DNA from: Halobacteriales archaeon QS_1_68_20
GTDB taxonomy: Archaea; Halobacteriota; Halobacteria; Halobacteriales; PXRE01
DNA: 64,000 bases
Direction of reading: 5' to 3'
Assembly (NCBI GenBank): GCA_003021085.1
Contig: PXRE01000006.1
Location: 124,001-188,000 of the forward strand
Numbering within the stretch: the stretch's first letter is position 1; every line of letters begins with the position of its first letter. Below are positions 1 through 64,000 of the stretch, piece by piece. Under the pieces are notes generated by a model. That model was not told where the DNA came from. It was given only the letters and a program-made list of their open reading frames with translations, and ran no database searches. The position numbers were made by a program, and so were the translations under genes.

Positions 1-1
1 C

Positions 2-1033
2 ACGGCGACTGCGCTGGCCGGTTGCACCGGAAGCGACGGACAGTCGACGCCGCAAGGGACCGAGACAGCGACCGCGACGCCGACCGGGTCGTCGACGCCG
101 ACGGAGACGGACGCACCGACGGAGACGCCAGGCGACGAACCGACGGCGACGCCGAGCGACGAATCCATCGCGGCCGACCACATCGACGCGGCCGATGGCC
201 ACCTGCAGGACGCGGTGGCGGCGTTCACGGCGCCCGCGGACGGCGACGACCTCACCTCGGTCGACGGGAGCGTCCAGCCGGACGTCGCGGGCGTCACCGA
301 CGCGCTGGACGCGGTGACCGACGAACTGGACGCCGCGGCCGAGCACGCCACCGAACAACAGCAGGCGACCGTCGAGTCACTCCGACACGTCCGGGCGTTC
401 CTCGCGGCGGTGGCGAGCGCACAGGCCGACGCCCACGACCTCTGGAGTGCGACGAGCGACGGCGTCCCCGCCGTCGTCGAGGAGCGCTTCGGCGACCTTG
501 GCGACCTCCTCGCACAGATAGACGACCACCGAACGGCCGTCGGCGAGGCCGTCGATTCGCTGGCGGACGACGCCGACCCCGGCGCGACCACAGCCACGGA
601 CGCGATCAGCGAGTCCGAGTACGCCGCAAAGCGGGACCAGTTCGGCGCCGAGCACGAGACGGCGGGGGCGGTCCGCGAGGCCCTCGAGTCGACCCGGGAG
701 GGCATGTCCGACTTCGGGAAGGGCGCCGACTACTACGTGGACGGCCAGCTCAGCAACGCGGAGATCGAGTTCTGGTCCGCGTTCGGAACGTTCCAGGATG
801 CCAGGGACGTCGTCCCCGAAGAGCCGCCCCCCGACTACGACGCGCTCGTGGCGGACCTCGACTCGTTTCTGGCGACGGTCGAGGAAGTCTCGGACCTGCT
901 CGAACGGTCCGCGAGACTCGGCCGCGAGAAGGTCAGCGAGGACGAGGCGCAGGCGGTCCTCGAGGAGTCCGACCTGGCTTCCGACTCGCCGTCCGCCAGC
1001 GACCTGCTGGAGTGGCTCCAGAACCGGAACTGA
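2..1033 (+). CDS. Partial lipoprotein, alpha-helical ectodomain
   Basis: The 5' end lies outside the window; the open frame begins at base 2. The first visible residues end in a lipobox (LAGC), so the protein is probably lipid-anchored on the outer face of the membrane. A Thr/Pro/Asp-rich linker follows, then about 270 residues of acidic, mostly helical sequence with no recognised catalytic motif. It ends in a short Leu-rich segment (SDLLEWLQNRN). A clear paralogue sits inside the provirus at 21045-22121, with the same order of lipobox, Thr/Pro linker and helical domain and shared segments such as ADYY/ADAYY and the SxSDLLEWL/TVSELLEYL ending. Function is unknown; a cell-surface role is inferred. 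Confidence 0.85.
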   Translation, partial: TATALAGCTGSDGQSTPQGTETATATPTGSSTPTETDAPTETPGDEPTATPSDESIAADHIDAADGHLQDAVAAFTAPADGDDLTSVDGSVQPDVAGVTDALDAVTDELDAAAEHATEQQQATVESLRHVRAFLAAVASAQADAHDLWSATSDGVPAVVEERFGDLGDLLAQIDDHRTAVGEAVDSLADDADPGATTATDAISESEYAAKRDQFGAEHETAGAVREALESTREGMSDFGKGADYYVDGQLSNAEIEFWSAFGTFQDARDVVPEEPPPDYDALVADLDSFLATVEEVSDLLERSARLGREKVSEDEAQAVLEESDLASDSPSASDLLEWLQNRN

Positions 1034-1150
1034 CCACCGCCGGCGAGGGTCTGCCGGCACCCGGAGAGGGTGGGCCTCCGTCCCGGCCATTCTCAATTTT
1101 CGGGAGGGTCCGGTGTACTTTACCCGGACCTGGCCGTACCTCCGTCTGGA

Positions 1151-1552
1151 ATGTACCAGGTACTCGTCGCCATCGACGGGAGCGAGGAGCGTGCACTGGC
1201 CCAGGCCGACGCCGTCGTGGACCTCGCGGACGGCCGCGACGACGTCGGGGCCGTCCTGCTACACGTGTTCAACGACAACCCGGAGGGGGCGTCGGTCCAC
1301 CAGATCGGCGCGGTCAGGCGGGCCCGCGAGCGACTCGAGGACGCCGGCGTCGACGTCTCGCTGGCGGAGGCCAGCGGGGATCCCGCCGAAGAGATCCTGG
1401 TGTCCGCCGGGGAAGTGGACGCCGACCTCGTCTCCGTGGCCGGCCGCAAGCGCTCGCCCGCGGGGAAGGTCCTGCTCGGGAGCGTCTCCCAGCAGGTGCT
1501 GCTGAACGCCGACCGTCCGGTACTGTTCACGACCACCCAGGAGAGCACCTGA
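1151..1552 (+). CDS. UspA-family universal stress protein
   Basis: A 133-residue cytoplasmic protein with the Usp fold. It opens with the typical strand YQVLVAIDGSEE, whose Asp contacts nucleotide in family members. It ends with LLGSVSQQVLLNADRPVLF, a match to the family's G-x-G/S-S-V-S-x-x-V-x-x-x-x-x-P-V-L motif. The ATG at 1151 was chosen because the preceding in-frame sequence does not look like Usp. It is a single-domain Usp, the common haloarchaeal form. The 128-bp gap to the ABC gene contains its own AT-rich promoter, so the two need not be co-transcribed. Stress-response function is inferred from the family only. Confidence 0.9.
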   Translation: MYQVLVAIDGSEERALAQADAVVDLADGRDDVGAVLLHVFNDNPEGASVHQIGAVRRARERLEDAGVDVSLAEASGDPAEEILVSAGEVDADLVSVAGRKRSPAGKVLLGSVSQQVLLNADRPVLFTTTQEST

Positions 1553-1654
1553 CGCCAGTTGCACGGGGCGAACTCGTTTTCGTGGGGGTACCGACTAGAT
1601 GCATCCACCCAACTGCCGACCGGGACGTTTCTATCGCACAACAATTATGTCCCC

Positions 1655-1680
1655 CCGATATTAGTAATTAAGACATCTAG
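1655..1680 (+). promoter_or_regulatory. Promoter of the ABC exporter operon
   Basis: An AT-rich patch (ATATTAGTAATTAAG) lies just upstream of the ATG at 1681 in an otherwise GC-rich region. It fits an archaeal TATA element serving a leaderless or short-leader transcript. The assignment is by composition and position only. Confidence 0.45.
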
Positions 1681-2784
1681 ATGAGAAACGTTGACGATTC
1701 TGCCCCGTCGTCGACCCCACCGGGGACGGATCCGGTGATCCGCGTGGCCGGACTCCGGAAGACGTTCGGCGACGCCGAGTCGGCCGTGACCGCCGTCGAC
1801 GACGTCGCGTTCGAAGTACCCCGGGGGACCGTCGTCGGATTGCTCGGGCCCAACGGTGCCGGCAAGACCACGACGATCAAGTGCTTGCTGGGCCTGGTTC
1901 GTCCGGACGCCGGCACCGTCGAAGTCGCGGAGCAGGACGTCACCGAGCGCCCGAGGCACGCCTACGAACGGATCGGGGCGATGCTGGAAGGCGCCCGGAA
2001 CGTCTACTGGCGGTTGACCGTCCGGGAGAACCTCGCGTTCTTCGCGGGACTGGGCGGGGACGACCCGGCGGACCTGCGGGACCGACACACGGAACTGATC
2101 GAGACGTTCGACCTCGAAGAGTTCGCGGACGCGACGGTCAACGAACTCTCCCGTGGGATGAAACAGAAGGTGTCGCTGGCGACGACCCTCGCCCGCGACG
2201 TCGACGTGGTGTTCATGGACGAACCCACGCTCGGACTGGACGTCGAGACATCGCTGGAACTCCGCTCGACGCTCTCCGAACTGGCCACCGACGAAGACGT
2301 CACGATCCTCCTGTCTAGCCACGACATGGACGTGATCGAGGCCGTCTGCGACAGCGTGATGGTCCTGAACGACGGGTCGGTCGTCGCCCACGACGACGTC
2401 GACTCGCTCCTGGACGTCTTCCGGACCCAGCAGTACGAGGTTACCCTCGAACCCCCCGTCGACGCAGACGTCAGGCGACGACTCGAGCGGACGGTCGGCG
2501 CCGACTGTACCGCGGGCGACGAGCGGGTGACCGTCACGTTCACCGCGACCCGGGGCGACGAGATGTACGACGTCATGGCGGTACTGGCCGAGACCGGCCA
2601 GGACCTCCGGGATGTCGAGTCCGTGGAACCCGACCTCGAAGAGGTGTTCCTCCAGTTGACGGACACGGGCGCGGGCGACGGGGACGACGCACCGACGGAC
2701 GAGGCACCTGACCGCCCCGTGGCTGACGACGAGGAGACCGGCAGTACCTCCAGACAACGACCGGGAGGGACCGAAGATGACTGA
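1681..2784 (+). CDS. ABC transporter ATP-binding protein
   Basis: A 367-residue ABC-2 type ATPase that powers the membrane partner downstream. Visible motifs are Walker A GPNGAGKTT (about 56-64), signature LSRGMKQKV, Walker B VVFMDEP with the catalytic Glu, and the switch His in LLSSHD. About 100 residues follow the ATPase core, ending in an acidic Thr/Asp-rich tail. The stop overlaps the permease start by 8 bp, so the two are co-translated. It faces the lanthipeptide synthetase convergently with only 6 bp between the stops. A role in exporting or resisting the lanthipeptide is plausible but inferred. No C39 leader-peptidase domain is present. Confidence 0.92.
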   Translation: MRNVDDSAPSSTPPGTDPVIRVAGLRKTFGDAESAVTAVDDVAFEVPRGTVVGLLGPNGAGKTTTIKCLLGLVRPDAGTVEVAEQDVTERPRHAYERIGAMLEGARNVYWRLTVRENLAFFAGLGGDDPADLRDRHTELIETFDLEEFADATVNELSRGMKQKVSLATTLARDVDVVFMDEPTLGLDVETSLELRSTLSELATDEDVTILLSSHDMDVIEAVCDSVMVLNDGSVVAHDDVDSLLDVFRTQQYEVTLEPPVDADVRRRLERTVGADCTAGDERVTVTFTATRGDEMYDVMAVLAETGQDLRDVESVEPDLEEVFLQLTDTGAGDGDDAPTDEAPDRPVADDEETGSTSRQRPGGTEDD

Positions 2785-3592
2785 GTCAGGGGCGGCGATC
2801 AGGACGAGTGAGAGCGACGGTCCCTCACTGGTCGCGTTGCTGAAAGTGCTGACGTACAAGCAGGTCATCCTGCTGCTCAGGTATCCGGTCAACACCGCGA
2901 GCCAGTTCGTCGGGCTGGCGGCGCTGTTCGGCATCGTGTTCTTCGGCGGGAAGGCCGTCGCCGGGGCGGCGCTGACGGACTCGCTCGACGGCATCATCGT
3001 CGGGTTCTTCCTCTACTCGCTGTCGATGGTCGCGTATTCGGGGCTGTCGTGGAACGTCACCCGCGAAGCCCAGTGGGGGACGCTGGAGCGACTGTACGTC
3101 TCCCCACACGGCTTCAGGACCGTGATGACCGTCAAGGCGGTCGTGAACGTCTGCATGAGCTTCCTCTGGGGGGCGGCGTTGCTCGTCCTGATGATGGCTG
3201 CCTCGGGCCGGTGGCTGAGCATCGACCCGGTGACCGTCCTCCCGCTGACGGCCATGACGCTGGGGTCCGTACTCGGCATCGGGTTCGTGTTCGCCGGACT
3301 GGCGCTCGTGTACAAGCGGGTCGAGAACGCGTTCCAGCTCGTCCAGTTCGGGTTGATCGGCCTGATCGCCGCACCCGCCGGCAACGTCGAGTGGATGAAG
3401 CTCTTCCCCGTCAGCCACGGCAGTTACCTGACCGGCGTCGCGATGGAGCAGGGCGTCCGGCTCTGGGAGTTCCCGCTGGCGGACCTCGGCCTCCTGGTCC
3501 TGACCACGAGCTTCTACCTTGCGCTGGGGTTCTACGTGTTCCACCGCGCTATCGGCCGGGCCCGCGACGAGGGACTGCTCGGCCACTACTGA
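2777..3592 (+). CDS. ABC-2 type permease
   Basis: A 271-residue integral membrane protein with about six hydrophobic helices. Segments such as FVGLAALFGIVFFGG and LLVLTTSFYLALGFYVFH fit the ABC-2 permease fold. A cytoplasmic start (about 40 residues) precedes the first helix, as is usual. It overlaps the ATPase gene and forms the membrane half of the exporter. The stop lies 6 bp from the stop of lanM on the opposite strand, so the two transcripts converge. The substrate cannot be told from sequence; the lanthipeptide is the obvious candidate by position. Confidence 0.9.
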   Translation: MTESGAAIRTSESDGPSLVALLKVLTYKQVILLLRYPVNTASQFVGLAALFGIVFFGGKAVAGAALTDSLDGIIVGFFLYSLSMVAYSGLSWNVTREAQWGTLERLYVSPHGFRTVMTVKAVVNVCMSFLWGAALLVLMMAASGRWLSIDPVTVLPLTAMTLGSVLGIGFVFAGLALVYKRVENAFQLVQFGLIGLIAAPAGNVEWMKLFPVSHGSYLTGVAMEQGVRLWEFPLADLGLLVLTTSFYLALGFYVFHRAIGRARDEGLLGHY

Positions 3593-3598
3593 CGGCCC

Positions 3599-6500
3599 TC
3601 ACTCCAGCAGGAGGACGCTCGGCAGCGCGTCGGGGTCACGGAGTCGCGACAGCGTGTAGGCCACGCCGGAGACGCCGTCGAAGAACGTCGGATTGACGAA
3701 CTCCGCCCCGTGACCCGGCAGCGAGAGCGCGCCCTCGCCGTCCCGTCGGGCCAGTATCCGGCCCGCGAGTTCGTGGGCGGGGTCGACGTCGCCGCCGGCC
3801 CGCCGGGACGCGACGAGCAACGCCTCCGCCCGGCCGGCGTTTCCACAGCAGAGGTTGTCGAGCGGGTCCGGGTCCGCCCGCGCGGTCGCACGGAGCCGCT
3901 CAGCCGACTCGGCGACCAGCGCGTCGTCCCCGAGTCGGTCGCCGATCTCGATCCGTGCCAGCGACATTCCGGTCCGGCCGTGACACCACCGGTCCTGGTA
4001 CGCCTGCTGGCGTGTCGAGTCCGCCCAGTTGGTCCGCGAGGGGTCGAACAACGTCGCCTCGAACGCCAGCGTCTCCCGGACGGCGTCTTCGTAGCGTCCG
4101 TCGCCGGTGACGTCCGCCAGCCTGGCGAGCGCGTACGCGATGCCGGTCGTCCCGTGGGAGACGCCGGTGACGGGCCGCCCGTGGTCGACGGTGTACCAGA
4201 CCCGGTGGCCGTCGTGATCGACGCGGGCGTCCAGCAACCGCTCGCCACAGGCGACCGCCCGGTCGAGGACGTCCGGGTCCCCGAACCGCTCGTAACAGGC
4301 CAGCAACCCGAGCAACGTCCCGGCCGTTCCCTCCATGACGTCGAAGGTGTCGTCCCCGGCGAGCAAGTCGTCGGTCACCGCCCGACAGGCGTCGGTTGCC
4401 GCCCGCCGGTAGGCGTCCTCGTCGAGCAGGTCCCCGGCGACAGACAGCGTGTAGACGACCGAACCGATCCCTTTCGTTCCGCCGAGACCGACCGAGGCGT
4501 CGCCGTCCGCGGCGTCCACGACCGGTTCGATGGCGGTCTCCAGCGACCGGCGGTAGCGGTCGTCACCCGTTACCTCGTAGAGGGCCGTGGCCGCCAGGGC
4601 GAGGCCGCCCCGCCCCCAGAACAGGGTCGGATCCGCCGGGACGAAGTTGATCGTCCGGGGAGACTTGCAGATGGAGAGCCACTCCGGCCCGTCTGTGGTC
4701 TCGATGCGGGCCTCGAACGCCGTCTCGAAGAGGTCCCCGGCCGCAGCCTGCAGGTCGGCCCCCGTCGACGCCGCTGGCGGGGTAGTCGACGGCGGCGGAT
4801 CGACGACCTGCCTGATCAGCCAGGTCTGCCGCAGCCGGTCGGTCGCGTCCATGGCGTCGAGTCGGTGCCGGACCCGGTCGTACCCGGACTCGTCGACCCC
4901 GACGCCCAGTGACTCCCCGTCGTGGTACAGCGTCCGCTCCCGGGGCGAGGAGGTGAGTCGTGGCACGTCGAACCGGCGGAGCGCACGGCGCTCGGCCTCG
5001 TAGATCCGCCAGAACCGGTCCGGGGCGGCCCCGTCGCCGTCGACCAGCGGCGTGGCGAGGTCCTCGAACTCGACCGACAGCCTGGCCCCGTCCCGGAGCG
5101 GGTTCCTCGCGACGGCCGACCGCCGCAACACCGCGTACTCCATCGTCGACCGGTAGACGAACCGGTTCTGGACGCCCTCGACCAGTTCCGGCGGGGCGAC
5201 GTCTTCGAGGAACTGCCCCGACTCGTGCAACCGGCGGATCTCCCGGTGTGCCCCTTCGAATCCACGGACGAGCGCGTCGACGTGCCCGGCCGGCGGGTGA
5301 ACCTCGCCGTCGACGGACGGCGTGTTGTCCTCGGGACTGACGGTCGCCGCCTCGGGTTCGATCGACATCACGTCCGTGTTGACCGCCTCGACGTCCGGGA
5401 CGAACTGGTTCTCGAGGGCGACCTGCTCGCCGCTCGCGCCGAACCCGGCCATGTACGCCATGCCCCGCTCGTCGGTCTTCCGGGGGTCCCCGACGTCCCA
5501 GGGGAGCAGTCCGGTGAGCAGGACCGACCTGTCGACGACGTGGGTCATCACCGTCCCGTTCGGATCACCGTCCGCGTCCAGCCAGGGGTGAAACAGCGTC
5601 TCGCCGTCGACGATCACCGGGTGCTCGCCGTCGACGATCAGGTTCTCGTGCTGGCAGTCGGTGAACCCCAGGACGTACCCCACACAGAGCGTCGCGCCCG
5701 CCCGCTCGTAGTAGCGGTCTACGGCCGCCTCGTCCGCCGCTTGCTCGAACTCGACGGGTTCCATCCAGCCGTAGCCCTCCCGCGACAGGAACGCCGGCGT
5801 CTCGAACGACGGCGTCGGGAGGTAATCGTTCAACCTGTCGAGGACGGTGTAGAAGGCGATCCCGGCGTCGACCGGCCGGGGTTTGTAGATGGCCTCGCCG
5901 GTCTCGAACGTGACCCGGAACGGGACCCTGCCGTCCGCGTGCGTGTCCGTGCTGAGCGGTTCGAGTTCCGTGACCGGCCCCTCGATTCCGAACCGCGACC
6001 GGAGCGCCGGTCGGTCGGCCTCGATGCGACGGGATACCTCCGTGACGGCTACCATCCAGGAGTCGATCACCTGGGCGAGAAACCGCGACAGCACGGGATA
6101 CTCCAGGCAGACGTTCTCGAACCCGTCGTCGAAGACGGCACCGAGGAACTGTTCGTAGAGTTCCGTCGGCGGATCGTCGAACGCGTCCGGGTCCGCGGTG
6201 GCGAGGTCCGGGTCGAAGTGGTCGACGAAACTCTTGAACTCGACGTACAGCGGTCGGACCGAGACCATCTCCAAGCGGGACACCAGCCAGTCGACTGCCG
6301 GGGGCAGCGCTTCGTCGGGGACGGTCTCCGCAGGGAGTCGGTCCCGCGCGAACTCGGCCACCGCGGCCAGCAGTTCCGCGAAGGGAACCTCCGCTCGGTC
6401 GGTGACGACGTTCGCGTCGTCCGGTCGCCCCGACTGCACGTGCTCGACGAGCGCGTCCACGGTGTCCACCCAGTCCGGCAAGGGTTCGTCGTCGGGCCAC

Positions 6501-6733
6501 CGCGTCGCGGTGACCGCCTCCCTGACGTCGGTCTCGGAGAGTCCTTCGGCGTCCAGTCGTGCCCGGAACGCATCCTCGTCGGGATACAGGTCCCGCCACT
6601 CCTGGAGGAGCTGGCCCGGTGGGATCGAGGGGCCCTCGCCCGGAACGTTGGGTGGTCCCTCGATCCGTTCGAACAGCGTCCGCGCTCGCCCTGCCATCGA
6701 CCGTCGTTGTCGTGGGGTAAGTCCGTCGTCCAT
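3599..6733 (-). CDS. lanM: Class II lanthipeptide synthetase LanM
   Basis: A 1044-residue bifunctional enzyme that dehydrates Ser/Thr in a precursor peptide and then joins the products to Cys as thioethers. The N-terminal dehydratase (about 150-650) shows the lipid-kinase-like motifs IYKPRP (Lys284), TDCQHENLIV (Asp359, His362, Asn364) and IVDGETLFHP (Asp376). The C-terminal LanC-like cyclase (about 690-1044) shows HGTTGIAYAL, WCHGRTG (Cys917) and NLCCGNAG (Cys962-Cys963). The last motif is CCG rather than the usual CHG, giving three Cys zinc ligands as in ProcM-type enzymes. Length is normal for LanM. It lies 172 bp downstream of the precursor gene on the same strand. The dehydratase and cyclase motifs are all present, so it appears intact. 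Confidence 0.95.
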   Translation of the reverse strand: MDDGLTPRQRRSMAGRARTLFERIEGPPNVPGEGPSIPPGQLLQEWRDLYPDEDAFRARLDAEGLSETDVREAVTATRWPDDEPLPDWVDTVDALVEHVQSGRPDDANVVTDRAEVPFAELLAAVAEFARDRLPAETVPDEALPPAVDWLVSRLEMVSVRPLYVEFKSFVDHFDPDLATADPDAFDDPPTELYEQFLGAVFDDGFENVCLEYPVLSRFLAQVIDSWMVAVTEVSRRIEADRPALRSRFGIEGPVTELEPLSTDTHADGRVPFRVTFETGEAIYKPRPVDAGIAFYTVLDRLNDYLPTPSFETPAFLSREGYGWMEPVEFEQAADEAAVDRYYERAGATLCVGYVLGFTDCQHENLIVDGEHPVIVDGETLFHPWLDADGDPNGTVMTHVVDRSVLLTGLLPWDVGDPRKTDERGMAYMAGFGASGEQVALENQFVPDVEAVNTDVMSIEPEAATVSPEDNTPSVDGEVHPPAGHVDALVRGFEGAHREIRRLHESGQFLEDVAPPELVEGVQNRFVYRSTMEYAVLRRSAVARNPLRDGARLSVEFEDLATPLVDGDGAAPDRFWRIYEAERRALRRFDVPRLTSSPRERTLYHDGESLGVGVDESGYDRVRHRLDAMDATDRLRQTWLIRQVVDPPPSTTPPAASTGADLQAAAGDLFETAFEARIETTDGPEWLSICKSPRTINFVPADPTLFWGRGGLALAATALYEVTGDDRYRRSLETAIEPVVDAADGDASVGLGGTKGIGSVVYTLSVAGDLLDEDAYRRAATDACRAVTDDLLAGDDTFDVMEGTAGTLLGLLACYERFGDPDVLDRAVACGERLLDARVDHDGHRVWYTVDHGRPVTGVSHGTTGIAYALARLADVTGDGRYEDAVRETLAFEATLFDPSRTNWADSTRQQAYQDRWCHGRTGMSLARIEIGDRLGDDALVAESAERLRATARADPDPLDNLCCGNAGRAEALLVASRRAGGDVDPAHELAGRILARRDGEGALSLPGHGAEFVNPTFFDGVSGVAYTLSRLRDPDALPSVLLLE

Positions 6734-6905
6734 CGGATGCTCGAGTGTCGCTGGGAGTCGTCGGTGATCGAGAACCGTCCGCTACCGGTGATCACGTCGC
6801 CGTTCGGCGAACGTGTCGGGGAGATTCCGCTCGCGTTTCGACCTCGGCCCGAAAAACGCGAGTTTGATCGCCGTAGTCGATCTCACGATCGACAGTCCGC
6901 TCGCT

Positions 6906-7085
6906 CTAGTAGGTACTCGTCCAGGAGCAGGTCCACGAGCACGTCCAGGAGCAAGGGTCCGCTTCGGCGGTCTGGTCGGTGTCCTCACCGAACGCCGGGA
7001 GGAACTTCGCCAGGTCGAACTCGCTGTCGAACGTGTTCTTTTTCGAACTCTGTGCAGCGGCACGTCCGTCGATCACAACTGACAT
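6906..7085 (-). CDS. lanA: Lanthipeptide precursor with three CSWT units
   Basis: A 59-residue peptide. Residues 1-44 look like a leader: acidic, helical, with a hydrophobic FDLAKFLPAF stretch. The last 15 residues form a core of three tandem Cys-Ser-Trp-Thr units (45-48, 49-52, 53-56) followed by Ser-Thr-Tyr. The core thus has 3 Cys, 4 Ser and 4 Thr. Each repeat is a 12-bp DNA unit. The ATG at 7085 was preferred over the GTG seven codons upstream because an AT-rich promoter lies close behind. No Gly-Gly or Gly-Ala cleavage site is visible; the boundary near Glu-Ala-Asp-Pro is a guess. It sits directly upstream of lanM, the expected partner. Confidence 0.88.
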   Translation of the reverse strand: MSVVIDGRAAAQSSKKNTFDSEFDLAKFLPAFGEDTDQTAEADPCSWTCSWTCSWTSTY

Positions 7086-7119
7086 GCGTTCTCCCTTGGC
7101 GCTCACCTACGTTAACGCT

Positions 7120-7168
7120 TTGGAACTATAATATTTTGAATAAGAAGTTATAATCCACTACTATAATC
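7120..7168 (-). promoter_or_regulatory. Promoter region of lanA
   Basis: About 50 bp of strongly AT-rich sequence lies behind the lanA start. Read on the minus strand it contains GGATTATAAC and AATATTATAG, either of which could be the TATA element. This base composition stands out sharply from the surrounding GC-rich DNA. Confidence 0.55.
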
Positions 7169-7268
7169 GGGGAAATCGACGGGGGAAGCCGCCGGACGGA
7201 CCCTGGAACGACGACGCCACGGATTTCGGCTCCGGGCGGCGGGAATCTCGGGGTACGCGAACCCGGAT

Positions 7269-8138
7269 TCAGGCCGCGCAGTTGATCGGCCCGACCTCCG
7301 GTTCGGTCGCCTCGGCGTCGCTCTCGATCCGGCGTTCGCCGCGGTTGATCGAGCCGATAGTCCCGTAGTTCGGCGGCTCCTGGGGGGCGTCGGTCGTCAG
7401 GCGGTCGACGAACTCGTCCTGGTCGAGTCCAAGCAGGTCCAGTTCGTCCCGGAGGTCACCCAGTCGCGCCGACACCGGTTCGCCCGGCGACCCGACCTCG
7501 AAGCGGTTGTCCTCGGTCACCGAGACGTGGCCGGGCAGGACCGTGGTGTCCCCAGGCAGGGCAAGGATTGTCTCGTGCAACGTCTCGTACAGTAACCTCG
7601 CACCGCGTTCGGCCTCGGCCTCGCCGAACTGCAGTTCCGTCCGACCCACCGACTCGACGAACAGCGTGTCCGCGCTCAACAGGTAGTCCTCCGCGTGGAG
7701 GACGACCATCTCGGCGGTGTGGCCGGGCGCGTGTAGCGCCTCGATTTCCCGGCACCCGACCTCGATCACGTCGCCGTCTGCCAGCGGTTCGACGTCGAAC
7801 GCCACGTCGGCAGCCGCGCCCAGGTAGTACGGGACGTCCAGCGCCGCGGCCAGATCCCGGCCGCCGGAGACGTGGTCGGCGTGGACGTGCGTGTCGATTA
7901 CGCCGGTGATCGTGAGGCCCTTCCCACAGACGGGCACGACCGGCCCCCCGCCGGCCGCCGATTCGACCGCCCGGATCTGGTCGGCGGCGGCGCCCTCCCG
8001 GGGGTCGTAGGGGACGTTCACCGCGCCGGGGAGGTGCTAGGCCCGGAAGTCGTCCTCCTCCCGGGTGTCGACGATGGTGAACGACTAGCCGGCGTCGAGT
8101 CGGTCGGCCAACTCCTCGGCGGTTACCTGGTCGACCAT
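7269..8138 (-). pseudogene. Rhodanese/metallo-beta-lactamase fusion, broken
   Basis: Read from the ATG at 8138, the frame encodes a rhodanese start (MVDQVTAEELADRLDAG), but codons 18 (8085-8087) and 34 (8037-8039) are TAG. They sit where relatives typically have Glu/Asp and Trp. The frame then stays open to 7269. Rhodanese sequence stops at VVPVCGKG and jumps straight to LTITGVIDTHVHADHVSGG of the beta-lactamase-like domain, so the end of the rhodanese and the start of the MBL domain are missing (junction near 7915). Zinc ligands HVHADH and the downstream APGHT and PGH motifs survive. Family members oxidise or transfer sulfane sulfur. Three separate lesions make this a decayed gene; translation from the GTG at 8021 is possible but would give a chimaera. 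Confidence 0.85.
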
Positions 8139-8290
8139 GCCGCCGGTTGGGACTGTAGCGGTTTAGGGGTCTCGCGGAACGGGAACACGTCACCGACAGC
8201 GAGCGGACGGTTGTCTGGAAGACGGGGGCGTCCGAGGGCGAGCGGCCCGCCGAACGGGCCGGCGCGTCGTAGCAGGCCGGCGCGTCGTCG

Positions 8291-8773
8291 TCATCGCGGT
8301 CGGTAGCTCCCGTCTGCGCGCTCCGCGAGGCCCAACAGCACCGCCCACTCCAGCAACCGCCGGACCCGCTCGCGCCAGGTTCGCTGCCACCCCGCCCCCT
8401 TGTGCCGTTCCCACTCCGGGACGTGCTGCTCGAACCGGTCGAACGCCTCCTCGGGCGATAGTCGCCCCTCCGCCGCCAGCGCGTCCAGCACCTCCCGCGC
8501 GCCGAACACGCCCCCGCGGAACGACTCGGCCAGCGTCTCGCGGTCGATCTCGGCCCGGGTGCGGGTGAAGCCGCTGGTGCCCTCCTCCACGAGACCGAGC
8601 GCACGCAGGAACGTCAGCCAGGTCCGGGCCGTATCGCGGCTGTCCAGGTCGAGTCGCTGCTCCAGGCGGGCACAGCAGTCGTCCTCGGTGCCGGGGACCA
8701 GCGGCACCGCACGCTGGGCCCGCTCCACCGTCTCCAGGTCCCCGGGCGGTTCCGGAACGGGCTTGAGTCGCAT
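8291..8773 (-). CDS. Conserved haloarchaeal protein of unknown function
   Basis: A 160-residue soluble protein. Its ATG shares one base with the stop of mch (TGATG), so it is translationally coupled to it. The sequence is rich in Arg and Glu, with two predicted winged-helix-like segments (TARTWLTFLRALGLVEEG and WRERVRRLLEWAVLLGLAE), each ending in the 'LGL' pattern seen before a wing. A DNA- or protein-binding role is possible. No catalytic motif is visible, and I do not recognise the family with confidence. Confidence 0.7.
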   Translation of the reverse strand: MRLKPVPEPPGDLETVERAQRAVPLVPGTEDDCCARLEQRLDLDSRDTARTWLTFLRALGLVEEGTSGFTRTRAEIDRETLAESFRGGVFGAREVLDALAAEGRLSPEEAFDRFEQHVPEWERHKGAGWQRTWRERVRRLLEWAVLLGLAERADGSYRPR

Positions 8774-9702
8774 CACTCGAAGCTCTCCCCGAGGACGTCC
8801 TCGCTGGTGTCGCCCAGGGCGTAGGTCGGCCCGCCGAGCACGTCGACGGTGACCTGCGCCGGCCCCACCAGGTCCTCCGGGAGCGCCTCGAAGTCCCAGT
8901 CGGCGTCCTCGAAGACCTCGACCAGCGGGCGGCCGTACTCCGCGCCGGCGGAGGAGGGCACCTCGTCGAAGCGGTCGAAGTCGGCGGCGACTTGCAGGTG
9001 GACCTGCCCGCCGTAAGCGACCGCGTCGGTCGTCCGGCCGATAGCGGTCGCCTCGTCGTAGCTGACGGGCGCGACCGGGGTGCTCCCCGTCGCGGTGACG
9101 ATCTCGGTCGGGTCATAGCCCAGTTCCGAGAGCCGGAAGACCGCGAGTTCGGCCGCGCGGGCGGCCGCGGTGACGGACCCGGCGACGCTCCCCGTGGCGT
9201 ACGCCAGAAGGAACGTCGCGGAGGGTTCGACGCCGGCCCGTTCGGCGACGTGTTCGGCGACCGTCTCGTCGGGCAGTTCGGTCGACTCGACGGCCAACGC
9301 CGTGAGGTCGAACTCCTCGCGGTAGCCCATCCGGTCGTACTCCTCTTCGACGCCGACCAGCGCCCGTGCGGGGCCCGATCCCAGCCCCTCGAACTCCTCG
9401 ACTGCGAGTTCCCACCCGGCCTTCTGGCTCCCGAGAAGCGCGAGTCCGGGGTGGTCGGTCGTCAGTTCGACGACCGGCCGGGGCGTGCCCGCGACGGTCT
9501 CGGTGCGGGCCTGGAGGGTGGCCAGCCCGGCGGTCTGGATCTCCGCGAGCAGGAGACCGGCCTCGATGCCGCTCTCGACCTCGACGCCGAAGTCGAGGAC
9601 GGTCGCTTCGTCGTCGAGTTCGTGGACGGCCACGTTCAGTTCGTCGGCGAAGTCCAGCGCCTCGTCGACGAGTTCGATGGCCATCCGGTTGAGGCTGTCC
9701 AT
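8773..9702 (-). CDS. mch: Methenyltetrahydromethanopterin cyclohydrolase
   Basis: A 309-residue cytoplasmic enzyme that interconverts the methenyl and formyl forms of a pterin C1 carrier. In halophiles this is thought to use a folate-type carrier rather than methanopterin. Recognisable segments are MDSLNRMAIELVDEALDFAD at the start, GIEAGLLLAEIQTAGLATLQ, LTTDHPGLALLGSQKAGWEL and the conserved VAYGGQVHL near the end. Length is typical. The ATG at 9702 matches the usual Mch N-terminus; the 62 in-frame codons upstream are unlike the family. The downstream gene overlaps it by one base. Confidence 0.92.
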   Translation of the reverse strand: MDSLNRMAIELVDEALDFADELNVAVHELDDEATVLDFGVEVESGIEAGLLLAEIQTAGLATLQARTETVAGTPRPVVELTTDHPGLALLGSQKAGWELAVEEFEGLGSGPARALVGVEEEYDRMGYREEFDLTALAVESTELPDETVAEHVAERAGVEPSATFLLAYATGSVAGSVTAAARAAELAVFRLSELGYDPTEIVTATGSTPVAPVSYDEATAIGRTTDAVAYGGQVHLQVAADFDRFDEVPSSAGAEYGRPLVEVFEDADWDFEALPEDLVGPAQVTVDVLGGPTYALGDTSEDVLGESFE

Positions 9703-9775
9703 ACCCCGGGTTCGGCGGCCCGCGTCAAAGGGCTTGCCAGTCCGGCCGGAGACGGGCGACCGACTGGACGTCGAC

Positions 9776-9808
9776 CATATATGAATATATGTGCATATTC
9801 TCATATAT
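9776..9808 (-). promoter_or_regulatory. AT-rich promoter region of mch
   Basis: About 33 bp made almost only of A and T, containing several TATAT runs, lies 75-105 bp upstream of the mch start. It is the only AT-rich segment in the intergenic tract. On the minus strand it would place the transcription start about 45-75 bp upstream of the ATG. Confidence 0.5.
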
Positions 9809-9997
9809 ACCCGCTCGACCGCCGCAGTGGCGCGCGCTGGCGCGGCCTCCGTGGCGCGCCGGACACGCGCGAGGGACGAGTAACGCAAGGAGCGCTCGCA
9901 GGGCGCGACTGAGTAACGCAGTCGGCTGGGGAGGGGTGTGGCGATTAGTGGTTGGTCCGGGTGGGACTGAACGGGCCTCTCGCGCTGCCCCCGAGTC

Positions 9998-10125
9998 GAG
10001 CGCGCGGGGGCTTTCTGCGTGTTGCTGTCCGAGTTACCGTCGGCAGAGAGCGCGCGGGGGCTTTCTGCGTGTTGCCAGCCACGGACCCGTCCCCAGAGAG
10101 CTCACAAAGGCTTTCGAAACAGTCC
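9998..10125. repeat. Three direct repeats with a 50-bp period
   Basis: Two 28-bp copies starting GAGCGCGCGGGGGCTTTC are identical at 9998-10025 and 10048-10075. A third, degenerate copy starts exactly 50 bp later at 10098 (GAGCTCACAAAGGCTTTC). The spacers are unrelated 22-bp sequences. The even phasing suggests duplicated units of about 50 bp. Confidence 0.75.
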
Positions 10126-10225
10126 GGCCAACGACGTCGGCTACGTTGAACACTGCCAGGACGGACCCGCCAACCGAACGTCTTCGGGACAACGGACTCC
10201 ACCGTACAGGAGCGAGGAAGAACCG

Positions 10226-10459
10226 ATGAGCGAACCGGCCAACGTCGACCGCGAACTGGACGTCCGGACCATCGACGGCGAACCGTTCGGCGACATCGTG
10301 GCCGCGCTCGAGGACCTCGGGGACGGCGAGCGCCTGCGACTGGTCAACAGCTTCGAGTCGGTGCCGCTGTACGACGTCCTCGAGGACCGCGGGTTCACCT
10401 ACGAGTCGACGCAGGTGGCCGACGACGAGTGGCACGTGCTGGTCGAACCCGCGGGATAG
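10226..10459 (+). CDS. DUF2249-domain small protein
   Basis: A 77-residue acidic protein with the pattern of the DUF2249 / SirA-like family: LDVRTIDGEPFGDIVAALEDLGDGERLRLVNSFESVPLYDVLEDRGF. The strand-helix-strand order and the 'LVNSFESVPLYDVL' loop are characteristic. The ATG at 10226 follows a GAGGAAG sequence and begins the compact domain directly. Relatives often lie beside denitrification or respiratory genes; here the neighbour is a damaged membrane-protein gene with a heme-copper-oxidase look. The molecular function is not known. Confidence 0.8.
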   Translation: MSEPANVDRELDVRTIDGEPFGDIVAALEDLGDGERLRLVNSFESVPLYDVLEDRGFTYESTQVADDEWHVLVEPAG

Positions 10460-10480
10460 CCACCATCGGCCCCGGGATTC

Positions 10481-11358
10481 TCAATCGACGTCGCCCTCCG
10501 GGATTGCCCCTTCGTCTGTGCCCGACCCGTCAGCGGAGGCCCCAGTCCCTCCCGACCAGGGCGTGCCGAACACGATAGCCGTCAGCGAGTGGGGGCTGTG
10601 TCGTCGCAACACCGGGACCACGTTGACGAGAAAGAGCACCGCACCCAGGGTGACGAGCAGGCCGGCGAGTGCGCTGACGGTCGGGAGACTGGCCCACTCC
10701 GCGACGACGAGGAACCCGGTCCCGACCAACAGCGTGACGAAGTCCGCGAAGGCGATGTGGTCGTCGTAGCGGTCGTCGATCATGGGGACGGCTTCGAACC
10801 CCAGGCGGTCGGTGTAGCGGTGGATCCAGACGACGAACGGGACGACGTGGTACAGCGTCCCGAGGACGACGAACCCGACCCGCGCCCGGCAGGAGCAGGT
10901 GGGTCGTCCCCGCGGCGCCGAAGCGGGTCGTCCGCGCCAGGGGGTCGGCCAGCCACGCCGGGACGGCCAGGACGGCCCACAGGCCCAGCGCCGCCGCGAC
11001 GACCGCGTACCGGCGGTGCATCGGCGTCCACGCGACCTGCATCTCCCGGAGCCGCCGGGCGAGCACGACGGCGAACCCGGCCAGCGAGGCGGCGACGAGC
11101 AGACCGCCGACCCGGGCGAGGGGCGCGTAGGCGGGTAGCCGCCCCGCGGCGAGCGACGCGACGCCGACGGGGTAGGCGACCTCCTCGAACCACCGGAGCG
11201 GCACGTCGACGCCGTGGAGTTCGGTCTGGGTGAACATGGTCGCGAGCTGGTACAGCGCCCCGAGGACGGTGGTCAGCACCGCGCCGAACACCGCCAGCGT
11301 GGCGTGGACACCGAGTACGTTCGCGCGCGAAGTGGCGGGGAACGGGGTCGAGATTCAC
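10481..11358 (-). pseudogene. Frameshifted polytopic membrane protein
   Basis: Three reading frames must be joined to rebuild one protein. The first (from a GTG at 11358) gives VNLDPVPRHFARE. Near 11320 the frame shifts to NVLGVHATLAVFGAVLTT, and near 10880 it shifts again to VGFVVLGTLYHVVPFVVW, running to the stop at 10481. The second shift is explained by one extra C/G base at 10880. The reconstructed protein has about seven hydrophobic helices and conserved His residues, resembling haloarchaeal oxidase-subunit-I-like membrane proteins. The family assignment is tentative. With two shifts it is either decayed or affected by sequencing errors. Confidence 0.75.
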
Positions 11359-11531
11359 GAGGTCGTCGTGGAGCGGTCGCCCGACGACGGGTAACAGGTT
11401 CCGACCTTCCCCTGACCGTCGCAGTGACGTCTTCCTGGCGCCCGCATCGCTTTCTCGACGGACGCGCCGCTGCGGGCCATTGCGCGTTCACGAAGAAAAC
11501 CGCGAAGAACGGATGTCCCAGAGTCGGGGGT

Positions 11532-11551
11532 TACCCGAACATGTCCCGCAT
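11532..11551 (-). repeat. Left attachment site (attL)
   Basis: On the plus strand the site reads TACCCGAACATGTCCCGCAT. It matches the right site with one mismatch. On the minus strand it encodes MRDMFG followed by a stop, a duplicate of the SecY C-terminus with different wobble bases (GGG TAA here, GGT TAG at secY). The integrase gene begins 45 bp to the right. Confidence 0.85.
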
Positions 11552-11560
11552 GTACCGATA

Positions 11561-11572
11561 GTTAGTACTAAC
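11561..11572. promoter_or_regulatory. Perfect 12-bp palindrome before the integrase
   Basis: GTTAGTACTAAC is its own reverse complement and ends 23 bp before the integrase ATG. The position overlaps where a TATA element or repressor site would sit, so it may be an operator or part of the recombination arm-site region. Confidence 0.55.
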
Positions 11573-11595
11573 ATCTGGGGAACTGACTGGCAGGT

Positions 11596-12915
11596 ATGGT
11601 CGACGTAAACGATGCCAGTGGGATGGGAAAGCAACTCCAGCGCCAGTGGGAGTTGCTCGAGGAGGCCGACATCCCCGACGCCGACCGGGCCGCCATCTCG
11701 GCGTTCGTCACCCACCGCCGGGAGATCGAGGACACCGCCCGGTCGACCCGTCGGACAGACCTGAGCAACCTCCGGTGCGCGAGCGAGCGCGCGGACGTGC
11801 CGCTCACCGAGATGGACCTGGCCGACGTCCGGGACCTGTTCGACACCCTGACGACGTCGCGCGATCAGGGTGGCTACGGCCTCGACCCCTCGGGCAGCGG
11901 CATGTTCGACTACAAGCGCGCGCTCCGCGTGTTCTTCGACTGGCTGGACGGCGACCCCGAGTACGGCGACTACCCGTTCGCCGACCGGATCACCCTCCCC
12001 GACCGCGACGTCCAGGGCGCGGCCACCGAGGACGAGATGCTGACGCCCGAGGAGGTCGAGCGGCTGAAGGACGCCGCGAACCACCCGCGGGATCGCGCGC
12101 TCATCGCCCTCCTGGCCGACGTCTGCCCGCGGGTGACGCTCCTGCTGGGGTTGCGGGTCGGCGACGTCTCCCTGGACGGGGACGAACCGTGGTTCCGACC
12201 GAACCCGAACGTCGAGGACGGCCACAAGGGCGTCGACGACGACCCCATCCCGATCCTCTACTCGCGCGGCGAACTCCGGTCCTGGGTGAACCAGCACCAC
12301 CCCGACCCGCGGGATCACGCGCCGCTGTGGCCGGTCCTGAAGGGGTACGACCGCGAGAACCCCCAGCAGTGCGCGCTCGGTGACGATCGCCTTCGGGACC
12401 TGCTGGCGGAGTGCGCCGACCGCGCCGACCTGGACAAGCCGGCCGAACCCCACCACTTCCGCCGGGTCGCGCTCACCCGGATGTCCAACAGCGACCGCCT
12501 CACCCCGCAGGAGATCACCCACATCGCCGGCTGGGCGAGCCAGCAGATGCTCGAGGTCTACGACTACACCACCGCGGAGGAGCGCAACGCCGCCATCCAC
12601 GAGACCCTGGGGTTCAGCGACGGCAAGTCCGGCGACGGGACCGACCTCGACATGGACCCCGTCGCCTGCCCGAACTGCCGGACGAAGGTCCCCTCGGCGG
12701 CCCACTTCTGCCCGCAGTGCGGCGCCGCCGTCGACGAGGTCGTCAAGTCCGAGGTCGAAGACCGCAAGCGCCGGGCGACCGAGCAGAGCATCACCGCCGA
12801 CGACCCCGACGCGGCCGTCGTCTACCAGAAGCTCGCCGAGCGCCTCGACATGGACCCTGAGTTCGTCCGACAGGCGTTGAGTGACGACGCCGGTCATGCG
12901 GACTCGCCCTCCTGA
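11596..12915 (+). CDS. int: Tyrosine integrase with C-terminal zinc ribbon
   Basis: A 439-residue site-specific recombinase that inserts and excises the provirus. Residues 1-115 form a SAM-like core-binding domain. The catalytic domain (about 145-335) shows the first Arg in LLLGLRVGDV (Arg187), the His-x-x-Arg box in HHFRR (about 286-290), the Gly-Trp of IAGWAS and the nucleophile Tyr in EVYDYTT (Tyr322 or Tyr324). A zinc ribbon CPNC...CPQC (358-375) and a helical tail follow, a common haloarchaeal integrase layout. The start lies 45 bp from attL, as expected. The 3' end overlaps a small minus-strand gene by about 20 bp. Confidence 0.95.
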   Translation: MVDVNDASGMGKQLQRQWELLEEADIPDADRAAISAFVTHRREIEDTARSTRRTDLSNLRCASERADVPLTEMDLADVRDLFDTLTTSRDQGGYGLDPSGSGMFDYKRALRVFFDWLDGDPEYGDYPFADRITLPDRDVQGAATEDEMLTPEEVERLKDAANHPRDRALIALLADVCPRVTLLLGLRVGDVSLDGDEPWFRPNPNVEDGHKGVDDDPIPILYSRGELRSWVNQHHPDPRDHAPLWPVLKGYDRENPQQCALGDDRLRDLLAECADRADLDKPAEPHHFRRVALTRMSNSDRLTPQEITHIAGWASQQMLEVYDYTTAEERNAAIHETLGFSDGKSGDGTDLDMDPVACPNCRTKVPSAAHFCPQCGAAVDEVVKSEVEDRKRRATEQSITADDPDAAVVYQKLAERLDMDPEFVRQALSDDAGHADSPS

Positions 12916-13070
12916 GCGTCGAGGTCGGCCAACCAGGCGTCGATCGTCTCCCGCAGCTTCTCGTCGTCGGTCTGGTCACGAACCTGTTCGACGAGGTCGC
13001 GGTGCTCGCTTGCGAACTCGTCCGGGTCTTGCTCGAGCGCGTTTCGAATGTGGTCGGTAGTGGCGTTCAC
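12894..13070 (-). CDS. Small acidic protein, unknown function
   Basis: A 58-residue protein with a GTG start overlapping the stop of the upstream gene (GTGA). It is strongly acidic and helical (NALEQDPDEFASEHRDLVEQV). No family is recognised. It is last in the minus-strand accessory operon, and its 3' end overlaps the integrase 3' end tail to tail. Confidence 0.65.
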   Translation of the reverse strand: MNATTDHIRNALEQDPDEFASEHRDLVEQVRDQTDDEKLRETIDAWLADLDAQEGESA

Positions 13071-13804
13071 GATGATTCCCCCCTGTGGTCGAGCATGGCG
13101 AGGTCGCGATCCAGTTCTTCAAGCGTCTCCGAGTCGTGGTCGGCGGTGAGGACGGCCGCGCCATCTCCAGTGTCGAACAGCCAGACGCCGTCGCCCTCCT
13201 CCAGCAACGACAGGTCGACGCCGTGCTGGTCGGCGCGGTAGCTGGCCTCGATCTCGACCTCCTCGTCGAGCGCCTGGTCCGGGTCGTCGTCGGCGACCTC
13301 GCTGCCCTGGTCGTTCTCGCTGACCTCGTCGACGTCGTCGGCCTCGTCGTGGACCCGGCCCTCGTGGATGGCGAGGCCGCGTTCGCTGTCGAACTCGTCG
13401 CCGCACGTCTCGCAGGCGTGCGTCTCGGCCTCGTCGTCCTCCGGCGCGTCCTCGGCGTGACCGTCGCCGGCCTCGCTGGACCCTCGCGCACGCTGCTCGC
13501 GCGTGCCCTCGTCCTGGACCAGCAGGGGACCGGCGTCCACCTCGTAACCGCGGTCGCGAACGTGTTCCACGGCGGCCGCGAATCCCCACAGCGACGTGTA
13601 GTGCAGGAACCGCCCGTTGTGCGGGCCGAACTTGTCGACCTCGAGGCGGCCGTCGTCGGTGGTCGACGCGTCGAAGGCGTACGACCGCGCGCTGGCGTCC
13701 TCGCCTTCGGGGTCGACACGGACGGCCACCGACACCGCCTCGATCTCGCCGGCGTCGCTGCGGGACTCCTCGTAGCTGGTGATCGCCGTCGTGACGTCGG
13801 CCAT
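13067..13804 (-). CDS. C2H2 zinc-finger protein, provirus accessory
   Basis: A 245-residue acidic protein. The N-terminal part (MADVTTAITSYEESRSDAGE) is unassigned. A classic C2H2 finger lies near the middle: HACETCGDEFDSERGLAIHEGRVH, with Cys-x2-Cys and His-x4-His. A very acidic linker and a C-terminal domain (DLSLLEEGDGVWLFDTGDGAAVLTADHD) follow. The ATG overlaps the upstream stop (ATGA). A regulatory role is inferred from the finger. It belongs to an operon of overlapping small genes running from about 19,114 down to 12,894. Confidence 0.75.
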   Translation of the reverse strand: MADVTTAITSYEESRSDAGEIEAVSVAVRVDPEGEDASARSYAFDASTTDDGRLEVDKFGPHNGRFLHYTSLWGFAAAVEHVRDRGYEVDAGPLLVQDEGTREQRARGSSEAGDGHAEDAPEDDEAETHACETCGDEFDSERGLAIHEGRVHDEADDVDEVSENDQGSEVADDDPDQALDEEVEIEASYRADQHGVDLSLLEEGDGVWLFDTGDGAAVLTADHDSETLEELDRDLAMLDHRGESS

Positions 13805-14271
13805 CAGGCACCCACCCCCCAGGCGATGAGCACCGCGACTGCCAGCAGGACGATGCAAGCGGCCCCGAACAACAGCGGGCCCACCGGGACGCGGGCGCGA
13901 TTTGCTTTCAGGGTCGTTTGGTTCGTCGGTCGCTCCCTCCCGACGTACTCGAACTCGACGACCGTCACGACCTTCTCGGGGTCCCAGGCACCTTCGCCGT
14001 ACACTCGCTCGTAGCCCTCGCGGAAGTCCTCGAGATCTTCGTAGTCGCCCTCCTTCTGGGCGTCCTCGTCGGTCATTTCCCCGAGCGACTCCTCGTACGT
14101 ATCGAGTACGCGGATGTAGCAGTCCGCCTCTTCGTCGGACGTGAACAACGCCGTCGTCGCCGCGACGACAGTCCCCACGTTCGGCCCGGAGTAGTTCTCG
14201 TCCCACTCCCGGCGCGTCACGGTCTTGCTCCCGCTTCGGATCAGCGGGATGTGGTATTCTTTAAATAGCAT
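13804..14271 (-). CDS. ASCH-like domain protein with a C-terminal helix
   Basis: A 155-residue protein. It begins MLFKEYHIPLIRSGSKTVTRREW, which has the ASCH signature of a basic loop after 'G-x-K-T-x-T-R-R'; ASCH domains bind RNA or modified nucleotides. The C-terminus is a single transmembrane segment (VGPLLFGAACIVLLAVAVLIAW), so the protein may be membrane-tethered with the ASCH domain inside. The ATG at 14271 was chosen because the motif starts there; upstream in-frame residues are unlike the family. The start overlaps the previous gene by 11 bp. The pairing of ASCH with a membrane anchor is unusual. Confidence 0.75.
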   Translation of the reverse strand: MLFKEYHIPLIRSGSKTVTRREWDENYSGPNVGTVVAATTALFTSDEEADCYIRVLDTYEESLGEMTDEDAQKEGDYEDLEDFREGYERVYGEGAWDPEKVVTVVEFEYVGRERPTNQTTLKANRARVPVGPLLFGAACIVLLAVAVLIAWGVGA

Positions 14272-14644
14272 CCTCTGACCCCTCCAGTTGAGCAACGTCC
14301 ATCCCACCGTCGGCGATGTAGACGTCGCCGTGTTCGTCCCGCTCGATGGTCGCCCGCCGGTCGACGCTCGCCTCGGCCAGCGTGTCCAGCGCGTCGGTCA
14401 GGCGGTCGGTGTCGCCGTCCGGGCAGTAGACCGCGCCGTGCTGGTGGCGGATCCGCAGCGTGTCAGGTTCGAGGAGTTGGTCGGCGGCGCCGCCACCAAC
14501 CCCGATGAGGCGGACGTGGCCCGTCTCGACTGGGTGGACCGTCCACTCCTCGACGCCCTCGGTGGAGCGGACCCGGATGCCGTCGATCTGCTCCCGGGCG
14601 TCGACGACCGCGGGGTCGACCTCGCCCGTCCCTTCACCGGGCAT
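14261..14644 (-). CDS. Hypothetical provirus protein
   Basis: A 127-residue acidic protein with several beta-strand-rich segments (IRVRSTEGVEEWTVHPVETGHVRLIG). No motif is recognised. It starts 11 bp inside the upstream zinc-ribbon gene and ends 11 bp inside the ASCH gene, so it is part of the coupled operon. Confidence 0.65.
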   Translation of the reverse strand: MPGEGTGEVDPAVVDAREQIDGIRVRSTEGVEEWTVHPVETGHVRLIGVGGGAADQLLEPDTLRIRHQHGAVYCPDGDTDRLTDALDTLAEASVDRRATIERDEHGDVYIADGGMDVAQLEGSEDAI

Positions 14645-14903
14645 GGCCCACCTCCTCGGGCGAGACGGGGTCGTCGAAGTGGTTCTTGCAGCAGTCGCAG
14701 AAGTAGTCCCCGTCGTACTCCCGCTTGTTCGGCCCGCCATGGACCTGCGTTTTGACGGAGATGTTGTACGATCCACAGTGGGGGCAGCGCTCGCGTTCCT
14801 CGGCCGGCGTGGAACTCGGCGCGCGACGGGCCGCGTCGAGGTCGAAGTCGTCCGGGATGCCGGGCGCGACGGGACGCTCTCCGTTACTCGCCACCGTCCT
14901 CAC
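14634..14903 (-). CDS. Zinc-ribbon protein
   Basis: An 89-residue protein with two Cys pairs: CPHCGSYNISVK and, about 25 residues later, CDCCKNHF, a treble-clef or ribbon type zinc site. The GTG at 14903 is the annotated start; the GTG at 14894 is also possible. It overlaps both neighbours. Small zinc ribbons of this type are very common in haloarchaeal viruses; nucleic-acid or protein contact is the usual guess. Confidence 0.65.
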   Translation of the reverse strand: MRTVASNGERPVAPGIPDDFDLDAARRAPSSTPAEERERCPHCGSYNISVKTQVHGGPNKREYDGDYFCDCCKNHFDDPVSPEEVGHAR

Positions 14904-15459
14904 CTCCTTCCAGCGTGGCCGCCTCAGCGAGTTCGGCGGCCTCGTCGATCAGGTTCTGGTCGAAGCCTGCGATACCTGCCTCCCTGGCGATGTCCGCCGG
15001 GGCCAGATCGCCGCTTGTCCGCATCGACGCCTGGAACAGCCGGTCGAACACGTCCCGGGCGACCATGCGGTAGACGCGGTCGACGCCGTCGACGTTCTCG
15101 TACTCCGGGCGGCCCAGCCGCGACGAGGGGAAGTCGTAGGACTTCGTCGGCTTGCTGTCCACGCTGGCGACGTAGACGCAGGTGTAGACGGGGTCGGCCG
15201 GGCGAGCGCGGAGGCGACCGTTGCCGGTGTTGCCCAACAGGTCGTAGTCGTTGCGCTCGCTCCAGGCGTCGGCGCGGTCCGCGGCCTTCCCGACGACGAC
15301 CATGTTCCGGCCGTTCGCCAGGTCGACCACCGGATCGCCGATCTTGAAGTCGTCCGCCAGCGGGTCGACCGGTTCGGGAGCGGCCTCGATGGTGGTCCGG
15401 CGCGCATCGTCCTGGGCGCCGTGGTCCTCGAAGTCACCGAGGTCACCGTCACTCGCCAT
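14884..15459 (-). CDS. Hypothetical provirus protein
   Basis: A 191-residue protein. The ATG at 15459 was chosen because upstream in-frame sequence is Thr/Arg-rich and typical of a shadow frame. A central region, DFKIGDPVVDLANGRNMVVVGKAADRADAWSERNDY, has the look of a small beta-barrel (KOW/SH3-like) domain, and the C-terminal part is acidic and helical. Similar barrels recur in haloviral accessory genes. Function is unknown. Confidence 0.7.
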   Translation of the reverse strand: MASDGDLGDFEDHGAQDDARRTTIEAAPEPVDPLADDFKIGDPVVDLANGRNMVVVGKAADRADAWSERNDYDLLGNTGNGRLRARPADPVYTCVYVASVDSKPTKSYDFPSSRLGRPEYENVDGVDRVYRMVARDVFDRLFQASMRTSGDLAPADIAREAGIAGFDQNLIDEAAELAEAATLEGGEDGGE

Positions 15460-15718
15460 CGTCGGCACCTCCTGACTCGTCGGCCGATTCGCCGATCCGC
15501 ACCTCGACATCGCCCTCTCGGATCGGGTCCTCGTCACCGTAGATACCGTACGCCAGGATGTCGTCCCGACGGAGCCAGTGCGGGTCCGAGTGGCCACCAA
15601 CCCGAACGAAGTCGCCGTCGACCTCGCTGATGGGGGCGACCTGCCACTCCCCGTCGGCTCTCCAGGCCACGAGGTGGCCCTGCCCAAGTTCGAACGTCGC
15701 GGGGACGTCGTCGCTCAT
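15449..15718 (-). CDS. Small beta-rich protein
   Basis: An 89-residue acidic protein with an ATG overlapping the upstream stop. Its strands (FELGQGHLVAWRADGEWQVAPISEVDGDFVRVGG) suggest a small barrel related to the neighbouring 191-residue protein. Function is unknown. Confidence 0.65.
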   Translation of the reverse strand: MSDDVPATFELGQGHLVAWRADGEWQVAPISEVDGDFVRVGGHSDPHWLRRDDILAYGIYGDEDPIREGDVEVRIGESADESGGADDGE

Positions 15719-16437
15719 GCGTCACCTCCCGACTCGTCGAGCGTGGTCTGCTCCGCCTCCTCGTCGTCCTCGGGGACGAACGCGAACGGGAGGAGTTCCT
15801 GTTCGACGAACCGGCAGAACACGGCGTGCGTCCAGTCCCGCCAGATGGCGACGTAGCCGCTCCGGTAGACGACGCCGCGGGCGACCGTCCCGCGCCAGTC
15901 GCGCTCGAAGCCCAGGCCGATCGTCGCCTCGCGGGCGTCCGTCGGGTGGGCGTCCTGGTGGTAGCTGATGCGCGCGCCCTCGCCGTCGTCGCGACCGACC
16001 ATCCAGGTGTCCAGAAGGCCGTCCTCCTCGTCGGCCTCCCAACTGCGCCCCAGCGACTCGACGTCGATCGCCAGTTGCTCGGGACGCTCATTGGTCTGGG
16101 ACGCGATCACGTCGAACGGGAAGGCGAACTCACCGCTCCCGTAGACGGATTCGGCGACGACCAGCCCCGAACCGGTGACGTCGGCCACCCACTCGCTGGT
16201 GACCTCCTGAGGGACCTCGTCGCTGGTGGTCAGGATCGTGCCGTTAGGCGCGACGTCGACGTCGACGCGGGTGCGAGTGACCCGGCCGGCGGCCACGCCG
16301 TGCTGGACGACGCTGCCGCCGTCAAGGTTCTGTTGCGTGTCACGCACGTCGAGCGCGGGCGGGCTGCCGTCGTTGGACCACGTCTCCAGCGGGTCCTCCG
16401 CCGGCGACTCCAGCAGGGCGAGCGTGCCGGCGATCAC
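15715..16437 (-). CDS. Hypothetical provirus protein
   Basis: A 240-residue protein starting at a GTG that overlaps the stop of the winged-helix gene. It has mixed strands and helices, with an aromatic section (GFERDWRGTVARGVVYRSGYVAIWRDWTHAVFCRFVEQELLPFAF) and a very acidic C-terminus. No motif is recognised. It is one link in the coupled accessory operon. Confidence 0.65.
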   Translation of the reverse strand: MIAGTLALLESPAEDPLETWSNDGSPPALDVRDTQQNLDGGSVVQHGVAAGRVTRTRVDVDVAPNGTILTTSDEVPQEVTSEWVADVTGSGLVVAESVYGSGEFAFPFDVIASQTNERPEQLAIDVESLGRSWEADEEDGLLDTWMVGRDDGEGARISYHQDAHPTDAREATIGLGFERDWRGTVARGVVYRSGYVAIWRDWTHAVFCRFVEQELLPFAFVPEDDEEAEQTTLDESGGDA

Positions 16438-16877
16438 GCCGACTCACCCCCGGTGCGCGCCTCGACGGCGTGCATCACGCCGGCGACGCCCGACAGTTCG
16501 GGGCCGGCCTCGACCAGCCCGCCGCGCTTGTCGTACTCGACGACGTCGGCCTCGTCCAGCTTGTCGAGGTGGCACTGGTAGAGCCCGACGTACACGCGCT
16601 TGCGGTCGTCGGAGGGGACCTGCTCGGGGTCGACGCCGGTCTCGCGGGCGGCGACTCGCTCGGCCAGCTCGCCGATCGCGAGCGCGCCGTACTCGTCGAT
16701 CAGGTCCACCACGTGGCGCCGGCGCGAGTTCTGCAACAGTTCCTGGACGCGAGTGGCCGTCAAGCTCGTCGGGGACTCGCCGGGCTCGCCGTAGCGCTCG
16801 ACGAGCCAGTGCCCGATACGAGCCAGTAAGCTACGCTTATCGGCCGAACTCGAAAAAGAGGGGTCCGCGGCCGTCAT
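16434..16877 (-). CDS. Winged-helix regulator, DUF7344-like
   Basis: A 147-residue protein with a clear winged-helix domain: LLQNSRRRHVVDLIDEYGALAIGELAERVAARE, then a long helix with YVGLYQCHLDKLDEADVVEYDKRGGLVE. This pattern is typical of haloarchaeal DUF7344/ArsR-like regulators. An N-terminal extension of about 45 residues is polar. It probably controls provirus genes. It overlaps the preceding gene's stop at 16,874-16,877. Confidence 0.8.
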   Translation of the reverse strand: MTAADPSFSSSADKRSLLARIGHWLVERYGEPGESPTSLTATRVQELLQNSRRRHVVDLIDEYGALAIGELAERVAARETGVDPEQVPSDDRKRVYVGLYQCHLDKLDEADVVEYDKRGGLVEAGPELSGVAGVMHAVEARTGGESA

Positions 16878-17047
16878 GCCGCATCGCCCCCCTCCCGGCG
16901 GCGGCGCTGTTGTCGCTCGAACTCGGCCGGCGACGGCCCGGCGTAGTGGCCGCCGCGGGGTCGAAGCTGCTCCTTACCAGCGTTAGCAAGTTGGTTACTT
17001 TTATCAGTCGGTCCGACCTTTTCTGATGTGGTCTTGCGGTTTGGCAT
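16874..17047 (-). CDS. Small basic protein
   Basis: A 57-residue protein, basic at both ends (MPNRKTTSEK and RQQRRRREGG), unlike the acidic norm of haloarchaea. The ATG at 17047 was chosen over an upstream in-frame start. A nucleic-acid contact is possible. A 13-bp dyad (AAGTTGGTTACTT) falls inside its coding sequence. Confidence 0.5.
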   Translation of the reverse strand: MPNRKTTSEKVGPTDKSNQLANAGKEQLRPRGGHYAGPSPAEFERQQRRRREGGDAA

Positions 17048-17121
17048 GGTTGTCGGTCGCAAGGCCACCCACCCGCGCGGCCGGGTTCAGGTGGTGCTGT
17101 GGTCGGCCGCGCGGCGAGTGG

Positions 17122-17310
17122 TTACTTGGCGGGCGGTTCCTGCGTAGCATCGGCTTCCTCCAGGAGGTCGTCGAACTCCCCGCTGTCCTCCAGGAGAAAG
17201 CGGACGCGGATGGCCTCACGGACGTAGGCGGCCCGACTCTTCGTCGACGGCCGCCGGTCGTCGGCCTCGGCTTGCATTTCGTCCGGCATCGGGATGCTCG
17301 GGTTCGCCAT
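17122..17310 (-). CDS. Ribbon-helix-helix-like regulator
   Basis: A 62-residue protein with the RHH pattern: a short strand (NPSIPMPDEM) and helices RAAYVREAIRVRFLLEDSGEF. It is divergent from a second RHH gene at 17,419, with a 108-bp shared promoter region between them. The pair looks like a small regulatory switch. DNA binding is inferred from the fold. Confidence 0.65.
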   Translation of the reverse strand: MANPSIPMPDEMQAEADDRRPSTKSRAAYVREAIRVRFLLEDSGEFDDLLEEADATQEPPAK

Positions 17311-17327
17311 CCATTACCTCGTTTGGC

Positions 17328-17340
17328 AAGTTACCAACTT
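17328..17340. promoter_or_regulatory. Operator-like dyad between RHH genes
   Basis: AAGTTACCAACTT is a perfect 5-bp inverted repeat around ACC. It lies 17 bp upstream of the minus-strand RHH start. A related dyad, AAGTTGGTTACTT, lies at 16988-17000. Either RHH protein could bind here. Confidence 0.5.
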
Positions 17341-17387
17341 AGGTGTTTCCCTCGGTAGGTTCCTGGCAAGGTTATACATGGGGTACC

Positions 17388-17396
17388 TTTTATAAT
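17388..17396 (+). promoter_or_regulatory. TATA element for the plus-strand RHH gene
   Basis: TTTTATAAT lies 22 bp upstream of the ATG at 17419, the spacing expected for a leaderless archaeal transcript. Confidence 0.55.
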
Positions 17397-17418
17397 CCTC
17401 ACTTGCTAAACCGCTAAT

Positions 17419-17607
17419 ATGCCAACTCCCAGCTTCCAGATCGACGAGGAGCTGTTGGACGAGTTTGATGAGGTAATTTTCCAGAAGAAGGCGGCCGGCG
17501 AACTGCCGCGGGACGCCTCCCGGAGCGACATCCTCCGCCAGCTCGTCGAGGAGTACGTCGAGGGAAACAGGAATTCCTCGCTGACGCCGACAGCGACGGC
17601 TGACTGA
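17419..17607 (+). CDS. Ribbon-helix-helix regulator
   Basis: A 62-residue protein with an RHH domain: strand PTPSFQIDEELLDEFDEVI and helices SRSDILRQLVEEYVEGN. The 'S-R-S-D-I-L-R-Q-L-V' helix is typical of CopG/Arc-type repressors. It has its own TATA box and is transcribed away from the minus-strand RHH gene. It is one of the few plus-strand genes in this half of the provirus, so it could be a lysogeny-type switch. Function is inferred from fold and position. Confidence 0.75.
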   Translation: MPTPSFQIDEELLDEFDEVIFQKKAAGELPRDASRSDILRQLVEEYVEGNRNSSLTPTATAD

Positions 17608-17610
17608 CAT

Positions 17611-17871
17611 CTACTCCGGCCCCTCCCACCGGACCCTGTCCCACGCGATCGTCTCCCCGGTTTCCTTGTCGAGGAGCTCGTGATAGTGCGGGTCGTCGAC
17701 GTCGTGGGCGTTCGCACAGGCCCGGCACCACACGCCGCCGTTCGTGGGCTCGATCGTCGTGTGCCCCCGCGGACACCCGTATCGCCACCGGATCGTCGGG
17801 TCAGACGTGTCGATCTCCACCCGGGGCCTGGCCTCGGCGGCCCTGCCCCCATCGGTTTGCCCCTGTGACAT
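17611..17871 (-). CDS. Zinc-binding small protein
   Basis: An 86-residue protein with a split zinc site: CPRGHTTIEP and WCRACANAHDVDDPHYH. The 'R-Y-G-C-P-x-G-H' context is frequent in haloviral ribbon proteins. The ATG at 17871 was chosen because a strong inverted repeat lies just upstream. It converges on the RHH gene with 3 bp between the stops. Confidence 0.65.
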   Translation of the reverse strand: MSQGQTDGGRAAEARPRVEIDTSDPTIRWRYGCPRGHTTIEPTNGGVWCRACANAHDVDDPHYHELLDKETGETIAWDRVRWEGPE

Positions 17872-17917
17872 GGCCGGTAACCAGTTGGGGAGAAACCGGT
17901 TTGAAGCCGATTCGATA

Positions 17918-17949
17918 GCGGAGTGGAAGTGGATATACTTCCACTCCGC
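17918..17949. repeat. Perfect inverted repeat with 13-bp arms
   Basis: Arms GCGGAGTGGAAGT and ACTTCCACTCCGC flank a 6-bp GGATAT centre. The repeat lies in the 101-bp gap between the zinc-protein genes at 17,871 and 17,973. It could act as a hairpin in RNA or as a two-fold operator. Confidence 0.85.
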
Positions 17950-17972
17950 GTCCTCGGCGGAGGTGTAGCCGG

Positions 17973-18197
17973 TCACTCGGCGCCGTCGTGCGTCTCCCGC
18001 CACCACTCGCTGTGGACATCCTGCTGGTCGCAGTCGGGGGCATGTTCGATCTCGTCGACGTTCGAACCGGCGTGCCAGCACCCCAGACAGATCACCTCGC
18101 CCGTCGGCGCGTGGACCTTGTGGCCGTCGACGTCGACGGGCGTCCCCGAGCGGGCGAGCGCGAACTCCGTGTCCGGATCCGCGAACGAGTCCGCCAT
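17973..18197 (-). CDS. Small Cys/His-rich protein
   Basis: A 74-residue acidic protein with probable zinc ligands in ICLGCWHAGS and HAPDCDQQDVH. The ATG at 18197 is preceded by the stop of the tiny upstream gene with a one-base overlap. It is part of a run of four zinc-ligand microproteins. Function is unknown. Confidence 0.6.
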   Translation of the reverse strand: MADSFADPDTEFALARSGTPVDVDGHKVHAPTGEVICLGCWHAGSNVDEIEHAPDCDQQDVHSEWWRETHDGAE

Positions 18198-18319
18198 CAG
18201 CGCACCTCCACCACCAGGTGCGGCGGGTCGCCCCGCGGGGAGACGTCCGCGAGGACGGTCATACACCGGGGGAGCGGGTCGACGCCGGCGTCGCTCCCGC
18301 CAGCGCTGGTCACCGCCAT
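18197..18319 (-). CDS. Very small hypothetical protein
   Basis: A 40-residue frame that links two overlapping genes by ATGA-type junctions at both ends. It has no recognisable motif. It is supported only by the tight operon packing. Confidence 0.4.
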   Translation of the reverse strand: MAVTSAGGSDAGVDPLPRCMTVLADVSPRGDPPHLVVEVR

Positions 18320-18549
18320 CACTCGGCCTCCTGGACCGGGAGGATCCCGGCGCCGTCGTGGTGCTGCCGGAATCCCTCCTCGCAGATGTGACCGACGACA
18401 TCCTCGTGGATGTTGGCGCCGCACCGGCGGCATCGCCCGACGACGTCCGCGTCACCGTGGTCGAACTCATCGTCTGTCTCCGGATCGCGACCGAGTTCGT
18501 CGCCCTCGGGGATCGCCATCATCTCGGTGACAGTGATGAGGCGCGGCAT
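18319..18549 (-). CDS. Zinc-ribbon small protein
   Basis: A 76-residue acidic protein. The second half has RCRRCGANIHEDVVGHICEEGFRQHH, with Cys-x2-Cys, Cys and His residues that can form a zinc site. The ATG at 18549 begins MPRLITVTEMM. It overlaps the downstream gene. Function is unknown. Confidence 0.6.
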   Translation of the reverse strand: MPRLITVTEMMAIPEGDELGRDPETDDEFDHGDADVVGRCRRCGANIHEDVVGHICEEGFRQHHDGAGILPVQEAE

Positions 18550-18551
18550 CG

Positions 18552-18707
18552 TCACGCGCCCTCCTCGCCCTCGCAGTCCAGACACGCCGCGCCCTCGCGG
18601 TAAAGCGTGTCGTGGGTCGCGCAGTAAGCGATCTCGTCGTTGGGCGTGCCGACCTCGTCGCCAGCGCCGACGTCGAGCAACGTGGTGACCGCGATACGCC
18701 GGCCCAT
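18552..18707 (-). CDS. Zinc-ribbon microprotein
   Basis: A 51-residue protein containing CATH and, ten residues later, CLDC, enough for one zinc site. It starts at the ATG at 18707 and ends 3 bp before the next gene. It is one of four consecutive Cys-rich small proteins in this operon. Confidence 0.55.
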   Translation of the reverse strand: MGRRIAVTTLLDVGAGDEVGTPNDEIAYCATHDTLYREGAACLDCEGEEGA

Positions 18708-18709
18708 CG

Positions 18710-19114
18710 TCACTCGCCCTCCGTCCTGTCTGTATCCACGTCCGGGTGCCGGTCGAGCACCGCCACGAAGTTATCGACCGTCGTGGCGCTCGCCTCCTCG
18801 GCCGCGCCGGCGGGTGGGTAGGTCACTCGCGGGAGGGAGTCGATACCCAGGCGGGCGGGGACCCAGCGTTCGACCGCGCGCTCGCCGTCGACGCTCAGGT
18901 AGAGGACCGAGACCGCCTCAGTCGTACCCTCGACCCCAGGGCCATCGTGGAGCACGCCCTGGACCCGACCGACCGCGTAGAAGCGGTCACCGGTGGCGTC
19001 CTCGGGGGCAGCCATCGTGTCGATCTCCGCGCGGGTGAGCGGGCGCGCCTGCCCGACCGCACGAAACGTTGCATCGTCGGAACCGTTTTGTCCGGTGTGA
19101 ACGTTGGTAGACAT
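18710..19114 (-). CDS. Hypothetical first gene of the accessory operon
   Basis: A 134-residue acidic protein, the first gene after the AT-rich regulatory region at 19,203-19,313. It begins MSTNVHTGQNGSDDATFRAV and has a strand-rich centre (RFYAVGRVQGVLHDG, VSVLYLSVDGERAVERWVP). No family is recognised. As the first gene it should be made at the highest level in the operon. Confidence 0.65.
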   Translation of the reverse strand: MSTNVHTGQNGSDDATFRAVGQARPLTRAEIDTMAAPEDATGDRFYAVGRVQGVLHDGPGVEGTTEAVSVLYLSVDGERAVERWVPARLGIDSLPRVTYPPAGAAEEASATTVDNFVAVLDRHPDVDTDRTEGE

Positions 19115-19202
19115 GCTTCGTTTCCAGCGAAGCGCGGTCGGGCGTGCTGCAACACGCCCCGGCCAGTTTCTGCCGGCGTCCCGCGCTTCTTACCTAACAG
19201 TC

Positions 19203-19313
19203 TATTCGCCAGCACCTTATACCTTACGCTATACGGTATACACTTATTTTCGTATATACTATTTTCCGTAACTTACTTACGCTATCCCGTATACTTACGA
19301 CATGGGGTAATAT
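19203..19313. promoter_or_regulatory. Divergent promoter with duplicated operator motif
   Basis: This AT-rich region lies between divergent genes. It holds two 19-bp copies of CTTACGCTATnnnGTATAC, at 19223-19241 and 19276-19294, differing at two centre positions and spaced 53 bp. A partial third copy (CGTATATAC) lies near 19251. Such phased repeats are typical of repressor sites at a viral switch. Confidence 0.65.
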
Positions 19314-19556
19314 ATGGGCAGCACACAAACAGCCGACGTAATGAGCGACGAGGGTCGCGCGCTTCTGACCGAGCGCGAGCGCGAGATTATCAGTGGCGAA
19401 GCCGACGTCACGGACAACTACCGGTACAAGGTTGAGAGTACAGTGCGAAATCGTGTCAAAAAGAAGCTGGCCGACGACGTCGAAGTCCTGAAGGAGCACT
19501 TGCCCGACGTCCACGAACTCGTGATCGAGAAGGTGTGCGGCGACGATGTCGAGTGA
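19314..19556 (+). CDS. Small helical provirus protein
   Basis: An 80-residue protein, charged and helical: TEREREIISGEADVTDNYRYKVESTVRNRVKKKLADDVEVLKEH. This sequence type recurs in haloarchaeal proviruses next to integrase or regulator genes. The ATG at 19314 follows an AATAT sequence and ends the divergent operator region, so the protein may be the repressor that binds there. The function is inferred only from position and size. Confidence 0.75.
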   Translation: MGSTQTADVMSDEGRALLTEREREIISGEADVTDNYRYKVESTVRNRVKKKLADDVEVLKEHLPDVHELVIEKVCGDDVE

Positions 19557-19778
19557 CAATGACTCGCCGATCGGCCATCGCAGTTTCCCGTCGACGACAT
19601 CGACGTGCGCGGCCACGTTCGAGGCACCAACCACGGTCAAGGGGCCGTCATCGAGGTCCTCCTCGTGGTCGTCGACCCACTTTTGCGCGAACGAGACGTC
19701 CGAGTCAGGGAGTCGACGCAATACCCTGCCGAGAATGGATCGACGTGATAAGATTCGAGTGGATGTTACTACCCCAGG
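19557..19778. other. Intergenic remnant, coding strand unclear
   Basis: A minus-strand frame in this stretch encodes about 55 acidic residues (including SFAQKWVDDHEEDLDDGPL) that look haloarchaeal. It lacks a good start and runs into the plus-strand gene. A plus-strand frame from 19546 overlaps the previous gene but is Ser/Thr-rich and looks like a shadow. I treat it as a probable gene remnant. Confidence 0.35.
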
Positions 19779-20567
19779 TCAGAGCCCGCCGGCTGCAACT
19801 GCGACCTCTGCCTCAATCGACCCCTCGGGCTCGGTGCCGTAGACCGGTGTGTTGTCGAACGAAACCCAATAGTCTCCTGTATTTGCGGCCTGGATGATGG
19901 CCGTCTCCTCGTCGACCCCCTCTTTGGAGAGGTTCGACACGAAGGGAACATCGTTCCCGTTCCGGTACGCCTGGATGTCCTGGTCCCTGATCGTGTAGAC
20001 ATCGATTGGCCCGCCCGAGATACTCCGAACGGCGATACCGAGCCCGGCGTTACCGTAGACGTACATCCCCTGGGCGGTGTACTCGCCGGGGTCGAGTTGG
20101 ATTCGTCCCTCGATGAGTTCGCCGTTGTTCTCGGTCTGGACAGAGCGCTCCTCCCAGGCGGCCTCGCCGGCGGCGCGATGCTCGGAGTCGTCTGACCCCG
20201 ACTCCGCCCAGGTAGCGAAACCCACGCCGACGACGACGAGCAATCCGATCAACACCTCTCGCCGCGAGGTACCACTGTCCTGTTGGCCAGCAGAACGCTG
20301 GCCTGGGTCGACACCGCCCTGGCCGACTGGCCCCTGGGACGGTGGCTGGCCCAGGTCTTGCTCACGAGAACGGTTCGGCGGCTGTCCTTGACCCTGGTAC
20401 TGGGGAGGTTGCTTCGGGGGCTGACCCGCGGCTCCTTGACCCGCTGGCTCATGGCCGGGCCTGGCCGCCCCCTCAACGACCGGCGCACCGCAGCGGTCGC
20501 AGTAGTTCGCCTCTGCCGGGAGATCTGCCCCGCACTGGTGGCAAAATCGTGAAGCCCCGTCGCTCAT
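19779..20567 (-). CDS. Double zinc-ribbon membrane protein
   Basis: A 262-residue protein in four parts. The N-terminal ribbon, CHQCGADLPAEANYCDRCG, has two Cys-x2-Cys pairs. A low-complexity Gln/Pro/Gly linker of about 80 residues follows, then one transmembrane segment preceded by Arg-Arg (SRREVLIGLLVVVGVGFATWA). The last 130 residues form a beta-rich outer domain resembling emp24/GOLD or a pre-peptidase C-terminal fold. Ribbon inside and beta domain outside is the probable topology. It sits in the provirus patch carrying a host-like lipoprotein, so both may alter the host surface. Its codon use is less GC-biased than in its neighbours. Confidence 0.75.
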   Translation of the reverse strand: MSDGASRFCHQCGADLPAEANYCDRCGAPVVEGAARPGHEPAGQGAAGQPPKQPPQYQGQGQPPNRSREQDLGQPPSQGPVGQGGVDPGQRSAGQQDSGTSRREVLIGLLVVVGVGFATWAESGSDDSEHRAAGEAAWEERSVQTENNGELIEGRIQLDPGEYTAQGMYVYGNAGLGIAVRSISGGPIDVYTIRDQDIQAYRNGNDVPFVSNLSKEGVDEETAIIQAANTGDYWVSFDNTPVYGTEPEGSIEAEVAVAAGGL

Positions 20568-20872
20568 GCCCTTAAGGACAGATAGATTCATCAAATAATT
20601 TTGGGCGTCCAGTCGTGGTTGGCGCTTATCCAAATCTGGCAGTACAATCCCTGCAAAGCGTATTGTAGGAAAAATATGGGGTAGAAATTACTAATGCTCT
20701 CGAGCCCAATTCGATGTTGCCCCGGGAAGGGCCCACTCCCGGGGCACACTCCTAGGAGTGACGGAGCTTCAAAATCGGTGCGAGCTCGGAGGGAAGGGTC
20801 AGCGTCGACCCGGCCGGGTTGACCCTATTGCTTAATTATCTCCATTTCTTCCCAACATAACATACCATACAG
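20568..20872. other. Structured non-coding stretch
   Basis: No open frame of note occurs here. The first half is AT-rich (probable promoters for the zinc-ribbon gene). The second half has three dyads in a row: TGCCCCGGGA/TCCCGGGGCA (20718-20746), the perfect palindrome CACTCCTAGGAGTG (20747-20760), and a GGGTCA...TGACCC arm pair around CCCGGCCGGG (20796-20825). Confidence 0.7.
20718..20825. repeat. Cluster of three inverted repeats
   Basis: This 108-bp stretch is made almost wholly of self-complementary segments, the first two abutting exactly. It may be a structured RNA, a terminator cluster or an origin-like element. No protein is encoded here. Confidence 0.65.
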
Positions 20873-20950
20873 ATGAGCAAACCTGGAAAACGATTGTTAA
20901 GTGTCTTCGTGGTTGCCGTCGTGGCAGTGGAATTTGTCGTTATCAGTTAG
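20873..20950 (+). CDS. 25-residue membrane peptide
   Basis: A short frame from an ATG at 20873 to TAG encodes MSKPGKRLLSVFVV and continues as a hydrophobic run to VIS. It has a basic N-terminus and a single predicted transmembrane helix. It follows the dyad cluster and precedes the lipoprotein gene. It is too short to prove by coding statistics. Confidence 0.35.
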   Translation: MSKPGKRLLSVFVVAVVAVEFVVIS

Positions 20951-21044
20951 TGATCAAAGCAAATTCGTGATCACGTAAACTGTAGACGGAGAGGCTTTAT
21001 TGAATGACCAAACAGTTTTTATCACGGGAGGTCAGGTGCCGAAT

Positions 21045-22121
21045 ATGAACCGCCGATCGTATCTGGCGCTGCTCACTGCGGGCCTTGCCGGTTGCACTGG
21101 GGGTGGAGAAGGAACATCGACTCTGACTGAGACTCCCACTGGAACACCGACCACGACCGCCACGCCCACGGCAACCCCGGCGGGGGAACCGACGCCTACG
21201 GAGACCGAGACGCCGGAACCGACTGAAACCGAAGAGCCAACGCCCGCCCCGGAGGAGATCGCCAGCGAGCACATCGTGGCCGCCGAGGACCACCTCGCGA
21301 CTGCGGTCGAGACCTACGTCGGGTTCGCCGGCGATGACGCCGCATGGCTGGACGTCGACGGCAGCGTCTCCGTCGACCCCAGCCGCCTCTCCGACGCACT
21401 GCTCGACATGCGCTTCGAATTGAGCGAGGCACGCGACCACGCCGTCGACGAGCAGGCGGACCAGATCGACGCGCTGGACCACCTCCGCGAGTTCCTCGAG
21501 CTCGTCGCCCAGGCCAGTGCTGGCGCCCACGACGTGACGACTAGCCTGCGGGCAGCCGTCGACGCCGCCATCACCGAGAACTTCGATCAGATGGCGTCCC
21601 ACCGTGAGGCCACCCAGCAGAGCCTCAGCACGCTCGGCAGTGACATCGACGAGCTAAGCTCGACGGCTCAGCCTGACGCGGCCGAGGCCACTGACGTCCT
21701 CAGCACTGAGGATTACACGAAGAAGATCGACCAGCTGGCCAGCGTCCACGAAGACGCCGGCGCCGTGATCAGCGGCATCGGCCCCATGGACGACGCGATG
21801 GACGACTTCAGCGGCGGTGCCGACGCCTACTACGAGGAAGAGTACCGAACAGCCAGCACATTATTCTTCGGCGCGAAGAGCACGTACGCCGACGTCAAGG
21901 AGGACCTCTCCAGCGACGTCGCGGCGGCGGTAAGCGGTGTCGTCGGCGATGCTCGCGCTTACGTATCGACACTACGTACGGCCGCGGAGCACATGGTCGA
22001 GGCGGCCGACTCCACCGGTGACTGGAAGCCCGAGCACGCAGCGCGGGATGTCCTTCGGAAGTCCGACCTGATCGAGAAGTCGCCCACAGTCAGCGAACTC
22101 CTCGAATATCTGGAAAGCTGA
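21045..22121 (+). CDS. Provirus-borne lipoprotein
   Basis: A 358-residue protein with a signal sequence (MNRRSYLALLTAGLAGC) whose twin Arg and lipobox suggest Tat export and lipid anchoring. A Thr/Pro/Glu linker and about 280 residues of acidic helical sequence follow. It is a paralogue of the host lipoprotein at 2-1033. The ATG at 21045 places the signal peptide correctly; the TTG at 21000 would put 15 extra residues before it. It is a plus-strand gene converging on the tail genes, the usual place for lysogenic conversion cargo. Surface modification or superinfection exclusion is a hypothesis. Confidence 0.85.
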   Translation: MNRRSYLALLTAGLAGCTGGGEGTSTLTETPTGTPTTTATPTATPAGEPTPTETETPEPTETEEPTPAPEEIASEHIVAAEDHLATAVETYVGFAGDDAAWLDVDGSVSVDPSRLSDALLDMRFELSEARDHAVDEQADQIDALDHLREFLELVAQASAGAHDVTTSLRAAVDAAITENFDQMASHREATQQSLSTLGSDIDELSSTAQPDAAEATDVLSTEDYTKKIDQLASVHEDAGAVISGIGPMDDAMDDFSGGADAYYEEEYRTASTLFFGAKSTYADVKEDLSSDVAAAVSGVVGDARAYVSTLRTAAEHMVEAADSTGDWKPEHAARDVLRKSDLIEKSPTVSELLEYLES

Positions 22122-22137
22122 CCAGAGCATTCGCCCG

Positions 22138-22157
22138 AGGGCGGCCGAGGCCGCCCT
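22138..22157. terminator. Bidirectional hairpin terminator
   Basis: AGGGCGGCC and GGCCGCCCT form a perfect 9-bp stem around GA. It lies between the stops of the convergent lipoprotein and tail genes, followed by GGATTAGATCT. Confidence 0.7.
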
Positions 22158-22160
22158 GGA

Positions 22161-24908
22161 TTAGATCTGTTGGGTCAGCGTCGACTGCCGCTCACGTAGT
22201 TGCCCGACGAACTCTCCGACCGTCCGGCGATTGCCCAGCCGCAACACCGTCTCCTGCGGGGAGTTCTGGACGCCCCGGATGTGCAACGCCTGCTCGCCGG
22301 TCGGCACCTCCGGCGGGTTGATGGCGTCGACGACCGACCAGCCTGACTCGTCGGTGGGAATTGCGATGGTGGCCTCGTAGGCGGGGTCCTGCGCTTCGTC
22401 GACGAGCTGCTTCGCGGCCAGCCGACACGCCCGGGCCGTGGTCAACTGCGGGAGGTTGACGACCCTCAGCCGCGGATCGGGGACGCCGTCGGCGGTGTAC
22501 GACCCCGAGACGCGCCACCGATAAGACACCTTGATCGACTGCCCGTCGTCGATCGCGCCGCTCCCGAGCGCCTGGAGGCGGCCGTCGAGGTAATCGATCT
22601 CGTAGTCGCGGCCGGCAAGGTAACGCTGGCCGGTGGCGGCGTCGCGGACGACCTCCGACCCGTCGACCAGCGGGGAGTCCGGCAAGTCGACCCACGCATC
22701 CGACTGGGAGGTGACGGTCTCGGTGGCGTCACGGCCGGCGCCGCGGACGGTCGCTTTCTCGACGATTTCGGCAGTCGTCTTTTTGGTGTCGTACCGCGAC
22801 AGCGCCGGCGTTTCGTTGGAGACCCGTTGGCCGGGCGTCGTCCATTCGATCGACTGCGTGGCACCGTCACGCCGGAACTCCCAGATAGCATTGGCCGTCT
22901 CCGAGATCGACCGGAGGACCTCCCCAGCGTTGCCGTCGACCGAGCGCTTGATGACCAGCGGTGTATCGTCCAGGTCGGCGTAGAGGTCGACACTCGATAG
23001 CGTCTGCCCCTTGACGCCCTGGGTTGGCGTATCGGTCTGCGTCCCGTGGCGAGAGAGCACGGCCTCGAAGGTCAGCGACGGGCCGAGGTCAGGGTCCACA
23101 AAGTCCACGTCGATGGTCTGGGTGTTGCTCGCGCTCTCAAACGACCGGCCCTGGTCGTTGCTTAAGCGGAGCGCCTGGCCGTTGGACGTATCATCGAGTG
23201 CAGCCTCGGCCCGCCCCGCGGTCACGGACGCCGGTGTCGCGATCTCGTCGTACTGGACGGGGAGCGCGTCGGGGTACAACTGCGGGCCGGCCAGCGCGTC
23301 GTTGGTGTCGGTCTCGTTGGCGAAGTTGTAGCTGTAGCGCTGGTCGTAGAGAGCGAGGCAGTCGACCCGATAATGTTCGTCCGTACCGGCACTATCGATC
23401 TCGACGCGGATGGTGTGCTGCTGGTCAGCTGCAAGATCACCACCCGTCCAGCCGTCGGTACTGCTATACTCACCGTCACCGACGTCGGTCCAGGACAGCG
23501 TCAGCGTCGACCCGCCGCCGAGGTTGTCGATTTCCTGACCGTTGAGATACCAGGAGAGAGCGGGGAAGTTGTCGGACGAATCACGGACGGCAACGCCGAC
23601 GTACTGCTCGGGGATTCGGTAGGCCGGCGTGAACGTCCACTCCGCCCAGGCGCCCGTGTCCTGCAACAGCAGGGCGAATCCAGCACTGAGCCCGCCGACG
23701 TCCGTTTGGGTGGTATTGAAGTCTGAGTCGGGGACCTCTCCCTCGCTGAAGAAGCAGGATTGCTGAGTGTCCAGATCGCCGTCGATGGTGACCGTCGCCG
23801 GGAGCGTCGACAAGCCGGGCTCGATCCGCTCCTCGTGGTCGGACTGCGACGTGATCGACGCCAACTGGACGTCCTCCTCGACGGTCGCCGGCGGCGCGTC
23901 GACGTTGGCGTTGTAGGGGAGCTGGTCGATGACGTCCCGGGCCGCCTCGTGGGCCTTGCGGACGCGCCACTGTTGCTCGATCCGTGTGTCCGCCAACGCC
24001 GTGCCGCCCCGGCAGACCAACACGGATCGTTTGGATCCGTCGGCGGTCTCGGTCTCGACGTCTTCGAGGCGGTCGATCGGTTGGCGATCGCCGCGGTGCC
24101 ACACCTTGACGGGAGCGTCCTCGAAGCCGGGGTCCTGCCACTTGTCGGCCTTTGGAACCGGGATGCGGATCTCCGGGCGTTCGTTGACCTTCGGGTTGAT
24201 CTGGACGCCGTCGAGGATCGACGGGCGGTGGACCGCCCCGCTGGCGTGCTCGATCTCGACCTGCCAGTCGCTGGTTCGCGTCCGCCCGACGGGCTTGTCG
24301 AGTGACGTCGTCGTGGCGGTCGCCGTCCCGCTGTCCGCGGACGTGTGCTCGGTGTACGCTCGCACCAGCAGTTCCCAGGTCTGGTCGGGCCCGAACTCGC
24401 GCCACTCCACCGTCCGGGCGGTCGTGTTGGGCGCGGTGTCGTCGAGGACGCGCCAGTCCGACCAAGAGCCGTCGTCGAGGGACTGCCGACCGAGGATCTT
24501 GAACCCGTCCTCGTTGTCGGCGTTATCGATCCACGAGACGTCGATCGACGTCGCCGTCGTCCCGTCGACGGCGAGGTTCGACGCGCCTGGGAACGTCGTG
24601 ACGATGGAGACGGGGTCGGTCCAGGCGCCGGTCCGATGTTCGGTCTCGGTGCGGGCCCGGACTTCGTACGCCTCGCCGTCCTCGCGGTCGACGAACTCTA
24701 CCGTCAGCGTGTCGTAGCTACCGATGAACTCGCCGAATCCTACCGCGTTGCTGTCCCAGGACGACTCACCTGTCTCGCGGATTTGGACGCGGACGTCCCC
24801 GTAGTTGGTGACTGCAGTCTCGCGGTCGACGTGGACTTCGTCCTCAACGCCGTTCCCGAGAACCGGTTGATCCTCGTCGGGTAGATCCGTGGTGAACTGT
24901 ACGGGCAT
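22161..24908 (-). CDS. Tail hub/baseplate-like protein with FN3 domain
   Basis: A 915-residue protein. The N-terminal 200 residues include an FN3-like domain (GASNLAVDGTTATSIDVSWIDNADNEDGFKI). The centre and C-terminus resemble phage tail hub proteins, with a late section (GQRYLAGRDYEIDYLDGRLQALGSGAIDDGQSIKVSYRW) typical of siphoviral distal-tail and hub genes. It lies after the tape measure in the tail order, as expected. Its ATG immediately precedes the stop of the adhesin-like gene with no gap, so they are coupled. Confidence 0.75.
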   Translation of the reverse strand: MPVQFTTDLPDEDQPVLGNGVEDEVHVDRETAVTNYGDVRVQIRETGESSWDSNAVGFGEFIGSYDTLTVEFVDREDGEAYEVRARTETEHRTGAWTDPVSIVTTFPGASNLAVDGTTATSIDVSWIDNADNEDGFKILGRQSLDDGSWSDWRVLDDTAPNTTARTVEWREFGPDQTWELLVRAYTEHTSADSGTATATTTSLDKPVGRTRTSDWQVEIEHASGAVHRPSILDGVQINPKVNERPEIRIPVPKADKWQDPGFEDAPVKVWHRGDRQPIDRLEDVETETADGSKRSVLVCRGGTALADTRIEQQWRVRKAHEAARDVIDQLPYNANVDAPPATVEEDVQLASITSQSDHEERIEPGLSTLPATVTIDGDLDTQQSCFFSEGEVPDSDFNTTQTDVGGLSAGFALLLQDTGAWAEWTFTPAYRIPEQYVGVAVRDSSDNFPALSWYLNGQEIDNLGGGSTLTLSWTDVGDGEYSSTDGWTGGDLAADQQHTIRVEIDSAGTDEHYRVDCLALYDQRYSYNFANETDTNDALAGPQLYPDALPVQYDEIATPASVTAGRAEAALDDTSNGQALRLSNDQGRSFESASNTQTIDVDFVDPDLGPSLTFEAVLSRHGTQTDTPTQGVKGQTLSSVDLYADLDDTPLVIKRSVDGNAGEVLRSISETANAIWEFRRDGATQSIEWTTPGQRVSNETPALSRYDTKKTTAEIVEKATVRGAGRDATETVTSQSDAWVDLPDSPLVDGSEVVRDAATGQRYLAGRDYEIDYLDGRLQALGSGAIDDGQSIKVSYRWRVSGSYTADGVPDPRLRVVNLPQLTTARACRLAAKQLVDEAQDPAYEATIAIPTDESGWSVVDAINPPEVPTGEQALHIRGVQNSPQETVLRLGNRRTVGEFVGQLRERQSTLTQQI

Positions 24909-27521
24909 CTATGCGTCCTCCGTTTGGGTGTGCTCGGTGGTCGCCAGGACACGAGCGTCGTACTGTTCGCCGTTCCGCAACCCGTCGATGGTGTGCGTCT
25001 CAGTCGACCGGGAGAGGCCACTGGCGTCGGTCTGCCAGGTGGTGGTGTTCGACGGCTTGTACTCGACGTCGACCGACCCGTAGTCGTGGTTGTTCACCCA
25101 CGAAAGGTCAACGCTGTCGGCGCCGACGGTGTCCACAGTGAGGTTGGTCGGTGCTGGTAGCAACGTGACGTCAGTGATCGTCAACTGGTCGCCGTAGAAC
25201 CGCGTCTCGTGGGCGCCGTTGCGTGACTGTCGGAAGGCGACCGCGACCGTCGCGTCGTACTGCTCGCCGTCTTTCAGACTGCTGAAAGTTCTGCTGGTCG
25301 GGCGGTTAGTCGTCCACTGCCCCTGCTGCCAGTTCGTCGTCCCCGACTCCGCGATGCGAGTCCGGAGTTCGCTGTGGGACCCGAAGTCGGTGTGGTTGTT
25401 CGCCCACGAGATCGTCATTTCGTCCTCGACGGTGGTATCGGACGACGCGCTGGTAGCCCCTGCCGGCGACGTGAACTCGTGGAGGATGTCGGAGACGACG
25501 ACGTGGTCGAACGCGGCGTGGTCCCCGCCGCCGCCGAACCCTTCCAGGCGGAGGCGGTTGTCGGTCGACAGCCGGGACGACGGAATGTCGACGGTTAGCT
25601 GGACCCACCCCTGGCGGTTGTACTCCCAGTAGAGGTGGTCCAGGTCCGCCCACGCGGACCCGTCGTACCAGGACACCCCGACGTGTTCGCTTGACGTGTC
25701 CATCGACCCGGCCGCAGTGAATACCCGGACGATGACGTTCGACGCTGTCGAAAGGTTGCCCAGATTGGCCTGGACGTAGTCGCCGGCGTCGAGGCGGAGC
25801 CAATATGACCCCTCAGCCGCCCCCGGCAGGCTCAGGTCGCTGTTGGACTGCCCGCTCGTGACGCCGGAGTCGGCGTCGGCAAGACTCGTCGCGTCCCACG
25901 CTGTTAGGTCGCCGGTCTCGAAGCCGTCCTCGAAGTATACGTTGCCCTCGTTCCCGTAATCGGCGTAGACCCACCGACCGGAGACGTTGTTATCGCGGTT
26001 GTTTCCGTATTGGAGTCGGAACTGGTAGCGGGCGTTCTCCTGCCCCCAGTTGGTCACCGACTGGTAGTCGCCGCCGATGAAGAACCGCAGCGTAACATTA
26101 CTCCCGGTGGTCGTCGGGTCGCCCGACTGAATGACGGTCGTGTCTGTGCCGAACGCGCTGGACCCGACGTTCTGGAGGTGCTGCCAGGCGCCGTACCCGG
26201 CCCCGGTGTCCTCGCGGTACTCGACCCGGACGAAGTGTGGGATATCGGTCTGGACGTGGTAGTGGATGTCGAACGTCGAGGCGTTCGGCCGCGTGACGTG
26301 GGGATCGTGCGGCGGCAGCGGGTCGGTCCGGACCGTCCCCGTGGTCACCCAGTCGGAGTTGGGTGCGTCGGACGCCTGCGCCCGGACCCGGAACTGGAAC
26401 TGGGAATCGATGCCGACCTGCGAATTATACGAGTTGTCGCTGTTCGGCTTCACTCTGATGGAAGTCGAATTAGATGAAACGGTTGCGCCGCTGGCAGGGT
26501 CCACCCAACTCGACCCGTCGCGGGACATCTGGACGTGGTAGCTGTCCTCGCTGCCCGATTCGTCTATCCACGTCACCTCTATGTCGTCGTTGGCATGGAC
26601 CGTCGCGGTGACGCTTGAGGGCGCCGCGACCTGGGTAGTGGTGCCGGCGTCGTTCGACGGGTCCGACTCGCCCCAGGAGTTGTACGCGGTGACGCGGTAG
26701 TGGTACTCGGTCCCGTCGGCGAGCCCGGAGTCGGTGTACGTGGTCTGGTCCGCCGCAACGGTGGCGATCTGCGTGTAGTCGGAGAGACTCGACGACGAGG
26801 ATCCCTGCTTCCGGTAGATCCGAAACTCGTCCTCGTCGTTCGAGTTGTCCGTCCAGGAGAGGTTGATGGTGTCAGTGGGCGACGACGAGTCCCGGGAGGG
26901 CGAGAGGTTCGACGGCGCCGCGGGCGTCAGCGTCCCCTGGTCCTCAATCACGTCGACGTGGGCGTTGGCGCTGAAGTCCGTCACCGATCTCGCTGCCAGC
27001 CCGACGCCGCCGCTGGAGTAGGTGGTGTCGCTGACGGGGCCGAGCGACGCGAGTTGGGTCCCCGAGGAGTCGTAGAGGTACGCCTCCAGGTCCCCGCTGT
27101 TGGGCCACACGAACTCTGCCTTGTACCACGTGCTCGCGCTGAGGGAGACGCTCGTGCTGGCGAGCGTCGTGAAGCCCCCGCTCGTGCTGCTTCGCCGCAG
27201 CGCGAAGGTGCCCGAACTGGTGTTAATGTCGACGAGGTACCCGCCCGGCCCGCTGTCCTCCTGTTGCGTCCCGAAGATGGCGCCGACCGGGAGGTCGTAC
27301 CCGTCGTTTTCGTAGAGCCACGCGGTGTGGTAGTGGTCGCTCTGGACGGTGTAGATGGACGTGGACGAGACGATGTACCAGTTCGTGGCCGACTGGGTGT
27401 TGGAGTAGTTCGCGCTGGCGGACCCGCTGTAGCTCCTGGTCGTGTTCGCCGACCACTGGTTCGTGTCGCCGCCGTACTCGCTCAGGTTCCCGTCCTCGAA
27501 GTCGTCGATGGTCGTCGGCAT
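24909..27521 (-). CDS. Tail fibre/adhesin with LamG-like and FN3 domains
   Basis: An 870-residue protein rich in Ser, Thr, Tyr and Asn. The first about 190 residues resemble a concanavalin/LamG-like fold (GNLSEYGGDTNQWSANTT... SASTWYKAEFVW). At least three FN3 domains follow, each with 'DxxNLSWTDNS' or 'VTWIDES' strands and a 'GTEYHYRVTAYNSWG' ending. A second LamG-like part (GDLTAWDATSLADADSGVTSG) lies near residue 550. It is probably a virion surface or receptor-binding protein. It lies between two other tail genes. Confidence 0.75.
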   Translation of the reverse strand: MPTTIDDFEDGNLSEYGGDTNQWSANTTRSYSGSASANYSNTQSATNWYIVSSTSIYTVQSDHYHTAWLYENDGYDLPVGAIFGTQQEDSGPGGYLVDINTSSGTFALRRSSTSGGFTTLASTSVSLSASTWYKAEFVWPNSGDLEAYLYDSSGTQLASLGPVSDTTYSSGGVGLAARSVTDFSANAHVDVIEDQGTLTPAAPSNLSPSRDSSSPTDTINLSWTDNSNDEDEFRIYRKQGSSSSSLSDYTQIATVAADQTTYTDSGLADGTEYHYRVTAYNSWGESDPSNDAGTTTQVAAPSSVTATVHANDDIEVTWIDESGSEDSYHVQMSRDGSSWVDPASGATVSSNSTSIRVKPNSDNSYNSQVGIDSQFQFRVRAQASDAPNSDWVTTGTVRTDPLPPHDPHVTRPNASTFDIHYHVQTDIPHFVRVEYREDTGAGYGAWQHLQNVGSSAFGTDTTVIQSGDPTTTGSNVTLRFFIGGDYQSVTNWGQENARYQFRLQYGNNRDNNVSGRWVYADYGNEGNVYFEDGFETGDLTAWDATSLADADSGVTSGQSNSDLSLPGAAEGSYWLRLDAGDYVQANLGNLSTASNVIVRVFTAAGSMDTSSEHVGVSWYDGSAWADLDHLYWEYNRQGWVQLTVDIPSSRLSTDNRLRLEGFGGGGDHAAFDHVVVSDILHEFTSPAGATSASSDTTVEDEMTISWANNHTDFGSHSELRTRIAESGTTNWQQGQWTTNRPTSRTFSSLKDGEQYDATVAVAFRQSRNGAHETRFYGDQLTITDVTLLPAPTNLTVDTVGADSVDLSWVNNHDYGSVDVEYKPSNTTTWQTDASGLSRSTETHTIDGLRNGEQYDARVLATTEHTQTEDA

Positions 27522-28663
27522 TACTTCTGCACCTCCGTCCGTTCGACGATGCTGCGGGTCGACTGCGGATCGAGGATCGTCCCGTCAGCGATCGGGTCAA
27601 GCAGCGTGACCAACCCCGACGGCGTCGGGTCGCTCTCGTTGGGCGGCCGCGTCCAGCGCGCCGCCGTCGCACCGCTCGCCAGGCTCATGTCCAGTGCGTA
27701 ATAGCTTGTCGGACTCGTCGCCGGGTTACGGAACTCGATCTGCCCCTCAACGCGGGCCAGCCCGATGAACGTCAGGTCGGCATCGAACAGTTCCCAGTCA
27801 CTGGTGCCCAGTGCGACGCTCCCCCACGTGTCGCTGGTGTCGTTCCACTGCTCGGCCGAGAGCGTGTTCGCGCTCTCGTCGAACGTGAGCCGCAGGAGCT
27901 TGTTGCTGACGACGCGCTCGCCCTGGTACTCGTGATCGCGCTGGAAGACCTTCTGCCACTGTGGCGCTCCGGACCCGTCGTCGCGACTCCCGTGCCCGCG
28001 GTCGTCCCAGACCATCACGTCGGCGCGAGGATCGTCAGCGTACGCGATCTCGTAGAGCAATACGGGATCCTCGTACGGCGCCGCCTCCGCGTCGAACACG
28101 TCGACGGTGCCGAACTCGCCGGTGGTGCTGGTCACCGGCGTAGCCGAGTCGCGCTGTTTCGTCGCAGGATCGAACCACCGCACCTTCGCCGCGGCGGTCG
28201 GGATGCCGATCCGGGCCTCCTGAGTCGTGCCGAAGTCGTTCTCGACCGGGTCGATCGTCGTCTCGGCCGCCCGCCAGTGCGAGCTGTGGGAGCCGCGCCG
28301 CGTCAGCCGGCCGTCGACGCGCTGGATGTTCTCCTCCTGGGGCGCGGGCGGCTCCGGGACGACCTGTTCGAGGGCGTAGTAGCCGTCGCGGGGGTGCCGC
28401 TCGTCGACGACGTAGTACGGGACGGTCGAGATGTCCGGGGCACCGAACAGTTCCTCGAGCTCCGTCGCGCGGAGCTGGCCGAACTGGAAGTCCCGGATCG
28501 TGCCCTCGATCCGCACCTCGTTGGGGTCGAGGCTGACGGCCTCGGCCTGTGCATTCCCGCCGGCCACGACCCCGCTTTTCGATAGCTGCCGCTGGGTCTG
28601 GGGGCGCGACCGGGTCTGGATGTCCGCCGGGATGGCGATGGTGTAGAGCTTGCGATCGGGCAT
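27521..28663 (-). CDS. Tail-associated protein
   Basis: A 380-residue protein at the distal end of the tail module. It begins MPDRKLYTIAIPADIQTRSR. It has strand-rich sections (VRIEGTIRDFQFGQLRATELEELFG) and a later WELFDADLTFIGLARVEGQIEF stretch. It overlaps the adhesin start by one base. A distal-tail or hub-interface role is inferred from gene order only. Confidence 0.65.
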   Translation of the reverse strand: MPDRKLYTIAIPADIQTRSRPQTQRQLSKSGVVAGGNAQAEAVSLDPNEVRIEGTIRDFQFGQLRATELEELFGAPDISTVPYYVVDERHPRDGYYALEQVVPEPPAPQEENIQRVDGRLTRRGSHSSHWRAAETTIDPVENDFGTTQEARIGIPTAAAKVRWFDPATKQRDSATPVTSTTGEFGTVDVFDAEAAPYEDPVLLYEIAYADDPRADVMVWDDRGHGSRDDGSGAPQWQKVFQRDHEYQGERVVSNKLLRLTFDESANTLSAEQWNDTSDTWGSVALGTSDWELFDADLTFIGLARVEGQIEFRNPATSPTSYYALDMSLASGATAARWTRPPNESDPTPSGLVTLLDPIADGTILDPQSTRSIVERTEVQK

Positions 28664-29263
28664 TTAGATCACCCCTCGCGTGGCCGCCCCCTTTCCGGGG
28701 TTGGTGTCAGTGGCTCTGCAACGGATCGACCCCGAGAGTTCGGACTGCTGTTCGCCGGCATCCCACGACAGCGACGGCTGCATCGGGACGACATCCAGCG
28801 GGCCGAAAGCGCCGTCCTCGTGCCACTCGCCGTACTCCAAGGTCGCCCCGCCGCGACTGTCGTACGTCCCGACCAGCAGGTACCAGAGCAGGCACGCCTC
28901 CTGGGTGAGCGGGTGGTTAGCGTGGGTCGCGTCCGCCGGCAGTGACCCGCTGCCGTCGCCCCACTGGACATCGCCCGGCGCGTGGGCAAACGAGATCTCG
29001 ACGTAGTGCTGGCCAGCGCCCAGGTCGAGCGTGAGGTCCTTCCGACCGGGTTCGCCGCCGGAAAGGGTCGACCACAGGTTGACGATGGTGTCCAGCGACC
29101 CGCTGCCGGGCGCTCCGATCGGCTGGAGCATCTCGATGCCGGACTCGGTCTCGAACGGCGACTGCTGGGACCCCCGCCGGAGCTCGAACTTCCCGGCCTC
29201 TTTGCTGCCGTCGCCGTCGACGTCGGCGTGCAGCGTCAGGATGGCGTGGTCCTGGACCGTCAT
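28664..29263 (-). CDS. Minor tail protein
   Basis: A 199-residue protein just downstream of the tape measure gene, where distal-tail proteins usually sit. It begins MTVQDHAILTLHADVDGDGSKEAG. Its beta-rich segments (KDLTLDLGAGQHYVEISFAHAP and CLLWYLLVGTYDSRGGATLEYG) suggest a barrel. Its start overlaps the tape measure gene by 4 bp. The assignment rests on order and fold impression. Confidence 0.6.
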   Translation of the reverse strand: MTVQDHAILTLHADVDGDGSKEAGKFELRRGSQQSPFETESGIEMLQPIGAPGSGSLDTIVNLWSTLSGGEPGRKDLTLDLGAGQHYVEISFAHAPGDVQWGDGSGSLPADATHANHPLTQEACLLWYLLVGTYDSRGGATLEYGEWHEDGAFGPLDVVPMQPSLSWDAGEQQSELSGSIRCRATDTNPGKGAATRGVI

Positions 29264-30441
29264 CGTCGCCCTCCGAACTGCGATTCGAACTCGCGCCGGA
29301 GCCGCTTCTCGAACTCCCGGAGCGCCTGGTCGATCTTCCGCTCCACTTCCCGGTCGTCCCGCTGACCGTCTCGCTCGCCGCGCACCTCGGTCGTGTTCTG
29401 GATCGTGATGTCGAACGCCTGCTGGACAGCCTCTCCGGCCGCCTCGCCAGTCTGTCCTGCGGCCGTCTGGGTGTCAGACCCACTGCTCGCCGGCGTCGTC
29501 GACCCACCGGGCGTTGCAAACCCGATGTTGGCGCCACCGGGGGCGCCCTCCCCAGTATCGACGAGGTTGCTGTCCGAGGGGGCGGTCCCGCCCTGGCCGG
29601 AGTCGCCCACGCCGTCAAGCCACGGGAAGACTTCGGTGAGCCCCACCGTGCCGACGAACTTCTGCATGTCGAATTGCTCGCCCTCCTGGCCCTCGCCAGC
29701 CAGGAAGGGAAACGCCTCCTCCAGCCCCAGTGGTTCGACCATCTGGGCAAGGTCGATCTGACTGTCCTCGGAGCCCCCGCCAAACAAGCCCTGCTGCAGT
29801 TCCTCCAGGGAACCGCCTTCGAGCCCGCTGAAGGGATCGCCGCCCAAGAGCCCGCCGAACACGTCCTGGCCGCTCGGAACGTCCGGGAGGTCGAGGCCGC
29901 TGAGGTCCTCGAAAACGCTCATCGACGACCCGAGTCCAGGGACCAACGGAAAGTCGAACTGGAAGCCCTCGGGGGAGAACCGGCTAAGGCCTTCGTCCTC
30001 GCCACTCGGAGCGAATGGCAGGTCGACGCCTGTCAGGTCCTGGCCGGCCATCCCGGCCATCAGGAGACCGGGCGCGCCTCGGGAGAGCAGAGCCGCGAGA
30101 CCCAACCCGCCGCCCCCACCGCCTCCGCGGATGAGGCCTGCGAGACCCAGTGTCGACAGCAGACCACCGCCCCCACCGCCGCCGCCACCGACGCCGCCCT
30201 GGCGTTCGATGAGATCGTGGATGTCCTCGAGGACCTCGGTCTGGTCGACCAGCAGGCTCCCGAGGTCCTGGCCGCCATCGGCGAGCGTCGACGGGCCCGG
30301 TGAGGTGCCGGTGCCGCCCACGTCGCCGTCGACCGTCACCGAGACGTCGCCGAGTTCCTGCTCGATCTCCTGGCGGGCCTGTCGGAGTTCGGCGTCTGGG
30401 ATCTCGACGTCCAGCGTCGCCGCGACGCCAAACTCGGACAT
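29260..30441 (-). CDS. Tail tape measure-like protein
   Basis: A 393-residue protein in the position of a tape measure, directly after the frameshifting chaperone. It starts with a coiled-coil (SEFGVAATLDVEIPDAELRQARQEIEQEL), then has two poly-Gly runs (8-9 Gly) around a hydrophobic segment (LLSTLGLAGLIRG) that may be membrane-active. A Gly/Asp/Ser/Leu-rich repetitive centre and a charged C-terminal coiled-coil follow. It is short for a tape measure, implying a short or unusual tail if it measures length alone. Confidence 0.7.
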   Translation of the reverse strand: MSEFGVAATLDVEIPDAELRQARQEIEQELGDVSVTVDGDVGGTGTSPGPSTLADGGQDLGSLLVDQTEVLEDIHDLIERQGGVGGGGGGGGGLLSTLGLAGLIRGGGGGGGLGLAALLSRGAPGLLMAGMAGQDLTGVDLPFAPSGEDEGLSRFSPEGFQFDFPLVPGLGSSMSVFEDLSGLDLPDVPSGQDVFGGLLGGDPFSGLEGGSLEELQQGLFGGGSEDSQIDLAQMVEPLGLEEAFPFLAGEGQEGEQFDMQKFVGTVGLTEVFPWLDGVGDSGQGGTAPSDSNLVDTGEGAPGGANIGFATPGGSTTPASSGSDTQTAAGQTGEAAGEAVQQAFDITIQNTTEVRGERDGQRDDREVERKIDQALREFEKRLRREFESQFGGRR

Positions 30442-30627
30442 CTACTCGACCCTCCCGTACCTGAGGTGATGCATGTGGATCATGAGTTCGAGGTCTTTCC
30501 AGGGCCACTCGCGGACGTCCCTGGGGTCGTGACCGTGTAGCAACGCGATCCCTTTCGCGTACAGCGCGAGGTCCTCCCGGCTCAGTCCTCCGAACTGGCC
30601 GCGAGCCGCTCGCTCAAGGGCGTCCAG
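30442..30627 (-). CDS. Tail chaperone extension in the -1 frame (gpT-like)
   Basis: This segment has no convincing start of its own and overlaps the 178-residue chaperone gene. It is read after a -1 slip at 30627-30633, giving about 61 extra residues (LDALERAARGQFGGLSRE... HHLRYGRVE) and a fused product of about 225 residues. The position, between tail tube and tape measure, is where lambda G/GT sits. The extension is expected to recruit the tape measure protein during tail assembly. The frame does continue upstream to a GTG at 30672, but that start would give a truncated product. Confidence 0.75.
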   Translation of the reverse strand: MDALERAARGQFGGLSREDLALYAKGIALLHGHDPRDVREWPWKDLELMIHMHHLRYGRVE

Positions 30628-31118
30628 TTTCCCTCGATCGACGACTCCTCGTTCACGAGGTGTTCGAGCCACTTCGTGACGCCGACGGGAAGCTGATCAC
30701 TGCCGACGGCCCCCAGCTTCTGCTTGAACTGCTGGCGCTCGCTGGCGTCCTCGTCCAGGTCGAGAAACGGCGCGTCGACGAGGCCGGCGGCCGCGACGAC
30801 GTTCCGCTTGCTCCCGGGGACGCCCCCGGGTTCGTCACTCTGGGCGCGGATCGTGGCGACGCGGTCCTCGACCCTGGCGAAATCGCCGGCGCCCAGACCC
30901 GTGACAGTCACCGTCGCGTCCTCGCCGTACTCCTCGATGAGCCAGGCGACGCCGCTCAACCTGGCCTCGGTCTCGTTCGCCCTACGGAGGAGCGCCTGCG
31001 CCGAGGCTGTCTCCGAGTCGGCGTCCTGCAGCATCGCGGCCAACTCGTCGAGGTGGGCGTCCAGTTCGTCGAAGGCGTCGCCGAGCCGGACCTCGCGCTC
31101 GGTGAACGGGTCCGTCAC
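30582..31118 (-). CDS. Tail assembly chaperone (gpG-like)
   Basis: A 178-residue acidic helical protein that begins at a GTG overlapping the tail-tube stop (GTGA). It has no enzyme motif. Its place, after the tail tube gene and before the tape measure, and the overlapping -1 frame reading 61 more residues identify it as a tail assembly chaperone. The slippery site falls 15 codons before its own stop, so most ribosomes would finish here and a minority would make the longer fusion. Confidence 0.75.
   Translation of the reverse strand: MTDPFTEREVRLGDAFDELDAHLDELAAMLQDADSETASAQALLRRANETEARLSGVAWLIEEYGEDATVTVTGLGAGDFARVEDRVATIRAQSDEPGGVPGSKRNVVAAAGLVDAPFLDLDEDASERQQFKQKLGAVGSDQLPVGVTKWLEHLVNEESSIEGNWTPLSERLAASSED
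30627..30633 (-). promoter_or_regulatory. Programmed -1 frameshift slippery site
   Basis: Read on the minus strand, GGGAAAC occurs in the phase G GGA AAC, the X-XXY-YYZ form needed for simultaneous -1 slippage. It starts inside the Glu codon of SIEGN. Directly downstream, GCGAG-CGG-CTCGC can form a short hairpin, with outer CTGG and CCAG arms that could extend it. Confidence 0.8.
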
Positions 31119-32044
31119 GCCACGCTCACCCCACCGTTGACGTGGGCCGACACGTCCTCGGTCGCGTCGTTGTCGGCGGACACGAGGTCGCTCCAGCCGT
31201 GCGTGTCGGGCTGGATCTTTGGCAGGTCGTAGGTCGCGACCGTCGTGCCAGCCGCCGACAGCGAGAGACTGCCGCTGACGCTCTCGATCGAGTCCTGCGT
31301 CGACGAGACGTCGGCACCGCCACCGCCGTACGCGAGGTCGAGGTAGTCCGTCGAGTGGATGATCGCCGAGAAGTCCAGCGTCGTCTCCGGCGCCGCGATG
31401 ACGGCGTCCTCGGCGACGCGGCTGGCACCGCGATGATACCGCGCGATGTTGCTGATCGACAGCGTCGCCGACTGCAGTTTCTGGACCGACCCGGCGTCGA
31501 CCGTCAGGTCGGCGCCGTGGTGCGGCACCTCCGACCCGTCGGACGGTTTTGTGATCGACGACGGCGTGATCGAGGCGTTCTCCTCCTCGTCGGCGTACAT
31601 CATCGTCAGCGTGAACGTCGTCGCCTGGCCCTGCTGCCAGTCGATCGAGAACTCCGTCGGGATGCAGCCGATCAACTCCCGCTCGGCGGTGCCGTTGAGG
31701 TAGTCGATCCCGGCGAAGATCCGCGCCGAAGCGGTCCGGCCGCCGGTGAAGCTGGTGCCGCCGCTGTTGAAGATGACGTCGTGGACATCGGCGTGGACGT
31801 CGTTGCTGACGACCGCCTGGACGCCGACCGCCCCCTCGACGTTGCCCGCCAGGGAGTTCGCCGCCTCGACGGCGCCGGCGTCGCGCATCCGCTGGAGTTG
31901 GTTCTGGAGGTTCAACTCCTGGAGCGTCTGGTTGCGACCGAACGCCCAGTAGTCGTCGGTGCCGTCGCTGTCTTCGTCCGCCAGTGAGCCCTTGAACGTG
32001 GTCTCCTTGCCGAACGCAAGTTCGCTGGTGCCGGCGCCGGTCAC
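31115..32044 (-). CDS. Major tail tube protein
   Basis: A 309-residue protein from a GTG start. It has the look of tail tube proteins: a short polar start (TGAGTSELAFGKETTFKGSL), strand-rich body and a region with YLNGTAERELIGCIPTEFSIDWQQGQATTFTLTMMYADEE typical of tube proteins ('insertion'-type beta sandwich). It is followed by the chaperone pair and the tape measure, the canonical order. It should be one of the most abundant virion proteins. Confidence 0.8.
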   Translation of the reverse strand: MTGAGTSELAFGKETTFKGSLADEDSDGTDDYWAFGRNQTLQELNLQNQLQRMRDAGAVEAANSLAGNVEGAVGVQAVVSNDVHADVHDVIFNSGGTSFTGGRTASARIFAGIDYLNGTAERELIGCIPTEFSIDWQQGQATTFTLTMMYADEEENASITPSSITKPSDGSEVPHHGADLTVDAGSVQKLQSATLSISNIARYHRGASRVAEDAVIAAPETTLDFSAIIHSTDYLDLAYGGGGADVSSTQDSIESVSGSLSLSAAGTTVATYDLPKIQPDTHGWSDLVSADNDATEDVSAHVNGGVSVA

Positions 32045-32187
32045 CGCCGCTCACCTCGGTTGGTTGGCGTGCTGTGCGCCGTCGGTGCTGTGGCGGCGAT
32101 CGTCGCCGCGAGGACGCGGAGGAAGCACTTCCGGTGCCACTCCGCGCCCCCGTCGACGGCCTCGCCGCAGTGGGTACAGGTGGTCAT
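32041..32187 (-). CDS. Zinc-binding microprotein
   Basis: A 48-residue protein beginning MTTCTHCGEAVDGGAEWHRKCFLR, a compact Cys-x2-Cys...His-x3-Cys zinc site. It overlaps both neighbours by 4 bp. It lies between two tail-assembly genes, an unusual place for such a protein. Confidence 0.6.
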   Translation of the reverse strand: MTTCTHCGEAVDGGAEWHRKCFLRVLAATIAATAPTAHSTPTNRGERR

Positions 32188-32723
32188 ATGTCTTCGAAAC
32201 CGTTGAACAGGACGTCGACGTCCCAGCGGTAGTAGTCGCCGTACTGCGCCGACTGCGGTGCCTCGTTGGTCAGCCGCAGGTCGGTGTAGGAGACGTCGGT
32301 CCGGCCGGCGTTGGGCCACGTCCGCTGGGCCAGCAAAGCGTTGCGGACGCGCTGCTTCAACTCCTCCCAGGGGACGCCCTCGTCGCCGTCGGGGTCGACG
32401 TGGCCGTACTTGCCGTGGTGCAACCCTTCGAGCCGGAGGCCGACGACCGCCTCGCGGGCGTGATCGTACTCGGTGCCGACCGGATCGCTGGCCACGTCGG
32501 CCAACCGCGCACCCACGTAGGCGGCGTCCTGAAGCTCCCCCTCCCGGTCGCGGATGGGCGTCGACATGTCGAGCGTCTGGCTTCCCTCGTAGACCCGGCT
32601 CTCGTCGCGGTCGACGCGCTTCAACTCGACCGAGTCGCCGTTCTGGAGGGTGTAGTCGGTCGCGACGCTGTCGACGACGCTACCCAGTTGGTCGAGGACC
32701 CACTCGACTTCGGGCGCGCTCAC
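32184..32723 (-). CDS. Tail completion/terminator-like protein
   Basis: A 179-residue protein from a GTG start, placed after the gp10-like gene and before the tail tube gene, as tail terminators are. It has the strand-helix layout of that family (VEWVLDQLGSVVDSV..., RLEGLHHGKYGHVDPDGDEGVPWEELKQRVRNALL). The assignment is by gene order and size. Confidence 0.6.
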   Translation of the reverse strand: MSAPEVEWVLDQLGSVVDSVATDYTLQNGDSVELKRVDRDESRVYEGSQTLDMSTPIRDREGELQDAAYVGARLADVASDPVGTEYDHAREAVVGLRLEGLHHGKYGHVDPDGDEGVPWEELKQRVRNALLAQRTWPNAGRTDVSYTDLRLTNEAPQSAQYGDYYRWDVDVLFNGFEDI

Positions 32724-33181
32724 GAGATCTCCCTCCGGAGCCAGTTCAGGGCGTCACGGACGAACCGAATCTCGGGAATGCCGGCGACGAACACCGAGTC
32801 GAAGAAGACGCGGTACCCGTCGCCCTCCTTCTGGAACTGCTGGGCGATCTCCGGCGGGGGCGCCTCCCAGACGAACGACAGCATGGGATCGCCGTCGATC
32901 CGATGCGCCGACGTGCCGAACTCGAAGTGCGGTGCGGCCTCGTGCTCCCACCCGATGCGGACCTCGACCCTGTTGGCCGTGCGGACGACCTCCGGTTCGC
33001 CCAGCGACTCGATGATCGGCTCGACGTCGTAGTCCAGCCGACGACCGACGCGCCGGAGCGTCTCGTGCGCCCGCTGGACCGCCTGGTGGGTGAGGCTGTT
33101 CCGCTTACCGACGAGTTCGTGTTCGGCGTCGTCCAGGAGCGCCTCCTGGAGGTCGGCCTCGAACCTGGCGTCCAGTTGCAT
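32720..33181 (-). CDS. HK97-gp10-like head-tail protein
   Basis: A 153-residue protein with the gp10-like signature: a helical start (LDARFEADLQEALLDDAEHELV), a VEVRIGWEHEAAPHFEFGTSAHRI section (the 'E/H-F-G-T' turn is typical) and FVRDALNWLRREI at the end. These proteins join the head and tail. It overlaps the next gene by 4 bp. Confidence 0.7.
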   Translation of the reverse strand: MQLDARFEADLQEALLDDAEHELVGKRNSLTHQAVQRAHETLRRVGRRLDYDVEPIIESLGEPEVVRTANRVEVRIGWEHEAAPHFEFGTSAHRIDGDPMLSFVWEAPPPEIAQQFQKEGDGYRVFFDSVFVAGIPEIRFVRDALNWLRREIS

Positions 33182-33187
33182 CGCTGA

Positions 33188-33940
33188 TCAGGCCACCGGT
33201 GTCTCGAAGTAGTCGCCGAGCACACGCAGCGCCCGGTTGATCATGCGGTCGGCCCTGGTCTCGACGGCGATCAGTTGCCCGTCGTTCGGGATCGCCGTCT
33301 TCACGTCGTCGTCCACGGCCAGGTCGGCGCCGGCGAGGTTCGCGACCGCGTGGCGGACGCTGTCCCACGCCGTCGACTGGGCGTCCGTGCCGTAGTCGTA
33401 CCCGACCGTCAGCAGGTCGTCGAAGTCGACGCGGGCACCGATCGAGGTCGCCCGCAGGTAGAGGTACGACGTGCGGAACTCGTCGCCCTCGGTGAGGAGG
33501 TAGTAGTCCTCACCGCGGCCCTCGACCTTGTCCGAGGCCGCGGTCCAGTCGGTGACGCCGCCGCCGCGGTCGCGCACCTCCAGCGTGGTCAGCGACTGGA
33601 CGTCGTAGTGGGGAAGCTGGATGCGGGCGTACGGACCGGCGTGCGTGACCGGGTAGCGGACGCCCTGCGCGTCGCGGTGTAGCTGGCGGTCCTGCCGGTG
33701 CGGCGACGAGGGGACGTCCAGGCGCTGGGTCGACACCGAGCGCGCACTCGCCCCGACGAGCGTCCCGCTGCCGCCGGAGTCGTACCAGTGCCGGCGAGTC
33801 CGCCGGCGCAGCCACGCCGAGATGGCCCGGATGGCATCGTCGACGATCGCCGGCTCCTGGCCGAGCGCGCCGGATAACTCCGCCTCCTGGAGCGCTCGCT
33901 TGACGTCCTCGCGCTCGCAGTAGCCCACGTCGGTGCTCAT
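33188..33940 (-). CDS. Head-tail connector protein
   Basis: A 250-residue protein in the position of a head-tail adaptor (gp6-like). The N-terminus, STDVGYCEREDVKRALQEAELSGAL...IVDDAIRAISAWLRRRT, has the helical pattern of that family, in which residues 'D-x-x-I-x-x-A-S' begin an adaptor helix. A strand-rich centre (YARIQLPHYDVQSLTTLEVRDRGG) and a helical C-terminus follow. It starts 3 bp after a tiny gene. Confidence 0.65.
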   Translation of the reverse strand: MSTDVGYCEREDVKRALQEAELSGALGQEPAIVDDAIRAISAWLRRRTRRHWYDSGGSGTLVGASARSVSTQRLDVPSSPHRQDRQLHRDAQGVRYPVTHAGPYARIQLPHYDVQSLTTLEVRDRGGGVTDWTAASDKVEGRGEDYYLLTEGDEFRTSYLYLRATSIGARVDFDDLLTVGYDYGTDAQSTAWDSVRHAVANLAGADLAVDDDVKTAIPNDGQLIAVETRADRMINRALRVLGDYFETPVA

Positions 33941-33943
33941 GGG

Positions 33944-34090
33944 TTAGGACGTGTACTGGATGAGCGCGACGACCCGGTTCTGGCTGGTCTGTGCGACCGA
34001 GAAGTCGTCGATGGACGTCACGCCGGACTCGAAGCTGGCGACCTCCTCGTCGAGTTCGCCCGGGTTCGCCTCGATCGTGGTCCAGGGCAT
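33944..34090 (-). CDS. 48-residue virion-module protein
   Basis: A small frame from an ATG at 34090 (MPWTTIEANPGELDEEVASF). It is acidic, with no motif. It fills the space between two head genes and ends 4 bp before the connector gene. Confidence 0.5.
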   Translation of the reverse strand: MPWTTIEANPGELDEEVASFESGVTSIDDFSVAQTSQNRVVALIQYTS

Positions 34091-34093
34091 CGG

Positions 34094-34483
34094 TTAGCCC
34101 TCCACGTCGGCGAGTCGACTCTCGATCGCGTCCAGCGCCGTCTCGCGGTTCTTCTGGTCAGCTTCGAGGTTGCGAAGCGCCCGCAGCGTCTCGGCGTCGT
34201 CGATGGTCTGGATCTCCTCGCGAAGGTCGTCGACCGTGTGGGACTCGGGGTTGATCGGTAGCGTGCCGCTGCCGGCCACCTCGTCGTCGGGCGGCGGCCC
34301 CTCCTGGGAGACGACGAGATCGTCGGGCGCCACGTCGTGGGCGGCGGCGAACTGCTGCAGCCAGGCCTCGTTGTCGACCTCGAAGGTACCGTCGTCGTCG
34401 ACGGCGACCGTCTCGCCGGCGACGTCGACCGCGGCCGGTGGGACGCAGTCGCCGTCGCCAGCGTAGGGATGCTTGACTCGCAT
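34094..34483 (-). CDS. Head-associated hypothetical protein
   Basis: A 129-residue acidic protein. The ATG at 34483 was chosen because upstream in-frame sequence is Arg-rich. It begins MRVKHPYAGDGDCVPPAAVDVAG and ends in a coiled-coil (LRALRNLEADQKNRETALDAIESRLADVE). The order after the capsid gene suggests a decoration or connector role. Confidence 0.6.
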   Translation of the reverse strand: MRVKHPYAGDGDCVPPAAVDVAGETVAVDDDGTFEVDNEAWLQQFAAAHDVAPDDLVVSQEGPPPDDEVAGSGTLPINPESHTVDDLREEIQTIDDAETLRALRNLEADQKNRETALDAIESRLADVEG

Positions 34484-34485
34484 GG

Positions 34486-34791
34486 TTACGCGCTCGGGTC
34501 GCCGGAGGCCTTGACGCGGACCTGCCCGACCGCCGTGCCGGCCGTCGGGTCGGTCCCGCCGTAGCCTTCGACGTAGAGGGCGTTCTCCAGGTGGTCCCAC
34601 TGGACGACGTAGGAGTCGGGGTTCTCCAGCCCCTCGACGCTGACGCCGAGGACCTCGTCGAACTCGAACTCCGCGGCCGGGTCGAACGACTCGTTGTTGG
34701 CGTTGTCCAGGCCCGTGATGTCCAGCGTCGCGAACACCGCCTCGTAGCTGCCGTCGGACACCCGCTTCTCGACGGTGGTGGTGTGCGTCAT
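34486..34791 (-). CDS. Possible capsid decoration protein
   Basis: A 101-residue acidic, strand-rich protein (YEAVFATLDITGLDNANNESFDPAAEFEFDEVLGVSVEGLENPDSYVVQWD) lying right after the major capsid gene. Its size and position match small head decoration or stabilisation proteins. No motif proves this. Confidence 0.6.
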   Translation of the reverse strand: MTHTTTVEKRVSDGSYEAVFATLDITGLDNANNESFDPAAEFEFDEVLGVSVEGLENPDSYVVQWDHLENALYVEGYGGTDPTAGTAVGQVRVKASGDPSA

Positions 34792-34803
34792 GTCACACCT
34801 CGC

Positions 34804-36132
34804 TTAGATGTCGTAGCCCTGGAGCCAGAGGCCGTGGTTGCCGTGGCTCTTGTCGATGAGCGTGCCGAACTCGAACAGGGCGACGCGGTCGGCCAGCCCG
34901 GTCCGGCCCAGCGGGACCGTCGACAGCGGCGCCAACTGGCGGAACTGGACCGCCATCTCGTCGACGAGGAAGACGTCGCCGGGGTCGGAGTTCGACGCCG
35001 TCTTCGAGAAGCCGCTGTAGCTGCGGATGTTCGGGCACGGCGTGATGCCGACCGAGCCCATCTCCGTGCCGATCGCCAGGCCCTGCGGGCCGTACTCGAC
35101 GTCGGCGTCGTAGCCGTCGACGCGGACGACCGGCGTGATCTCGTCGTAGATGGCGTTGTACATCCGCGGGCTGACGAGGTACCGCGCCCGGTCCCAGGTC
35201 AGGCCGGTGTTCTCGACCTGGACGGTCACCTCGTCGAGCATGTCCTTCAGGAACCCGCTGGACGACCCCGACTTGTCGATGCTGTTGCCCGCGTCGTCGA
35301 AGATCTTCGCCATCCCCTCGTAGGCGTCGGCGTCCTCGATCGACAGGTCGGCGGGGTCGGTCCCGCTCGGGTCGCCGTAGAAGATGGCGCGGGCCTTCTG
35401 CAGCGAGTGCGCGATGGTGGCCTGGCCGAGCGAGGTCTGCCGGAGGTCCATGTAGTCCAGGGTCTGCTCGGCGCGCTGGGCGAAGTCCGAAACCTTCACG
35501 AGGCCGACCTGGATCTTCATGTCCTTCGTCGCGGTGTCCAGCGTGAACGACTGCGGCGTGAACTGGCTCTCCAGGTCGCCCGCCGCCTCGGACTCGCTCA
35601 GGAACCCGACCGGGGCGTCACGCCCAGAGATGATGTTGTACTGGGCGGTGAACCCGGGCTGGCTCTGGGCCGTGATGATGTAGAGGATGGGCGCGGCCTT
35701 CCGCTGGATGTCGACGATCCGCGGGTCGACCTCCACGGGCGTCGCGGCGCCGACGACCGAGTTGTCGACCAGGGCCCGCTCACCGTCCGGCGTGGCCGAG
35801 CGGGTGGTGGCCTCCTCGACTGCCCGGATCTCGTGGGCCGACTCGTCGTAGCGCGGGCCGGCGGCCATCGCCTTCAGGAAGATGTTCGCGTCCCCGTAGC
35901 GCTCCTCGAGGAAGTCCGGATTCTCGACGGCCTTGCGCTTGATCGTCGAGAGCGGGACGCCCGTGCGCCCACCCTCGCCGATCAGCGTCTCGGGCAGCCC
36001 CCACTGCGTGGTGAGGCCGTTGTAGATGCGTTTGGCGCGCGTTTCGTCGTAATCCCCCTCCATCGCGGAGAGGATGTCCTGTCGAAGCTGTTCGGCGGTG
36101 GTCGCGGTGTCGGTAGATGCTGTCGCGCTCAT
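34804..36132 (-). CDS. Major capsid protein, HK97 fold
   Basis: A 442-residue protein. An N-terminal helical arm is followed by a body with HK97-type features: PILYIITAQSQPGFTAQYNIISGRDAPVGFLSE as the E-loop region, and a C-terminal part with ARYLVSPRMYNAIYDEITPVVRVDG and DVFLVDEMAVQFRQL (P-domain helix and strands). The ATG at 36132 overlaps the protease stop (ATGA). It directly follows a protease with an acidic scaffold-like tail, the canonical order. It should be the most abundant virion protein. Confidence 0.85.
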   Translation of the reverse strand: MSATASTDTATTAEQLRQDILSAMEGDYDETRAKRIYNGLTTQWGLPETLIGEGGRTGVPLSTIKRKAVENPDFLEERYGDANIFLKAMAAGPRYDESAHEIRAVEEATTRSATPDGERALVDNSVVGAATPVEVDPRIVDIQRKAAPILYIITAQSQPGFTAQYNIISGRDAPVGFLSESEAAGDLESQFTPQSFTLDTATKDMKIQVGLVKVSDFAQRAEQTLDYMDLRQTSLGQATIAHSLQKARAIFYGDPSGTDPADLSIEDADAYEGMAKIFDDAGNSIDKSGSSSGFLKDMLDEVTVQVENTGLTWDRARYLVSPRMYNAIYDEITPVVRVDGYDADVEYGPQGLAIGTEMGSVGITPCPNIRSYSGFSKTASNSDPGDVFLVDEMAVQFRQLAPLSTVPLGRTGLADRVALFEFGTLIDKSHGNHGLWLQGYDI

Positions 36133-37280
36133 TCGAGCCACCCGGCGTCAGCGCCGGAACTGCTGTCGTCGGACTGGTCGCCCCGCTGTTCCCCGGCCTC
36201 GCCCGTCTCGGCGGCGTCGGTCTCGTCGCTGGCATCGCCCAGGTCGACGTCGTCGAGGGTGACGCCGCCCTCGCGGAGCGCCTGTAGCGCCTCGCGATGC
36301 ACGACGACGGCGTCGTCGACGTCCAGCTCCTCGCCGTCGACCTCGACCGTCTGGGTCTCGTCGTCCGGCTCCTCGTCGTCCTCTTCGTCGTCGCCCTCGT
36401 CCTCCTCGTCGCCGCCGGGCTGATCGTCGCCGTCGTCCTGCCGGATCACCTCGGCGAGCGTGTTCAGCGTCTCCGTCTGCTGGCGCTGCATCTCGAGCAT
36501 GGACTCCCGGTACTCCTGGGCGTCCATGCCGTCCTGTTCGTCTCGGGTCTCGTCGTCCGGCTCCTCGCCGGACTGGGTGCCTCCGTCGTCGGTCATGTCG
36601 TTGGTCTGGGTGTCGCTCCCGTCGCGCTCGTCGGGCCCCATCACCACGGCCCGGAAGTCCTCGACCAACCGCTCCGGATCGGCGTCGGGCCGGCTGGCCG
36701 CGGCCGCCCGGGCCATCGCGACCGCCGCGTCCTGGCTCGTCGTCCGCGGGTCGGCGGGGATGCCGACGATCGACGCCTCCATGAGGTCGACGCCGCCGGC
36801 AAAGCCGTCGTCGTCGCGCCAGCCGATCGACGAGGACAGCGCCATGTCCCGTTCGACCTGGGCTTTCAGCGCGGCCAGCGCCTCGCGGATACTGCCCGCC
36901 GCCTCCGGCAGCGAGTCGGGATCCATCAGGACGGCGTCGGCCTCCAGGAGCGTCTCGTCACCGTCGCCGTCGACGAGGCCCGGGTTGGCCCACTCGCCGA
37001 CCTTGCCGGTCGCCGAGTAGCGCGCCCCCGAGATGTCCGGGTTGCTGCCGTGATCGAGGAACACGCCGATCGCGCGCTCCTCGATCTGCCGGCGCATCCC
37101 GTCGACCTCGTCGCGGGTCAGCGGCTCATCGCCCTCGTTGCGGACCTCACCGGTCGAGACGACCGGCATCCGCACGCGGAAGACCCCGTCGGCATCGCCG
37201 TCGGACTCCCGCAGCGTGACCTCGCCGGGGTCGGGCTGGTGAGAGGCGCGATGCTGTACGTCGTCGTCGGTGGTGGTCAT
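36129..37280 (-). CDS. Prohead protease with scaffold-like tail
   Basis: A 383-residue protein. Residues about 30-180 match the HK97-type prohead protease (S78/U35): RAIGVFLDHGSNPD with the catalytic His (77), DMALSSSIGWRDDD with the Ser, and LMEASIVGIPADPRT, the family's closing motif. The last 170 residues are extremely acidic (EEDEGDDEEDDEEPDDE) with a helical stretch, so the protein is likely a protease-scaffold fusion that digests itself and the capsid during head maturation. Confidence 0.85.
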   Translation of the reverse strand: MTTTDDDVQHRASHQPDPGEVTLRESDGDADGVFRVRMPVVSTGEVRNEGDEPLTRDEVDGMRRQIEERAIGVFLDHGSNPDISGARYSATGKVGEWANPGLVDGDGDETLLEADAVLMDPDSLPEAAGSIREALAALKAQVERDMALSSSIGWRDDDGFAGGVDLMEASIVGIPADPRTTSQDAAVAMARAAAASRPDADPERLVEDFRAVVMGPDERDGSDTQTNDMTDDGGTQSGEEPDDETRDEQDGMDAQEYRESMLEMQRQQTETLNTLAEVIRQDDGDDQPGGDEEDEGDDEEDDEEPDDETQTVEVDGEELDVDDAVVVHREALQALREGGVTLDDVDLGDASDETDAAETGEAGEQRGDQSDDSSSGADAGWLE

Positions 37281-37381
37281 GTCAGCACATCCTCTGAGAA
37301 CTCGGTGCCGTGGTGATGGTGCCCTCGACCGCGCCCACGGCGGCGCGGTGTCATCGGGGGTTTATTACGTTGCGATTCTGG

Positions 37382-39016
37382 TCAGTTCACATGGACGATC
37401 AGATTAACCTCCTCGTCGGCCTCCTCGCAGCGACCGTTGTGTGGGCCATATTGGGCGTCGTCCTCATCGGAATCGGTGACGTCGTAATCATCGCCATGGT
37501 CATCGGCGGGGCGTTCAGTGGCGGACGGTTCTGAACTACTACCGTTCATGTCCGCCTCCGCGTCGGCGTCCGCCCGGGCCGCCCGCAGCTTGTGCTCCAG
37601 GACGTGCTTCGGGAGGTCGCCGTACGGAATCTCCTCGTCGCCGATCGTGACCGTCATCTCGTTGTCGGCCAGGTCCTCGTCGCCCCGCCGTCGGACGTAC
37701 TCCCGCAGCGTCAGCCCGCCAGCCTCGTACATCTCGCGCAGGCGCTGCTCGCGAGCGCGCTCCTCCCGGGGGTCGGTGAACCGGAGTTTGATCCGGAAGG
37801 GTTCCTCCAGGGCGGTGTAGACGTCGAACTGGCGGGCGACGTGGGTGAACGCCTGCTCGAACTTCTTTGCGAACGGGCCGGTGATCCGCTTGTAGATGCG
37901 CGAGGACTCGACCTCGCCGTTCGAGCGGTTGACGTCCTCGATGAACCCGAGTTCCTGCTTGCCCAGCCCCAGGCTGGCGAGGCACATCTGGAAGAACCAG
38001 CGCTGCTCCTCGATGATGTTGAGGTTGACCGCGGTCCCGCCGAGGTCGAGCCACTGAGCGCCGCCCTCGCCGCCGATGACGGGGACGTCCCGCGGGTCGC
38101 CGCTGGCGGCCTGGATCTTCTCCTTGACGTTCTCGACGGTCTGCTCGGACCCCTGCATGATCTGGATGAGGCCCGGCGGGATCTCGTTGTCCGAGTAGAA
38201 CCGGTTGTGGTGGGTAGTGCTGTTCGCGAGGATCTCCAGCCACTCCTTGACCTGCAGGGCCGGACTCGTCGGGTAGAACGAGTTCGAGCGATGCCCGCGC
38301 GGGTAGTGCATCACCGCCAACTGGTCGCGCTCCAGTGGCGTCGGGTCGACGTTCCCGAGCGTGCCGGCGCCGTCGCTGGTGAACGCGCCCTGCGCCTGGT
38401 AGTACGGCGGGTCTCGCGGGACGCCGTTGCGGTCGGTGTTGTGCCGGATGGTCAGCGCGTCCAGCGACGACAGCGCCACCACGGGTAGGTCGACGCCCGA
38501 ATCCTCCGCCGGCGGATGGAGTTGCCAGTAGGCGTTGCCGGGCCCGAGCATGTCGAAGACGGCCGCCGTGAGGAGGTCGTCGAGGTCAACGTCGCCCAGG
38601 TGCGGGCCCGTCAGGACCTCCCGGAGGAGCGCCTGGAGTTCTGCCTCGGCGCTGTCGGGATCGTCGTCATCGCTCTCGAACGCGAGTTCGCCGCCGAGCA
38701 ACTGGTCGACGATGCCGTTACCGATGGCCTGCATCGCCGACGTCTCGACGATCTGGCGGGCCTGCAGTGCCTCGCGGCCGCGCGGTCGACCGTACCGGCC
38801 GCCGCCGGTCAGCCAGGTGCCGTCCTCGTCGGTCTTGACCGTGTCGGGCTCCTGGACCGGGACCTGCTCGCCGGCGACCTCGACGGTGGCCTCGCGGCCC
38901 TGCAGGCTGGCCGTCGTGGCGCCGACGCCCGACGACCGGTCGTCGTTGTCGCTGCCGCTACTGGTGCTGGTCATCCGCTCGGCCGCCTCGTCCACTGCGC
39001 TGTCGAAGATGCTCAT
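37382..39016 (-). CDS. Portal protein
   Basis: A 544-residue protein of the HK97-like portal family. It has the usual early segment ETSAMQAIGNGIVDQLLGG, the clip/wing region LGPGNAYWQLH and SSLDALTIRHN, and a conserved helical core with HHNRFYSDNEIPPGLIQIMQG and RWFFQMCLASLGLGKQELGFIEDVNRSNGE. The C-terminal about 60 residues are acidic and low in complexity. The ATG at 39016 was chosen because upstream in-frame residues are Arg/Gln-rich. It forms the dodecameric ring through which DNA enters the head. Confidence 0.88.
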   Translation of the reverse strand: MSIFDSAVDEAAERMTSTSSGSDNDDRSSGVGATTASLQGREATVEVAGEQVPVQEPDTVKTDEDGTWLTGGGRYGRPRGREALQARQIVETSAMQAIGNGIVDQLLGGELAFESDDDDPDSAEAELQALLREVLTGPHLGDVDLDDLLTAAVFDMLGPGNAYWQLHPPAEDSGVDLPVVALSSLDALTIRHNTDRNGVPRDPPYYQAQGAFTSDGAGTLGNVDPTPLERDQLAVMHYPRGHRSNSFYPTSPALQVKEWLEILANSTTHHNRFYSDNEIPPGLIQIMQGSEQTVENVKEKIQAASGDPRDVPVIGGEGGAQWLDLGGTAVNLNIIEEQRWFFQMCLASLGLGKQELGFIEDVNRSNGEVESSRIYKRITGPFAKKFEQAFTHVARQFDVYTALEEPFRIKLRFTDPREERAREQRLREMYEAGGLTLREYVRRRGDEDLADNEMTVTIGDEEIPYGDLPKHVLEHKLRAARADADAEADMNGSSSEPSATERPADDHGDDYDVTDSDEDDAQYGPHNGRCEEADEEVNLIVHVN

Positions 39017-39396
39017 GGTGTGGCGACGAACCTCCGTGCGAGGTCGTTGTCGAGCCCGCGCCCTCCCGCGGGGAAGTCGCCCGCCGAGAGCTTGCTGTAG
39101 GGAAAGCTGTAGGCGATGTTGTGGTTGATGTACGACCCCTTGCTGCTGGCGTCGACGAGGCCGTCCCAGGTATCCGGCGGGACGCCCCAGCACTGGTAGA
39201 TCGCGTCGGGGCCGTCGCGCAAGTAGCGGACGTACAGTTCCGCCTTGCCCATGTCGTACAGCGCCGAGTGGACGTTGCTCGACTCGAAGCTGGCAGCCGG
39301 CATCGTGTCCAGCGGCGCCTGGATCTCGACCGGCGGGTCGGCCGCCCGCTCGTTCGACGGGTCGTGGTCGATGGGCGCGCTCAGGCGCATGCTCAT
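39013..39396 (-). CDS. KTSC-domain protein
   Basis: A 127-residue protein ending in a KTSC domain: SSNVHSALYDMGKAELYVRYLRDGPDAIYQCWGVPPDTWDGLVDASSKGSYINHNI. The 'S-S-K-G-x-Y-x-N-x-N-I' ending is diagnostic. The first about 30 residues are a polar arm. It lies between the terminase and portal genes with 4-bp overlaps, suggesting a packaging or head-neck role. The ATG at 39396 fits; ATG 39390 is also possible. Confidence 0.75.
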   Translation of the reverse strand: MSMRLSAPIDHDPSNERAADPPVEIQAPLDTMPAASFESSNVHSALYDMGKAELYVRYLRDGPDAIYQCWGVPPDTWDGLVDASSKGSYINHNIAYSFPYSKLSAGDFPAGGRGLDNDLARRFVATP

Positions 39397-41024
39397 CGGT
39401 CGAATCGTCCCCCGCGTTGTCGGTGCTGGTACTCCTGGAGCGCCTGGCCGATCGCCGACTGCTTGAACGCCCGGCGCTCGTCGGATTCGTCGCCCTCGCC
39501 GAGCGTCGCGGTGGCCGTCGGGATGCCCGCCGTCACGTCCGAGTCGCGGGCCCACACCGCCATGTAGGCCGCGTCGAGCCGGTCAGGCGAGCGCCCGAGC
39601 CGGTCCTTGAGGTCGGCCTTCGACGCCGTCGCCTTCAGCACCTCCGTCCCGCGGCTGGCGTAGTGGCGCTCCTCGAACTCGACGGTGCGGGCGGCGACCA
39701 GCAACTCCTCGTAGAGCTTGCGGTCGTCGATCGACCCGCCGTTCGCGAGCCAGTCGCCCAGCAGGTCCAGGCCCTCCTCCCAGCAGGAGTAGTAGGCGGC
39801 CGTGTTGCTCGGCTCGTTGCCGGCGCCGAAGCGGATCGTCTCGGGGAAGCGCTCCTCGAGCATGTCCGCCAGGCCCGACCCCTCGCCGAGCGCGTCGACG
39901 GCGATGGGGTGGTCGGGGTCGCCCTCGAAGCGGGCGGTGAGGTCGTCCCGCTGGGCCGTGTGGCTATCGCCGGACTCCTCGTAGCGGATCGGCAGCGCCT
40001 GGCCCATGACGCTGGCCGCGACGGTGTCGTCCGCGCCGGAGCGGGCGACGTCGACGGCGCTGGCCTGCGGCACGTCGGTGACCGTCTCGGGCTCGCGCTC
40101 CCAGGCGGCCTTGACGTCGGCGCGCTCGATGGGGCGGTGGGCCGCAGCGGCCGTCGGCGGCATGACGCCAGCCCGGCGCCGGTACCAGCGCTCGTCGAGG
40201 TCCTCGCGGAACGCCTCGTCGTCGGGGTCGGACCACCGCCGCGCCTGTTCGATGCCCGGCCAGGGCTCGCCGTTCCAGGCCTCCCAGTCCTCGCGAACCG
40301 TCGAGAGGTCGGTGATGCCGGGGATCTTCTCGGCGTCGAGTTCGCCGGCGTCGACCCGGACGTTGTGGCTCTCCAGCGTCGAGAACTGGATGCGGTGCCA
40401 GCGGTCGGACTCCAGCCGTTCGTAGACGGCGTTGGCCTCGTCCCGTGGTGGGTTGCAGATCGCCAGCATTCGGTCGTTGGCGTCGGTGATCGACGAGCCC
40501 GCCGAGTCGAAGTGCTCGTCGCCGATGTACGCCTTGTCCGCCTCCTCGATCACCACGAGGACGGCCTCCGCGTGGCGGCCCTCGAGGTCGCCCGGGTCCC
40601 GCGGCGAGACCACCTTCGCGAACCAGTCCGTGTCGAGTTCGAGCGTGGGCTGGCCGCCGTCGTTGGGCGTCCCCAGGTCGACCGGCAGGCGCTCGTTCAG
40701 CCGGGCGTGGAGTTGCTTCATCGGCCGCCAGACGGCGTCGACGTACTGGCTGTACGACCCCGACGTCCCGAGGACGGTCGCGCCAGGGTTGGTCACCAGG
40801 AAGGCGAGCTTCGCGATGGCGACGCCGAAGCTCTTGCCGGGCCCGTTACCGGACATGATGACCGTCCGCTGGTTGGTCGCCAGCGCCCGCAGGATGCACT
40901 CCTGCTGGGCGGCCAGTTGGATGCCCAGCACCTCGCGGGCGAAGTTGACGTACCGGTCGGGCCCGTCGGTGTACCGCGAGAGGTCGACGTCGACGTCCGC
41001 CTCGGTGGTCGCGCTCATGCTCAT
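39393..41024 (-). CDS. terL: Terminase large subunit
   Basis: A 543-residue packaging motor. The ATPase domain shows Walker A SGNGPGKS (about 58-65) and Walker B VLVVIEEAD with the catalytic Glu. The nuclease domain has three acidic positions typical of RNase H-fold terminases: VDVARSGADDT, AVDALGEGSG and DRLDAAYMAVWARD. It cuts and pumps the genome into the prohead through the portal. Length and layout are normal. The start lies 4 bp inside the small subunit gene. Confidence 0.92.
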   Translation of the reverse strand: MSMSATTEADVDVDLSRYTDGPDRYVNFAREVLGIQLAAQQECILRALATNQRTVIMSGNGPGKSFGVAIAKLAFLVTNPGATVLGTSGSYSQYVDAVWRPMKQLHARLNERLPVDLGTPNDGGQPTLELDTDWFAKVVSPRDPGDLEGRHAEAVLVVIEEADKAYIGDEHFDSAGSSITDANDRMLAICNPPRDEANAVYERLESDRWHRIQFSTLESHNVRVDAGELDAEKIPGITDLSTVREDWEAWNGEPWPGIEQARRWSDPDDEAFREDLDERWYRRRAGVMPPTAAAAHRPIERADVKAAWEREPETVTDVPQASAVDVARSGADDTVAASVMGQALPIRYEESGDSHTAQRDDLTARFEGDPDHPIAVDALGEGSGLADMLEERFPETIRFGAGNEPSNTAAYYSCWEEGLDLLGDWLANGGSIDDRKLYEELLVAARTVEFEERHYASRGTEVLKATASKADLKDRLGRSPDRLDAAYMAVWARDSDVTAGIPTATATLGEGDESDERRAFKQSAIGQALQEYQHRQRGGRFDR

Positions 41025-41572
41025 CCGTCACCTCCGAACAGGTCCCGCAGGCCGACCTCGTGGGACTCGCCCTCGGCGATCTTGTTGCGGTCCTTGATGA
41101 GCTTCCGGACGAGGTCGATCTCCTGCTGCATCGCCCGGTTACCCTTGTCGAGCATCCGCGCGAGTTCGCGGATCTCCTCCTCGCCGACCGGTCCGGCCTG
41201 GTTGACGATCTCCTCGAACGCCTCCCAGAACGTCCGTTCGTCGGCCCCCTCGTTCAGCGCGCGGACTGCGCGCCGGAGGCGGGCCAGCCGCCAGTTGATG
41301 AGTTCGTCCAGCTTCTCGACGTCGCCGTACTCGTCGAGCGCGTCGATCGCCGCGCGGTCCTCCTCGCCGAGGTAGTCCGAGAAGAGGCCGTGCTCGAAGT
41401 GCGGTGAGTCCTCGCCGGTTGGTGTCCTCCCACCGTGAAGCTTGCACGCACCGACGCCGGTGTGATCGGTCCCCCAGCCGGCTGCCTGGCCGCAGTCGTC
41501 GGCCCGTCCGCACCGCCAGTATCCGTCGAAGTAGTTGTGCGGATCTTCTTCTGGAGAGTCAGCAACTGGCAT
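41021..41572 (-). CDS. terS: Terminase small subunit-like protein
   Basis: A 183-residue protein immediately before the large subunit, overlapping it by 4 bp. The N-terminus has four Cys/His residues (CGRADDCGQAAGWGTDHTGVGACKLHGG), probably a zinc site. A helical part with RLARLRRAVRALNEGADERTFWEAF and a C-terminal coiled-coil (MLDKGNRAMQQEIDLVRKLIKDRN) follow. This layout is seen in haloviral small terminases, which recognise the genome end. Assignment is mainly by position. Confidence 0.75.
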   Translation of the reverse strand: MPVADSPEEDPHNYFDGYWRCGRADDCGQAAGWGTDHTGVGACKLHGGRTPTGEDSPHFEHGLFSDYLGEEDRAAIDALDEYGDVEKLDELINWRLARLRRAVRALNEGADERTFWEAFEEIVNQAGPVGEEEIRELARMLDKGNRAMQQEIDLVRKLIKDRNKIAEGESHEVGLRDLFGGDG

Positions 41573-41604
41573 GGGGTTACCTCCGGGTAAAAGGCGTCAT
41601 GGGG

Positions 41605-41880
41605 TCACCCGCCGAGTAGCCAGACCAGTGCCGCCAGCGCCCAGGCGTCGATCGCGAGGACGAACGGGATGGCCGCGACGCGCAGCAGCCACCCGGCCGG
41701 CGGGAGGTACTCCCACTGCTGGGGGCGCTGGCGATCCCAGCGGACGTACACGGTGACGGCGTTGCGCCAGCAGGCCGCCAGGGTGACCACCAGCAGCGTC
41801 ACCAGTAGCAGGACGTACCCCAGCGCCGCCAGCGTGGCGACCGGGTCGCGCCAGAGTTCGACGAACGGGTTCGGCAGCAT
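41605..41880 (-). CDS. Small membrane protein, possible holin-like
   Basis: A 91-residue protein with two strong hydrophobic helices (ATLAALGYVLLLVTLLVVTLAACW and LLRVAAIPFVLAIDAWALAALVWLL). It has a short cytoplasmic loop rich in Arg/Gln. It is one of three small membrane proteins in a row before the terminase. Lysis or membrane-association functions are guesses. Confidence 0.6.
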   Translation of the reverse strand: MLPNPFVELWRDPVATLAALGYVLLLVTLLVVTLAACWRNAVTVYVRWDRQRPQQWEYLPPAGWLLRVAAIPFVLAIDAWALAALVWLLGG

Positions 41881-42035
41881 CAGTCCTCGTAGGTCAGTGG
41901 GCCGCCGCACTCGGGGCAGTCACCCGCGATCGTCGGGTGCTGTTCTGTCGTCGGTCGGCGGTACCCGCACGCCGTACAGACGATGACGGTCTCGACGTCC
42001 CGCGGCTGGCCGTTGTCGACGGTGAGTTCCTTCAT
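41880..42035 (-). CDS. Zinc-ribbon microprotein
   Basis: A 51-residue protein with CTACGYRRP and CPECGGPL, a rubredoxin-like or ribbon zinc site. Its stop overlaps the membrane gene's start by one base, and its start overlaps the previous gene's stop by 4 bp. Function is unknown. Confidence 0.65.
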   Translation of the reverse strand: MKELTVDNGQPRDVETVIVCTACGYRRPTTEQHPTIAGDCPECGGPLTYED

Positions 42036-42349
42036 GAGTCCTCGGAGTCTTGCTCCGCTTTCACCTCCGCGAAGGCTTGCGCCAGGGCGGCGTAGTCGGC
42101 GACCTCGACGCCGTTGTACAGCCCCAGCGTCAGGAGGCCGGTCGTCGCAACGATCGTCGCGTCGGCGCCGGTGGCGACCAGTGCGTACAGCGTGACGGCG
42201 ATGATGCCGGCGTTGACGATGATCGCCCGCAGGATCTTCAGCGCGCGGAGCATGCGTAGGTCCCCGCCGTTGTCCGCGACGAAGCGGTAGTCGTCGACGA
42301 GTGACTCGATGCAGTACCAGGGTCTGGATGATCGGTGGTCCGTTGCCAT
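42032..42349 (-). CDS. Small membrane protein with two helices
   Basis: A 105-residue protein with two hydrophobic segments (ILRAIIVNAGIIAVTLYALVA and ATIVATTGLLTLGLYNGVEV). Its N-terminus is polar and cytoplasmic (SRPWYCIESLVDDYRFV). A similar layout occurs in several haloviral late genes. The ATG at 42349 was chosen over an upstream start. Confidence 0.65.
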   Translation of the reverse strand: MATDHRSSRPWYCIESLVDDYRFVADNGGDLRMLRALKILRAIIVNAGIIAVTLYALVATGADATIVATTGLLTLGLYNGVEVADYAALAQAFAEVKAEQDSEDS

Positions 42350-42483
42350 GTCGTGTGTAGCCTCCCGGTCATGTGGATGCCGGGGAATTTGCTTACGGTC
42401 GGCTGGGTGAACGTTTATCACGCCTCAGAACCGACCGCGGTGTGGGCCGCGCCCCAACCGCGGCCCATCTGCTTGCTGTCGTC

Positions 42484-42828
42484 TCACAGGACCGCGAGTA
42501 CGATGGCGAGTACGTCGGTGGCGACGCCGAGGCCGTAGCCGACCAGCGTCGCTCCGACACCGTACCAGGGCTCGCGCCGTAACTCGCGGACGACGCCGCG
42601 GCCGCGGAGCTTACCCACGACCTTGTTGGCGGTCGGCGTCCCGAGCGCGACGGCGATCACGGCACCCGCGATCTCGGGGCGGGCAAGGATGGCCGCCGCG
42701 AAGCCGGCGCCGAGGCCGATCACCGCCGCATGGTACTCGCCAGCGTAACTGAAGACGCCGTCGCGGTCCGAGTCGTCCTCCGTCGGCGCGTCGGCGCCGC
42801 GGAACCGCTCGAGAAGTCGGTTAAGCAT
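42484..42828 (-). CDS. Small membrane protein with Gly-rich helices
   Basis: A 114-residue protein. Residues 30-70 are hydrophobic and Gly/Ala-rich (AAVIGLGAGFAAAILARPEIAGAVIAVALG) and another helix closes the protein (VGATLVGYGLGVATDVLAIVLAVL). The N-terminus is amphipathic (MLNRLLERFRGADAP). It is the first of the membrane trio, separated by 134 bp from the second. Function is unknown. Confidence 0.6.
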   Translation of the reverse strand: MLNRLLERFRGADAPTEDDSDRDGVFSYAGEYHAAVIGLGAGFAAAILARPEIAGAVIAVALGTPTANKVVGKLRGRGVVRELRREPWYGVGATLVGYGLGVATDVLAIVLAVL

Positions 42829-43293
42829 GGGTCTGTCTGGAAAGGGAGTGGTGAATGGGGTGGGATCGGTGGAGTGGAGCAGCGAAGACGGGGCGCGTCG
42901 GTCAGACACGCCCATCGAGGGTTCGTGGTGCTCCCGAAGCAGATCGAGTGCCGGCGGGACTCGCACCCGGGCCGGCCGTCTCGCTTCGACCGCGTCCCCG
43001 TTGTCCGGGTCGACGGCCGTCACTCGGGGCCAGCCGTGTTGCTGCCGGCTCGGTCGGCGGGCAGTGCAGGGTCGAACGAGCAAGTCGACGAATCACGTCC
43101 CCACGTGATGCCCTCAGTTGCGAGAGCCGTCCGGTGCTGGGTGTCGCTCCGATGCCAGTGGCCGTTCGCGATGGTACGCGGTTCACGACGGCGGCCCGCC
43201 GATGCACCGCCGGTAGCACTCGAAGCGCCGGGTGTTCGCCGGCGCACGCCCTCAGCGTCGACGACGTGTCGAGAGGCTTCATCGAGGTCATGG
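42829..43293. other. Stretch without a confident gene
   Basis: A 129-codon minus-strand frame (42902-43291) spans most of this stretch, but it is rich in Arg, Pro and Ser and not acidic, so it looks like a shadow. Another minus-strand frame contains a short acidic part (AVDPDNGDAVEARRPARVRVPPALDLLREHHE), which could be the end of a decayed gene. Nothing is called. Confidence 0.4.
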
Positions 43294-43491
43294 TCAGTCG
43301 TCGGGGTGTGTCCGCGGTTCGACGTCGCTCGCGTCGACGGTCCAGCGGCCACCGTCGGTCGCGACGTCGACCTCGGTCGTGAGGCCATGGATCCCCGCCT
43401 CCTCTCGTCGGTCGACGACGACCCCCTCGACCTCGCGGCCGGCGATGGTCGCGACCACGGGATCGGCGATCGACGGTGCGTCGGCACTCAT
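43294..43491 (-). CDS. Small hypothetical protein
   Basis: A 65-residue protein from the ATG at 43491, overlapping the upstream stop. It is acidic and strand-rich (PVVATIAGREVEGVVVDRREEAG), possibly a small barrel. No family is recognised. Confidence 0.55.
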   Translation of the reverse strand: MSADAPSIADPVVATIAGREVEGVVVDRREEAGIHGLTTEVDVATDGGRWTVDASDVEPRTHPDD

Positions 43492-43973
43492 GGGTCGGTG
43501 AACTCCTGGACGGCGCTCGCGAAGATCTCCCGGTCGTAGTTGGTGAACGCCTCTGTGCGCTTGTGGACGCGGACCCACTTCCGCATCAGTTGGCGGTCGA
43601 CCTCGTAGCCCGCCTCCTCGAGGCGGTCGGCGATCGGCTCGACCAGCCCGACGGCCGCCTCCAGCGACAGCGAGTCGTGGTCGGCCAGCAGGCGGACGCT
43701 CCCGCAGTTTCCGCAGGTGGTCCGCGGCGGGTAGGTTCGGAGCGCGCCGTGGCGGTCGTGCGTCTCGACGTCTCGTCCCAGCTCGCCGTCGGCCGTGCGC
43801 TCGTGGCGCTCGGTCGGGTAGTTGCCGCCGCCCCACTCCGGCGGGTGCAACGTTTCGACCTCCTTGCACCGCCGGAAGCAGTTCGAGCACACCTCCGGGT
43901 TCTCCCACAGCACCTCGCGGAACCGCTGGTCGGCCGGGACCCGCTCCTGCTGGCTGGTGCGTGTAGCGCTCAT
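43488..43973 (-). CDS. Zinc-binding provirus protein
   Basis: A 161-residue protein with two Cys pairs far apart: VCSNCFRRCKEVETLHPPE and TTCGNCGSVRLL. The C-terminus is helical (VRVHKRTEAFTNYDREIFASAVQEF). This combination is frequently found in tailed haloarchaeal viruses. It starts at ATG 43973. A regulatory or recombination role is possible but unproven. Confidence 0.65.
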   Translation of the reverse strand: MSATRTSQQERVPADQRFREVLWENPEVCSNCFRRCKEVETLHPPEWGGGNYPTERHERTADGELGRDVETHDRHGALRTYPPRTTCGNCGSVRLLADHDSLSLEAAVGLVEPIADRLEEAGYEVDRQLMRKWVRVHKRTEAFTNYDREIFASAVQEFTDP

Positions 43974-44103
43974 GGTCGATAGAACTGGCTACTGGACCGG
44001 ACCCGCCCGCGGCGAGCCCCTGGTTCCGCCTCGAGCCGTGTGGCCTTGCTTGCACCGTACCGTTCCCGAAGGTTTACCTGTTTGCGTTCGGTCGAATTTC
44101 GGC

Positions 44104-44472
44104 TCATTCTGTCTCGCTCACCTCGTAGAGGTAGGCGCGGCCGTCGTTCGGATCGCGGTTCATCTCGACGTGGTCGGTCGACGCGAGGTCCGACAGCGCC
44201 TCCTTGACCGTGGTGTCGGAGTACGGGACGCCCGCGAGGATCTCCCGCTTCCGGGCCGGCCCGATCGCGGCGATACGCCGGTAGACCACCGTCCGACTGG
44301 CGGGCATCCCTCGGATGACCACCGGGATCGACCCAGACTCGCCGCTGGAGAAGTCGACGCCGCACCGGGTGCAACGATACTCCCGGCCCTGGGCCGACCC
44401 CTGGACGAACAGCGTGTCCTTGCACTGCGGACAAGGTTCCACTTCCCGGTCGGCCCCGTCGCTACTCGGCAT
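44104..44472 (-). CDS. Zinc-ribbon winged-helix regulator
   Basis: A 122-residue protein. The first part is a ribbon, CPQCKDTLFVQGSAQGREYRCTRCG, with two Cys-x2-Cys pairs. The second is a winged helix (SRTVVYRRIAAIGPARKREILAGVPYSDTTVKEALSDLASTDHVEMNRD). This TFE/TFB-like layout suggests a transcription regulator for the late genes. The ATG at 44472 was chosen; a start at 44547 would add 25 residues. Confidence 0.7.
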   Translation of the reverse strand: MPSSDGADREVEPCPQCKDTLFVQGSAQGREYRCTRCGVDFSSGESGSIPVVIRGMPASRTVVYRRIAAIGPARKREILAGVPYSDTTVKEALSDLASTDHVEMNRDPNDGRAYLYEVSETE

Positions 44473-44689
44473 GGACGACCCCCCGTGCGCAGGTGCCCAG
44501 GGACCGACGCCCGAACGTGTGTTCCTCTTCCCGTAGGCTTTTGTCATGAGGCAGTGAACTCAAACTGGCTTCCGCAGTGGAAGCCCGTACATCCCATCCC
44601 CCATTCGTCCCCCACACCCACTTCCGGTTCTCGTCGAATCTCCGGTCGAGGGCCCGTTCCCCCCGGGTCCTCGGCCACCCTTGCGTCAT
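44462..44689 (-). CDS. Possible small protein
   Basis: A 75-codon frame whose start overlaps the upstream stop (ATGA) and whose end overlaps the next start. It begins MTQGWPRTRGERALDRRFDE. The composition is less acidic than in its neighbours and no motif is seen, so it could be non-coding. Confidence 0.4.
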   Translation of the reverse strand: MTQGWPRTRGERALDRRFDENRKWVWGTNGGWDVRASTAEASLSSLPHDKSLREEEHTFGRRSLGTCARGVVHAE

Positions 44690-45039
44690 CGGCCGACCCC
44701 CTCCAGCGCCGCGACGGCCTGCTCGATGACCTCCAGGTCCGGGTCGTCCCGACAGTTCTGCTCGCCGATGACGGCCTTCAGCGCCTCGGGGTCGGCCCGG
44801 ACCAGTCGTCGCTCGCCGTCGACGTCCAGGGCAACGAGGTCGCCCTGTTCCAGCGCCGCCTGGATCGCTCGATCGATGCCGGCCTGGTTGTGCGACCCGT
44901 GTGCGACCAGGTGCAACGCGACCCGCGCCGGCGTGATCGTCGCGGGTTGCGGGTCCTCGGGCCAGCCCGTGTTCTGCTCGACGCAGGCGAGCACCTGCCG
45001 GTAGCGTCGCTTACGGCCGCGGGCCGCGCTACTCGCCAC
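44686..45039 (-). CDS. Hypothetical helical protein
   Basis: A 117-residue protein from a GTG inside the 3' end of the methylase gene. Its helices (RYRQVLACVEQN, ARVALHLVAHGSHNQAGIDRAIQAALEQGDLVALDVDGE) have the outline of a winged helix. Function is unknown. Confidence 0.6.
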   Translation of the reverse strand: MASSAARGRKRRYRQVLACVEQNTGWPEDPQPATITPARVALHLVAHGSHNQAGIDRAIQAALEQGDLVALDVDGERRLVRADPEALKAVIGEQNCRDDPDLEVIEQAVAALEGVGR

Positions 45040-45943
45040 CGAAACCACCCCCCCAGGAGTCTGCGTCCGTACTCGATTGAGCGGTGGTCTGCCCGTCCTT
45101 GGCCGAGAAGGTTGCCAATCTACTCTGTGGACCAAGGAATCCCTGTCGGTCTGTTGGGTCGAACGGGAGGATGAGGTGCTCGCGCGCCTCGCGTGAGTTT
45201 ATGGTCGGCTTCGCAGCGGTGTCATATTGCGTCTCCAGGGTGACTATCGTCCACTCGTCGCGACGGAACGGCTCTGGGATCGGGTCGCCGTAGGAGACAA
45301 GCCAGTCCCCCTCGACGGTCGCAAGCCGATCAGCCAGTTCGCCATGGTCCATGTCGTTCAGCCGGTAGTGGTCCTTCGTCGTGTCCGGGTAGACTGGGTC
45401 AAAGTAGAAGACCGTCTCCGGCCGGTCGTACTTCTCGACGACGTCACGCCAATCGAGATTTTCGAGTACAACCTGACCGCGGATTCTCGCTGCGAAAGAT
45501 TCGAGACGATCGACTCGGTTTTGGTACTTCTGAGCGTGGTTCCTGCTGGCCGAGATACTGAACCCCGACCGGGTACTTACCTGACCGCTGAACGACGCGC
45601 AGCGTAGGTAGAAGAACACGCCGGCCTTTGCGATGTCGTTGTCGGGCCGCCACCCGTCGACGTACCAGTCCTCCATCCACTCTTCCCACAACTCCCGGGA
45701 GTAGGGGGTGTCCCGAAGCCAGTTGCGGAGGTCCTCTTCGCGGTCGCGAAGAATTTCGAAGAAGTGGACCAGGTCGCCGTCGAGGTCGTTGTAAATCTCG
45801 ATGTCAGACGGTGGCTTGTTGAATAGCACACCGGCGCTTCCGCCGAACGGTTCGACGTAGGTCTCGTGCTCGGGGACGTGCTGGAGAATCCAGTCGGCGT
45901 ACGACGCCTTTCCACCGGGATATGGGAAAACGGTGTGGTTCAA
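45029..45943 (-). CDS. D12-class DNA adenine methyltransferase
   Basis: A 304-residue enzyme of the Dam/D12 class that methylates adenine N6. Motifs are YPGGKASY (8-15), VEPFGGSAGVLF (SAM-binding, 30-41), and the catalytic FDPVYPDT (181-188), where the usual DPPY is DPVY. The target specificity helix region lies between them. No paired restriction gene is nearby, so it is an orphan methylase, probably protecting or timing the virus genome. Base composition is slightly lower in GC than in its neighbours, as is common for transferred methylase genes. Confidence 0.88.
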   Translation of the reverse strand: MNHTVFPYPGGKASYADWILQHVPEHETYVEPFGGSAGVLFNKPPSDIEIYNDLDGDLVHFFEILRDREEDLRNWLRDTPYSRELWEEWMEDWYVDGWRPDNDIAKAGVFFYLRCASFSGQVSTRSGFSISASRNHAQKYQNRVDRLESFAARIRGQVVLENLDWRDVVEKYDRPETVFYFDPVYPDTTKDHYRLNDMDHGELADRLATVEGDWLVSYGDPIPEPFRRDEWTIVTLETQYDTAAKPTINSREAREHLILPFDPTDRQGFLGPQSRLATFSAKDGQTTAQSSTDADSWGGGFGGE

Positions 45944-46401
45944 GCCTCACCACCCCCGTACTCGCGGACGTCCGCCATGGTCAGCACGGGGTCCTCCTTA
46001 ACGCGCCGGCGCTCCTCGGGCGTCAGGCCCAGGTCGTCGTCCACGTCTTCGTCTTCGCCACCGGGCGGGCCCGCTGCGTCCCAGGCCTCCTTGACGATCC
46101 GCCCGCGGTCCAGCGTGGCCTGGGCCCGCGACCGGACCCGTTCGTAGTAGTCCTCGACCTGCGCCTCGCTGGTCGCCCGGTAGTAGCCGTCGGGCCCGGA
46201 GACGACCGGGACCTCGCGCTCCTCGATCAGCGTCTTGATGGCCTCGCGGGTAGCGGGCTTCGTCGCGTGGCCGTCGCCGTCGACGTCCGGCATCGCCGCC
46301 GCGATCGTGTCGACCGTGATGGCGTCGTCCGGACCGACGTGCTGGGTGAACAGCCACTCCAGCCGGTCCAGGACCCGCTTCTCGGTGGCGGCGTCAGTCA
46401 T
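45940..46401 (-). CDS. Winged-helix-type protein
   Basis: A 153-residue protein with an N-terminal winged-helix outline (KRVLDRLEWLFTQHVGPDDAITVDTIAAAMPD... TREAIKTLIEEREVPVVSGPDGYYRATSEAQ), followed by an acidic helical tail. It overlaps the methylase by 4 bp and the next gene by 8 bp. A regulatory or replication-accessory role is plausible. Confidence 0.65.
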   Translation of the reverse strand: MTDAATEKRVLDRLEWLFTQHVGPDDAITVDTIAAAMPDVDGDGHATKPATREAIKTLIEEREVPVVSGPDGYYRATSEAQVEDYYERVRSRAQATLDRGRIVKEAWDAAGPPGGEDEDVDDDLGLTPEERRRVKEDPVLTMADVREYGGGEA

Positions 46402-47551
46402 CGCCGACCGCCTCCCGTGACGGGGGTGAGCCAGCGGTGTAGCTCGTCACGTCGACATCGAACCCGAGGTCCGACGGGTCGGCGCCGTGCTGATCGAGCG
46501 CCCACTCCAGGACGTTCGGCTCCACCGCGTCGAGGTCGACGCGTAACTGTTTCTGGCCGTGGAACCGGTCGTACTCGAACCCGGGTTCGCCGTCCAGCGC
46601 CTCCATGAGGTCGTAGGCGTACTGATCGGAGATCTCGTAGCTGTCGTCGGTGTACTGCTCGATCACCCCCTGGACGTTGCGGTACGAGAGCCTGGCCTCC
46701 CGGTGGCCGTGCGCGACCGCGAAGGCCGCCGCGAAGCCCTTGAGGTACAGGTGGCGTTCCGCCTTCGTCTCGATGTCAGCCCAGACGGTCAGCGACTCGC
46801 GGAACGACTCGCTGATGTACAGGCCGTCCTTCGCCGGGTGCGGGACATACGCCGTCTGCTCGATGACCGTATCGCGGTAGGCCTCGACGACGTGGCTGTT
46901 GTCGCCGACAACTGCCCGAATCTCGCGCTTGACGTCCTGTTCGTGGAACGTGTCGGTCTCGGTCAGCCGCTCGGCCACCTCGATGACGTGCCTGGCCTCG
47001 ACCGACACCTGCTCGGTGGGGTCGGCGTCGGGTTTGGCACCACGGTCGTCGGCCGTTGAAAGCGATTCTGTCGTGTCCGACCCGTCGTTTTCAACGGCCT
47101 CGTCCGTGGTGCCAGCGTCGGCACCAGCCACGGCCCGCTCCACCTCGTCGAGGATCCGCCGAGCGCGGCCGCCACGGGTGTACGCGTCCAGCGCGGCCGC
47201 CAGCGCACGCCCGTAGGAGGTAGCGTCGTGCTCGTCGGCGAAGACCTGGAAGCGCTCCTTGAGGCCGGGATCGACTCGGTGGTTCAGCTTCCGCGTCTCC
47301 TCGCCCTGGTACCGGCCGGTGCCGATCGCCGGCGTTGAAGAAGAACGGCCGGAGAGGTCGGTGTGCGCCCGGAGGAGTTCGTCGGCCTCCGCCAGCAGGT
47401 CGTCCTCGTCGAGGTACTCGAGCATCGCCTCCTCGATCTCGAACCGGAGGTACGGCCCGGCTCGCGGCCGTTTCTCCGCGACGTACTCCTCGAACCGCTC
47501 CCAGACGCCGACCGGAACCCGCCAGCCCAGGCGGACGCGATCGGCGCTCAC
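46394..47551 (-). CDS. Putative DNA-binding/replication protein
   Basis: A 385-residue protein, the first gene at the right end of the provirus. The first about 40 residues (RLGWRVPVGVWERFEEYVAEKR) and a second segment (KLNHRVDPGLKERFQVFADEHD) look like two ribbon-helix-helix-type domains. An acidic, low-complexity linker follows (about 145-185), then a helical part with HEQDVKREIRAVVGDNSHVVEAYRDTVIEQ. Repeats of TTCAAC...TGGTGCCA lie both inside the linker coding sequence and upstream of the gene, as expected when an initiator binds its own origin. I do not recognise the family; replication or partition is inferred. Confidence 0.6.
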   Translation of the reverse strand: MSADRVRLGWRVPVGVWERFEEYVAEKRPRAGPYLRFEIEEAMLEYLDEDDLLAEADELLRAHTDLSGRSSSTPAIGTGRYQGEETRKLNHRVDPGLKERFQVFADEHDATSYGRALAAALDAYTRGGRARRILDEVERAVAGADAGTTDEAVENDGSDTTESLSTADDRGAKPDADPTEQVSVEARHVIEVAERLTETDTFHEQDVKREIRAVVGDNSHVVEAYRDTVIEQTAYVPHPAKDGLYISESFRESLTVWADIETKAERHLYLKGFAAAFAVAHGHREARLSYRNVQGVIEQYTDDSYEISDQYAYDLMEALDGEPGFEYDRFHGQKQLRVDLDAVEPNVLEWALDQHGADPSDLGFDVDVTSYTAGSPPSREAVGDD

Positions 47552-47819
47552 GCCACCACCCCCGCGGATTCAACGGCACCGACGCGTGGTGCCACGCTGG
47601 CCCCACCACACCACCCACCTGTCACCGGTGTGTGGTGTGTGGTGTCTGTTTGGCACCAGCCAGTAGTAGTGTTGAAAGCGACCTCGCGAGAAGAACAGTT
47701 GCGAGCGGAGGTCGGGGTCGACGCCGTCCCGTGGTTCTCGGTGAGGCGTCGTCCTTGCGGGGGGAGGGGCACACTCCCCAGGCGGCGTTCTTCTTCAACG
47801 GCCTCGTCCGTGGTGCCAA
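47034..47819. repeat. Five iteron-like repeats TTCAAC-N-TGGTGCCA
   Basis: Copies lie at 47034-47060 (inverted), 47090-47114, 47569-47594, 47650-47676 (inverted) and 47794-47819. All have TTCAAC and TGGTGCCA at 25-27 bp overall length; four of the five also share TTCAACGGC and CGTGGTGCCA. Two lie inside the coding sequence of the 385-residue protein and three upstream of it. Confidence 0.75.
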
Positions 47820-47923
47820 CGTGGTCCCACGCCGACAGACGAGTGTCTATCGCGGAATGTGATTCAACAAAACGCCGATATTCAGCAGGCTGAAGCCCTG
47901 AGACACCCAGATGTTGGGCGTCT
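47552..47923. other. Right-end intergenic region with iterons
   Basis: No open frame is convincing. The 372-bp stretch holds three iterons, a GT/CA-rich imperfect inverted repeat near 47600-47643 containing CACCGGTG, and the sequence leading to attR. It is a candidate replication origin or control region. Confidence 0.55.
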
Positions 47924-49438
47924 CTAACCGAACATGTCCCGCATCATGGGATGCATCTCCATGAGCTGCTCCTCGGCGATCTCCTCGTAGAGCTTGTAGG
48001 TGATCGACACCGTCAGCAGCAGCCCGGTCCCGGAGGTCTGCCCGATAGTGCCGAGCATGTTGGCCATCACGGCCAGCAGCCCCACGAGGGCGCCGCCGAT
48101 GACCGTCACCTGCGGGATGTACCGTTCGAGCACCTTCTCCATGACGCCGGGGTTCTGCCGGAAGCCGGGGATCTGCATCCCCGACCCCTGGATCTGGCGG
48201 GCGGTCGCCTCCGGGCCCATGCCGGTGGTCTCCACCCAGAAGATGGCGAAGATCGCACCGCCGACGATCATGAACCCGAGGTCGACCGCGACCCGGAGCA
48301 TGATCTGCCAGACCTCGAAGTTCGAGGCCGGGGGACCCGACCACCACATCCACTGGTTGGGCCGCTGGATGGGGTTGACGTAGTAGAAGAACCCGCCGAT
48401 CGGATCCACACTGCCCTGCTGGTACTGCCCGAGCCAGGCCGGCATGTCGTCGCCTAGCTGGCTGTCCAGGATCCGTCCCAGGAACTGCAGGTTCGCCTGC
48501 AGCGCCCGGACGAGGATCATCGGCAGGACGCTCGCGTAGATCAGCTTCACGGGGAAGCGACCGCGGGCGCCCTTCACGCGGGCGTGACTGAGCGGGATCT
48601 CGACCCGAACCGACTCGGCGTACACGACGATGCCGAAGATCAGTAGCGTCGTGACGACCGCCAGCAGGTCGCCGCCACCCATGACCATCCAGTAGACGCC
48701 GTCAGCCGTCGCCAGCGGCGGGAGGTTCTCGGGCGCGGAGGTCAGCCCCAGCGGCGATAGCAGGATCGACCCCCAGGTGGTGAAGACGCCGGTCTCGCCG
48801 AACGCCGGCTGCCAGCCGAACAGGCCACCTAACAGCCGCTGGCTGACCCCGGCGACGATGAACAGCCCGATACCGGACCCGACGCCCCACTTGCTGATGA
48901 TCTCGTCCATGAACAGGATCAACAGCCCGCCCACGAAGATCTGGACGAAGATCAGCCACTGCAGGGCGCCGATGGCCGATCCGTCGGTCGCACCGAACAG
49001 CGACTGTGCGATGGCCCGGTCGGCGGGCAACAGCCCACCGAAGAATACCATCGGCAAGGCGGTCAGGATCGTCATCACGACGACGAGCACCTTCTGGAGA
49101 CCCTGGTACAGCACCTGGTCACGCGGGTCGTCGGTGTCCAGCCCCAGGAGGTTCGCACCGCCGAGCAACTGCAGGACGATGCTCGCGGTGACGATCGGTC
49201 CGATACCCAGGTGGAGGATGCTCCCCTGGGCACCGGCCAGGATCGATCGGAACTGCCCGAATGCGTCTGCACTCTCGCCTGTGGGCACCCCGTAAACGGG
49301 GACGTTCGTCAGGTAGAAATACACCACGAGCACGAGCGCCGTCCACGCGAGTTTGCGCTTGAACGGCACGTGCCCTTCCGGACGGGACACGCCCGGCATC
49401 CGCGAGAGGATGGGCTCCGCGGTCTCCTTCCAACTCAT
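47924..49438 (-). CDS. secY: Preprotein translocase subunit SecY
   Basis: A 504-residue membrane protein, the pore of the Sec translocon. Ten hydrophobic helices are visible. The N-terminus (MSWKETAEPILSRMPGVSRPEGHVPFKRKLAWTALVLVVYFYL) and the plug/helix 2a region are typical of haloarchaea. The C-terminus is MRDMFG. The last codons are the provirus attachment site, so the 3' end in the lysogen may come from the virus. It is last in the ribosomal cluster and lies 4 bp after rpl15. Confidence 0.95.
   Translation of the reverse strand: MSWKETAEPILSRMPGVSRPEGHVPFKRKLAWTALVLVVYFYLTNVPVYGVPTGESADAFGQFRSILAGAQGSILHLGIGPIVTASIVLQLLGGANLLGLDTDDPRDQVLYQGLQKVLVVVMTILTALPMVFFGGLLPADRAIAQSLFGATDGSAIGALQWLIFVQIFVGGLLILFMDEIISKWGVGSGIGLFIVAGVSQRLLGGLFGWQPAFGETGVFTTWGSILLSPLGLTSAPENLPPLATADGVYWMVMGGGDLLAVVTTLLIFGIVVYAESVRVEIPLSHARVKGARGRFPVKLIYASVLPMILVRALQANLQFLGRILDSQLGDDMPAWLGQYQQGSVDPIGGFFYYVNPIQRPNQWMWWSGPPASNFEVWQIMLRVAVDLGFMIVGGAIFAIFWVETTGMGPEATARQIQGSGMQIPGFRQNPGVMEKVLERYIPQVTVIGGALVGLLAVMANMLGTIGQTSGTGLLLTVSITYKLYEEIAEEQLMEMHPMMRDMFG
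47925..47944 (-). repeat. Right attachment site (attR)
   Basis: On the plus strand this reads TAACCGAACATGTCCCGCAT and forms the last codons of secY. It differs from attL only at position 3. It marks the provirus-host border. Confidence 0.85.
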
Positions 49439-49442
49439 CGTC

Positions 49443-49934
49443 TCACTCGTCGTCGGTCTCCTCGTTTACGTCTTGCGGTCCGTCGGCTTCTTCGGCGCGC
49501 TCGCTGAGGACCGCCTCCCCGCCGGCTTCCTCGATGCCCTCGACGGCACTGGCGGTGAACGCGTCGGCGGTCACCTCCAGGGCGTTGCGGACCTGGCCGT
49601 CGCCGAGCACCTTCACCACGTCGGCCTCCCAGCCGTCCTCGACGACGTCGCGGGCGTCGATGGCGTAGCCGTCGTCGGTCTCCTCGGCGAGGTCCTCGGC
49701 GGCGTACAGCGCCGCGTCCTCGTCGAGCTTCTGGACCGAGATCTCCAGGACCTCCGCCTGGACGCTCTCGGGCCGCTTGAACCCGTGCTTGCCGAGCGGT
49801 TCGTAGTTGTGGAACTCGTGTTTGCTCCGGCCGGCACGGCCGTGCCCGCCACGGTGACCGGCGCCCCGACGGTTCTTCTGGGTGCCGCCGCCGTGCGTGC
49901 GCGAACCGCGCTGGCGCTTCTTCTTGTTCGTCAT
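49443..49934 (-). CDS. rpl15: Ribosomal protein uL15
   Basis: A 163-residue large-subunit protein. It begins with the basic extension TNKKKRQRGSRTHGGGTQKNRRGAGHRGGHG that threads into rRNA and ends in an acidic tail (ERAEEADGPQDVNEETDDE). The ATG overlaps the stop of rpl30 (TAATG). Confidence 0.95.
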   Translation of the reverse strand: MTNKKKRQRGSRTHGGGTQKNRRGAGHRGGHGRAGRSKHEFHNYEPLGKHGFKRPESVQAEVLEISVQKLDEDAALYAAEDLAEETDDGYAIDARDVVEDGWEADVVKVLGDGQVRNALEVTADAFTASAVEGIEEAGGEAVLSERAEEADGPQDVNEETDDE

Positions 49935-50398
49935 TATCGCATCGCCTCCAGCAGGTCGTCGATCCCTTCGGGATCGTGCTTGCCGAGTTCGCCGCCTTCC
50001 CTGACCGGGTGCTTGACGCCGTCGTGACCGCCACGCGGCGGGTGCAGCCGGAGCGTCGGCGACAGCCCCTGCTCCTGCAGGGTCGTCTCCTCGTCGACCA
50101 GCGCCGCCGCCAGCGACTCGACGTCGTCGTAGTCGGTGTTGTCCGCGACCCACTCTTCGTCGATCTCGGCGTCGCCCTCCACGGGGTCGGCGCGACGGCG
50201 CAGCACCGTCGCCAGGGTCTCCTGGCTGGGTTCGCCGTAGGCGACCCAGTCGTTGACCTTCGTGATCATCCCGCGGTAGGTCTCGGTCTCGGGCACCAGC
50301 GTCGCGTGGTTGACCCGGCCGAGGTTCAGCATCTCGAGGGTGTCCTCGACCGCTTCACTCTGGTTGACCTCGCCGCGAAGCTGGACGATCGCCTGCAT
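49934..50398 (-). CDS. rpl30: Ribosomal protein uL30
   Basis: A 154-residue protein of the archaeal/eukaryal long L30 type, with [36 protein letters not shown] at the start and the basic loop LSPTLRLHPPRGGHDGVKHPVREGG near the end. It overlaps both neighbours by one base. Confidence 0.95.
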   Translation of the reverse strand: MQAIVQLRGEVNQSEAVEDTLEMLNLGRVNHATLVPETETYRGMITKVNDWVAYGEPSQETLATVLRRRADPVEGDAEIDEEWVADNTDYDDVESLAAALVDEETTLQEQGLSPTLRLHPPRGGHDGVKHPVREGGELGKHDPEGIDDLLEAMR

Positions 50399-51045
50399 CA
50401 CTCGATCACCTCTCGTTGCTCGCGAGCGTGCTGGGGGACCCGCGCCTCCGCCGTGTTCCGCAGGGCGTTGAACGTCGCCTTGGCGAAGTTGACGGTGGTA
50501 CGGGTGTTGCCCGAGGAGTGGGTCCAGGCGTCCTCGATGCCGGCCAGTTCCAGCACCTTGCGGACGGTCTCCCCGCCCGCCAGACCCAGTCCGCGCGGGG
50601 CGGGCTGGATCTCGACCTCGACGGACCCGGCCTTGCCCGAGGTTCGCAGTGCGACCGTGTGGGCGCGGCCGCAGCCACACTCCCAGGACCCACAGCCCCG
50701 GGAGACGTCGATGATGTTCAGTTTGGCGATGTCGATGGCCTTCTGGATAGCCGAGCCGACCTGGTCGTCCCGGCCCTGGGCGTAGCCGACGTAGCCGTCG
50801 CGGTTGCCCACGACGACGACGCAACGGAACTTCACCCGGCGCCCGGAGTCGGTCATGCGCTGGACCATGTTGATGTCCAGCACCTCGTCGTCCAGCCCCG
50901 GCAGGAGCTGGTCGACGATCTCGGGCTCCTTCAGCGGGAGTCCGGACTCCAGGGCCTGGTCCATCGACGTGACGTCGCCGGCCTGTACTTTGCGGCCCAG
51001 CCGCGTTCGCGGCTGCCAGCCGTCGTATTCGTCCTGTTCGCTCAT
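50398..51045 (-). CDS. rps5: Ribosomal protein uS5
   Basis: A 215-residue small-subunit protein with the double-stranded RNA-binding segment ([50 protein letters not shown]) and the C-terminal domain. A four-Cys loop (CGSWECGCG) is present, as in many archaeal S5 proteins. It helps decoding accuracy. The start overlaps rpl18 by 4 bp. Confidence 0.95.
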
Positions 51046-51599
51046 AGTTCAGCCTCCATGATGGTCTCGCGCACCTCGTCGAAGTGCTCGGGCAGGTCCG
51101 CCGCGTCGAAGTCCCCGCTGTACAGCGGCTCGTCGCGCTGCTCGGCGTACTCCGCGACGTGGGTGCCGCGGGTCCGCTGCCAGTCGGCGAACACGTCGTC
51201 GTTGTGGGGGATCTCCAGGCCGGCGTCGATGGCGCCCTCCTGGATCGCGAAGACCTTGTTGCCCGGCGTCGGGGAGTGCAGTCCGATGTCCAGCACGGCC
51301 TCCTCCAGGCCGGCCGCGACCGCCCGCTTGCCGGCCAGCAGGCCCGTGAGGTACGCGGCCGGGAGGTTAGTCGTCGGCGCCTCCCAGCCGAACTCCGTCA
51401 GGTCGCCGGAGTGTGCGCTCGCTTCCGTTTCGTCTCCGAGGGGTCCGGTGGTGACCAGCTGCGCCCTGGCGTGCTTGTTGCTCGTCCGCGCGACCAACCT
51501 GGGCTTGCCGGATTTCAACAGGCGCAACCGCTGATGGTAGTCCGTCCGGACCTCCCGGCGCCGTCGCATCGGCACCGTGTAGCGTGGTCCACTCGCCAT
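51042..51599 (-). CDS. rpl18: Ribosomal protein uL18
   Basis: A 185-residue 5S-rRNA binding protein of the archaeal length. It starts [47 protein letters not shown], a hallmark. It overlaps rpl19e by one base and rps5 by 4 bp. Confidence 0.95.
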
Positions 51600-52048
51600 T
51601 ATCGATCACCGTACTCGTTTTCGATGAAGTTCAGCATGTACCGGACGCTACGGAACTCCCCGCCACCGGCCTTCTGGTAGAGGTCCCGGTACTCGGCGGA
51701 CGACAGTTCGCCCTCGTCCCGGAGTTCCCGCAGTTTCCGGCGCTGTGCTCTGATGTCGCTTCGCCACTCGTCTTTGGGATCGCTACGCGCGCCGGACTTG
51801 CCCTTGCGGGTGCCCGGGCCCTTCTTGTGGCCGTAGGAGCGCTTGGCGTCGCGCTCGCGGGCACGACCCCGCGAGTTGCCCTGCGGTTCCTCGGCGCGGA
51901 TGATCCCCTGGTCGACCAGTTCGCGGACATCCTCGCGGGTGATCGCCTCTGCGATTTCGCCCTGCGAGTCGGGGTCGAGCCAGACGCTGTTCTCGCCGAC
52001 GTCCAGCACGTCGGCAGCGAGCCGTCGCTGTGCGCTCAGGTCGCTCAT
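51599..52048 (-). CDS. rpl19e: Ribosomal protein eL19
   Basis: A 149-residue archaeal/eukaryal large-subunit protein. It opens with [48 protein letters not shown] and continues with a basic rRNA-binding section. Length is typical. Confidence 0.95.
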
Positions 52049-52995
52049 TCTTCGACCTCCACTTCGACGTAGGTCGGGTTCAGCACGCGGATTCCTTCGG
52101 ACTCCGCGCGCTCCTCGATGCGTTCACGCTTGCGGGCGCCGACCGTCGAGGCGATTCGGACCGCCTCCCGGTCGCCGTCCACGCCCTCGAGGTCGTCGAC
52201 GTTGTGGACGCGCACCTCCTCGAAGCCGCTGGGGTGGCGACCCCGCACGTCGGCCGGCGAACGGAAGCCGGCCTCGACGGTGTCGCCCTTGCCCTTGACG
52301 CCCTGGCGCTGCTTGCTGTGGGTGCCCTTCGGCCGCCGCCAGGACGTGGGCACGCGCTTTTTCTTGTGGTAGTCCTGGCGGTTGAACTGCGGCATGCTCT
52401 CGCGGGAGCGCTGGCTCAGCAGCCGTTGCTCCTCCTCGGAGAGGTCCGGCGTCTTCTCGGCCAGCCCTCGCGGCTCCAGGCGGGTCTCGACCTCCTCTTC
52501 GGGCTCTTCCTCGACCGGTTCGGCCTCCTCGACCTCGGCCTCGGTCTCGCCCTCGACTTCGAGGTCGCCGACGTCGGCCTTGATCCGGGCCGCCAGCGCG
52601 TTGCCGACGCCCTCGACCTCGGCCAGTTCCTCCTGATCGGCCGCACGGAGGTCCTCGACCGACCGGTAGCCGGCGTCCCGGAGCGCGTCGGCCTTGCTGG
52701 CACCGACGCCGCTGATGTCCTCCAGGTCGCGGTCGTCTTCGGCTTCCTCCTCGGCCTCGTCGGCCTCGTCGTCGGCCTCTTCGACCTCGGCCTCGGCGTC
52801 CTCGTCGACCTCGACGTCGTCGACGTCGGCCTTGATCCGGGCCGCCAGCGCGTTGCCGATGCCCTCGACCTCGGCCAGTTCCTCCTGGTCGGCCTCGCGG
52901 ATGGCCTCGACGGAGTCGAAGCCAGCGTCGCGCAGCGCGTCGGCCTTGCTGGCACCGACGCCGCCGATGTCTTCGATGTCGTCGATCTCTGCCAT
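52045..52995 (-). CDS. rpl32e: Ribosomal protein eL32 with duplicated HhH arm
   Basis: A 316-residue protein. The ribosomal domain (about 185-316) starts [32 protein letters not shown]. Ahead of it lie two near-identical helix-hairpin-helix domains (about 7-58 and 90-142), each with '[16 protein letters not shown]' and '[17 protein letters not shown]', joined by very acidic linkers. Haloarchaeal eL32 usually has one such arm and is about 240 residues, so this copy carries an internal duplication. The DNA repeats are 52573-52730 and 52825-52982. Confidence 0.93.
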
Positions 52996-52996
52996 G

Positions 52997-53533
52997 CTAC
53001 GTCGCCTCCTTGCCAGGCTTCTCGGTGATGTACACCCCGTCCTGGAAGATGCGGGTGTCCTTGTCCTTCACGCGGGTCAACTGTTCGACGTCCGCGGCGG
53101 TCTGCCCGACGGCGTCCTTGTCGGGGCCGCGGAGGACCAGTTCCTCCCCGTCGACCTCGACCTCGGTGTCGCCGTGGATGGGCGCACGTCGCGGCGCGCG
53201 CTCGCCGAGGAAGTTCTCGATGACAACCTCGCCGCCCTCGACGTTCACCTGCATCGGGAAGTGCGAGTACAGGACCTGCATCCGGTACTCCCACCCCTCG
53301 GTGACGCCGTGGATAATGTTCTGGACGTGGCTCTCGAAGGTGCCCATCGTCGCCGTCGTCTTGGCGTCCTCGTCGTCGCTCTCGATGACGACCTGGTCGT
53401 CTTCGACGTCGACGGACACGTCGGGGTACCAGAGGCGGCGCGTAACGCTGCCCTCGGGCCCCTCGACGGTCACCTCGAGGTGGTCCACCTCGGCGCTCAC
53501 GTCGTCCGGAAGTTCGATTTCGATTCGTGCCAT
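52997..53533 (-). CDS. rpl6: Ribosomal protein uL6
   Basis: A 178-residue large-subunit protein with two similar domains. It starts [35 protein letters not shown] and includes [33 protein letters not shown]. It sits near the GTPase centre. The start lies 2 bp after the rps8 stop. Confidence 0.95.
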
Positions 53534-53535
53534 GG

Positions 53536-53928
53536 TTAGTACACGTACGCGATCACCTGGCCACCGACGCCCTCCTCGCGGGCCTCGTAGTGGCTCATGA
53601 TGCCGTGGCTCGTAGTCACGACGAGCGTGCCGTAGTCACGGGCGGGGAGGTACCGCTTCTCCCACTTCTCGAACCCGTTGGCCCCGACTGCGTGGCGGGG
53701 CTTGACCGAGCCACACTCGTTGATCGCGCCTTTCAGTTCGACCTCGAACTCGCCGGCCTTGCCGTCGTCGACGAACTCGAATCCGTCGATGTACCCTCGG
53801 TCGTAGAAGACCTCGAGTACGGAACCGACCAGGTTCGAGGCGGGCATTACGTCGTGCGTCAGGTGCCCGACACTCTCGGCGTTGTTCAACCCCGAGAGCG
53901 CGTTGCTGAGCGGGTCGTCTGCCGTCAT
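53536..53928 (-). CDS. rps8: Ribosomal protein uS8
   Basis: A 130-residue primary 16S rRNA binding protein. It begins MTADDPLSNALSGLNNAESVGH and ends with the typical KRYLPARDYGTLVVTTSHGIMSHYEAREEGVGGQVIAYVY. Length is normal. Confidence 0.96.
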   Translation of the reverse strand: MTADDPLSNALSGLNNAESVGHLTHDVMPASNLVGSVLEVFYDRGYIDGFEFVDDGKAGEFEVELKGAINECGSVKPRHAVGANGFEKWEKRYLPARDYGTLVVTTSHGIMSHYEAREEGVGGQVIAYVY

Positions 53929-53930
53929 GC

Positions 53931-54443
53931 TTACTCGTACTTCTTGAAGCCCATCTCACGGGCGACCTCGCGGAAGCACTGCCGGCACAGCCAGATGTCG
54001 TACTTGCCGACCAGACCCTGCTCGCGCTTGGAGACGCGGTAGCCGGGCCGCACCAGGTTGACCGTCACGTCCAGCCCGTAAATGCCGACGTTCGGGTCGT
54101 ACTCCTGGCTGGGGAAGTCGGTGTGCTCCTCGATCCCGAAGCTGAAGTTGCCGGTGTCGTCGAACTGCTCGGCCGACAGCTCGACCAGCGGCAGCGCCGT
54201 CTCCAGGAACTCGTGGGCCTGGTCGTCCCGCAGGGTCACCTTCGCACCGATGGGTTCGCCCTGCCGGATGCCGAACTCCGGCTCCGTCGACTTGGCCTCC
54301 GTCCGGACCGGCTGCTGGCCCGTGACCTCCTGGAGGATCTCCTCGGCGTCCGCCAGCGGCTGACCGCCCTGACCGACGCCCATGTGGACGACGACCTTCT
54401 CGACGCGCGGTTCGCGCATCTCGTGGAACTCCGCTTCACTCAT
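53931..54443 (-). CDS. rpl5: Fused uL5 (1-140) and uS14 C-terminal half
   Basis: One 170-residue frame. Residues 1-140 are L5 ([19 protein letters not shown] ... [10 protein letters not shown]). Residues 141-170 are the C-terminal half of S14 ([30 protein letters not shown]). Missing are the L5 C-terminus (about 35 residues in relatives) and the start of S14 with its first Cys pair. The junction, near 54022-54026, lies in CGCGA, which both parent genes would share (Lys-Arg-Asp in L5, Arg-Glu in S14). No other rpl5 or rps14 is in the window. The zinc site of S14 is thus half lost. This is either a real deletion or an assembly error. Confidence 0.85.
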
Positions 54444-55246
54444 CAGTCGTCACCTCCCTCGACGACCTCGTCGGCCGTATCGGCCGCCTCCGCGGCGTCT
54501 TCGGCGGCTTCCTCGACCGCGTCGGCGTCGATGAAGTTCTCGTCGATGACGACGACGTAGTCCTCGACCGTCTCGAAGCCGTCGCCCTCGACGGGTTCGC
54601 CGTCGGGGCCGACCGGCTCGACGATGACGTTGTTGTCGCCGGACCCGGGCGTGACCTGGATGGTCTCGATCCGGCCGATGTCGCCGGCGTGCTGCCCGGA
54701 GACCGCGGTCACCAGCGCGCCCTCCTCGTAGGTGAAGTGGGCGACGATGGAGCCGTCGTCGTTGCCGACGATCAGCGAGTCCCCGGTACCGTACTCGGCG
54801 GCCTCCTCGGCGGAGAGCAGCATGTTCGTCCCGTCGTGGAAGTTCAACTGGACATCGCCGCCGGGGACGTGGTGCTTGTCCTCGATCTTGTTCAGCTTCG
54901 ATCCCGCGGCGTCCTCGTCGATGGACGACAGCGCCAGGCGGCCGCCCTCGTCGGGGAACACCCGGAAGTACTCGCCGCGCTCGGTGAACGCGACGATGTC
55001 GAACATCCCGATCGGTCGGGTCTCGTCCGACACCGGGTCGCCGTTGACCAGGACCGTGTCCTGGTCGAGGGCGTAGCGGGCCTCCTTGCGGTCGTCGACG
55101 TAGCCGAGCACGTCACGGAGCACGACCAGGAGCGGCACGCCCGCTTCACCGTGCGGGCCGGCGCCGGCCTTGACCGTGAACGTGTCCGTCTTGCGCTCGA
55201 CCGGCCACGACTTCGGAACCGAGAGTCGTTTCTGGTGCTTCGTCAT
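54443..55246 (-). CDS. rps4e: Ribosomal protein eS4
   Basis: A 267-residue archaeal/eukaryal small-subunit protein. It starts [33 protein letters not shown] and holds S4-like and KOW-like domains ([15 protein letters not shown]). It has an extra acidic C-terminal tail of about 30 residues. It overlaps L5 by one base. Confidence 0.95.
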
Positions 55247-55596
55247 GATTCACCCTCCAGTCGTTCCTGCCGTCGGTCGTCCGACAGGTCCAGGTCCGTC
55301 ACGCGCAGGTTGCTCGCGTCCAGCGGACGCGGCACCTCCTCGCCGTCGGCCGCCTCGAGGGTGACGTCCTCGACGTGGACGACGGCGTCCCTGAGGTCGA
55401 CGTTCACGACTTCCGCCTCTTCGCCGGCGAAGTCGCCGCGCATCACCTCGACGGTGTCGCCCTCGTTGACGCGAACGCGACGCTGCTCGTACTCCTCCCG
55501 GAGGTCCTCCGAGAGCGTCGCCCGGACCTGCTCGTGACGCTCGTGGAGGGGCGCCGTCTCCTGGCTCGTTCGCTGTTTGTGTGGTTGCTTGCTCAT
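55243..55596 (-). CDS. rpl24: Ribosomal protein uL24
   Basis: A 117-residue large-subunit assembly initiator with the KOW motif ([24 protein letters not shown]). The N-terminus, [40 protein letters not shown], is characteristic of archaea. Confidence 0.95.
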
Positions 55597-55597
55597 G

Positions 55598-55996
55598 TTA
55601 TACGATCATCGTTGCCGTACTCGCGACGCTTCCGAACCGCTCGGCGACCTCCCGCGCGATGGGACCCTTGATCTCGGTCCCGCGGGGTTCGCCCACGTCG
55701 TCGATGATGACGGCGGCGTTGTCCTCGAACTTCACCCGCGTGCCGTCCGGGCGACGGATGGGCTTGCGCTGCCGGACGATGACTGCCTCCAGGATCTGGC
55801 GGCGCATCTCCGGGGTGCCCTTCGTGACCGAGACGGTCACCTTGTCGCCCAGGCCGGCCTTCGGGTGACGGTTCACCGTCCCCGAGTAGCCGGAGACGCT
55901 GACGATCTTGAGTTCACGCGCGCCGGTGTTGTCGGCACACGTGATGATCGAACCCTTCTCGAGGCCCTGCGTGACGTCGGCGCCGAGCGCCTCCAT
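55598..55996 (-). CDS. rpl14: Ribosomal protein uL14
   Basis: A 132-residue beta-barrel protein at the subunit interface. It contains [26 protein letters not shown] and ends [17 protein letters not shown], both typical. The ATG at 55996 is used; a GTG at 55999 is one codon upstream. It overlaps rps17 by one base. Confidence 0.95.
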
Positions 55997-56322
55997 CACT
56001 CGTCACCTCCGTGTTTCTCGACCACGACGTGGCTCTTCGTCTTCGAGAGCGGTCGGGTCTCTGCGATGCTCACCGTGTCGCCTTCGTCCAACTGTAGACA
56101 GGGGGGCGCGTGCGCCGGGATCCGGCTGCGCCGCTTCATGAACCTGTCGTACTTCGGCACGTGTACGTCGTACTCCCGCTCGACGATCACGGTCTTGTCC
56201 ATGTCCGTGGAGGCCACCTCGCCGACCAGCGTCTGCCCGCGCACGGAAAGGCTTCCGTGGAACGGACAGTTCCGGTCGTCGCAGGTGGGCTCCGGTTCCG
56301 GTACGTTGAGTCCTATCGCCAT
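55996..56322 (-). CDS. rps17: Ribosomal protein uS17
   Basis: A 108-residue archaeal S17 with the Cys pair [10 protein letters not shown] near the start, followed by the OB fold ([46 protein letters not shown]). It binds 16S rRNA early in assembly. The start overlaps rnp1 by 10 bp. Confidence 0.95.
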
Positions 56323-56759
56323 TTCGAACTACCTCCAGTTTCGGTGCGTCGGGCGGGTCGTGAGAGCAGTCGCGCCCCATCCACCGTAACGTAGGCCACG
56401 CCCTCGCAGGCGCCAGACTGACCGGCCCCGACCGGCGGGGACGACTCCCCGCCGACCGCCTGGCCGGCAGTTTCCGACGACCGTTTGGACGCGGTCCCCG
56501 ACCCCTCGCGGCCCGCCTCCTGGCGGGGTCCCTCTGTGGGACGGTCGGCGGCTTCATCTGTGAGCGTAAACTGGAACGTCGTGCCCGGCTTCGGCACCGT
56601 CCGCACCCGAGACTCCTCGCCCCGTACGTCGAGGGTGCGAGTCGTCTCCCGGACGACGCGGCCGTCGATCCCGACGAGGTCGGGGGTGGCCGCATCGACG
56701 ACCTCCACCCGGAGGCCGACGAGTTCGTGTCGCGGGAGCGTCTCGGGCGTCAGCGGCAT
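56313..56759 (-). CDS. rnp1: RNase P protein component 1 (Rpp29)
   Basis: A 148-residue protein of the archaeal RNase P complex, which processes tRNA 5' ends. The Sm-like barrel is split: [37 protein letters not shown] at the start and [19 protein letters not shown] at the end. An insert of about 40 residues, low in complexity, separates the last strands; relatives usually have a shorter loop. It sits between rpl29 and rps17, its normal archaeal place. Confidence 0.9.
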
Positions 56760-56968
56760 TATTCCTCCAGGTCGCCTTCCTCTCGGCGAATCGTCTTCAG
56801 GCGGGCGATGGTCCGCCGCAGTTCCTTGATCCGGCCGGGGTTGTCCGGCTGACCACCCGCGGCCTGCACCGCCCGCTCGTTGAGCAGTTCCGTCTCCAGG
56901 TCTTCCAGTTCGGCCTCCCGCTCGGCCGGCGTCATGTCGCGGATCTCGTCGGGCCGCAGGATCGCCAT
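56759..56968 (-). CDS. rpl29: Ribosomal protein uL29
   Basis: A 69-residue two-helix protein at the exit tunnel: [47 protein letters not shown]. It overlaps both neighbours by one base. No separate SUI1 gene lies between it and rnp1. Confidence 0.95.
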
Positions 56969-57879
56969 CAGTCGGACACCTCCTCGTCGTCGGCGTCCTC
57001 CATCTCGTCGAGGAGTTCCTCGGCCTCGGCCTCGGTCTCCTCGTCGAGGTCTTCCTCGACCGCCTCTTCTTCGGCCGGCGCTTCCTCGACGGCCTCCTCG
57101 TCGACGGCGGCCTCGATCTCGTCGAGTTCCTCGGCGACCTCGTCCTCACCGCCGGGGACGTCGACGTCGTCGAACTCTTCGGGTTCGTCGGCCGCACCTT
57201 CGCCGGTCTCGACGGGTTCGTCGAGCAGTTCCTCGACGCCCTCGTCCTCGACGACGTCCTCGGGGGCGAACCCGGAGGTGTCCACGCCCTCGCGGACCTG
57301 GAAGTCGTCGGGGAGGTCGGCGTCCGGCGGGATGATCTTGACCGTGACGCCGATGGTCCCGAGCTTCATGACGGCGACGCCCTGGCCCTCGTCGACGATC
57401 TCCTCGGCGGGTTCGCCGTTGTGCTTGATGTACCCGCGGTTGAACTTCTCCACGCGCGAGCGGGCGCCCGTGACCTTCCCGGAGAGGACGATCTCGGCGC
57501 CCAGCGCGCCGGCGTCCATGATCCGGTCGATGGTGGTGTGGCCGGCCTTCCGGAAGTACCAGCCGCGTTCGAGGGCGTTCGCCAGGCGGTCGGCGACGAT
57601 CCGGGCGTTCAGGTCCGGCTCGTCGACCTCCTGGACGTCGATCTGGGGGTCCTCGAGGTCGAACCGCTGTTCGAGTTGGGTGGTGATCTCCCGGATGTTC
57701 TGGCCACCCTTGCCGATGACCATCCCGGGCTTCTCGGCTTCGAGGACGATCTGGGTCCCCATCGGGGTCTTGGCGACCTCCATGCCGCCGTAGCCCGCGC
57801 GGCCCAGTTCCTCCGCGAAGAACTCGTCGATCTGGCTACGCTGGAGTCCCTGGTCGATGAACTGCTGTTCGTCGGCCAT
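56968..57879 (-). CDS. rps3: Ribosomal protein uS3
   Basis: A 303-residue small-subunit protein. The KH domain has the GKGGQN loop (about 56-61), and the C-terminal domain has [27 protein letters not shown] tail of about 110 very acidic residues follows, longer than in most haloarchaeal S3 proteins. It lines the mRNA entry tunnel. Confidence 0.95.
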
Positions 57880-58349
57880 CAGTCCTCACCCTCCTCGGGC
57901 TCTTCGAGCACCAGTTCGACGTCGACCTGTGGAGTGTTCCACGGGTCGGCGCGACCGAACGCCCGCGGCTTCCGGCCGGGGGACTCCCCGACCTTGTGGG
58001 CGGCGACGTGGGCGATCTCCATCGACTCGCCGTCGAAGCCCTGGTGGTCGGCGTTGTTGACCGCGTTCTCGAGCAGGTCCAGGAAGGCGTCGCTGGCCTT
58101 CTCGGGGTACCGGCCCGCGTCCCAGCCGTCGACGTCGGATCGGTGGCCGACGCCGCTGTTGTGGGACTTGAACGGGACCGACCGCTCGCCGGCCTTCACG
58201 GCCTCCAGGTACTCGACGGCCTCGCCGGCCGTCTTGCCCTTGATCTCGCGGGCGATCTCCTTGCTGTGCTTGTGGCTCATGTGTCGCTCCCGGAGCATCG
58301 CCTTCGCGGTCGAGTCCGGGTCGGCGTCCACGCTGTAGTTGATTCCCAT
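57879..58349 (-). CDS. rpl22: Ribosomal protein uL22
   Basis: A 156-residue protein lining the exit tunnel. It begins [54 protein letters not shown], the typical start. Length is normal. Confidence 0.95.
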
Positions 58350-58358
58350 CCTTGCACC

Positions 58359-58781
58359 TCACTTCAGGGGGACGAACTTCGACGAGCGCGTGGCGCCGAT
58401 GCCTGCCTGTCCGTGCTCGACCTCCTTGCGGGTGAGCTGGAACTCGCCGAGGTAGTGGCCGATCATCTCCGGCTCGACCTCGACGCGCTCGAAGCTCTGG
58501 CCGGTGTACACCTCGAAGGTCAGGCCGACCATCTCCGGCAGCACCGGCATGTCGCGCAGGTGCGTCCGGAGCGGGTCGTTGGCCGTCTCCTCGGCCTCGG
58601 CCTCGCGGGCGTCCTCCAGCAGCTTCTGCTTCTGGACGGACAGGCCGCGCTCGATACTTCGCCGCTGGCGTGCGGGCAGCAGTTCCGCGACCTCCTCGAC
58701 GCTCATGTCCTGCAACTCCTCGAGCGTGTGGCCGCGGTAGGTGAACTCGCCCTCGCGGCCGGTCTGGTAGTCAGTACTCAT
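58359..58781 (-). CDS. rps19: Ribosomal protein uS19
   Basis: A 140-residue protein of the head of the small subunit. It has the archaeal long N-terminus ([36 protein letters not shown]) and conserved end ([35 protein letters not shown]). Confidence 0.95.
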
Positions 58782-59506
58782 TTGTCGCTCCCACTCCCTT
58801 TGCCGGTTCGTCGCGAGGAGATGTCACCCACCTTCCGGCCCGGCGGCGCGTTCTTCGACACGCTCTTGGGCCGGCCGGGGTGCTGGCGGCCACCACCACC
58901 GAACGGGTGGTCGACCGCGTTCATCGCCACGCCACGGACCCGCGGCCAGACGGTGCCGCGGCCCTTCACATTGTGGTACTTGTTGCCGGCCTTGACGAAC
59001 GGCTTCTCCGTCCGTCCGCCGCCGGCGACCACGCCGATGGTGGCCCGACACTGCGGGTCCATGCGCTTGATCTCACCGCTCGGCAACTGGACGACCGCGG
59101 CGTCCCGGTCGTGGGTGATCAGCGTGGCGCTGACACCCGACGCGCGGGCGTACTTGCCGCCGTCGCCCGGCTGGGCCTCGACGTTGCACACCGGCACGCC
59201 CTCCGGGATCTCCGCCAGCGGGAGGGTGTTGCCGGGTTCGATGGCCGCCGAGATGCCGACCTGCAGGTCTTCGCCGACGGCGACGCCCTCTGCGGCCAGC
59301 ACCAGGCGGCGCTCGCCGTCCTCGAACTCGACGGCCGCGATGGGCGCCGAGCGAGCGGGGTCGTGTTCGACATCGACCACCGTGCCGGTGACGACGTCGC
59401 TGTCCTCGACGCTGCGGTGCTTCTTGTCCGACTTGTAGCGGTGCGACGGCGCCCGAAAGGGCGATCCGCCGCGGCCGCGTCGTTGTCCGCGGATTCTGCG
59501 TCCCAT
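58778..59506 (-). CDS. rpl2: Ribosomal protein uL2
   Basis: A 242-residue core large-subunit protein near the peptidyl-transferase centre. The conserved C-terminal segment [39 protein letters not shown] contains the essential His (VDHPFGGG). Confidence 0.96.
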
Positions 59507-59508
59507 GG

Positions 59509-59763
59509 TTAGAACACCCCGATCCTGGAGGCGACTTCCTGGGCGTCGTCGTCCTCGCTGAGCGTGACGATGGCCTTCTTCTCGCCGTCCATCGTGACCA
59601 TCGTGTTCACGTCCTCGACGGTCACCTCGAACTGCCCTTCGACCGCCTCGGTGATCTCGGGCTTGCTCGCGTCGGTGGCGACGACGAACTGGAGCTTGTT
59701 CTCGAAGTCCATGTCGTTCATCGCCTTCTCGGTCACGATGGGGTAGTCGACGACGTCCCTCAT
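59509..59763 (-). CDS. rpl23: Ribosomal protein uL23
   Basis: An 84-residue exit-site protein that docks SRP. It starts RDVVDYPIVTEKAMNDMDFENKLQFVVATDASKPEI, the family pattern. Confidence 0.95.
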   Translation of the reverse strand: MRDVVDYPIVTEKAMNDMDFENKLQFVVATDASKPEITEAVEGQFEVTVEDVNTMVTMDGEKKAIVTLSEDDDAQEVASRIGVF

Positions 59764-60512
59764 CGCTCGGCCACCTCCTCGACGGCGCTCTCGGTCCAGA
59801 CCGTCAGCCGGCCCGGCTGTGCGCCGGGCGCGAGGTCCTCGGCGCTGACGTTGGCTGCCGTGGCGACGTCGGCCCCCGCCAGGTTGCGCGCGGCCTTCGA
59901 CGGCCCCGCCTCGCTGGAGGTGACGAAGAGGATCGACGACGGCTCCCGGTACTTGCGACCGCGGGTCGTCCCGCGGCCGGCACGCACCGAGCGGCCCTCG
60001 TCGGCCCGCTCGACGTCGGCGTGGACGCCGACTTCTTCGAGGAACGCGACGACCTCCTTCGTCTTCACGAGGTCCTCGAACTCGTCGCTCACCACGAGCG
60101 GCAGGTCGAGGTCCTCGTCGACCTCGTGGCCGCGCTCGGCCACCAGGTCGGCGTCGGTCGTCGCCGCGACGGCACTCCGGACCGCCAGTTTTCGTTCCTT
60201 GTCGTTGAGGTCCTTCGTTCGGTCCTTCTCGGACTTCGGCGGGTGGGCGCGGCGGCCCTTGACCGTGTGCGGGACGCGACGGCCCCGGTTGTTCGCGCGC
60301 GGTACGTGGGCCATGCCCCGACCCGAACCGGGCGACTCCGCAGAGGTGCGGAGGCCGGCGTAGGGGTCGGCGCCGTGGTCCTGCGTTCGGTTGGCCTGGG
60401 CGGCGAGGACGGCTCGCTTGACGAGGTCCGGCCGGTGTGGCGTCTCGAAGACGTCCGGCAGGTCCAGGTCGTCAGCGTCCTCTCCGTCCAGGTCTCTGAC
60501 TGTCGCTTTCAT
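59760..60512 (-). CDS. rpl4: Ribosomal protein uL4
   Basis: A 250-residue protein with the extended loop that reaches the exit tunnel (GMAHVPRANNRGRRVPHTVKGRRAHPPKSEKD). It begins MKATVRDLDGEDADDLDLPDVF. The ATG at 60512 was chosen; upstream in-frame sequence is Arg-rich shadow. Confidence 0.95.
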   Translation of the reverse strand: MKATVRDLDGEDADDLDLPDVFETPHRPDLVKRAVLAAQANRTQDHGADPYAGLRTSAESPGSGRGMAHVPRANNRGRRVPHTVKGRRAHPPKSEKDRTKDLNDKERKLAVRSAVAATTDADLVAERGHEVDEDLDLPLVVSDEFEDLVKTKEVVAFLEEVGVHADVERADEGRSVRAGRGTTRGRKYREPSSILFVTSSEAGPSKAARNLAGADVATAANVSAEDLAPGAQPGRLTVWTESAVEEVAER

Positions 60513-61531
60513 TGTCCCTGGTTGGATGTGGTGCTCACGAGCCGCACCTCGGGGTCGAGACGCGGCTGGTCGTTCGGCCGGACGGCCGGGCGCATCCGCA
60601 CGAGGCGCTTCTCCGGTCCGGGCACCGAGCCCTTCACCAGCACGTACGGTCCGGCGACCTCGCCGTAGTTGACGAAGCCGCCGTCGACGTTGACGTCGTC
60701 GGCGTCCTCTCCGTCGCCCAGCCCGACTAGGCGCTTGTTCAGTTCGGTCCGCTGGTGGTAGCCGGTCTGGCCCTGCTGGGGCACCGTGGAACGAACCCGC
60801 GAGGGGTTCCACGGCCCCAGGTTGCCGATCCGGCGACGCCATCCCTGGCGCTTGTGTTTGCCCTTGCGCTTCTGGACGCCCCAGCGCTTGACCGGACCCT
60901 GGGTGCCCTTGCCCTTCGTGACGCCCGCGACGTCGGCGTACTCGCCCGCGCGGAACACGTCCGTCGCGGTGTGTTCGCCGCCGTCCTCGAGCAGGTCGAG
61001 GGCGTAGTCGACGCGGGCATCAAGGTCGTCACCGCCGACCCGGGTCTCCATCACGTCGGGCGCTTTCTTCGGCACCGACGGCACCTCGTCCGGCACGGTG
61101 TGGGTCACCAGCCGGAGGTCGGCGACGTCGCCGGCGTCGACGAGTTCGCGCAACTCGTCGGCGTCGCCGGCCCCGTCCTCGGGCACGTCGAGCACCCGGT
61201 CCAGGTCGGGGTGGGCATCGTCCGTCCACACTTCAGTCAGCGGTCGCTTGCCGTACGGCGTCTCCTCGTAGGCTCGCAGGGCGACCCCGCGCATCGGCGG
61301 CGCCTCGAGGACGGTGACGGGGACCGTCTCCTCCATCCCCTCGCGGGGGGAGTCCGCCTCGTCGTTGATCATCACGACGTGGGTCATCCCGGCCTTGTAG
61401 CCGGCGAACCCCTGGAGCTGCGGCTGTCCGTCGTCGTCCGGCCACGAGCGGAAGCGCGGCACCTCCGAATTGGCGCGCTTGCGCGGGCCGAACCCCAACG
61501 AGCCTTTTCGTGGTCTGCTTGGTTGTGGCAT
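60509..61531 (-). CDS. rpl3: Ribosomal protein uL3
   Basis: A 340-residue large-subunit protein. It begins PQPSRPRKGSLGFGPRKRA and contains the central rRNA-binding extension (WGVQKRKGKHKRQGWRRRIGNLGPWNPSRVRSTVPQQGQTGYHQRTE). Length is normal for haloarchaea. Confidence 0.96.
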   Translation of the reverse strand: MPQPSRPRKGSLGFGPRKRANSEVPRFRSWPDDDGQPQLQGFAGYKAGMTHVVMINDEADSPREGMEETVPVTVLEAPPMRGVALRAYEETPYGKRPLTEVWTDDAHPDLDRVLDVPEDGAGDADELRELVDAGDVADLRLVTHTVPDEVPSVPKKAPDVMETRVGGDDLDARVDYALDLLEDGGEHTATDVFRAGEYADVAGVTKGKGTQGPVKRWGVQKRKGKHKRQGWRRRIGNLGPWNPSRVRSTVPQQGQTGYHQRTELNKRLVGLGDGEDADDVNVDGGFVNYGEVAGPYVLVKGSVPGPEKRLVRMRPAVRPNDQPRLDPEVRLVSTTSNQGQ

Positions 61532-61538
61532 TTCCGTC

Positions 61539-62393
61539 TCACTCCGTGAGTGTGAGGCAGGCGAGCACGGCGAACGTCGCTTCTTCGGTTCGCACGGTCT
61601 CGCTGCCCTGGTTCGGGATCGCGTTCAGCCAGAGGTCGAACCGGCCGGGGGCGCCCGGCTCGACGGTCGGCGGGTCGGTCCCGCCGACGGATTCCGGATC
61701 GACGTCCAAGATGTCGGGCAGCCCTCGTCCGGGCGCGCCGAAGACGACGGTCGCACCGTCGTCCTCGACGCGGCGGGTCAGGTCCTCCAGCCAGCCGACC
61801 GACAGCGGTCGACCGTGCACTGAGGTTGCGACCCGCAGTCCAGCGTCGTCCCGGGCGAGCGCTTCCGACAGGTCCGTACGTTCGACCGTCAACCCCGGCA
61901 AGGGGTCGTCGACGATCCGCGCACGGACCGGCTCTCTCGAAGAGACCCTGACGGTTACGCGCTCCCCCTCCTGGACCTCCATTCCGGAGGGAACCGGGAG
62001 GGAGATCGGGTGTTGCAGTCCGCAATTGACCCGAACGCGCCCTTCAGGCCCGACCTCGGTCACGAGTCCCTGTCGTAACGACCCCGGACCGTTCGATCCG
62101 GAGCCGGTCCGCGACGAGGGGCGGAGCGGCGGCATCACGCCGACGTACTCCAGTTCGTCCCGCCTGTCCCATGCCTCCTTTCGAAGGTAGGGGGGTGTGG
62201 CGGCGTACGCCAGCACGGTTTCGACGAACCCGTCGCCCCATCGCCGCTCGCCGTCGGGGTCCGGGAAGACCCCGAGGCGGTCTGCCCGGAACACCGTCGC
62301 CGCGCGGGCCACGTATCCGAGCTTCCGGGTGGCCTCGCGTTTGTCCTCGGCCTCCCGTGCGAGGGACGACGGCACGAGTACGGTTAGCGTCAT
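61539..62393 (-). CDS. SPOUT-class putative rRNA methyltransferase
   Basis: A 284-residue protein of the archaeal/eukaryal SPOUT1-like family. It starts MTLTVLVPSSLAREAEDKREATRKLGYVARAATVFRADRLGVF. A small OB-like insert (RVRVNCGLQHPISLPVPSGMEVQEGERVTVRV) and the knot region with VVFGAPGRGLPDIL and DLWLNAIPNQGSETVRTEEA follow, where the last supplies the knotted SAM site. Relatives are suggested to methylate uridine N3 in rRNA. It leads the ribosomal operon with 7 bp before rpl3, as in other haloarchaea. Confidence 0.88.
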   Translation of the reverse strand: MTLTVLVPSSLAREAEDKREATRKLGYVARAATVFRADRLGVFPDPDGERRWGDGFVETVLAYAATPPYLRKEAWDRRDELEYVGVMPPLRPSSRTGSGSNGPGSLRQGLVTEVGPEGRVRVNCGLQHPISLPVPSGMEVQEGERVTVRVSSREPVRARIVDDPLPGLTVERTDLSEALARDDAGLRVATSVHGRPLSVGWLEDLTRRVEDDGATVVFGAPGRGLPDILDVDPESVGGTDPPTVEPGAPGRFDLWLNAIPNQGSETVRTEEATFAVLACLTLTE

Positions 62394-62445
62394 GCCGCAG
62401 CGTCCACGCCTCGCCGCTAGACGTACTCCCACCTTCCGGATTCGG

Positions 62446-62455
62446 CCTTAAAAGG
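62446..62455 (-). promoter_or_regulatory. TATA element of the ribosomal operon
   Basis: CCTTTTAAGG on the minus strand lies 53 bp upstream of the SPOUT ATG in an otherwise GC-rich area. It likely drives the whole 14-kb cluster. Confidence 0.6.
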
Positions 62456-62625
62456 ATAGCGGATCCTCCTCGGTCCTGTGGCAGTGTCTCACACCGTCAC
62501 GACGGTCGTTCCGTCCGTTCGACCGGCCAACAGGTCCCGTGACCCCCGGACCGGCGGCGTCGGCCGCGACGTCGTCTGGGCCGTTCCCGGCGTCGGCGGA
62601 TCGTTCCGTCGGGACGGGGGGTCGC

Positions 62626-63298
62626 TATCCGTCGAAGACGATCTCGAAGCGAGCGCCGCAGTCCTCGCTCTCGGCGGCCGCCACGGTCCACCCGTGAGCT
62701 TCGGCGATCTCGACGACGATCGACAGGCCGGGACCGGTCCCTTCGTCGTCGGAGGTGTAGCCGCGGTCGAACACCGCCTCACGCTCGTCGTCGGGGATGC
62801 CGGGGCCGTCGTCGGCGACGTAGAACCCCCTTCGTCGGGCAGGGTGCCGACTCGAACCTCGACGTCGGGGCCAGCGCGTTCGACGGCGTTGCGGAACAGG
62901 TTCTCCAGGAGCTGTACCTCGTCGGCGTCCACCTGCGGGACGTCCGAGACGCCGAGGTCGGCGTCGTCGGCGGTGACGTTCCGCCAGGCCTCCTCGGCGA
63001 CGTCTCGCAGGTCGACGGATGTCGGATCGACGGAGGAATCGCCCTGCCGCGCCAGGCTCAGGGTGTGGTCGATGATCGTCCCGATCCGGTCGTGGGCGCT
63101 CCGGACCTCCTCGAAGGTCTCCGGATCGCCCGTTTCCTCGGCCAGTTCGAGGTACCCGCGGGCGACCGACAGCGGGCTGCGGAGGTCGTGGGAGACGACG
63201 CTGGCGAAGTCCGTGAGCCGTTCGTTCTCCGTCTGCAGTTCAGTGACCTGCTGGTCGATCGTCCGGATTCGACGGCGGGGCCGTACCACGTCGACGGC
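62626..63298 (-). pseudogene. Histidine kinase remnant, frameshifted
   Basis: The H box ([22 protein letters not shown]) and N box ([15 protein letters not shown]) are in one frame. After [11 protein letters not shown] the frame must change to give the G boxes ([13 protein letters not shown] and [18 protein letters not shown]) ending EIVFDG at 62626. The change is at a run of five G (plus-strand C 62826-62830), where one more G would restore the frame. The N-terminal sensor part is missing: only a short coiled-coil linker ([16 protein letters not shown]) precedes the H box. It is a decayed two-component kinase, or intact but for a homopolymer error, minus its sensor. Confidence 0.8.
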
Positions 63299-63308
63299 CA
63301 CGGCGGCG

Positions 63309-63470
63309 ATGGCCCGTGACGGCCAGCAGGTGTTGTACGATCTGGTCGAGGTGTTCAAGGGCACCAGCGGCGAGGTCGCGGCGTTTCTCATCGCCCGGCG
63401 CGTCGAGAACGTGGTCGAGAGCCTCGACGACGACGTTCCCTTGCCGGAGAACCTGAGCCGACACCTCTGA
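63309..63470 (+). CDS. Small acidic protein
   Basis: A 53-residue frame with strongly GC-biased third positions: MARDGQQVLYDLVEVFKGTS and VENVVESLDDDVPLPENL. It is helical with no known motif. The opposite strand also has an open frame, but with worse codon bias. It ends upstream of tRNA-Gly. Confidence 0.55.
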   Translation: MARDGQQVLYDLVEVFKGTSGEVAAFLIARRVENVVESLDDDVPLPENLSRHL

Positions 63471-63550
63471 CGGTCCCGGTCCCCGCCTGGAGTTCAGCCC
63501 GTTTCGGAACCTTTATTCATACCTCCGGAGGTAGTTGTAGGTGCGAAGGC

Positions 63551-63621
63551 GCGTCGGTGGTGTAGTGGTATCACAGGACCCTGCCACGGTCCTAACCCGG
63601 GTTCAAATCCCGGCCGACGCA
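63551..63621 (+). tRNA. tRNA-Gly (anticodon GCC)
   Basis: A 71-nt cloverleaf. The acceptor arms GCGTCGG/CCGACGC pair, the D arm contains TAGTGGTA, the anticodon loop CTGCCAC carries GCC between GGACC and GGTCC, and the T arm is CCGGG TTCAAAT CCCGG. CCA is not encoded. Confidence 0.95.
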
Positions 63622-64000
63622 CTTTTCGGCGACCCACACTGCGAGCAGCGCGTAGCGTGTGCTCGCCTCACGTGAGCCGAAAATCGGCACGAGGGATTCG
63701 AATGAGACGAGACCCAGCCCGGATCCGTCCGTCGGAGACGCAACGGAAGCCCGGACCGTCTCGGCGTGGTTCAAATCCCGAAACACTTCGTTTCTCGGCG
63801 TCCCGCTGGTTTCACTCGCAGGACTCCCGGCAGACGCATTCCTCCGAGCGTTCCACTCCGACTGTGTCGCACACGCGTGACGCGCGACCCCTGTTGTCGT
63901 GACGACAGATCCGGGCTCTCGCCAACGCCACCTTGATACGGTTCGTAGACAGAATCAAAATCGGGATAATGGTCGACGGACATCGACTGAGAGCCGTCCT
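63622..64000. other. Region after tRNA-Gly
   Basis: No strong gene is seen. A 13-bp copy of the tRNA T-arm (GGTTCAAATCCCG) recurs at 63768-63780. Near the end an ATG at 63969 opens a plus-strand frame that runs off the window, and a 70-codon minus-strand frame from 63983 is also open; neither can be judged. Confidence 0.45.

Follow-up and report, generated by a model that had tools for sequence, protein, structure and literature searches.

A putative class II lanthipeptide precursor with three identical CSWT units in a haloarchaeal genome

The window, that is, the whole stretch of 64,000 nucleotides analysed here, is part of one contig (C6) of a haloarchaeal genome (G000; 3.39 Mb, 40 contigs, 81.5% complete). 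It carries a 59-residue open reading frame (ORF), MSVVIDGRAAAQSSKKNTFDSEFDLAKFLPAFGEDTDQTAEADPCSWTCSWTCSWTSTY, which runs from 7085 to 6906 on the minus strand with an ATG start and ends in CSWT CSWT CSWT STY. The sequence evidence supports this ORF as a haloarchaeal precursor of a class II lanthipeptide, adjoining its LanM synthetase, and the product is likely to contain three consecutive rings, each joining a Cys to the Thr three residues downstream with Ser and Trp inside. What appears to be new is the group of tandem Cxx(S/T) cores, and within it a core with three identical units; the kind of compound is itself known.

The precursor, its leader and its synthetase

The features of the cluster are as follows:
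1681-2784, plus strand: ABC transporter ATP-binding protein, DrrA-like (PF00005, 105 bits; transporter clade)
2777-3592, plus strand: ABC-2 type permease partner (PF12698), a few nucleotides from the LanM stop, tail to tail
3599-6733, minus strand: class II synthetase LanM, 1044 residues, DUF4135 dehydratase and LanC-like cyclase, CCG-type zinc motif (Pfam, NCBIfam, LicM2 alignment)
6906-7085, minus strand: LanA precursor, 59 residues, leader MSVxID plus KxxFDxEF (archaeal LanA motif), core CSWT three times plus STY (leader-profile match)
6918-6953, minus strand: three 12-bp units encoding CSWT (TRF and codons)
7086-7200, minus strand: AT-rich stretch upstream of the precursor, with TATA-like motifs and with AGGGAG immediately ahead of the ATG (sequence and composition)

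The precursor lies upstream of LanM on the same strand, with a gap of 172 nt. Its leader, MSVVID...KKNTFDSEFD, matches precursors of other haloarchaea, including the published archalan-alpha precursor, and its KNTFDSEF has one additional residue between K and F when compared with the archaeal LanA motif Kx(Y/F)(D/E)xx(F/Y) (Castro et al., as relayed in PMC10105419). A leader profile of 16 relatives, from which the window sequence was excluded, was searched against the 620 ORFs of the window and picked this precursor only (29.9 bits, E=1.5e-8; next 0.66). The profile found no second precursor for the window LanM among these ORFs. The identification of an archaeal lanthipeptide precursor in the earlier note on this DNA is borne out by the leader match and by the adjacent full-length LanM: as in class II lanthipeptides, a short precursor, made up of a leader and a core that contains Cys and Ser/Thr, neighbours a fused DUF4135 dehydratase and LanC-like cyclase. 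Further precursors with the window-type leader and unrelated cores are present in the source genome. The stretch at 7086-7200 is, judged by its composition, a probable archaeal promoter and ribosome-binding site; a sigma-70/terminator scan, a method unsuited to archaea, found nothing.

The window LanM is intact, matches PF13575 (289.7 bits) and PF05147 (178.8 bits), and scores 619.1 bits with TIGR03897 against a cut-off of 304. It is of the CCG (ProcM-like) type, with LCCGN where LicM2 has LCHGL (6ST5 alignment); most of its relatives have the same zinc motif, which is associated with broad substrate tolerance (PMC10027976). At position 361 it has Gln (DCQHEN) where the D-x-H-x-x-N stretch of LicM2 has His (DFHNEN), and Gln is the majority residue at this site in the alignment of the archaeal LanM set. 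Matches were found in 47 of 394 haloarchaeal genomes, with full-length relatives of up to 57% identity; the nearest LanM is that of genome G328 (56-57%), and LanMs adjoining archalan-alpha or tandem-Cxx(S/T) precursors are 54-57% identical. In the LanM tree the window enzyme sits in an unresolved fork, not specifically with the LanMs of other tandem-Cxx(S/T) clusters, and LanM phylogeny was rejected as a predictor of core type on account of this placement.

The source genome is rich in such genes. With 11 DUF4135 and 11 LANC_like matches it has at least 11 LanM genes, on C6, C7, C11, C15, C28, C33, C37, C39 and C19 (L009-L018, L022). At least this many can thus be present in a single haloarchaeal genome, compared with six clusters in H. 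salinus, the prolific producer known from the literature. The other LanMs are about 30-55% identical to that of the window; on C11, C15 and C33 the dehydratase and the cyclase are separate ORFs, and C39 has the dehydratase part only. On C7 (L017, about 8265-15114), two tandem LanM genes stand beside three closely similar precursors, for example ACLYDSAVCDTQTSNP; in one of the three, codon 2 is a stop. In another genome (G163; L070, 1377-3654), six related precursors form an array with another leader type, TSFGMxY...FDERFE, and Cys-rich cores such as CTDSCLCSGDCNGCSCGC; similar precursors occur in L068.

Tandem cores and the transporter clade

Translation of the ORF confirmed the triple CSWT followed by STY that had been noticed earlier, and the core of 15 residues holds eight Ser/Thr, so that the proposed maximum of eight water losses is the right count. 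TRF reports a single array at 6918-6953 (period 12, 3.0 copies, 83% matches); copies 1 and 3 are identical (TGCTCCTGGACG), and copy 2 has two synonymous third-position differences. At the protein level the tandem is clean, and a perfect three-by-four repeat arises in 1.5e-5 of shuffles of the precursor's own core. The suggested search of genomes for the CSWT repeat was carried out with the two-copy DNA pattern, which occurs in one of 394 haloarchaeal genomes, namely the source genome alone.

This repetition is not unique in kind, because tandem Cxx(S/T) units are also found in G328 and in Haloarcula argentinensis (DSM 12282). Beside the nearest LanM, G328 has four precursors with the cores CIITCLIT, CLLTCTVSCAVT, CLITCGVFTCTIT and CWFSCGLSCGLT. 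In H. argentinensis, which is reported to be sensitive to archalan alpha (PMC10105419), a CWVLTCGIT core adjoins LanM, and the cores CHTTCAQTCVWTSVF, CVATCGASCVATACGISCAVT and CNMSCGPTCLIT are near a transporter 10-15 kb from it. There (L144, 6035-10509) the three precursors surround the transporter in a 19-kb stretch without a LanM, and the LanM 10-15 kb away presumably acts on them. A further core, CAWSCASSTLC, comes from G407 (Halorussus-like family f7). The eight precursors from G328 and H. argentinensis, which are all the leader-family precursors found in these two genomes with a search profile that partly included core columns, all have Cxx(S/T)-rich cores of up to five units. As the cores of G328, H. 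argentinensis and G407 all carry such units, sequence comparison indicates that the family is laid out in contiguous Cxx(S/T) units. The window precursor, whose core closes with more than the two contiguous units required for the tandem group, is the member whose units are all identical.

The earlier note also took the 12-bp repeats as a sign that the core grows or shrinks by slippage. In a simulation with local codon usage, 24% of 100,000 encodings were at least as similar as observed (P=0.24). Codon bias alone thus explains the similarity, the DNA repeat adds no evidence of recent duplication, and slippage inferred from the DNA was rejected; recent duplication of the CSWT units may have taken place and would be compatible with the DNA. 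Cores in the group do change length over evolutionary time, as relatives carry two to five units and a precursor of Natrinema gari (L131/L064) has a 27-bp duplication inside its core, giving CNTASKHLP-CNTASKHLP (23 of 27 nt the same), of a segment that is single copy in its Haloferax and Haloarcula relatives.

The ABC transporter at 1681-3592, absent from the earlier finding, is part of the cluster. The best NCBIfam match of its ATPase is drrA, under the cut-off of that model. This ATPase is 72% identical to the ATPase of the G328 cluster and 63% identical to each of two others, one beside the tandem cores of H. argentinensis and one beside an archalan-alpha core in genome G028, compared with 49-54% for ATPases adjoining other core types; the permease is 66% and 63% identical to permeases adjoining tandem-Cxx(S/T) precursors. 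In a tree of 10 ATPase sequences, the window, G328, H. argentinensis and G028 form one clade (100/100), a grouping that is absent from the LanM tree. No such transporter was found near the archalan-alpha clusters of G173, G377 and G409. A role in export or self-immunity is probable, and because the transporter clade tracks core type in these 10 sequences, a small set, the comparison points to a transporter that recognises the completed ring unit, like an exporter or self-protection pump. The genes beyond the cluster (a metallo-beta-lactamase-fold protein and MCH cyclohydrolase) look ordinary. A tyrosine recombinase with a C-terminal zinc ribbon at 11596-12915 is followed by many small ORFs; this is possibly the end of an integrated element, and no tRNA was found near it.

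Predicted rings and competing readings

In the eight G328 and H. argentinensis precursors, Ser/Thr stands at Cys+3 for 22 of 25 Cys, a count reached in 0 of 20000 shuffles, against 2 of 25 at Cys+1 and 1 of 25 at Cys-3. In seven of the eight precursors a Ser/Thr stands at +3 from the first Cys of the array, and one is rarely present upstream of it. In archalan alpha, NMR has proven a methyllanthionine that joins Cys2 to Thr5 in GCGFT, with Cys on the N-terminal side, and there is a second ring of i+4 spacing, Cys6-Ser10 (PMC10105419); other archaeal products differ in ring spacing and direction (PMC12144867), and ring size is therefore not fixed in the family. The relatives' preference for +3 over +1, together with the Cys2-Thr5 ring, makes Cys-Thr(+3) rings likely in the window product.

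The best explanation as a whole, a modified three-ring product that is cleaved, exported and active as an antagonist or motility signal, is one that we consider probable. The CCG-type LanM would bind the precursor through its leader and dehydrate the Thr of each unit, and each Cys would add to the dehydrobutyrine three residues downstream. The outcome would be a row of three four-residue methyllanthionine rings (Cys-Ser-Trp-Dhb) that succeed one another without overlap, with Ser-Thr-Tyr after the last; in precursor numbering the rings are predicted as Cys45-Thr48, Cys49-Thr52 and Cys53-Thr56. The leader would be cleaved near AEAD/P, and the transporter at 1681-3592 would export the product and/or protect the producer. 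The peptide would then act on other haloarchaea, most likely as an antagonist like archalan alpha; a role in motility signalling is possible. For CSWTCSWTCSWTSTY with three methyllanthionine rings the calculated M is 1746.6265 ([M+2H]2+ 874.3205), or 1843.6793 with N-terminal Pro and 1958.7062 with Asp-Pro. The wider proposal, that three identical, evenly spaced Cys-Thr(+3) rings belong to an unreported haloarchaeal family that gains and loses units (two to five) and whose transporter clade follows unit type, seems to us evenly balanced.

The same lanthipeptide could instead close two rings from Ser to the next Cys, which would leave the first Cys free or in oxidised form and the Thr residues either unchanged or as Dhb; such Ser-Trp-Thr-Cys rings were those favoured in the earlier note. 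Ser46 and Ser50 are indeed three residues ahead of Cys49 and Cys53, and bacterial lanthipeptides usually have rings in which Ser/Thr precedes Cys, which speaks for this reading. So does ciblan, with its Ser2-Cys6 ring (PMC12144867). However, relatives keep Ser/Thr at Cys+3, and the low counts at Cys+1 and Cys-3 mean that a Cys+1 partner is not conserved; moreover, the first Cys would be left without a close N-terminal partner, and we regard these rings as quite unlikely. The same precursor could also give rings that are intertwined or long-range, or be cut later within its rings like the DADC (diamino-dicarboxylic) products larlan and medlan, outcomes with real precedent: archalan beta is intertwined (PMC10105419), the DADC products are proven (PMC12144867), and the larlan LanM is from the same clade as that of the window. 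But the Cys-rich halves of larlan are separated by a longer loop (STCTY...CPTCDF), whereas the window units are contiguous and equal like those of the tandem-Cxx(S/T) relatives, and this outcome is unlikely.

It is also conceivable that the ORF is decayed or silent, or that the real substrate of the window LanM is another precursor elsewhere. The source genome, with its many LanM genes, has several leader-family precursors, and the stop at codon 2 in the C7 precursor means that precursor decay occurs there. The window ORF, however, has an intact leader and its own AT-rich upstream stretch, and as the sole leader-family ORF in the window it has an intact LanM immediately downstream, which makes this reading very improbable. 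There is, finally, the view that antisense or non-coding repeats happen by chance to read as CSWT units. CSWT-type DNA patterns do arise by chance in 36 unrelated phage contigs of IMG/VR, 0 of 36 encoding a precursor-like protein, but the leader homology, the adjoining LanM and the conserved Cxx(S/T) layout of relatives refute it and leave it a negligible chance. A viral origin was likewise rejected, as a scan of viral contigs found no LanM relative and the 36 pattern matches are unrelated frames.

If the three Cys-Thr(+3) rings form as predicted, the product would be a lanthipeptide with repeating ring units, and the group would offer a natural series (two to five units, varied side chains) for studying LanM ring direction and spacing and activity against ring number. 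The core-type-tracking transporter clade would be a handle on export and self-protection of archaeal lanthipeptides, a little known field.

Comparison with known systems

Haloarchaeal class II lanthipeptides, their LanMs, anti-haloarchaeal action and motility effects have already been published (PMC10105419, PMC12144867). The claim of an undescribed natural product holds to the extent that neither the window core nor the relatives' tandem cores that were looked for are printed in the papers searched, where tandem equal Cxx(S/T) rings are not among the characterised products described; supplementary precursor tables may list them, and the class of compound is known.

Archalan alpha of Halorussus salinus (PMC10105419) has the leader family MSVxID...K(E)xYDxEF in common with the window and a LanM about 55% identical, as is the LanM in G173 beside an exact archalan-alpha core, GCGFTCSPFSSW; the G028 archalan-alpha cluster has the same transporter clade. 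Both cores contain a Cys-x-x-Thr unit directly followed by Cys, but archalan alpha has one CxxT unit and the Cys6-Ser10 ring, whereas the window has three CSWT units and an STY tail. The window precursor thus shares the CxxT unit only and falls outside the GCGFTC-type subfamily with one CxxT and one Cx3S ring. Larlan, whose precursor was found beside the LanM relative of Haloferax larsenii JCM 13917, has the broad LanM clade and leader type of the window, while larlan and medlan are two antiparallel chains from a looped core cut inside its rings (PMC12144867), unlike the product predicted here. The prochlorosin enzyme ProcM has a CCG cyclase zinc motif like that of the window LanM, and prochlorosins combine one leader type with very varied cores; they are cyanobacterial, however, and one enzyme serves many unlinked precursors, whereas haloarchaeal LanMs tend to have their own adjacent precursor. 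The precursors of H. argentinensis and G328 have the leader family, transporter clade and two to five consecutive Cxx(S/T) units seen in the window, and CVWTSVF of H. argentinensis closely parallels CSWTSTY. Their units are unlike one another whereas the three of the window are identical, and the window cluster has one precursor gene compared with four in each of them.
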